32,671 bases of DNA from NCBI GenBank assembly GCA_902521645.1, contig CABYSN010000012.1, forward strand, positions 1-32,671, read 5' to 3'. The position numbers and the translations under genes are program-made. The notes beneath the pieces are model-generated. The model saw nothing but the letters and a program-made list of their open reading frames with translations, was not told the origin of the DNA and did not search any database. Positions 1 to 32,671 of the stretch are shown in pieces (positions within the stretch are counted from its first letter, which is position 1; every line of letters begins with the position of its first letter). The stretch is from Planctomycetota bacterium. Its GTDB lineage: Bacteria > Planctomycetota > Phycisphaerae > Phycisphaerales > SM1A02.

Positions 1-2
1 TC

Positions 3-194
3 AGACCGGCCGAAGTGGAACAGCTGCTCGGAGAACCGAGCAAGACCCGCGAGAAGCTCGGATGGGAACCGAAGACAAACGTGGAAGAGCTCGCCGCGAT
101 GATGGTTGAACACGACCTGGAACTGGCGCGCAGGGAGAAGACGCTTCGCGATGCCGGTCATGAGATGCCCGACAACGTCGGTCACGATCAGTAG
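3..194 (+). CDS. gmd: GDP-mannose 4,6-dehydratase, C-terminal fragment (5' end outside window)
   Basis: Frame 3 reads [63 protein letters not shown]. This matches the characteristic Gmd C-terminus (RPxEVxxLLGxPxKAxxxLGWxPKxxxEELxxxMVxxDLxLA). Confidence 0.88.
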
Positions 195-1600
195 GAGACG
201 GCCGCCTCCGGGTTGTCGTCATCGAAGAATTCCTCGTCCTCGTATGACTCGTCGTATTCGCCGTCGTGCTCCTCGTCGTACGCCTCATCATCATCCCCGA
301 CCAGAGCCGCGTCCCGTTCGAAGAGGGCGATGCGGGTGATGACGATGTAGATCATCATGTCCACGCCTGAGTTGTGGACGGTGCCCTGCTTGAGCGTCAG
401 AAGAAATCCGAAGAGTGCGAGACCGATCAGAATGGCGACGGAGGATCGGCGGTCGGTCGAACCGGCCGAACCCCTGAAGATCTCGATCGCGTATTTCACG
501 GTCAGCAAGAGCATTCCCGCGTACATCGCGAAACCGACCAACCCGAGTTCGGTGATCACTTCGACCGGCTGGTTGTGGGGATAGGCGTCCTCGAGACCGA
601 GCGTCAGAAACGCACCGGCGCCCCTGCCGAACAACCACTGACCGGGCGACGCCAGCCAGGGCGTGATGGTCTCGTTGACGAGTTCAAGTCGTCCGAGGGC
701 ACCGCCGGTGATGCTGTCGCCGGTCCAGCGTTCGATGTTGTCGCCGGTGATGAAGAGACCCACGGTCACGTAGAGCAGAGTGATGAGCAGACCGAGACCG
801 ATGAACACGGAGAAGAAGTTCCTCATGTTCTTGATCTCCCGGGCGAAGGGATAGAGCATTCCGACGACCAGGACTCCGAGAACGACCTGCCCTCTCGATC
901 CCGAGAGAATCGCCATGCCCAGTCCGAAGAGACCGCCGGTGATCAACGCCGGCGTCACCCATTTCGCCAATCCATCCGTTCTGGTCAGCATCGCGGACAG
1001 AAGGACCATGATCCCCACTCGCGCGAGGACCAGAGGATTGGAACTCTCGTTGGTCGTGATCTGACTGACGAGACGCGTTCCGAAGAGACGGACGGTCGGT
1101 CCGAAGAAGAAGAAGATCAGAGCGATGCTCCCGATCAAGGTGATTGGAAGTCGAACCCGCCTGAAATCGTCCAGGGAGGAGATCAGAAGCGGAGTGAAGA
1201 TGATGTAGAGAACGGCGTAGGGATAGTTGGCCAGCGAAAGGGTGAACCCATTGATGTATTCAGGAGTCCAGACCAGACTGCCGTAACTGAACAGCTGAAG
1301 CGAAAGCGCCAGAAGAAAGACCGGATTCAGAAAGAAACGGAACGACTCGGGCGCGTTGATGAAACGCACGAACACCGTCACACCGACGAGACCGGCGATG
1401 ACGAAGTTGAGAAGTGAGAAGTTCGCCGGATTCTGGAAGAACGGAATGTAGGACTGAATCGACTGTTCCACGACCGGAAAGACCAGGACCAGAGTGAAGC
1501 AGATCCACGGACGCGTGATGGCGTACGTGAAGACACCCACGAGGGCCAGAATCAGAAATGGTGTCAGCGGTGAACTCATGGACTCTCGTGATGAAGACAA
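188..1600 (-). CDS. O-antigen ligase/polymerase-family integral membrane protein with acidic C-terminal tail
   Basis: 470 aa with many hydrophobic segments. The loop and motif [36 protein letters not shown] is typical of the Wzy/WaaL O-antigen ligase domain. Confidence 0.8.
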
Positions 1601-1714
1601 CGTTCTCGTACTGAGCTTATCGGCAGACCCGACCGATCCGCACTCAAATCGGAAACGCTTCTTTCATCCTCAGGAGGCCTGCGACATGCAAAGATGCGCA
1701 TCCCATGCCCGAGA

Positions 1715-2308
1715 TCAACCGGTGGTCGAGATTCTTCCTGCAGGGATGATGCGCGGGAGTTCGGGAGCGGAGGTCTTGACCGGCTCTTCTGCGGGCGCGG
1801 TGGAAGGGAGTTCCTCCATCGCGGCCGCCGAGGTGTTTTCCGAGGTGAGATTTTCAACCAGCAACGACCAGGTCTCGCGTTCATAACGAAGCAGTTCCAC
1901 GACTTCGTCGATGATGGCGACGGATTTCTCACTGGAAGCGTCAACGAGCCTCGTGAAGATGAACGTGTAGAGACCGGTCAATCGTTCGTACAACTCGGGA
2001 TCCACCTCCGGATTCAGTCCGGAGATCAGTTCGGTGATGATCGCTCGAGCCTTGGAAAAACCGGTGAAGATCATCTCGTGATTTCCATCGCTGATTCCCG
2101 ACCGGGCCTGGTCACAGAAACGGATCGCTCCATCGATGAGAAGAAGTCTCAGTTCGGCTGGTGAAGCGGACATCACTCTGGTCTTCAAGTAGGCGTTGGG
2201 GGTGGATTGACCACCTGATCCCGGGCCGTTCTGCACGGTCGCGGGAATCGATGCACGCTTGCCTGAGTTGGGACCGTACGCCCCGCTGCTCGTCGGATGA
2301 TGAGTCAT
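1715..2308 (-). CDS. fliS: Flagellar export chaperone FliS
   Basis: 197 aa. NAYLKTRVMSASPAELRLLLIDGAIRFCDQAR is the FliS N-terminal signature. Located directly downstream of fliD. Confidence 0.88.
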   Translation of the reverse strand: MTHHPTSSGAYGPNSGKRASIPATVQNGPGSGGQSTPNAYLKTRVMSASPAELRLLLIDGAIRFCDQARSGISDGNHEMIFTGFSKARAIITELISGLNPEVDPELYERLTGLYTFIFTRLVDASSEKSVAIIDEVVELLRYERETWSLLVENLTSENTSAAAMEELPSTAPAEEPVKTSAPELPRIIPAGRISTTG

Positions 2309-2367
2309 GTCCCTAGAGAACTCCGTTGATCGAGTGCTGCCGCTGAGAATCCACCGATGGAATCGAA

Positions 2368-5300
2368 TCAGAATCCAAGATTTCCACCCATGCTCAACAG
2401 TGCGCCCTGTTGACCCTGTAATTGTGCCAGCGCAGTCTCCATTGCGAGAAATTCACGTTGCAGCTTCTCACGCTTGGCCTCGAGACGTTGATCGATCTGG
2501 GTGATCCGATCGTTCTGCGAATCGATCTGAATCTGAAAGCGCTCGTCGGCGAGTGTCACGGCGCCCGTCGTCGAATCGGTCAGATCATCAAGCAGGCGAT
2601 CGAACAGATCACCGAATCCGAGAGAGACATACACCGTGTTGTCGACTTCGACGCTGATGCCGGAGTCGGGTTCACCGAGAACCTCGGAGGTGGTGGTCTG
2701 TGAATCGAAGGTGTTGAAGAGGGCTTCCATCCCCGCCGGATCGCTCTGATAGGCGGTGAGGAACTTCTCCTCGTCGAATTCGATCTCCCCGGAAGAACCG
2801 AGCCTGATACCGACCTGCGACAGATACTGATACGGACCGTCCACATCCTGAGCCTTCTGCTGAAGGGTCGAGAAGAGTCGACTGCGCACCAGGCCGACGG
2901 TCGAGTCGCCCAGCAGAGGACCGCGGACTTCGTTCTCGGAGTCATAACTGTCGTATTCATCGATCTTCGAAATCGCTTCATTGAACGCGTCGGTGAACGC
3001 CTTGACCGCGGCGACGACGGAATCATCATCCCGTTCGATGTTGATGGTGATGGGTTCGGGACCAGCCTGATTCAGATCGATCGACAGACCTTCGATCACA
3101 CCGTTCATCTCATTCGTGGAAGAGGAGACCAGGAGTCCGGTCGCCGGATCGTCCGAACCGATGAATGCCTGGGCATCCTCGCCCTTCACCAATTGATCGA
3201 GTCCGAGATCGACGCCCCCGGTGTTGATGACCAGTTCTCCTGCAGCGCCCGAGATGTCGGATGTCATGCTGAGATACCATGGCTTGCTTCCATCACCCGT
3301 GTTCAGGACCGTCGCGGAGATCGGAGCCTTCGCTTCCTCGAGCTTCGCGATCAGATCATCCATCGTGTCGGTGGGATCGAGATCGACATTGATTGAATAG
3401 GAACCATCGATCAGACCGCCGACGGTCTCGGATTCGCCGGCGATCCTCAAGCCGCTCGCGACGGTCCCTGAAAGATCCTCGACCTTCATTTTGGAGACGG
3501 CGACGGATCCCGTTTCCGCCGTGGTGTCGATCAGCTCGAGACCGTCACCGTTCGCATTGATCTCGGCTCGGATCGCGAGTCCTCGGGTGTTGATGAGTTT
3601 CATCACCTCATAGAGCGATTCGACGTCACTTCCGATTTGAACCGTGGCGGTCGCCCCGGTCGAGTCCGTCAGACGGAATGAACCGGAACCGATTCCACGG
3701 CCGTAATTCATGTCGGAAAGGCGAGTCGACTGCGTGACGTACTGGAGTTCGAGATTGGCACCGGTGATCTTGTCGCCGAGAACGACCGCATTCAGTCCCA
3801 GAGCCTCGGCCAGATCTCCCGAAACAGACAGGACCTGAAGGTTCCCGGGGTTCTTGTCGACGACCTGAAGGCTCGACCCGGAGGGATCGAGACCGAATTC
3901 GACCTGTACCGAGGACTGCGCGATCTGTTCCTGAACCATCTCGATGAGTTCGGACATCGTCTGAGCGTTCGACAACCCGGTGATGGTGATGACTTCGCCA
4001 CCGGAATCGGCGATGGTCAGACTGTCGCCGGTGCCGAGTCCGGAACCGCCGTTCAGGCCGGAGATCAATGAGGTACCCATCCCTGAAAGAACTCTCTCGC
4101 CGGACAACAAGGTGGAGGATGTCCCATCGACCTCGAAACCGAGATCGGACAGTGTTCGAACGGGTATGTCCGCGGCATCGCCGGTGAAACCGGGCGAGCC
4201 TTCGCCCAAGGAAAGTGTGAAACCTTCGGCCGTGAACTCGATTCCCTGACCGTCGGAGGTGATGTTCACGAACACCCTTCCCCCGGTCGCCGAGTTCACC
4301 CTGTCGGCGAGATCCTGGATGGTGGTTGCACGAGCTGTCTGGACTTCATTGCGAAGCACATCACCCTGCAACGTGCCCGCGACGGCCGTTCCGAAGATTC
4401 CGAGGTCTTCCGCGGTCGAATCGCCACCGATCCCCTCCCCTTCGACGCGAAGCTCGTCCGGACCTCCAAGCGTGTCGTTCATCACGAATCCGTTCGCGTC
4501 GGCATTGAGCGTCATCGTCACGCCACCCGCTCCGAATTCGTCGGCGAGCGCGCCGTTCACGCGGTCGATCAGATCCTGGACCGTTTCGACTTCATCCTGG
4601 ATTGTGAGACCGTCTTCATCGAGAACCCTGCCGAGGTCGATGGTGACGGAGACTCCGGTTGAGGACACGATTGTGAAATCACCTTGCTCGGGATCATCAT
4701 TGATCGCGATGCCCTGGCCGTTGTTCAACTTTGAGAGCAGGGACTCGCCGGTGATCGGCGAATCAACGCGACCAAGATCGATTTGATATTCGTTGCCCTG
4801 GACGTTCAGAACGAAATCGGTCACCGAATCCCTGATCAACACGCCACGACCATCGTTCAACGATGACAACGTGCTGTTCATGCCGAGCACGTTCACATCG
4901 GTTCCGACGAGCGTGCCGTTCGAAGATGACCCTGCAATCCCGAGATCGGAAGCCGTTGAACTTCCGGCACCGTCGACGACGGTGATCGCTCCACTGCCAC
5001 CGGAGAGATCCTCGAGCACCAATCCATTGCCGGCGATCGATGCGGAAACGGAGATGCCCGAGGCGCCATTGATGGCGTCGATGACCTCATCCAGGGAGGT
5101 GGCATCGGAAAGATCTATTTCGGCGGTACCACCCGAGCGATCGGTGATCATGAATCGACCACGTTGGACGCCATCGCCACCGTTGAGTTCCGAAAGCGGC
5201 TGGTCACTCGTGAGACGCCCGTTGCCAAGTTCGATTCCCAGAGAGTCAAGACCCAGCGGAGTGCTGTCGCGTGTCGCGTAACCGTGAGAGAGAAACTGTG

Positions 5301-5622
5301 AGCTCGAGGCGAGTTGTTTCACGATGAATGCATAGGAACCGGGTTGTGGGTTGCCGGACGCCAGAACGCTCAACGCATCAGAATTGGAAGAGGTCGCCAG
5401 AACTGAATTGAAAATATCATTGGTTCGAAACGCACTGGCCGTGCCCTGGAGATTCAACAAGCGCGAATTGATGTCGAGCAAGGCAGATTTTGCCGTCGAC
5501 AAGCGGGCGATTCTCGCCTGTATTGGAAACTTGATTCGTGACTCGACGGCGAGCAATTGCTCGATCAACGAGGTGGTATCGATACCACTGATGAGTCCGA
5601 CGCCTGCTGAAATGCCACCCAT
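2368..5622 (-). CDS. fliD: Flagellar hook-associated protein 2 (filament cap) FliD, with multiple flagellin hook-IN-like repeats
   Basis: 1084 aa. N-terminus GLISGIDTTSLIEQLLAVESRIKFPIQARIARLSTAKSALLDINSRLLNLQGTASAF; C-terminus with RLEAKREKLQREFLAMETALAQLQGQQGALLSM. Both are FliD_N/FliD_C hallmarks. Confidence 0.92.
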   Translation of the reverse strand: MGGISAGVGLISGIDTTSLIEQLLAVESRIKFPIQARIARLSTAKSALLDINSRLLNLQGTASAFRTNDIFNSVLATSSNSDALSVLASGNPQPGSYAFIVKQLASSSQFLSHGYATRDSTPLGLDSLGIELGNGRLTSDQPLSELNGGDGVQRGRFMITDRSGGTAEIDLSDATSLDEVIDAINGASGISVSASIAGNGLVLEDLSGGSGAITVVDGAGSSTASDLGIAGSSSNGTLVGTDVNVLGMNSTLSSLNDGRGVLIRDSVTDFVLNVQGNEYQIDLGRVDSPITGESLLSKLNNGQGIAINDDPEQGDFTIVSSTGVSVTIDLGRVLDEDGLTIQDEVETVQDLIDRVNGALADEFGAGGVTMTLNADANGFVMNDTLGGPDELRVEGEGIGGDSTAEDLGIFGTAVAGTLQGDVLRNEVQTARATTIQDLADRVNSATGGRVFVNITSDGQGIEFTAEGFTLSLGEGSPGFTGDAADIPVRTLSDLGFEVDGTSSTLLSGERVLSGMGTSLISGLNGGSGLGTGDSLTIADSGGEVITITGLSNAQTMSELIEMVQEQIAQSSVQVEFGLDPSGSSLQVVDKNPGNLQVLSVSGDLAEALGLNAVVLGDKITGANLELQYVTQSTRLSDMNYGRGIGSGSFRLTDSTGATATVQIGSDVESLYEVMKLINTRGLAIRAEINANGDGLELIDTTAETGSVAVSKMKVEDLSGTVASGLRIAGESETVGGLIDGSYSINVDLDPTDTMDDLIAKLEEAKAPISATVLNTGDGSKPWYLSMTSDISGAAGELVINTGGVDLGLDQLVKGEDAQAFIGSDDPATGLLVSSSTNEMNGVIEGLSIDLNQAGPEPITINIERDDDSVVAAVKAFTDAFNEAISKIDEYDSYDSENEVRGPLLGDSTVGLVRSRLFSTLQQKAQDVDGPYQYLSQVGIRLGSSGEIEFDEEKFLTAYQSDPAGMEALFNTFDSQTTTSEVLGEPDSGISVEVDNTVYVSLGFGDLFDRLLDDLTDSTTGAVTLADERFQIQIDSQNDRITQIDQRLEAKREKLQREFLAMETALAQLQGQQGALLSMGGNLGF
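3590..5200 (-). repeat. Diverged intragenic hook-IN-like repeats in FliD (about 5 copies; boundaries approximate)
   Basis: Recurring L(S/I)xLNxGxGV/I...DxxGxxxxIDL...xxLIDxxNGA units: LSELNGGDGVQ.., LSSLNDGRGVLI.., LLSKLNNGQGIAI.., LISGLNGGSGLGTG.., LSDMNYGRGIGSG... Confidence 0.65.
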
Positions 5623-5693
5623 GCTTGACTCCTATGACGCGAAGATCAGCGTCAAAGCCCACGAAACAACCTGTCGGTCAAACATCGGCGATA

Positions 5694-5897
5694 TCAGGCG
5701 GCCATCGACCAACCATCACTCTCGGAGAGCGGTATCGCCGTGTCCCAGGCTGGAACGCGAGAACTGATCCGTTCCAACTCAAGCAATTCGGATGCCCAGA
5801 TAGAGAGGGTCTTCTGAAAAAGACGCCGGGCGCCCGCGACTGCGTGTTCGGATTCGAATTGACTCAAGTCATGCATCGATGCGGTCTCCTCGACCAC
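5694..5897 (-). CDS. Hypothetical small protein (67 aa) upstream of fliD
   Basis: Short ORF on the fliD strand, 71 bp upstream of the fliD start, with a predicted helical core HAVAGARRLFQKTLSIWASELLELERI. No family recognised. Confidence 0.3.
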   Translation of the reverse strand: MVEETASMHDLSQFESEHAVAGARRLFQKTLSIWASELLELERISSRVPAWDTAIPLSESDGWSMAA

Positions 5898-6146
5898 GTG
5901 TGCATGAATCCACTGGGAGTCATGAAATCACTCAGAGAGACAAGTGATTCAAGGTCGGCGGTCGTGAAGAGAGATCGACCGTCCAAAGCACCGTCTGAAC
6001 CCAACTCACAAGAAACCACCCAGATTTCTCCAAGGCAGAGACTCTGAGTCTTCAACCACGAAAAGAAAGGGTCGAAATCTGGCATGATCAAGAGAGATCA
6101 CGAAAGATAGCGATATTTAGATGTATGAAGCTGAAAGATCGCGCAT

Positions 6147-7259
6147 TTATGAACCAGGCAGCCCAAGGCGCTCCGTCAGGTGATCGAATTCTTCAAGGGT
6201 CTCGAAGGACACCTGGAGCTTGCCGGTGCCCTTCTTCCGGCCAAGGACAATCTGAACCCGTAAGCCAAGCATCTCGGTCAGGCGCTTCTCAAGATCAACC
6301 ACGTTGGCTTGTCGCCTAGTTATCGGACTGTTTGCCTCTGCTTTCGGATCCGTCAAATCCTTGGCTTGGACCAAGGAGCGAACGCGTCGCTCAAGCTCAC
6401 GAACGGACCATCCCCCATTCACTGCGGCAGCTGCGGTTGCTCGCCTCACAACAGGATCGGTCAAGGAAAGAAGCGCTTTGGCGTGCCCCAAAGAAAGCGT
6501 CCCCCGCCGGACGGCCGCCAATGAAAAATCGTCCAGATCAAGAACCCGAAGGAGATTGGCAACCGAAGAACGATCCAGACCAACACGCTCAGACAACGCC
6601 TTCTGGGTCAGGCCAAAGGTATCGCGCAAACGCGCCAGCCCACGGGCGCGTTCAATCGGGTTGAGGTCCTCACGATGAACGTTCTCAATCAGAGCCAATT
6701 CCGCCGCCGCCTGATCATCCACTTCCAAGGCAATCACAGGAACCATCGCGCGCCCCAGGGACTGCATCGCACGGAAGCGTCGCTCCCCTGCCACAAGCTC
6801 CCAGGAACCAGTGTTCCCCGTGGAACGAACAACCAAAGGCTGCATCAAGCCGGAGCGATCAATCGAGGCGGCAAGCTCACGAAGCGCTGACTCATCAAAG
6901 TCCTCTCGAGGCTGAAAGGCATTGGGAACCACGGAGTCAGTGGGAACCATGGAGACCTGCGGGTCACTTGAAGCACCAGCCGTGACCCCTCCCATGTCAG
7001 GCGAGACGCTGCCTGAAACAGCACGATCAGTGACCTCCAAGCCAGGACTCGAAAGCGCGGGAGCCGCTGGAGAAGGAACCACCCCCGAACCAGAAGCCCT
7101 GTTCCCCGTGGAACGCGCAGCCCCGGTCTCAACATCAACGGGAGCACTCAGCAAACTGCCAAGCCCACGACCCAGTCGTCGCTTCTTCTTTGAAGCCGCA
7201 TCCCCTTTGGCCCCAGACTTGGGACGGCCAACCGAACTCTTCTTTGTGCGCTCTGCCAT
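6147..7259 (-). CDS. parB: Chromosome-partitioning protein ParB (Spo0J/Noc family)
   Basis: RRLGRGLGSLLS N-terminal motif; VPTDSVVPNAFQPREDFDESALRELAASIDRSGLMQPLVVR; GERRFRAMQSLG; ENVHREDLNPIERARGLARL. The likely start is the internal ATG at 7259 (MAERTKKS) rather than the GTG at 7316 used in the ORF track. Confidence 0.95.
   Translation of the reverse strand: MAERTKKSSVGRPKSGAKGDAASKKKRRLGRGLGSLLSAPVDVETGAARSTGNRASGSGVVPSPAAPALSSPGLEVTDRAVSGSVSPDMGGVTAGASSDPQVSMVPTDSVVPNAFQPREDFDESALRELAASIDRSGLMQPLVVRSTGNTGSWELVAGERRFRAMQSLGRAMVPVIALEVDDQAAAELALIENVHREDLNPIERARGLARLRDTFGLTQKALSERVGLDRSSVANLLRVLDLDDFSLAAVRRGTLSLGHAKALLSLTDPVVRRATAAAAVNGGWSVRELERRVRSLVQAKDLTDPKAEANSPITRRQANVVDLEKRLTEMLGLRVQIVLGRKKGTGKLQVSFETLEEFDHLTERLGLPGS
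6812..6827. promoter_or_regulatory. Second parS-like site inside parB (TGTTCCCCGTGGAACG, identical 16-mer)
   Basis: GTTCCCCGTGGAAC at 6813-6826, identical over 16 bp to the 7100-7115 site. Confidence 0.6.
7100..7115. promoter_or_regulatory. parS-like site inside parB (TGTTCCCCGTGGAACG, one mismatch in the 14-bp core)
   Basis: GTTCCCCGTGGAAC at 7101-7114 against the perfect GTTCCACGTGGAAC. Confidence 0.6.
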
Positions 7260-7304
7260 GATGAATCCTTTCAAGTGTCGCGCCCGACCCTGGGCACCGA
7301 AGGA

Positions 7305-7335
7305 CATATATCGCACGTTCCACGTGGAACGTCAA
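7305..7335 (-). promoter_or_regulatory. Candidate sigma70-type parB promoter (TTGACG ... TATATG, 19-nt spacer) with the parS-like palindrome inside the spacer
   Basis: Minus strand reads TTGACG (7335-7330), then TTCCACGTGGAACGTGCGA, then TATATG (7310-7305). Confidence 0.35.
7315..7332. promoter_or_regulatory. parS: parS-like site: perfect 18-bp palindrome ACGTTCCACGTGGAACGT
   Basis: Core GTTCCACGTGGAAC at 7317-7330 matches known ParB binding sites of the (T)GTTCCACGTGGAAC/TGTTTCACGTGAAACA type. Located about 55 bp upstream of the parB ATG. Confidence 0.85.
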
Positions 7336-7475
7336 CCGGGCCGAGACACCGAAAAAAGCCAAAGGGAGAAGCTTGCTGCTTACGAGGAAATAGTAAGAAC
7401 GCAGTAAAGCGCAGATCGACACATATTCGATGCATTTAGAAACATTTAGATAGTATTTCGGGAATTTAGGAAGAA

Positions 7476-10211
7476 CTACTCCGTCGTAGGAGACGGGACA
7501 GAAGTCAAGGCCTGGACCGTGGGGGTGCGAAGCCCATCATTGGAGATGACTTCGACAATGTATTCACCGGAATCAGGCACCCGAAGATCGACCCCGTCAA
7601 GTGAATGACTCCAACGGAAGACCCTGATCAACTCATCAGCTTCTCCAGAATCATCACTCGAGTGAATCCGACACAGGTCTCCGTGCATGGGGACTTCGGA
7701 CCAGGCAGAAAGCGGGGGAAGGGCCCATGGCCACTGGCTTCCGGCAAGATCCGTGGTCCGATAGGTGAGAGGCCATCCTTCGTATTGGTCGACTTCCTCA
7801 CTCAGTCCCGCGGCGCGAGGCCAGGCTTCCAGCACGATCCGATGTTCGAGCGGATTCAGAAGCGCCAGTCCGAAACCTGGACTGCGATCATGAAGCGCGG
7901 AAGGTTCGTGGCCGCGTCGATAGGGGTTGGCCACCGCGTCCACAGCGATCATGTTCCCGAACCCATCGAGATGTTCACCCAGAGGGCGGGGGGCGTTCGA
8001 GTCGAGTTCGCGTGGCATCCATCTTCTCGGCCACGTGTTTGCAATCGCAGGACTGCAGAAGACCACACCACCATCGCGCTGGTTTTCGACGCCGTACTGC
8101 GCGGCGAAACCGATGTGCTGATCACCGCAGAGATGAAGGACGTGTGCCGGTTGAACGAGTCGAAGCGTTCGATCACGCGCGACCATCGGCCACCCGTTGC
8201 TGTCAGCATCCGCACAGGGAACATCATTCTCCGCATAACCTCCGGGTTCGAAGATGGTCAATGCAGGTTGCACGCCGCCTTTCGCGCCACGCGGAAGTGT
8301 CTGAACGCATGCGAACGGCGTCTGGGAAAGAAGCACCTTCATCCAGACATCATCATTCCAATCGTTCGCCCACTGTTCGAGAAAACGTTCCTGCGAATCA
8401 CCGAGCAGTGACGCGGACGGTGCGCCGCCATCACGCACGACGTCGAAACCCTCCGCAGTGAACCAGCCGTTTCGAACATTCCCGTCGGGCACGGCGATGG
8501 TGGGTGAATCCTTGAATTGGCGATCGGCGAGAATGGCGAATGAGACGCCGCCGTATTCGAGATCGGTGTGATAGGTCGAATAACCCGCACCGATGTCGCC
8601 AGGCTCGAATGGGTCGGGGAGATTTCCGACCTGCGTCCGATGCACGGCATTGACGAAGCGGGGGGGTCGCTTGTACCCACCCGAATCCTGCGCACTGTGT
8701 TCCGGCGTCCGCTTCGCGCGACGTCCTTGCGCGCCCCAGATGTTGCCGTGATACACGTCATGATCGTCGGGGATGACGACGCTCGGTCGGTTGCGCGTGA
8801 GATCACCGAAGGCCCAGAGCCAATGGGTGTACTTCCAGAGATAGTCGAGTATGAAGGCGTCTTCACTGCGTTGATTCGCGGGGGTCAGATCACCTTCATA
8901 GATCTGATCGCCGGCGAAGAACAGCATGTCCGGATCGGCTTTCTCGACCGCCCGGAAAAGCTCTTCGTGAGGGAACCACAACCCATTCCCATTCCAGGCC
9001 AGGCCGCCGGTGTAGGTCTTGTGACAGGACAAAGACCCTATGGACAAAGGCTCGCCGGCAACCGGCTCCTTGCGGACCACGCCATGGTATTCATCGACCA
9101 TCGAACTTCCGTCACGGCGCGCGAGTTTGTACACGACGCGATAGGGGATGTCCGCGGTGTCGTTCCAATCGGAGACCCTGAAGCGTGCGGTTCGACTGTC
9201 GGGATCGATCCGGGATGTGCCGACGGGCACCCAGTTCGCACGAGGCTCGGGTTGTATCTGAAGAGTCGCCTCCTGGTTGTCATCCGATCCGATGGGAGGA
9301 AACTGCGCGATCATCGTCATGACGTTGCGGTCGAGCGTGTAAAGCACGCCGAGGACGGGTCCGAATGTTCTTTCCGAGACTGAAAGCACGCCGGGACCCG
9401 ACGCATGCAGTCCTCGAAACCACCAACCGGTCTTCGAATCCCCGGGGCCATGATGTGAGATGACCCCGAATGAACCCTGCACCTTCTTGAGAGGAACGTC
9501 ATCGACATGCACGCCCGAAAGAACCTGGTCACCTTCGGAGTCCAGTACGCGTGCATGGATCGAACAACCATCATCATCGCATTCGATGGTCACGCGGAGT
9601 TCCACGCCGTCGGCCGGTATCCGTTGACCTTCGATCGACGCAGCACGAACCAGACCCGGAAGTTCGGGCAGATCGGTGGCATCGACGTCACCGCTGATCA
9701 CCCAGGCCGAACGACCCTTGATACCGCGTTCGTTGTCACGAATGGAAACCATGCCATGCCCATCGACGACGACCATGATGCCGCCATCCTCCGCGGGTAG
9801 ATGATGGACCAGAGCGGTGCGACGGTAATCGATTTCAGGACCGCCGGAACCGATCATGAGACCGGCCCATGCATTCTCTCCGAAAGCGGCACCGACCTCG
9901 ATCTCGCCGAGCATGACGCTGAGTTCGATGCGGCCGTTCACAGGTTCGAGAACTTCGGGAAGGACCTGCACGGTTCGCATGGGAAGTCGGACACCGGCTT
10001 CAAGGCACTCGAGTCTTCCATCATGAACCCGCCAATCCTGCCACCTGTTGGCGTGGTAGTCACGACCGACCCATGTCCGGTCGAGATCGTTCTGCCAGGT
10101 GCTCCTGAACTCGTCTGCAAAGAGGCCGCAGGAAAACACGGACAGGATGAGAGCCAGGAACGACATCGATCTCTTCGAGACGCAAGGTGAACACATGATC
10201 AGACACTCCAT
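7476..10211 (-). CDS. PhoD-like (alkaline phosphatase D family) metallophosphoesterase, predicted exported
   Basis: 911 aa. N-terminal signal peptide (SMSFLALILSVFSCGLFADEF); LSCHKTYTGG, DMLFFAGDQIYEGD, VIPDDHDVYHGN, LCGDQHIGF metal-binding motifs of the PhoD family. Confidence 0.85.
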   Translation of the reverse strand: MECLIMCSPCVSKRSMSFLALILSVFSCGLFADEFRSTWQNDLDRTWVGRDYHANRWQDWRVHDGRLECLEAGVRLPMRTVQVLPEVLEPVNGRIELSVMLGEIEVGAAFGENAWAGLMIGSGGPEIDYRRTALVHHLPAEDGGIMVVVDGHGMVSIRDNERGIKGRSAWVISGDVDATDLPELPGLVRAASIEGQRIPADGVELRVTIECDDDGCSIHARVLDSEGDQVLSGVHVDDVPLKKVQGSFGVISHHGPGDSKTGWWFRGLHASGPGVLSVSERTFGPVLGVLYTLDRNVMTMIAQFPPIGSDDNQEATLQIQPEPRANWVPVGTSRIDPDSRTARFRVSDWNDTADIPYRVVYKLARRDGSSMVDEYHGVVRKEPVAGEPLSIGSLSCHKTYTGGLAWNGNGLWFPHEELFRAVEKADPDMLFFAGDQIYEGDLTPANQRSEDAFILDYLWKYTHWLWAFGDLTRNRPSVVIPDDHDVYHGNIWGAQGRRAKRTPEHSAQDSGGYKRPPRFVNAVHRTQVGNLPDPFEPGDIGAGYSTYHTDLEYGGVSFAILADRQFKDSPTIAVPDGNVRNGWFTAEGFDVVRDGGAPSASLLGDSQERFLEQWANDWNDDVWMKVLLSQTPFACVQTLPRGAKGGVQPALTIFEPGGYAENDVPCADADSNGWPMVARDRTLRLVQPAHVLHLCGDQHIGFAAQYGVENQRDGGVVFCSPAIANTWPRRWMPRELDSNAPRPLGEHLDGFGNMIAVDAVANPYRRGHEPSALHDRSPGFGLALLNPLEHRIVLEAWPRAAGLSEEVDQYEGWPLTYRTTDLAGSQWPWALPPLSAWSEVPMHGDLCRIHSSDDSGEADELIRVFRWSHSLDGVDLRVPDSGEYIVEVISNDGLRTPTVQALTSVPSPTTE

Positions 10212-10278
10212 TGAAGGACATCGACTCGATGAGACGAGCCGTGGACGTCATTGAAGTATAGATGGCGGTTTCGGGGTG

Positions 10279-11106
10279 TCAGAAACGAGGGGGTATCGCG
10301 GACCACCCCGATGCATAGAGATCGGAACGGATCGAAAGATAGCCGGGATATGCCGCACGATGCTCGCCAAGGCGTCGGGCGTCGTAGCTGAATGTGCAGA
10401 CCGGGTCGGTCGTCTCGACCAGAACTGCACCATTGGGATCGACTGCAAAGGAGGGGCCGCCCAGCAGAACCCCTTCTTCGGGTTCCGGTCGATTGACCGT
10501 CGCCACCCAGCAACAGCTGGTCAGGGCATTCGCAATGAGAACAGGGCGCCAGCGATGCCAGGTCGCGGATTCACTCGCTCTGGGTACGACCACACATTCC
10601 GCCCCAGCAGCGGCAAGAAGCTGAGTGCCCTGAGGCCGATTGGCATCGGAACAGATCTGGACGCCCAATGGAAAACCCAGACCATCGATGGGTGTCAGCG
10701 GGTCATTTCCTCGATCGTAGTGATCAACCTCCCAGAAACCGGGCTCATCGGGAATGTGGGCCTTTTTCCAGCTTCCGACGAGGGTTCCAGAAGAGTTGAT
10801 GACCAGAGCCGTATTGAAACGAGCGCCATGCTCATCGAACAGGATGGCTCCACCCACCAAGCCGATCCCGGCTTCGCGAGCGGCCTCCATCTGAATCTGG
10901 CACCGAGGCCCGCCCGAAGACTCTGCGTCGGAAGCCTTCTGATCCTTGCTGAACGGGGACCAAGGATTTAATGCAAGTTCAGGTATGACAGCAACTTGAG
11001 CACCCATTTCGCGGGCTTCAAACAGTCGTTTTAGAAGTCTCTCCCGGCCATCTTCCTGCCAGAAAACCTCGCTGATGAGCGCAATCGTTCGAGTGTGATC
11101 AGACAT
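10279..11106 (-). CDS. Carbon-nitrogen hydrolase (nitrilase superfamily)
   Basis: Apparent Glu-Lys-Cys triad: VAVIPELALNPW (E), SWKKAHIPDEPGFWE (K), LGVQICSDANRP (C). The start is probably the ATG at 11106 (MSDHTRTIALISEVFW). Confidence 0.85.
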   Translation of the reverse strand: MSDHTRTIALISEVFWQEDGRERLLKRLFEAREMGAQVAVIPELALNPWSPFSKDQKASDAESSGGPRCQIQMEAAREAGIGLVGGAILFDEHGARFNTALVINSSGTLVGSWKKAHIPDEPGFWEVDHYDRGNDPLTPIDGLGFPLGVQICSDANRPQGTQLLAAAGAECVVVPRASESATWHRWRPVLIANALTSCCWVATVNRPEPEEGVLLGGPSFAVDPNGAVLVETTDPVCTFSYDARRLGEHRAAYPGYLSIRSDLYASGWSAIPPRF

Positions 11107-11590
11107 CAGAGCCCCCTGGAGCGAGTTTGGAGTCAAGCCGACATTCAATGATGTATAGAAGGATGGAAATCACCTGATCCGGGGTTCGTGCCACCGCAAG
11201 GGCGGCTGAATCGACCTCTTTCAGAGCATGATCGAGATCTTCATCATGAAGTGTGATCAATGAGGCACCCAGAGCCACCGCCAGGCCGGCATCAAAGGCC
11301 GCGTTCCATTGTCGATACTTGGGGCCGAACCGAGCCACGACGATGTCGGCACGAGAGATGAGGGTTCTGGTTCGGATGGCATTCAACTTGGCACCCTTGT
11401 GGTCATGCCAGAAACGTTGATCCTCCGCTCCGAGAATGCTGGCACCGCACGCATCGCTTGAAGGGTGATCGGTGTTCGCCGCGGTGAGAGTCACCGGAAG
11501 TTCGTGCGCGAGGACACCCTCAGCGATCCGGTCACGCCAGTCGGTGTGCACTTCACCGGCAAGATAGATGTTCAACTCAGGATGATTCAT
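11099..11590 (-). CDS. YtoQ-family protein (nucleoside 2-deoxyribosyltransferase-like)
   Basis: 163 aa. LNIYLAGEVHTDWRDRIAEG, LGAEDQRFWHDHKGAKLNAIRTRTLISRADIVVARFGPKYRQWNAAFDAGLAVALG is the YtoQ family pattern. Confidence 0.82.
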   Translation of the reverse strand: MNHPELNIYLAGEVHTDWRDRIAEGVLAHELPVTLTAANTDHPSSDACGASILGAEDQRFWHDHKGAKLNAIRTRTLISRADIVVARFGPKYRQWNAAFDAGLAVALGASLITLHDEDLDHALKEVDSAALAVARTPDQVISILLYIIECRLDSKLAPGGSDV

Positions 11591-12416
11591 GACGACGCAT
11601 CTCCTGCCAGTCGAGGATACAGGCGGAGGGCGCTCCCTTGTGCAGTTCGAACCTCTTCACGGCGATTCGAGTCACGAAGGCGCACGCGGACTCGGGATCA
11701 TCCGTCACATGAAAGAGGTCGAGATCGGTGGGATCGATCATGCCATCAGCCATCATCTTCTTCGTCATGAAGTCGACCAGGCCCGACCAGTAGTCCGTAC
11801 CCATCAGAACCACTGGAAAATCCCTGATCTTTCCGCACTGGATCAAGGTGAGAATCTCCATCAATTCATCCATGGTCCCGAGCCCTCCGGGCATCACGAT
11901 GAATCCATATGAATACTTGACCAGGATGGTCTTGCGTACGAAGAAGTGCGTGAATGACACCTGTCTGTTGACGAAGCGATTGGCGCACTCTTCGTGTGGC
12001 AGTTCGATCGTCGCTCCGATCGAACGTCCACCCGCTTCGGACGCTCCGCGATTGGCCGCCTCCATCATGCCCGGTCCGCCCCCGGTCATGACACTGAATC
12101 CCTCGCGGGCGACCAGTGCGGCGGTTCGTCGACACATCTCGTACGAAGGGTCTTCTTCCGATGTCCGAGCGCTTCCGAAGAATGTCACGCAGGGTCCGAT
12201 CGATCCGAAGACGCGAATGGATTCCTCGAACTCCTCGTTGACCCGTGCGAGCATCTCCTGGTCGACACCATGTTTCTGAGGGCCTTCCAGAAACCGGATG
12301 AAGTCGTAGCGGGAAGGCGTGTTGGCCGCGTCGAAGAACGGACTTTCACCACGTTCCTCCATGATTCGTTCGATGCGGCCGGTCGGATCGTTTTCATTGA
12401 TATCGTTCATCACCAC
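11577..12416 (-). CDS. LOG-family / TIGR00730-type Rossmann-fold protein (possible nucleoside-5'-monophosphate phosphoribohydrolase)
   Basis: MTGGGPGMMEAANRGASEAGG and MPGGLGTMDELMEILTLIQCGKI (PGGxGTxxE) signatures. Confidence 0.9.
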   Translation of the reverse strand: MVMNDINENDPTGRIERIMEERGESPFFDAANTPSRYDFIRFLEGPQKHGVDQEMLARVNEEFEESIRVFGSIGPCVTFFGSARTSEEDPSYEMCRRTAALVAREGFSVMTGGGPGMMEAANRGASEAGGRSIGATIELPHEECANRFVNRQVSFTHFFVRKTILVKYSYGFIVMPGGLGTMDELMEILTLIQCGKIRDFPVVLMGTDYWSGLVDFMTKKMMADGMIDPTDLDLFHVTDDPESACAFVTRIAVKRFELHKGAPSACILDWQEMRRHESS

Positions 12417-12511
12417 ACGATAACTGCCGCAGGGTCCGTTGAGGAGAGGTGATTCGCCACTCGACAGAAGTCATCCGATCTTGGACAATCGGAGAAAAGC
12501 AGGAGACCGAC

Positions 12512-13948
12512 GTGCTGTTAAGACAGATCTATGACGAGGACCTCGCGCATGCCGCCTGGTTGATCGGGTGCCAGAAGACCGGCGAAGCGATCATCATCGA
12601 TCCTGCCAGGGACATCGACAGGTACATCGAGCTGGCGGAGGATCATGCATTGCGGATCACGGCGGTGGCGGAGACGCACGTCCATGCGGACTTCCTGTCC
12701 GGAGCACAGGCACTTGCCGAAGCCAGCGGCGCGACACTCTACCTCTCCGGCCATGGAGGAGAGGACTGGTCGGCGCGATGGGTGACGCCCTTTGATCATG
12801 TCATGCTCCGACACGAAGAGACATTCCGAGTCGGAGGAATCGAATTCGAGGCACGTCACACACCCGGCCACACCCCGGAACATCTCAGCTACATGGTCAC
12901 CGACATCGGTGGTGGAGCCGATGAACCCCTTGGAGTTCTGAGCGGTGATTTCGTGTTCGTCGGCGATCTCGGCCGCCCCGATCTTCTGGAGAGAGCGGCG
13001 GGACACGAAGGCGTGATGGAGCGATCGGCACGAGAACTCGCCCGATCCACGAGGGACTTTCTGGAACTTCCTGACTACCTCCAAGTGCTTCCGGCACACG
13101 GGGCGGGCAGTGCCTGCGGGAAGGCTCTTGGCGCCATCCCCCAGTCGACGGTCGGATACGAGCGTCGATTCAACGCGGCGATGTCCATCGTCGATGATGA
13201 AGATCGATTCGTGCACGCCATTCTGGAAGGGCAGCCCGCACCGCCGCTGTACTTCGCACGAATGAAGATGCAGAACCGGGATGGCGTGCCACCTCTGGGT
13301 TCGATGCCGGAACCGAAGCGGTGCACGCCGGCGGAACTCGAAGACGACGGACGCGTGGTGGTCGACGTCCGCGACTGGGATACGTTTCGATCCGGACATG
13401 TTCCGGGAGCCCTCTGGTCGAGAACGGGGGCTTTCTTCTGCGCCTCGGTCGGCTCATACGTGATGCCGGACGAACGTATCGCACTGATCTGTCGCCCGGA
13501 GGATGTCGAACGATTGACGAGATGTCTCGTTCGAATAGGTCTTGATCGGGTGGAAGCATGGTGTCCGATCGATTCATTCGAGGAGCACCGATCCGCTGGA
13601 AGGATACGAACAGACTGCATCGAGGACGTACCGCTCTCGAAACTCGCACAACAACTCGATTCAGGGACACCGGTTCTGGATGTCCGACGAACCGATGAGT
13701 ACGACGCCGGCCACCTCCAGGGGGCGGTCAACGTTCCCCACACCAGGTTGCTGGAACATCTCGAGGATCTCCCGGATTCAGATGGGCCGTTCATGGTGCA
13801 CTGTCAGGCGGGGGTGCGTAGCGCGGCGGCCTGTTCGATGCTGGCACGAAGAGGTTTCGAGGTTCTCAACATCCCAGCCGGATGGGGCGGGATCGAGAAG
13901 ACGGCACTACCGGGAAACGACGGCCGAAGGGATGCCGAAGTCGTCTGA
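12512..13948 (+). CDS. Metallo-beta-lactamase-fold hydrolase with C-terminal tandem rhodanese domains (persulfide-dioxygenase/ETHE1-like fusion)
   Basis: MBL motifs ETHVHADFLSGA, HTPGHTPEHLSY, GDFVFVGDLGRPDL; rhodanese regions VVDVRDWDTFRSGHVPGA and VLDVRRTDEYDAGHLQGAVNVPH...MVHCQAGVRSAAACSMLARRG. The GTG at 12512, after an AGGAGA-like RBS, is the probable start. Confidence 0.87.
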   Translation: MLLRQIYDEDLAHAAWLIGCQKTGEAIIIDPARDIDRYIELAEDHALRITAVAETHVHADFLSGAQALAEASGATLYLSGHGGEDWSARWVTPFDHVMLRHEETFRVGGIEFEARHTPGHTPEHLSYMVTDIGGGADEPLGVLSGDFVFVGDLGRPDLLERAAGHEGVMERSARELARSTRDFLELPDYLQVLPAHGAGSACGKALGAIPQSTVGYERRFNAAMSIVDDEDRFVHAILEGQPAPPLYFARMKMQNRDGVPPLGSMPEPKRCTPAELEDDGRVVVDVRDWDTFRSGHVPGALWSRTGAFFCASVGSYVMPDERIALICRPEDVERLTRCLVRIGLDRVEAWCPIDSFEEHRSAGRIRTDCIEDVPLSKLAQQLDSGTPVLDVRRTDEYDAGHLQGAVNVPHTRLLEHLEDLPDSDGPFMVHCQAGVRSAAACSMLARRGFEVLNIPAGWGGIEKTALPGNDGRRDAEVV

Positions 13949-14017
13949 TCGATTCGTGGCACGGATCATGAAGAGAAGTTTCTTCAAGTCACGCCGCCAC
14001 CCCGTTACACTCCGATC

Positions 14018-17000
14018 ATGCTCAGTGACCTCGAATATGCAGCGCTCGGGTTCGAGACCTTCCATGACGACGTGCTCGCGCCGAAGATCGTCGAACGAAC
14101 GGTCCCGCTTTCCGTCGAAGTCCACCAGTGCTCGGAACACCTGAGCGTCACGGATGCCGTTCGATCAAGCTTCTCACCGATCGAGAACGGTTGGCGATGG
14201 GGGCCGGTCTGGTCGAGTGCGTGGTTCAGACTGCGCGGAGAAGTTCCTCTGGAGATGCGCCATCGAGCTCTCGATCTGCACTTTTCATGTGGGACCGAAG
14301 CCTTGCTGTGGAAGGATGGCGTGCCATATCAAGGATTCGATCCCTACCACCACCATGCACGATTCGATGAGGGCGCTCTTTCGAGTGAGGTCGATTTTCT
14401 CATAGAAGCCGCCTGCAACAGACCGTTGGGCGCATCCTTGTTCTGGTGGGAACATGCGGAAGAACACGGCCGGTGGCGGGAGGATGAACCGGGTCGCCTC
14501 GAGGAAGCCTCTCTCGAACTCAGAGATGACGCGATGGCACGATTCTGTTCGGCATGGATGTTCGCCGTGAGATTGCTGAAGACGACGGATGCCAGAGAAA
14601 GCCTCGGACACCGTCTGGAATCCGGACTGCGAGACATCAAGAGATCGATCCTGCATTCGGGTGGGACAGTCGACGTGACGATGCAGATGGATCGTCTTCA
14701 GGATGTGCTCTCGGATGGCGACAAGAGGCGATCACAATGCACGACGATCGGACACGCCCACATCGACACGGCCTGGCTCTGGCCCATGTCCGAGACCCGA
14801 AGAAAATGTCTCAGGACCTTCGCGACACAGCTTCGCAATCTGGAAAGATTCGATGACTTCAACTTTCTCTGCAGCCAGCCCCAGCAGTACGCGTGGATGG
14901 AGGAACGAAGTCCGGAACTGTTCTCTGAAATCACTCGTTGGGTGGAACGAGGGAGATGGGAACCGTTCGGAGCGATGTGGATCGAACCCGACGCCAACAT
15001 ACCTTCCGGCGAATCGCTGATCCGACAGATCCTTCATGGCACACGGTACTTCGCCGATCGGTTCGGAAAATCCGCACCCCAGGAGGCGCTCTACCTTCCC
15101 GACACCTTCGGTTTTCCCGCATCCCTTCCCCAGATATGCCGACTGTCAGGACTCGACACGTTCATCACCAACAAGATCGCGTGGTGCGAGACGAACCGAT
15201 TCCCGCACGTGACCTTCAACTGGCGTGGCATAGACGGAACCGAAGTCCTGACCCACTTCACTCCCGGACACAACTACAACTCATCGATACATCCTCAGGA
15301 TTTCGTCGACGCAGAGCATCGTCTGAATGAAAGCGATCGAAAGGGGACCGGATCGTGGCTCCAACCCTACGGGTGGGGTGACGGAGGCGGGGGACCGGAT
15401 CATGAGCAGATCCTGAATTCAGAATTCGCAGAGCAGGCGGCGGGACTCCCCTCGATCAGAAAGGAAAGCGCCACTCAATTCTGCAGGACCCTTCATGCCG
15501 AATCGGAGGCGGACGGACCGAGACCCGTCTGGGACGGTGAGCTGTATCTCGAACTGCATCGGGGAACCTACACCACCCATGCGCGCTTGAAGGCCGCGAA
15601 CAGAAACGCCGAGAGAGCACTGCGCGAGATCGAAGCGCTGGACGTTCTCGATGATGCGGATCGTACGGGTCGAAACACGGCATGGCTGGATCGGGCATGG
15701 AAGACGGTTCTGTTGAATCAGTTCCATGACATCCTGCCCGGTTCGTCGATCGAGAAGGTCTACCAGGAAGCTCATGAAGAGCTCGATCATCTGCATTCCG
15801 ATTCGATCACTCGAATCAGCGACGGTCTGAGGGACCTTGCCCCGAAGTTCGATGTCGGTTCTTGCGAAAGACCCGTTCTGATCTGGAACCCGTCCTCGAC
15901 CGGGAGAAATGCCGTCGTCGAAACGGATGCCGGGCCGCGATTCGTACGAGACGTGCCTGCAATGGGTTTTCGGGTGGTCGATGTCGCGGTCGACACCGAA
16001 CCGGATCATCCGGTCGTCTCCACGTCACGGACGCTGGAGAACGGAAGACTGAAGGTCGTGATCGATGATGCGGGTGCCATCTCCGAAATGACCGTCGAAG
16101 GTGAGCCGTTCCCCCTCGAAGAACCACTCAACAGGCTCGTTCTTCATGCGGATCGACCCCGGCGCTGGCAGGCATGGGACCTCGATCGTGATTACATCGA
16201 TCATCGTGAAGAACAGGACACACCTGCCGATTCGATCACACTGGTGGAGGATTCCAGGCTCAGAGGGGTGATCGAGTCTCGAAGAACGCTTGGCAAGGCG
16301 AGCTCGATCGTTCAGAGGTACGTCCTTGAAGCGGACGCCACGATCGTCAGAATCGAGACCAGACTCGACTGGCATGAGGACGACACGATACTCCGAGCCG
16401 AATTCACCCCGAGAATCAGAAGCAGACACGCGACCTACGGAATTCAATTCGGATCGCTGGAAAGACCCACACACCGGAACACATCGCATGAAAAGGCGGC
16501 GTTCGAAGTGCCGGGACACCTATGGATGGATCTTTCCCAACCTGGCAGGGGCCTCGCAGTGCTCGATGACGGTTCGAGGCTCGGACGTTCATGCAACGAC
16601 AGGACGCTCGGACTCTCGCTGGTGCGATCGACCGACTTCCCCGATCCGAAAGCCGATCGTGGGGTGCATGAATTCACCTATGCGGTCATGCCGCACCAGG
16701 GAGACTGGAGAGCCGCCGATGTCGATGGTTCGGCCGAGAGCCTGGGCATGCCGATGAGATGCACTCCGGCATGCGCCGGATCGAAGGGGGGCCTGAGAGA
16801 CGGCCATGCCTTGATTCCCGGACTTGAATTCGAGAAAGGCATCGAGATCGCCGCGATCAAGAATGCCGAGGATGGCGGAGGCAGGATCATCAGATTGGTC
16901 GAGAAGAGGGGGGCATCAAGAAGAATGCAACTCGATCTTTCCGGACATGGATCGGAGATCACGGAAGTGGATCTGCTGGAAAGAGCTCTGAGAACCACTA

Positions 17001-17065
17001 AACCGTCAAAGAATTCATCGGTGGACTTCACGCCCTTTCAAATCAATTCGATCCGGGTGACTTGA
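14018..17065 (+). CDS. Alpha-mannosidase, glycoside hydrolase family 38
   Basis: 1015 aa. GHAHIDTAWLWPMSETRRK, GRWEPFGAMWIEPDANIPSGESLIRQ, LYLPDTFGFPASLPQIC, and TVLLNQFHDILPGSSIEKVYQEA are GH38 catalytic and conserved motifs. Confidence 0.94.
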   Translation: MLSDLEYAALGFETFHDDVLAPKIVERTVPLSVEVHQCSEHLSVTDAVRSSFSPIENGWRWGPVWSSAWFRLRGEVPLEMRHRALDLHFSCGTEALLWKDGVPYQGFDPYHHHARFDEGALSSEVDFLIEAACNRPLGASLFWWEHAEEHGRWREDEPGRLEEASLELRDDAMARFCSAWMFAVRLLKTTDARESLGHRLESGLRDIKRSILHSGGTVDVTMQMDRLQDVLSDGDKRRSQCTTIGHAHIDTAWLWPMSETRRKCLRTFATQLRNLERFDDFNFLCSQPQQYAWMEERSPELFSEITRWVERGRWEPFGAMWIEPDANIPSGESLIRQILHGTRYFADRFGKSAPQEALYLPDTFGFPASLPQICRLSGLDTFITNKIAWCETNRFPHVTFNWRGIDGTEVLTHFTPGHNYNSSIHPQDFVDAEHRLNESDRKGTGSWLQPYGWGDGGGGPDHEQILNSEFAEQAAGLPSIRKESATQFCRTLHAESEADGPRPVWDGELYLELHRGTYTTHARLKAANRNAERALREIEALDVLDDADRTGRNTAWLDRAWKTVLLNQFHDILPGSSIEKVYQEAHEELDHLHSDSITRISDGLRDLAPKFDVGSCERPVLIWNPSSTGRNAVVETDAGPRFVRDVPAMGFRVVDVAVDTEPDHPVVSTSRTLENGRLKVVIDDAGAISEMTVEGEPFPLEEPLNRLVLHADRPRRWQAWDLDRDYIDHREEQDTPADSITLVEDSRLRGVIESRRTLGKASSIVQRYVLEADATIVRIETRLDWHEDDTILRAEFTPRIRSRHATYGIQFGSLERPTHRNTSHEKAAFEVPGHLWMDLSQPGRGLAVLDDGSRLGRSCNDRTLGLSLVRSTDFPDPKADRGVHEFTYAVMPHQGDWRAADVDGSAESLGMPMRCTPACAGSKGGLRDGHALIPGLEFEKGIEIAAIKNAEDGGGRIIRLVEKRGASRRMQLDLSGHGSEITEVDLLERALRTTKPSKNSSVDFTPFQINSIRVT

Positions 17066-17164
17066 CCGGAATCTTCGGGGACGGACGAACCTTGCCGGTG
17101 TCGGTGGACGTAGCAAGGGAAGTGTCTTTCACTTTCGAGCGAACCCTTCCCGGAGCTGGTCATC

Positions 17165-17671
17165 ATGAAGAGAATTGCACGGAAAAAAACCGATTCGTTC
17201 TCCAGAAGCGATCCGGGAATCGAATGGAAGTCGATCCTGATCAGTGCTCATGTCGAATCGAACGACGGTCCGAACATGCACCTCCTGCGAGCCCGCATCA
17301 GGGACGGCGAAACGTACGAGGTCGAAGCGGAAGATGGCATCGATGACGAGCTTGCGGCTGCCTCCATATTCGTGATCGAAGAGGAGATCATTCTCAAGAC
17401 GTGTTGTCCGGACGCCATCGACAGCGACGCCACGGTCATGATGACCTTCGACCTCAGGAATGATTGCATGGTCAATGCCATGACGATCGAAACGGAAAGC
17501 GATCCGCCGATCGTGATCCGAAACCTCGACGACGACACCATCGTGGTGCTGGCGACCGGGGATGAACCCGTGCTCCTTCATCCAGGGCCATGGAATCTTC
17601 AGGCGACAGCGGTTCTTGATGGTCGTGAGAGAACGACGTTGATACGTCTGGATGACGATGTTCACGGGTGA
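17165..17671 (+). CDS. Hypothetical protein, 168 aa
   Basis: Collinear ORF between the GH38 and SolA-like genes with coding-like composition: MKRIARKKTDSFSRSDPGIEWKSILISAHVESNDG.... No family recognised. Confidence 0.55.
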   Translation: MKRIARKKTDSFSRSDPGIEWKSILISAHVESNDGPNMHLLRARIRDGETYEVEAEDGIDDELAAASIFVIEEEIILKTCCPDAIDSDATVMMTFDLRNDCMVNAMTIETESDPPIVIRNLDDDTIVVLATGDEPVLLHPGPWNLQATAVLDGRERTTLIRLDDDVHG

Positions 17672-17732
17672 GATCCGCGACTACGGGCCAAATCAAAGGT
17701 GGTAGAGTTGACCGGTCCACATCGGAGCCGGA

Positions 17733-18887
17733 ATGCCCACTTCACACAGACATCAGATCGCGATACTGGGACTTGGCGGCATCGGTAGCGCCGCATTTCA
17801 TGAACTGAGTCGTCGTGGGATCGATGTGATCGGAATCGATCGAGAACGACCCCCGCACGAACTGGGCTCCTCCCACGGACAATCGCGAATCTTCAGGGTC
17901 GCCTACTTCGAACACCCCGATTACGTGCCGCTCGCGATCAGGGCGAGAGAACGTTGGGTCGAGATCGAGGCGAACGATTCGAGGAGGGTCTTCATACCGA
18001 CAGGTGGTGCCTGGGTGGGCAAGGAAGATGGGAGACACGTGGGAGACTCCCGGATGGCGGCGGATCTTCATGGCCTCCGATACGACATGCTCGATGGATC
18101 CGAAACCACGAAACGCTGGCCGGCACTTCGAGTTCCGGATGGGCAGGTCTGTTTTCACGAACCCGATGCCGGCGTGGTGTGCCCGGAACATGCCATCAGG
18201 CATTTTCTCGAGAACGGTGAAGAACACGGGGGAAGGGTTCTCTGCGGTCAGACGATCAAGTCGGTGAGGCCGGAGGATGATGGCGTGCGAATTCTCCTGG
18301 AGCGGGATGAGATCATCGCGGAGAAGGTGATCTGCGCGCTCGGACCCTGGACGGATGATCTGGTCCGCACGCCCGATGTCGAGCTGCAACCGACCAGACA
18401 GCTGCTGGGCTGGACACGACCTTCGAATCCGATGAGCCTGAGGGAAGGAAGACTTCCCGTATGGCTGTTCGCGGATGACGATGAGACCATCCAATACGGA
18501 TTTCCTCTCTGTGATCGATTGCCAGGGTCCTCGGGAGCGAAGGTGGCCCGTCACTACCAGCTCGAAGCGTGCGATCCAGACACGGTCGACAGGGTCATCG
18601 GTGAAGCCGACGAGGCGTTTCTGACGCGAGAGCTCGAGACCCGGATTCCTGCGGCGGCGGGACCCTTGATCGATGCCAGGGTCTGCATGTACACGATGTC
18701 CCGAGACGAACATTTCGTGATCGACCGACATCCTGATCACGATCGTGTGATCATGGCATGTGGTTTCAGCGGTCATGGCTTCAAGTTCGCTCCGGCCATC
18801 GGAGAGGGGCTTGCCGACATCGCGCTCGAAGGGAAGAGCCGTTTGTCGATGAATTTCCTGTCCTCTGCTCGATTCAAACACGAGTGA
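17733..18887 (+). CDS. FAD-dependent oxidase, SolA/monomeric sarcosine oxidase-like (N-methyl-L-tryptophan oxidase family)
   Basis: QIAILGLGGIGSAAFHELSRRG dinucleotide-binding motif; LGSSHGQSRIFRVAYFEHPDYVPLA; CMYTMSRDEHFVIDRHPDHDRVIMACGFSGHGFKFAPAIGEGLADIAL. Confidence 0.88.
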   Translation: MPTSHRHQIAILGLGGIGSAAFHELSRRGIDVIGIDRERPPHELGSSHGQSRIFRVAYFEHPDYVPLAIRARERWVEIEANDSRRVFIPTGGAWVGKEDGRHVGDSRMAADLHGLRYDMLDGSETTKRWPALRVPDGQVCFHEPDAGVVCPEHAIRHFLENGEEHGGRVLCGQTIKSVRPEDDGVRILLERDEIIAEKVICALGPWTDDLVRTPDVELQPTRQLLGWTRPSNPMSLREGRLPVWLFADDDETIQYGFPLCDRLPGSSGAKVARHYQLEACDPDTVDRVIGEADEAFLTRELETRIPAAAGPLIDARVCMYTMSRDEHFVIDRHPDHDRVIMACGFSGHGFKFAPAIGEGLADIALEGKSRLSMNFLSSARFKHE

Positions 18888-18950
18888 CGACGGAAACGGG
18901 CATAATCTGAACAAGGCCCGCAACGGGTGAATGAAAGGAACCGGACATCA

Positions 18951-19400
18951 ATGATTCTTAGAACGAGCTTCAGCAGGTTGGCCATGATCCTGATCATTGG
19001 CTCACTCGCGGCCTGCGCCCAGCTTCCAAAGGGCGTGTCACCGGACGCGGCACTCATCGGCCTCGCCGACTCGGGAAGACTGGTCCGCCTGCACCCGGGC
19101 CAGCAACTGGTCATTCAACTCGAAGCGAACATCACCACCGGCTACCAATGGGAGATCGACAAGACCATCGATCGATCGGTGTTGCTGGGTGATGGCAGCA
19201 GATTCAGCAAGACTCAGGCACAGCGAAACCAGGATGACCAGGTCAGCGAACAGTACCTGCGATTCGTCGCACAGCAACCGGGAAGAACCCGATTGCAACT
19301 CGTGTACGTGCAACCGAAGGTCGGAACACTCGGCGATTCGCCGAGATACAACGTCGATGTCATCGTCGCGCCCAGACCGGATGAGACGAAATCAGACTGA
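18951..19400 (+). CDS. Lipoprotein with chagasin-like (I42 family) cysteine-protease-inhibitor domain
   Basis: Lipobox SLAAC after a hydrophobic stretch; LHPGQQLVIQLEANITTGYQWEI matches the chagasin N-x-T-T-G-Y-x-W motif. Probable start ATG 18951 (MILRTSFSRL). Confidence 0.7.
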   Translation: MILRTSFSRLAMILIIGSLAACAQLPKGVSPDAALIGLADSGRLVRLHPGQQLVIQLEANITTGYQWEIDKTIDRSVLLGDGSRFSKTQAQRNQDDQVSEQYLRFVAQQPGRTRLQLVYVQPKVGTLGDSPRYNVDVIVAPRPDETKSD

Positions 19401-19414
19401 GAAGCGATCGCCTC

Positions 19415-20986
19415 GTGACAGAGAAAAGAACAGAAGAAGACCGCCTTCAAGACAGGCCTGATCCGAAACGGTGGATGATCCTGCTGGTGATGACAGGATC
19501 ACTGGCGATGGTCATGCTCGACACGACGATCGTGGCGGTCTCGCTACCGTCGATCCAGACATCTCTTCCAGGTGTCAGCCAGAACATGCTCGAATGGGTG
19601 ATCGTCGCCTACATGGTGGTGCTTGCATCGTTCATGGCGCTGGGGGGTCACCTTGGCGACCTTTTCGGGAAACCGAGGATGTTCTTCATCGGAGTCGTGG
19701 GGTTCGGCATTTCCTCCTGTCTGTGCGGATTGGCCTGGGACGGAACGTCATTGATCCTCTTCAGAGTGATCCAGGGTCTTTTCGCGGTCATCATGCAACC
19801 AGCTTCGAGTGCGATCGTCATCGGATCGTTCGCACCCCAGGATCGAGGGAAGGCGATGGCGGTCTATGCCGGTATCCCCCTTCTCTTTCTCACTGCAGGT
19901 CCGGTCCTTGGAGGAGTCATCACGGAGTACGGATCCTGGCGGTATTGCTTCCTGATCAACGTGCCGATCGCGATGATCGTTGGAATGGCGGTTCTGATAC
20001 TCAAGCCGAGAAATCCGGGAAGCCGGGGGAACGCATTCGATTGGTGGGGCGCGGCCCTGCTTGGCTCGGGGCTCCCGTGTCTCATCATTCCCATCCAGCA
20101 GGCAAGCGTCTGGGGTTGGGAGAATCCGTGGACGCTGGGATTGATCGTTCTGGGAGCGCTCGTACTGACGGCCTTCGTGTGGCGTGAGCTCAAGGTCGAG
20201 GATCCGATCGTGTCCCTCAGATTGTTCGCGGATCGATCTTTTCTCGGTGATTCGATACTTCTCTTCATCACTCAGGCCAGTGTCACGGGAATCACGATAT
20301 TCATCGCGATCCATCTGCAGGTGGTGATGGGTTTCAGTCCCGACCAGGCCGGAGTGGCCATGCTTCCGGTTCTGGTACCTGCGGCGATCATGATTCATTT
20401 CGCCGGCAGGTGGTACGACCGGTCCGGAGGGCGAGCACCGGTCGCCGTCGGAGGAATCGTGGTGACCATCGGACTGGCCGTCCTGGCGATCGGCACCCAG
20501 ATGCAGACCTACTTCATCATGGCGATTGGGATGGGACTGGTCGGCTTGGGCATACCATTCGTGCAGCTCCCGGCGAACACGGACGGGATGGGGCGAGTGG
20601 GCGATCGCAAGCGAGGCATGGCGAGCGGTGTTCTGCAGACCTGTCGACAATTCGGAGCCGCGATCGGCATCGCAGCGATGGGTGCGGTGATTGCAGGCGT
20701 TCAAAACGGATTGATTCGAGATGCGGACGAAGGGTCCGGTCTGCAGGGTGAGAAGGAACAGGCGATCGTGCTTGATGCGGCAAGAGGAGAACTTCCGAAA
20801 CTGGAATCCTTGCGTGCGTCCGATCCGGAACTGGCTGGTGTGATCGCGGACATCGTCTCGGAAGGCATCGTCGCCGGCCTCTGGGTGTCGACGGTGATCG
20901 GCTCGTCGATAATCATCGTTGCCTTTCTGTTTCTCGAGAACCAGCCGATCTCGAGAAGGATGTCGGGTTCCGAAGCCGCTGATTGA
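19415..20986 (+). CDS. MFS transporter, DHA2 (EmrB/QacA-type) drug:H+ antiporter family
   Basis: MVMLDTTIVAVSLPSIQ, WVIVAYMVVLASFMALGGHLGDLFGKPRMF, many transmembrane segments, 523 aa; GTG start. Confidence 0.9.
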   Translation: MTEKRTEEDRLQDRPDPKRWMILLVMTGSLAMVMLDTTIVAVSLPSIQTSLPGVSQNMLEWVIVAYMVVLASFMALGGHLGDLFGKPRMFFIGVVGFGISSCLCGLAWDGTSLILFRVIQGLFAVIMQPASSAIVIGSFAPQDRGKAMAVYAGIPLLFLTAGPVLGGVITEYGSWRYCFLINVPIAMIVGMAVLILKPRNPGSRGNAFDWWGAALLGSGLPCLIIPIQQASVWGWENPWTLGLIVLGALVLTAFVWRELKVEDPIVSLRLFADRSFLGDSILLFITQASVTGITIFIAIHLQVVMGFSPDQAGVAMLPVLVPAAIMIHFAGRWYDRSGGRAPVAVGGIVVTIGLAVLAIGTQMQTYFIMAIGMGLVGLGIPFVQLPANTDGMGRVGDRKRGMASGVLQTCRQFGAAIGIAAMGAVIAGVQNGLIRDADEGSGLQGEKEQAIVLDAARGELPKLESLRASDPELAGVIADIVSEGIVAGLWVSTVIGSSIIIVAFLFLENQPISRRMSGSEAAD

Positions 20987-21038
20987 GCTGTATGCTCTGA
21001 AGAACGCAGCCTCTGGAAGCCGATCCCTTCGGGAACGA

Positions 21039-21665
21039 ATGATGCCGATCTTTGAGAAAAACGGAAGACAGGTCGCCTTCATACATGTCCCCAAAGCGGC
21101 TGGAACAAGCATCGAGATGATGTTCAAGAACGCGGGGTGGTCGATGACTTTCTACTCGACCACAGCCGGTGGGTACGAGGTGTCGTCCCAGCACATGAGA
21201 TACTCCGAACTGAAAGAGAAGATTCCGAATCTGGATGACATACCCTCGTTCGCCATCGTCAGAGAGCCGCTTCAGAGGCTGATCAGCGAATGGGCCTATC
21301 AGACCAATCAGATGTTTTCATCGGATCTCGAATTCAATGATTTCGTCAGACATCTCGATTGCTCACTGAAACAGACCAAGATCTACTGGGACAATCACTG
21401 GAGACCCCAGGTCGACTTCCTGGATGGCCCCATCGACAAAGTAATCAAGCTGGAGAACATGACGGAGTCACTCCTCCCGTTTCTTGGTGAAAAGAACATC
21501 ATTCTCGATCCGGTGGTGCCTCACATCAACAAGAAGAAGAGGGTCGGAAAATATGACAGAGGCGCTCTGGCGATCAGTTCGGAAAGCATTGAAAGAATTC
21601 TCAGAGTGTACGAGCGTGATTACACGGAACTCGGATACCCACCTGTGATTCAAGGCAAGGAATGA
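21039..21665 (+). CDS. Sulfotransferase family protein (carbohydrate sulfotransferase-like)
   Basis: VAFIHVPKAAGTSIEMMFKNAGW (5'-PSB-like PAPS-binding loop) and FAIVREPLQRLISEWAYQ (3'-PB-like). The ORF-track start at 20919 overlaps the MFS gene, so ATG 21039/21042 is preferred. Confidence 0.8.
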   Translation: MMPIFEKNGRQVAFIHVPKAAGTSIEMMFKNAGWSMTFYSTTAGGYEVSSQHMRYSELKEKIPNLDDIPSFAIVREPLQRLISEWAYQTNQMFSSDLEFNDFVRHLDCSLKQTKIYWDNHWRPQVDFLDGPIDKVIKLENMTESLLPFLGEKNIILDPVVPHINKKKRVGKYDRGALAISSESIERILRVYERDYTELGYPPVIQGKE

Positions 21666-23134
21666 CCAGGGACAACCCTTCCAAAAAGAAGAGCAAATCA
21701 AGCAAGAGGGCGCTGATGCTGATCGGTGGCTCCGAAGCCATCGGTCAGGCTGCCGGGATCATCCGGCGACTCATCATCTTGAGAACGATCGGTCTGGAGA
21801 ATTACGGCATTGCCATTCCGATGCTTCTGGTGCTGGGTCTCCTGAACAGGCTTCTCGAGATCAATCCGGGAACGACGTTGGTCCAGGATCGCATGGGTGG
21901 GACCCGCCGATTTCGTGACGCCTTGCAGTTCGTGCAGGTGCTGAGGGGAGGCGTCTACTTTCTGATCGTGATTCTTCTGGCTGTGCCACTGGCGGTGTTC
22001 AACGATCTCGACGAACGTGAATACGTGATGGGTTTCATGTTCGTGGGACTGATTCCACTGACTCGTGGGTTGTGCCACATAGACGTTCATCGACAACTAC
22101 GACGCCGGAAGTTCGAGGCCACTGCCCTCTCCACGACGGTGAACCCGGTCATCTCGACGATCATGGTCTCGATTCTCTGTCTTTTCATGAGCAGCTTCTG
22201 GGTGCCGCTGATCGGTCGATTCATCGATTCCATCAACGCGGTGATCATGTCCTTCGTGGTTTCAAAGCGGCGCTACCGCATGCGGTACGACCATGAAAGC
22301 ACGATCAGGATCATCAAGTTCACCCTCCCGCTCATCATCGGAGGCCTGGTGGTGTTTCTTGCGCAGCACGGTGGCGAACAGTTGGTGAGTGCCTCGCAGT
22401 TTCTTTTCGGCTATTCAATCTCGAAGGTGGAAGTCGGGACACTTGCCGCGGGCGTGATGCTCGCGATGATGCCGGGAAGGATCGGTTCGAAGCTGATCAC
22501 CCAGGTGTTCTCGCCGAAGATCGCCGAAATCAAGCGACGTGGAAGGAATCTGGCCGGACTCTTCGAACAGATTCAAGGATTTGCCTTCACTCTCGGCGCT
22601 GCAACGGTGATCCTCCTGCAAGGTGGTTCGGTGATCATTCCCATCCTGCTGACTGAACGATTCGAAGCAGTCGGTCCGTTCCTGGTGGCGTTGAGCCTGT
22701 TCGGCGCGTTGCGCATCAGCGGGGCATCGACGAGGGCCTTCGCGCTTGGGATGGGCCAGAGCAAGATCATCATGTACGCGAACATCTGGACCCTGGCAGG
22801 GCTGGTCGGTTCCGTATGGGTGGTCTATGCGCAGAGGAGTCTTCTCGAAATCGCATACTGCATGGCATTCGGAGAAATACTCGCAACGCTCGTCCGATGC
22901 ATCCTGTTGAAGAGAATCATCCCGGATCTCAGCTCGGCGACGCTGTTCTTCAAACCCGCTTTCGTTCTTGCATGTGCATTCGGAGTGGGTCTGGTCCAAC
23001 GTGCGTTGATCCATGATCTCTCGATGCCCCTTTCGATCCTGGTCATCATCGCATCGATCGCCGTCGGGGCGGGCCTGCTGAGTCTCGTCTGGTCGTCGAA
23101 CCGTCGCATGATCGCACGAAAGATGTTCGGCTGA
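21662..23134 (+). CDS. Polysaccharide flippase-like integral membrane protein (MOP/Wzx superfamily)
   Basis: 490 aa, multi-span; GGSEAIGQAAGIIRRLIILRTIGLENYGIAIPMLLVLGL; ATGA overlap with the sulfotransferase gene. Confidence 0.78.
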   Translation: MTRDNPSKKKSKSSKRALMLIGGSEAIGQAAGIIRRLIILRTIGLENYGIAIPMLLVLGLLNRLLEINPGTTLVQDRMGGTRRFRDALQFVQVLRGGVYFLIVILLAVPLAVFNDLDEREYVMGFMFVGLIPLTRGLCHIDVHRQLRRRKFEATALSTTVNPVISTIMVSILCLFMSSFWVPLIGRFIDSINAVIMSFVVSKRRYRMRYDHESTIRIIKFTLPLIIGGLVVFLAQHGGEQLVSASQFLFGYSISKVEVGTLAAGVMLAMMPGRIGSKLITQVFSPKIAEIKRRGRNLAGLFEQIQGFAFTLGAATVILLQGGSVIIPILLTERFEAVGPFLVALSLFGALRISGASTRAFALGMGQSKIIMYANIWTLAGLVGSVWVVYAQRSLLEIAYCMAFGEILATLVRCILLKRIIPDLSSATLFFKPAFVLACAFGVGLVQRALIHDLSMPLSILVIIASIAVGAGLLSLVWSSNRRMIARKMFG

Positions 23135-23136
23135 GG

Positions 23137-23853
23137 TCAGGAGTCGTCGGAGACGTTCACCCATTCGTGTGCGTCATGATCGAATCGTTTGATCACGCGC
23201 GCGGGATTGCCGGCCGCGACCGAGAACGAGGGGACACTCCTGGTAACCACGCTCCCTGCTCCGATGATGGAGTTCGATCCGATGGAGACGCCCTTCAGAA
23301 TGGTTACTTTTTCACCGATCCAGACGTTGTCGCTGATTCGTGTTTCTCGTGCGATCAGAAACTCACTCTCGATGGCGGGGGTCTCTGCATCCTGCCACAT
23401 GTGATCATGGTCGGTGATGTAGCAGTTCGCCGCTATGAGAACCTTCCGTCCGATGGCGACCGATGAGACGGCCGAGATGTGTATCGATGGATGGATGATG
23501 CAGCCATCGCCAATGGTGATCACGGCGCGACCCTTTTCCGGGTTGATTGCGGTGATCCGAGCGAATCGCCAGATGCAGACGCTCTTGCCGACATGAATCG
23601 ATCGCTTTCCCTTGATCCAGTTCGGAATCGAGATTCTGGTACCCGACCCGATGGACCCGAACGTCATCCTGTCGTACATGCTCAGAAAAAGGTTGAAGAT
23701 CCGCTTGAGCGCCCGTGCAGCGATGGACTGCGGGAACTTCTTCATGCGAATCATCTCACCGTCCGGATTCCATTCGGACCGATCGAATCCCGTGCCTTCG
23801 AGATCGGGAGAGTGATCCCCCTTGATCGGATGTCGATGATCTGAAGCACACAT
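23137..23853 (-). CDS. Acyltransferase with left-handed beta-helix (hexapeptide repeat; maltose O-acetyltransferase/WbbJ-like)
   Basis: Hexapeptide-repeat C-terminus ...[54 protein letters not shown]. The start may be internal (MIRMKKFPQ or MKKFPQ). Confidence 0.88.
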
Positions 23854-23916
23854 GAGAAGACCCTAGAAGTGGATGCCCTGAACGAGAGTCTCAAGAGGAT
23901 TGAGGAACTCCGCCGA

Positions 23917-25404
23917 CTAATCGCCGGACAGTAAACTATCGACGGATGCCAGATGCAACATGAGCACCAGGGCACGATGTGATGCCGACTTGCCCTCAGT
24001 GTGACCAAGGGCCTTGAAAGGCAATGTCCCAAAATAACCAGCGTTTTCCTTGAAAAAACGTGTTTTCTGACGCTTTCTCCGGTAACGAAGCCACAACGAG
24101 GCCTTGGAAACTGCGGGCGGGATCCCTGCATCGAAGGGTATGTCGGAAAATTCCGGATAGAGACGTTTGCACGCTTCGGTCTGGAGGTCGTTCTGATGCA
24201 TCATCTCCACAGGCACGGAACGGGTCCATGAAAGGAGATCACGGTCCATGAATGGAAGTTGTATCGACGTCTGAGAACGACAGATGCCGAACGGGTTCAA
24301 GGCGATCGAACGACGTCCCCAGTTGTCGAATGTGAAGCTCGTGATCGGATTGGGTGCCTCGAGATGCCGCTGAAGTTCGATCTCGAGGTCGGAGAGAACC
24401 TCGTCGGTGCTCGCGATGGCGAATGGTGCCCGTTCAATGATCTGCTCCAGCCACCACGGTGAGGTTGCAGCGGTCAGAGCGAAAAACCGCTGTGACCAGG
24501 TGAAGAGGTCGCCGCTGCGGAGAAGCTCGGTCATCTCGGGGCTGGCCGCCGAATTTCTGGTGAGACTTCCGGCGCCAAGTCCGTCGTACCAGGGCATCCC
24601 ACCGGAGAGAAGTTCGTTCCAGAGAGGAAGGAGCCAGACATGTTCGAGTGCCTCGAATCCACACGCGACATGCCTGTCACGTTCCGACTTCAACCAATCG
24701 GGCTGGTGCGGAGAAATCTCCGTGAAAGACGCATCCAGTCGGTGTGCGACCCGAGAGGCGAGAGTCACATCGCTCGGATCATCTCCCGCGGGAGAACCGA
24801 GAGAGAGCGTTCGTCGCGGAAAGTGCCCATGACGGTGAAGTTCGAGCAAGATCATGCGTGAATCGCGTCCTCCGGAAAGCGGAAGATCGAAGGACTCATC
24901 GTCAGGCAGACGGCGTTTCATGGCGGTCTGAAATCGATCGATCCAGCCATCGAGGGCCTCGGGCACCGAGTTCGGAGGAGACGCCTCGACATAACGAGAC
25001 GTTTCGATCTCAAGGTGCCCGTCGGACCATCTCATGCGAGCTGCCGACGGCACACGATTGATGCCCTGAAAGAGCGTGCGATCTCCGATCAGGAAACCGG
25101 CACGACAGAAAAAACCAAGGGCGATGGGGTCGATTTCACGACGTTCGAGACGTTCGAGGATCGTCAATGGAGAATCCGAGACGATGATTCGATTCGTGCC
25201 GTGGTGGTAATAGAGAGGAAGATAGCCGTGCCGGTCGGCCTCCACGATCAAGGACCCGCCATCCCATTTCCAGCCACCAGAAACTCCGCATTCCAGTCCC
25301 TGCTCGTCAGGAACGGAACGGCCGAAACGCGCCTGTACCGTGCCCGCCTCTTCGACGACACCATCGCGGGCGTGAAGTTCAATCCAGGTGAATTGATCGA
25401 TCAT
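23917..25404 (-). CDS. Asparagine-synthase-like protein (ATP-pyrophosphatase domain) with truncated glutaminase region
   Basis: PP-loop FDLPLSGGRDSRMILLEL; VEADRHGYLPLYYHHGTNRIIVSD as in AsnB-type proteins. The N-terminus MIDQFTW has no Cys2 nucleophile. Confidence 0.8.
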   Translation of the reverse strand: MIDQFTWIELHARDGVVEEAGTVQARFGRSVPDEQGLECGVSGGWKWDGGSLIVEADRHGYLPLYYHHGTNRIIVSDSPLTILERLERREIDPIALGFFCRAGFLIGDRTLFQGINRVPSAARMRWSDGHLEIETSRYVEASPPNSVPEALDGWIDRFQTAMKRRLPDDESFDLPLSGGRDSRMILLELHRHGHFPRRTLSLGSPAGDDPSDVTLASRVAHRLDASFTEISPHQPDWLKSERDRHVACGFEALEHVWLLPLWNELLSGGMPWYDGLGAGSLTRNSAASPEMTELLRSGDLFTWSQRFFALTAATSPWWLEQIIERAPFAIASTDEVLSDLEIELQRHLEAPNPITSFTFDNWGRRSIALNPFGICRSQTSIQLPFMDRDLLSWTRSVPVEMMHQNDLQTEACKRLYPEFSDIPFDAGIPPAVSKASLWLRYRRKRQKTRFFKENAGYFGTLPFKALGHTEGKSASHRALVLMLHLASVDSLLSGD

Positions 25405-25440
25405 GGAGAACCTGTTTCGGGCAAGCTGCCGGTGATGAAC

Positions 25441-26883
25441 TCAGGCGAACCGTCTGGCTCCGCCTCTTGGGAGGAGAAAAAGACCGATGAGGACGAACGC
25501 CCAGATCAGGCCGATGGTACCTGACCAGACAAGGCGCTCGACACCCACTGGTGAAAACATGACTTCGACGAGATAGAGAAGACCACAAAGCGATGAGCCG
25601 ATGACGATGCAGGGAAGAGACTTCCGAAGCAAGGCAAGGAACGTCGATCCGACCACGCCAAGTGCACCGGTCACTCCGATCGACAGAGCTGCCATCAAAC
25701 CGAGTGCGAGCGCCCATCCGACGCCTTCGGCACCGTAATTGATGGCGAGTGAGATCCCGAATCCGTAGACCACCAGCAGGCGGACGAGCTGCATCATGCG
25801 ATCCATTTCAGGTCGCCCCACACCCCAGAAAAGGGGACCGGTGATCGCGAGCATGCCGCTGAGAAATCCGACCAGTGCGAGGACCGGGACCAATGGACGT
25901 TCGGTCACGTAGGTCGCTCCCCAGACCAATTGAGGAAGCGAATCCCCGGACCAGGCGACCAGAATCGCAAGCGGCAGGGTGACGATGCAGATCACCGACC
26001 AGGCTTGCAGCCAGACCCGACGCAGCTTCTGCCTGTCGGCCTGAAGAGTGCTGTAGGTTGGGATGAGCACCGAACCGATGACGGACAATGAGAGAAAGAC
26101 GGGTAGTTCGGCGAGCCGGTAGGTCAGTGAGAACACGCCCAGTGATTCCATCGAATCGAGACGCCCGATCAGAATGGCGGGCGCCTGACCGACGGCCATG
26201 ATGAGAATTGGAATCCCGAACGCACCAAGGGCGTATCGACGAAAATCCCCGAAGATGGAAAAGTCGGGCGAGCGGAAGGGATTCATTGGAGCAATCAACC
26301 ATGAGCCCACCAGGGATGCGGATGTGAATGCGATCTTTCCGTACACGAGAGCCCACACCGAAGGTGATTGAAAGGCGATCACCAATGCAACCGATGATCC
26401 GAAGACGGCTGCGATGAGACCGTTCAGGGCGACGGGTTTGAATTTGAGATCCTTCTCGAGGACATGCAGTCTCGGACTCATGAAACCGGCGATCAACGGC
26501 TGGATGGACATGACCAGGAGCAGAGAACGGATTCCGGGGCGATCGAAGAAGTCGGCGACAAGAGGTGCGAAGGAAAAAAGCAAGGCACAGAGAAGAATGC
26601 CACGAGCGGCGTTGAGGAGAAAGATCGTGCGCAGGACCCCGGTCTCACGACCTCTTTCATTGTGAATGACGAATGGTCCGCTTGAGAGAAACGTGAAGGT
26701 CTCGACAGCCGCGATCGGTGCCAGGACGGCTGCGAAGAGCCCGAAATCACCTGCCGTGAGAATGCGCGCAAGAATGATGTTCACAGTGAAACGCAGGACT
26801 CGCTCCCCGATTCGTCCGGAGCCCTGCCATGCGAATCCAGCGATCACGCGTTGCATGAATGATCTCATTTCGAGCTCGCTCAT
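25441..26883 (-). CDS. Oligosaccharide flippase (Wzx/MOP family)
   Basis: 480 aa multi-span; FAWQGSGRIGERVLRFTVNIILARILTAGDFGLFAAVLAPIAAVE is the typical polysaccharide-biosynthesis flippase N-terminus. Confidence 0.88.
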   Translation of the reverse strand: MSELEMRSFMQRVIAGFAWQGSGRIGERVLRFTVNIILARILTAGDFGLFAAVLAPIAAVETFTFLSSGPFVIHNERGRETGVLRTIFLLNAARGILLCALLFSFAPLVADFFDRPGIRSLLLVMSIQPLIAGFMSPRLHVLEKDLKFKPVALNGLIAAVFGSSVALVIAFQSPSVWALVYGKIAFTSASLVGSWLIAPMNPFRSPDFSIFGDFRRYALGAFGIPILIMAVGQAPAILIGRLDSMESLGVFSLTYRLAELPVFLSLSVIGSVLIPTYSTLQADRQKLRRVWLQAWSVICIVTLPLAILVAWSGDSLPQLVWGATYVTERPLVPVLALVGFLSGMLAITGPLFWGVGRPEMDRMMQLVRLLVVYGFGISLAINYGAEGVGWALALGLMAALSIGVTGALGVVGSTFLALLRKSLPCIVIGSSLCGLLYLVEVMFSPVGVERLVWSGTIGLIWAFVLIGLFLLPRGGARRFA

Positions 26884-28229
26884 CGTCTCGAGTCCGTTCC
26901 GTCATCGTCCTTCTTGATCAGATTCTTCATGAACTCGGAGAGTCGGATCGCCAGGTCGCGTCGTCGGTACGGCGCCATGACCGAGCGCCTCTCCTCGATG
27001 AGATCACGTTGCCCGGCGGCCGACTGAAAATCGGCAAGTTCTCGGATCGAACGCGCGATCGAACGCGCGCAACATGGGTCGCAGGCGAAGACGCCCGGAC
27101 ATGATGTGACGAGATCGAGTCCGCTTCCCGGATGGAGGGCCGCGATGATCGGGCGACCGGAAGCGAGATACTCATAGGTCTTTCCAGGCGTGATGGGATC
27201 GCGGATTCCATCACGGAGTTTCGCCCCCGGAAGGAACAGTCCGTCCGCATGAACCATCAATTCAAGCATCCGATCATGATCGACGTATCCGTGGAGAGTG
27301 GTCTGGGATGCGAAGCCACCGCTGTGAACGCATGCATGAAGACCGGCATCGTCATCACCGAGGAAGTCGAAGCGGAGTCGGGACGCAAGCTGGGGGTGAT
27401 CCTCGCGCAGAATGCAAGCCGCTTCGAAGAGGTGGTGCGGAGTGCGCCCTGTTCGATCGATGCTTCCACGGGAGGCGCGCCGAAACGCACCGATTCGTGC
27501 TCGAAGCCCCGAGGGTCTCTGCAGAGACTCGCAATGGAACGTTCCCGCATGCATGATCCGAAGGACGTTTTCAGAGGACGCCGTGGACTTGGCCATGTCC
27601 TCTGGTTCATACCCGTTTTCAACGGTGATCATCTTCGACACGAGATGCTCGCCGAATGTCTCGAGGCACTGGGTAGTGGCTTCCTCGGTGTTCATCACGA
27701 TGCCATCGGCCCGGTCGAGCATCCGATGCATCAAGCGATGTTGTGTTCGACGAATTGCAATCGAAGAGTATGTCGCCCAGTAATCGAGGATCCAGGGGTC
27801 TCTCAGATCGACGACCACCTTCGTCCGTGACTCTTCCGGCATCATCATGAGAAGCTCGGAGAGGATGAAGGGACTCATCGTGAGGAGCAGGACGTCCGGA
27901 GAGCTTCGCGAGACTTCCTCGAGAACCTCACGACAGAAGGGGCCGATCTCGGACTTGATCGATCGCTCTCCGGGGAATGACGACTCGAGGAAAGGACCTT
28001 GCTCGGTGACGCGAATCACCTCGGCCGATTGGTGTCTTTGATTCATCAGAGAGGCGTCGAGATGATTCCAGCGACCACGAGCGATCGACTCCGCACGAGC
28101 GATCACGCGGCAATCCCATCCAAGATCCGGAAGATGACGCGAAAAGGAGGCGGGGCGTTGAGAACCCGCCCCTCCATCGGGTGGGAAATACCAGGCAGCG
28201 ATCAGGACGGAAGGTTCGGACATCTCCAA
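26880..28229 (-). CDS. Glycosyltransferase family 4
   Basis: VLIAAWYFPPDGGAGSQRPASFSRHLPDLGWDCRVI (GT4 N-terminus); GLFLPGAKLRDGIRDPITPGKTYEYLASGRPIIAALHPGSGL; ATGA overlap with the downstream flippase gene. Confidence 0.87.
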   Translation of the reverse strand: MEMSEPSVLIAAWYFPPDGGAGSQRPASFSRHLPDLGWDCRVIARAESIARGRWNHLDASLMNQRHQSAEVIRVTEQGPFLESSFPGERSIKSEIGPFCREVLEEVSRSSPDVLLLTMSPFILSELLMMMPEESRTKVVVDLRDPWILDYWATYSSIAIRRTQHRLMHRMLDRADGIVMNTEEATTQCLETFGEHLVSKMITVENGYEPEDMAKSTASSENVLRIMHAGTFHCESLQRPSGLRARIGAFRRASRGSIDRTGRTPHHLFEAACILREDHPQLASRLRFDFLGDDDAGLHACVHSGGFASQTTLHGYVDHDRMLELMVHADGLFLPGAKLRDGIRDPITPGKTYEYLASGRPIIAALHPGSGLDLVTSCPGVFACDPCCARSIARSIRELADFQSAAGQRDLIEERRSVMAPYRRRDLAIRLSEFMKNLIKKDDDGTDSRR

Positions 28230-28395
28230 GTAAATCGGCCAGACCGGGGGGCAATCGTGATCAGACGCGAAAATAACCTTGATATCCGATGGATCTGGGT
28301 GATAGGAAAGGACTCTGGCCGATAGTCAGTAGGCGCACGACCGATTCAAAGAGCCTGTACGAAGGGATCTCTCAATCATCGCTCTCGAAGGAACA

Positions 28396-29178
28396 ATGAT
28401 GATCAACATCACCAGCGTTCTCGCGATCCTCGCAATGAGCATCGGTCTCTGGTTTGGTGCACCCATGTTTGCAAGGAGGATGCAGACCAGAAAGATCGAA
28501 CAGGTCTGCGGGCGCAAGAAGCTGATCGCGTTGACGTTCGATGACGGCCCCGATCCCGAGCTGACTCGCAAGGTCCTTGACATGTTGGACGAGCTCCAGG
28601 TGAAAGCGAGCTTCTTCATGATCGGAGCCAGGGCCTGCGACAACGAAGTGATGGCGAGAGAGGTCGCCAAAATGGGACACCTGGTGGCCGGACACACTCA
28701 GAATCATCTTGATGCATGGCGCGTGGGTCCCCTTCGAGGCATCAAGGATTGCCGGGAGGGCATGAAGGCTCTCAAAGACCGAGAACTCGCGGTTTCCTGG
28801 TTCAGGCCGCCAAAAGGCCACGCCACACTCGGAACAATGCTCAGTTGCCGGCTTCAGGGTTGCAGAATGATCTGGTGGACTCATGATTCAGGAGATACGG
28901 GCCACGGAAGCGGCAAGGTCGGTTTCAACCCACGCCGCGTGCTCGGTAGGTTTCTCTCGCGCGGGCGCACGCTCAACGCACCGACCCTCGGGACAGCTCC
29001 CGAAGATCGAGAAGGGCTGCTTCGTTCTCTGGAGGAACACGGTGGTGTGGTGCTTCTTCATGATGGCGAGAGAAGCCATCGCGAGTACAGGGCCATGACA
29101 TTGGAGTGCACGCGCGAGATCGTCATTCGAGCGCGGGCGAAAGGATTTCGATTCGTCACGCTCGATGATCTGAATTGA
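28396..29178 (+). CDS. Polysaccharide deacetylase (NodB homology domain, CE4)
   Basis: LIALTFDDGPDPELTRKVLDMLDELQVKASFFMIGARA, HLVAGHTQNH, WFRPPKGH, GVVLLHDG: CE4 motifs. Confidence 0.93.
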   Translation: MMINITSVLAILAMSIGLWFGAPMFARRMQTRKIEQVCGRKKLIALTFDDGPDPELTRKVLDMLDELQVKASFFMIGARACDNEVMAREVAKMGHLVAGHTQNHLDAWRVGPLRGIKDCREGMKALKDRELAVSWFRPPKGHATLGTMLSCRLQGCRMIWWTHDSGDTGHGSGKVGFNPRRVLGRFLSRGRTLNAPTLGTAPEDREGLLRSLEEHGGVVLLHDGERSHREYRAMTLECTREIVIRARAKGFRFVTLDDLN

Positions 29179-29238
29179 GCGTAAAAGAAGGCTCCAGACG
29201 CACGACTTGCGTGCAGAAGACATGAACGGATCTCGAAC

Positions 29239-30648
29239 GTGCAGCAACGCGCCCCAAAAGACTTCAAGATTTTCCTGCAGGAGACGTATGGTCAGAACCT
29301 GATCCATCCACTTGCCGGAGTGATCTTCGCCATCAGTCTGATCTGGACGTTCTGCGCACCAAGGCGCTATCTGCTCTGGCCGATCATCATCATCGCCTGT
29401 TTCATTTCACCGGCACAACGCTTTGCGGTTTTTGGACTGGATTTCCATTTCCTGAGGGCTATTTCGCTGTTGATGGTGATCAGAATACTGATCTACAGGG
29501 ACTTGCGTGATGTGAGAATCGGCAAAGCCGACCTTGCCGTGATCGGATTGGTCACAACGGTCATCCTCGCGACACTTCTGCGTGGTGGCATCAATCCGGC
29601 CTTGACCCTTTCGGGAAAGATGATGGAGCCCTTCTGTCTCTATTTTGCGGGAAGAGCTCTTGTTCGCAATCTGGATGACGTGCGAGGGCTTCTTCTGGGC
29701 GTGAGCATCATCGCCATACCGGTTGCCATCGCGTTCACGGTCGAACAGTACACCCGATACAACTTCTTCGCGATTTTCGGCGGTATTCCGGAGATGACGG
29801 CGATGAGAGACGGCAAGCTGCGGTCCCAGGGATCCTTCGTGCATCCCATCACCGCCGGCGTCTTCTGGGCGAGTTTCGCACCGCTCTTCATGGCACAGAT
29901 AATGTCGAAGAAAAACGATCTCTCTTATCTGATGATCGGTTGGATCGGTTTCATCACTGCCGTGATATGCGCACTCATGACCAACAGCAGCACCTCGATC
30001 GCCGGACTCCTGATCGGTATTGCAGGGTGGTGTTTCTTCAAGTTCAGAAGGCACCTGCGAACCTTCTTCTGGATCACACTGGCCGTGATGCTGATCCTCC
30101 ATGTCGCATCCACGAACGGTCTGCACCATGTCATATTCACGAAGATCTCATTCGTCTCCGGATCGACCGGTTACCACAGATACCGGTTGTTCGATGGGTT
30201 CTTCGACAACTTCACGAAATGGTTCGTGATGGGCACGAACAACCGAATGTTCAACCGCTCGTTCATAGACGTCACGAACCAGTACATCACGACCGGACTC
30301 AATGGAGGACTGATCGCTCTGATTCTCCAGATCAGCGTGATCGTGATGGCCTTCAAGGCGATCGGTCGGGCACTCAAGACGTCCGTTCAGAGGCATGACA
30401 CACTTCTGATCTTCGGTCTCGGAGTCGGATTTCTGACTGCAGTCATCTCGTTCACCGCCACGGGGAGCCATGGAGAAGGCAACATCCCACTGTTCCTGTT
30501 TGCAGGCATCATGATCTCGCTGGGCGACCCAGGCATTGGATTGAAGAGCCTGAAAGCCGCCGAAAAGAACAAGGCGGCCATGAATGAAGAAGGGGGCCTG
30601 AATTCAAATTCCGGCAAATCGCCCTTTACCGGCAGAGAACGGGGCTGA
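29239..30648 (+). CDS. O-antigen ligase/polymerase-like integral membrane protein
   Basis: 469 aa multi-span; SQGSFVHPITAGVFWASFAPLF, MTNSSTSIAGLLIGIAGW, YHRYRLFDGFFDNFTKW, TNQYITTGLNGGLIALIL are Wzy-like; GTG start. Confidence 0.75.
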   Translation: MQQRAPKDFKIFLQETYGQNLIHPLAGVIFAISLIWTFCAPRRYLLWPIIIIACFISPAQRFAVFGLDFHFLRAISLLMVIRILIYRDLRDVRIGKADLAVIGLVTTVILATLLRGGINPALTLSGKMMEPFCLYFAGRALVRNLDDVRGLLLGVSIIAIPVAIAFTVEQYTRYNFFAIFGGIPEMTAMRDGKLRSQGSFVHPITAGVFWASFAPLFMAQIMSKKNDLSYLMIGWIGFITAVICALMTNSSTSIAGLLIGIAGWCFFKFRRHLRTFFWITLAVMLILHVASTNGLHHVIFTKISFVSGSTGYHRYRLFDGFFDNFTKWFVMGTNNRMFNRSFIDVTNQYITTGLNGGLIALILQISVIVMAFKAIGRALKTSVQRHDTLLIFGLGVGFLTAVISFTATGSHGEGNIPLFLFAGIMISLGDPGIGLKSLKAAEKNKAAMNEEGGLNSNSGKSPFTGRERG

Positions 30649-30938
30649 TTGTGCACTGTTCGTTCACAGCCTCTCGGTGACACAACTCGAATGCTGGGCA
30701 GACCGATAAAAACGCCATCGATGGGTCCTTTATAAGACTTTTCCCCATCTGCGTTTGTAAGTTTCCATTCACCTAAAAAACCAAAGTTCCATGATCAAAC
30801 CCAGGGAGGTGAAAAGCTATAGTTGCATCTTGCAGGGATTGGTTGACCTGCACTCGTGCTCAGATGTCCAACTTCAGGCTGGGTCACGATTAAGCCGCCC
30901 TGGGAAGAGCCGGCGATCAATTGGACGGGAATGAAGAC

Positions 30939-31727
30939 ATGACGTGCATGAATATCGCTCTCGCAGTGGCAACTGGAATGCTGGCATGCAGTTACGCCGT
31001 GGCAGACACCTCGTCTGACGGAAGTGACATCACCATGACGCTGAACTCCATGCCAAGCTACGAGCTGTCCGCGCTGGGTCTCGACCGAAGAAACTCCTGG
31101 GATCAGGAGGGTGGCGTCAATTTCACGTCCCCATCGATCAAGGCCGGGGAACGTGTCTGGAGCAACCAGTACGGCAGAGAGATGATCACGTACTGCATTC
31201 AGGTGTTTGAGAGCGCCTCGATTGGCGACACCGTGACTTTCACACAAACGACGGATCTCACCACGGTTCCTGAAACACCTCCGGCTCCCGGGCCGATGGT
31301 CGGCTATCAGGTGAATCTGGTGCAGGATCTCTACTCGCGCTTCATCGACGGGAAGACCGGTGAGATCGCCAGTGGCACCAGCCTCGATGGATTCGACTAC
31401 TCGGTCGCATCATCCGCCTTCCAGCTTGTTCTCTGGGAGATCGTCCATGAGAACTTCGACGCTTCGAACGTCGACGAAGCGAGTGAACAGCTCTCCCTCG
31501 GAACTGGTGCATTTCAGGCAAACACCGTCGACGAAGCGGCAATCGCAGCTTCGACGATCATCGATGAACTTGGTGATGACGGTTGGGGTTCCATCGGTGA
31601 AAAGCTCGTCGGTCTCAGAAGCGCCGACAAGCAGGACCAGCTCACAGTGGTCCCCGTCCCCACGCCCGTTCTTCTCGCTGGAATCGGCCTTATCGGTGCC
31701 GGAATCATCCGACGCCGAATGAAGTGA
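30939..31727 (+). CDS. PEP-CTERM sorting-signal protein with thioester-domain-like motifs
   Basis: N-terminal signal peptide (MNIALAVATGMLACSYAVA). C-terminal VPVPTPVLLAGIGLIGAGIIRRRMK fits the PEP-CTERM layout (VPxP - hydrophobic span - basic tail). Internal TYCIQVFE and SAFQLVLWEIVHE. Confidence 0.82.
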   Translation: MTCMNIALAVATGMLACSYAVADTSSDGSDITMTLNSMPSYELSALGLDRRNSWDQEGGVNFTSPSIKAGERVWSNQYGREMITYCIQVFESASIGDTVTFTQTTDLTTVPETPPAPGPMVGYQVNLVQDLYSRFIDGKTGEIASGTSLDGFDYSVASSAFQLVLWEIVHENFDASNVDEASEQLSLGTGAFQANTVDEAAIAASTIIDELGDDGWGSIGEKLVGLRSADKQDQLTVVPVPTPVLLAGIGLIGAGIIRRRMK

Positions 31728-31758
31728 GCCGTTCCTGAGACTCAGGATCAACCACCGA

Positions 31759-31785
31759 AAAACCACCTGAAATTCAGGTGGTTTT
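31759..31785 (+). terminator. Rho-independent-type terminator after the PEP-CTERM gene
   Basis: AAAACCACCTGAA-A-TTCAGGTGGTTTT inverted repeat (13-bp arms as DNA) ending in a T run, 32 bp past the stop codon. Confidence 0.85.
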
Positions 31786-31873
31786 CTCATAAAAAGACCG
31801 CAAAAGCCGATAGTTGATGAGACGTCCGATTGATCGATTCCGGAAGCTTTCATTCCGTTGAGACAGTCAGCCC

Positions 31874-32419
31874 GTGCACGGGATTTGGAGCCTCGATCTC
31901 ATGGCGAGAGTTCGTAAGAAGAAACGCATCCTCGCGGTGAGCTCCGGGGGAGGCCACTGGGTTCAACTGCAACGCCTGAAGGAGAGCTTCGACGGTTGCG
32001 AGGTGAGCTGGGCCACCGTTCGAAAGGGGTACCGGGTTGATCTGGAGGATCAGACGGAGCGATTCTTCATCATTCCCGATGCCACGAGGTGGAACAAGAT
32101 CGGACTGCTGATTCTGCTGGTGCGAGTGATGATCGTGATCCTGCGAGTCCGGCCGCATGTCATCATCACGACCGGAGCGGCGCCAGGTCTGCTCTCCTTG
32201 ATGATTGGCAGAATCCTGGGATGTCGAACCTGTTGGATCGATTCCATCGCCAACATGGAGGAGATGTCGCTCTCGGGGAAGAAGGCGAAACGATGGGCCG
32301 GACTGTGGCTGACGCAGTGGCCGCATCTGAGCACACCTCAGGGACCTGAATTCCACGGATCGGTACTGCAGAATTTCTGCACGAACGAGTCAGCTGTCAC
32401 CGGGAGCCAGAGCGGATGA
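31874..32419 (+). CDS. Alg14/PssD/EpsE-like glycosyltransferase membrane subunit
   Basis: KKRILAVSSGGGHWVQLQRL, PHVIITTGAAPGLLSLMIGRILGCRTCWIDSIANMEEMSLSGK are Alg14-like motifs. Confidence 0.85.
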   Translation: MHGIWSLDLMARVRKKKRILAVSSGGGHWVQLQRLKESFDGCEVSWATVRKGYRVDLEDQTERFFIIPDATRWNKIGLLILLVRVMIVILRVRPHVIITTGAAPGLLSLMIGRILGCRTCWIDSIANMEEMSLSGKKAKRWAGLWLTQWPHLSTPQGPEFHGSVLQNFCTNESAVTGSQSG

Positions 32420-32671
32420 TTCTCGTGACCGTGGGCATGCAGGTTCCCTTCGACAGACTGTGTCGGGCGGTCGACGAATGGGCTGGTCGTCGGAACAGAG
32501 ACGACGTGTTCATCCAGACCGGTGACACCGAATGGGTTCCGAAGCACTCGAAACACACCAGAATGATCCGACCTGATGAGTTTCGCGATCTGATGAAGCA
32601 AGCCGAACTGCTCATCATGCATGTCGGCGTCGGAAGCATCGTCACCGCGAGTGAATACGGCATCCCCATGC
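32416..32671 (+). CDS. Alg13/PssE-like glycosyltransferase catalytic subunit (3' truncated by window end)
   Basis: ATGA overlap with the preceding ORF. Translation MILVTVGMQVPFDRLCRAVDEWAGRRNRDDVFIQTGDTEWVPKHSKHTRMIRPDEFRDLMKQAELLIMHVGVGSIVTASEYGIPM resembles GT28 C-terminal domains (HxGxGS). Confidence 0.88.
   Translation, partial: MILVTVGMQVPFDRLCRAVDEWAGRRNRDDVFIQTGDTEWVPKHSKHTRMIRPDEFRDLMKQAELLIMHVGVGSIVTASEYGIPM

Follow-up and report, generated by a model that had tools for sequence, protein, structure and literature searches.

Overlapping LOG, ytoQ and C-N hydrolase genes in Phycisphaerales: a lineage-restricted operon with a possible nucleotide-related role

Members of the LOG protein family carry the motif PGGxGTxxE and a catalytic arginine, and phosphoribohydrolase activity on AMP has been shown for a type-I LOG (PMC4979012). 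For a type-II LOG of Corynebacterium, cytokinin-releasing activity has been reported (PMC5379747). The YtoQ family includes the Bacillus subtilis gene ytoQ, which is induced by Spx, stands divergent from ytpPQR, and slows growth when disrupted (PMC3176815); when overexpressed, ytoQ supports an artificial route to vitamin B6 (PMC7954711). The nitrilase-superfamily amidases (e.g., Nit2/omega-amidase, N-carbamoyl-D-amino acid hydrolase, and N-carbamoylputrescine amidase) have a common domain family and the catalytic residues Glu-Lys-Glu-Cys. A literature search found no description of a LOG-YtoQ-hydrolase set.

One member of each family is encoded in a 32,671-nucleotide stretch of a Planctomycetota genome (contig CABYSN010000012.1, assembly GCA_902521645.1; hereafter, the window). 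A check of the reading frames places the LOG, ytoQ, and C-N hydrolase genes head-to-tail on the minus strand with overlapping frames (Table 1). The LOG stop codon ends at 11577 and the ytoQ ATG begins at 11590, an overlap of 14 bp; the ytoQ stop codon ends at 11099 and the hydrolase ATG begins at 11106, an overlap of 8 bp. An initial annotation had proposed both this arrangement and the three family assignments; the former agrees with the frame check, and the latter were confirmed by Pfam and NCBIfam. In base composition the three genes are like their neighbors, which gives no sign of recent import. The gene families, the overlaps, the flanking promoter-like elements, the catalytic residues of LOG and the hydrolase, and the fold of YtoQ can all be demonstrated at the level of sequence, and on these features the trio is read as a genuine operon, small and confined to one lineage, that combines known enzyme families in a way not found described.

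Table 1. Positions in the window of the trio and of adjoining features
Feature	Positions	Strand	Basis and remarks
LOG-like gene, type II	11577..12410	-	PF03641, TIGR00730; 277 aa from ATG 12410 (279 aa from GTG 12416)
ytoQ, 163 aa, start 14 bp inside LOG	11099..11590	-	PF11071, TIGR03646; AlphaFold2 model vs 8of6
C-N hydrolase (nitrilase-superfamily amidase), 275 aa, start 8 bp inside ytoQ	10279..11106	-	PF00795
-10-like TATCGT, directly before LOG start codon	12417..12422	-	Promoter-like, predicted; TATC[G/T]TG in 6/6 trio genomes
phoD promoter-like element CTGACA-16-TATACT	10255..10282	-	Predicted; TATACT in hydrolase-phoD gap, 6/6 genomes
Neighbor phoD, large PhoD-like phosphatase, 911 aa	7476..10211	-	PF09423; signal peptide by eye
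Neighbor parB, conserved downstream context outside the trio unit	6147..7316	-	PF17762, PF02195, PF23552

Features of the three enzymes

The LOG protein scores 131.9 bits against TIGR00730 (cut-off 96.35), and its best solved relatives are the LOGs 5zi9 (E 3e-59) and 5wq3 (E values from 1e-56 to 3e-59 over both). By its length, N-terminal extension, and sequence it is a type-II LOG, with predicted activity. It retains FFVRK and, as the initial annotation had observed, PGGLGTMDE, and is therefore LOG-like down to the catalytic residues; all LOGs of the cassette keep PGG-x-GT-x-DE, and the arginine of FFxRK is kept in all six trio genomes. On comparison with orthologues, the start was moved from GTG 12416 to ATG 12410 because a -10-like TATCGT stands just upstream and an ATG aligns there in 6/6 genomes. 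The closest described counterpart is the type-II phosphoribohydrolase Cg1261 of Corynebacterium glutamicum (TIGR00730), which has the same N-terminal extension, FFVRK, and PGGxGTxDE; in contrast to Cg1261, the LOG of the window, here known from sequence, shares an operon with YtoQ and an amidase. A scan of viral contigs found no LOG relatives. PADLOC gave a weak, partial match of LOG to PsyrA, which was not read as a defense system.

The YtoQ protein is an ordinary member of its family, matching PF11071 (E 8e-62) and TIGR03646 (205.2 bits against a cut-off of 155.35) over its full length, although unlike the Bacillus gene it has operon partners. Its AlphaFold2 model (pLDDT 91) best matches 8of6, “Structure of YtoQ,” with a TM-score of 0.94 (target length), followed after YtoQ itself by nucleoside deoxyribosyltransferases and DNPH1 (Foldseek E about 1e-4 to 1e-3); by sequence alone the similarity to these enzymes is barely detectable. 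In two alignments, both weak, that agree with each other, D100 of YtoQ falls at the position of the deoxyribosyltransferase catalytic glutamate, E98 in the Lactobacillus leichmannii enzyme. D100 is invariant in all aligned YtoQ sequences. YtoQ thus has an aspartate in place of the catalytic glutamate that marks the functional family of nucleoside 2'-deoxyribosyltransferases, and deoxyribosyltransferase or deoxynucleotide-hydrolase chemistry should not be assumed for it. The deoxyribosyltransferase-like fold suggested in the initial annotation is accordingly supported, and it is also that of DNPH1.

The hydrolase matches PF00795 (E 8e-27), and E43, K115, E126, and C152 are invariant in 14 orthologues. 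The Glu-Lys-Cys triad that characterizes the nitrilase superfamily, anticipated in the initial annotation, is thus present (E43, K115, C152), and a second glutamate (E126) is equally invariant. Nit2 is the best match and N-carbamoyl amino acid hydrolases come next, all of them distant (phmmer E no better than 1e-16). In NCBIfam no equivalog exceeded its cut-off, the protein falling far below every curated threshold; identification as N-carbamoylputrescine amidase (AguB, TIGR03381) was rejected at 72.6 bits against 410.25. The hydrolase therefore shares the domain and the Glu-Lys-Glu-Cys residues of the described amidases but is remote from them and has its own motif, QICSDxxR(P).

Conservation of gene order and the transcription unit

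Six genomes, all from a single Phycisphaerales family, carry the three genes side by side: G000 to G003, of the same genus as the window, and G010 and G467, of another. Between these two genera the proteins are about 60% identical. The trio thus extends beyond the present genome, but the check proposed in the initial annotation, conservation beyond close relatives, turned out negative as regards adjacency, which is limited to the two genera. A ytoQ start codon is available at exactly -14 from the LOG stop in 6/6 genomes, which at such divergence suggests that the LOG/ytoQ overlap is kept more than chance would allow. The hydrolase start lies at -8, -4, -4, -4, -17/+1, and +3 relative to the ytoQ stop (G001 offers -17 or +1).

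Downstream of the trio, phoD and then parB follow in all six genomes. In the window, parB is next to fliD and fliS (1718-7316, minus strand), a chromosome-partition gene in a flagellar context, and both genera retain parB and fliD in this order. FliD (2371-5622, minus strand) is unusually long at 1084 aa, a lengthy segment separating its N- and C-terminal domains, and the PhoD-like phosphatase has a large N-terminal region that is unmatched in Pfam. Since parB and fliD, which clearly have no relation to the trio, are also part of the conserved order, being adjacent says little by itself about a functional link. Upstream, the flank of LOG differs by genus: a divergent metallo-beta-lactamase-rhodanese gene in one, as opposed to a TIM-barrel/DUF6807 gene in G010 of the other. 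This flank and the phoD-parB spacing are rearranged, with the trio and its overlaps intact. The divergent gene of the window (12449-13948, plus strand) fuses a metallo-beta-lactamase domain to rhodanese-like domains; because the match to the G002 orthologue begins at residue 22, its likely start is not 12449 but a GTG near 12512. Farther along, at 19415-25404, genes for an MFS transporter, a sulfotransferase, a polysaccharide flippase-like protein, a hexapeptide transferase, and an asparagine-synthase-like protein form a probable surface-polysaccharide cluster.

Promoter-like sequences precede both LOG and phoD in all six genomes, so the trio looks like a transcription unit of its own. TATC[G/T]TG stands 12 nt before the LOG ATG in 6/6, and TATCNTG-N5-7-ATG has a single occurrence in the window, at LOG, against 0.35 expected by chance; transcription from this element would yield an mRNA with no leader or almost none. 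TATACT is found in the hydrolase-phoD gap in 6/6, the gap being otherwise poorly conserved; in the window a -35-like sequence accompanies it at a spacing of 16 bp, although matches to this consensus are no more numerous in the region than expected by chance. In the second genus, the promoter-like element of LOG is immediately preceded by strong hairpin-plus-T terminators (z about -8), which makes LOG the first gene there; on L111 and L228 they fall no more than about 110 bases ahead of the LOG ATG (5575 and 5090). Together, these predicted signals suggest a three-gene unit that is bounded on both sides and ends before phoD. The phoD gene probably forms a separate transcription unit; its product, apparently secreted, is more likely a neighbor than a partner.

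Distribution of YtoQ and the hydrolase

The GTDB genomes scanned contained at least 592 relatives of YtoQ, and neighborhoods were drawn from 80 loci, some cut by contig ends, spanning Alpha- and Gammaproteobacteria, Planctomycetota, Balneolaceae, Gemmatimonadetes, and others. No conserved YtoQ neighbor emerged among the 80 loci; LOG or the hydrolase was near YtoQ at two of them (L014 and L016), both from the trio genera. Clusters of shared neighbors (at most 7 loci each; e.g., purL-like and ribosomal-protein-S4-like genes) were read as the context of related genomes, not as partners.

Within the order, YtoQ and the hydrolase tend to be found together. Among 251 genomes, 28 have both, 14 have YtoQ only, 7 have the hydrolase only, and 202 have neither (YtoQ in 42, close hydrolase relatives in 35; Fisher p 2e-20 without tree correction), and where the two co-occur they are mostly unlinked, on different contigs or far apart. 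In the window's own family the hydrolase is present in 20/20 YtoQ genomes of the sample (G016, outside the sample, has YtoQ without it), and in a second family YtoQ is present in 8/8 hydrolase genomes. On rpoB trees the two traits change 7 and 8 times in 54 genomes, and 14 and 14 times in 102 genomes. Independent pairs are concordant in 4-5 of 5 cases on the smaller tree (p floor 0.0625) and in about 3-4 of 9 on the larger, with almost none discordant. The tree-corrected signal is suggestive, having the same direction without reaching significance; since the pair result weakened in the 102-genome tree, no significance is claimed for the link. In genus g18, three genomes (G431, G477, G571) have the hydrolase without YtoQ and two (G021, G417) have neither, a pattern useful for dating losses.

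Among 294 genomes of the phylum, YtoQ occurs in 31 and the hydrolase in 3; the two that have both (the window's own genome and G058) belong to this order, and the third (G245), from outside it, is without YtoQ. Of 35 genomes reached via other YtoQ loci, only 2 have a close hydrolase, both planctomycete assemblies in which its coordinates are the same as in G027 and G512. Outside the order, then, YtoQ is frequent and the hydrolase nearly missing, so that YtoQ has no general need of the hydrolase. The occurrence of LOG shows no tie to that of YtoQ.

Possible roles of the operon

The explanation proposed, held tentatively, is an operon whose enzymes serve one nucleotide-related clearing or salvage route. 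The three genes would be transcribed from the promoter immediately before LOG, and their overlapping translation would probably be coupled. The three soluble enzymes may then clear or salvage a nucleotide-like metabolite: LOG would hydrolyze a nucleoside 5'-monophosphate to the base and ribose 5-phosphate; a related N-glycoside would be bound or cleaved by YtoQ, whose active site is modified (Asp); and the hydrolase would take an amide off one of the resulting products or by-products. The YtoQ-hydrolase pair would be the wider association, joined by LOG in the ancestor of the two genera. Such a shared route is plausible given the overlaps in six genomes, the promoter-like elements, the LOG type, the YtoQ fold, and the YtoQ-hydrolase co-occurrence; against it are counted the non-significant tree-corrected pairs, the presence of YtoQ without the hydrolase outside the order, and the failure of LOG to follow YtoQ. 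The damage-control or salvage module envisaged in the initial annotation thus survives as a conserved overlapping unit with the LOG residues and the YtoQ fold, its specific pathway being a guess.

An alternative of about equal likelihood is that the operon is real but encodes three general housekeeping clean-up enzymes with regulation, and no pathway, in common: LOG would recycle nucleotides, YtoQ would do its own widespread job, and the hydrolase would be a general small-amide amidase. That YtoQ stands alone in most bacteria without a conserved neighbor, that LOG is present with or without it, and that 14 genomes of the order have YtoQ without the hydrolase and 7 the hydrolase without YtoQ all fit independent enzymes, but the co-occurrence of the last two is repeated in two families of the order even where they are unlinked. 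An unlikely alternative is that the three genes came together once, before the two genera diverged, and were never separated, the overlaps reflecting compaction only. The restriction of the trio to two sister genera, with the parB and fliD order kept as well, speaks for such inheritance; rearrangement around an intact trio and the promoter-like elements conserved at both of its ends speak against it.

Two specific pathways are each very improbable. In reductive pyrimidine breakdown or a hydantoin route, LOG would free the base and the hydrolase would be a beta-ureidopropionase or carbamoylase, and N-carbamoyl amino acid hydrolases and a beta-ureidopropionase are indeed among its nearest solved relatives. 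Hydantoinase (over cut-off) is nevertheless not enriched with the hydrolase: it occurs in 12/27 genomes that have the hydrolase against 20/28, a difference in the reverse sense (p 0.06), and G001 and G002 lack it; in G031, G036, G021, and G005 it lies within about 0.1-4 kb of a different nitrilase, about 30% identical. The hydrolase thus lacks the co-occurrence or adjacency with hydantoinase or dihydropyrimidinase expected of a beta-ureidopropionase or carbamoylase, which argues against pyrimidine breakdown and, with the score far below the AguB cut-off, weakens the earlier idea of a carbamoyl substrate. The other pathway, in which LOG frees N6-modified adenines that its neighbors modify, draws on the cytokinin release by the Corynebacterium type-II LOG (PMC5379747), but no cytokinin synthesis gene was identified in the cassette or the immediately surrounding genes.

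Of the leads obtained, the most useful is the tendency of the amidase to occur in the same genomes as YtoQ. It is conceivable, if rather doubtful, that YtoQ and the QICSDxxR amidase are a functional pair in Phycisphaerales, the amidase taking a product or by-product of YtoQ and LOG having been recruited to feed it. If the pairing reflects shared regulation only, the trio is an ordinary lineage-specific operon. If the functional pairing is true, it would give the widespread orphan YtoQ family its first pathway context. YtoQ is widespread and strongly conserved, and its structure is solved; the operon and the partner focus the search on N-glycosides and small amides, and the operon with its co-occurring amidase provides a concrete set of proteins for co-expression.
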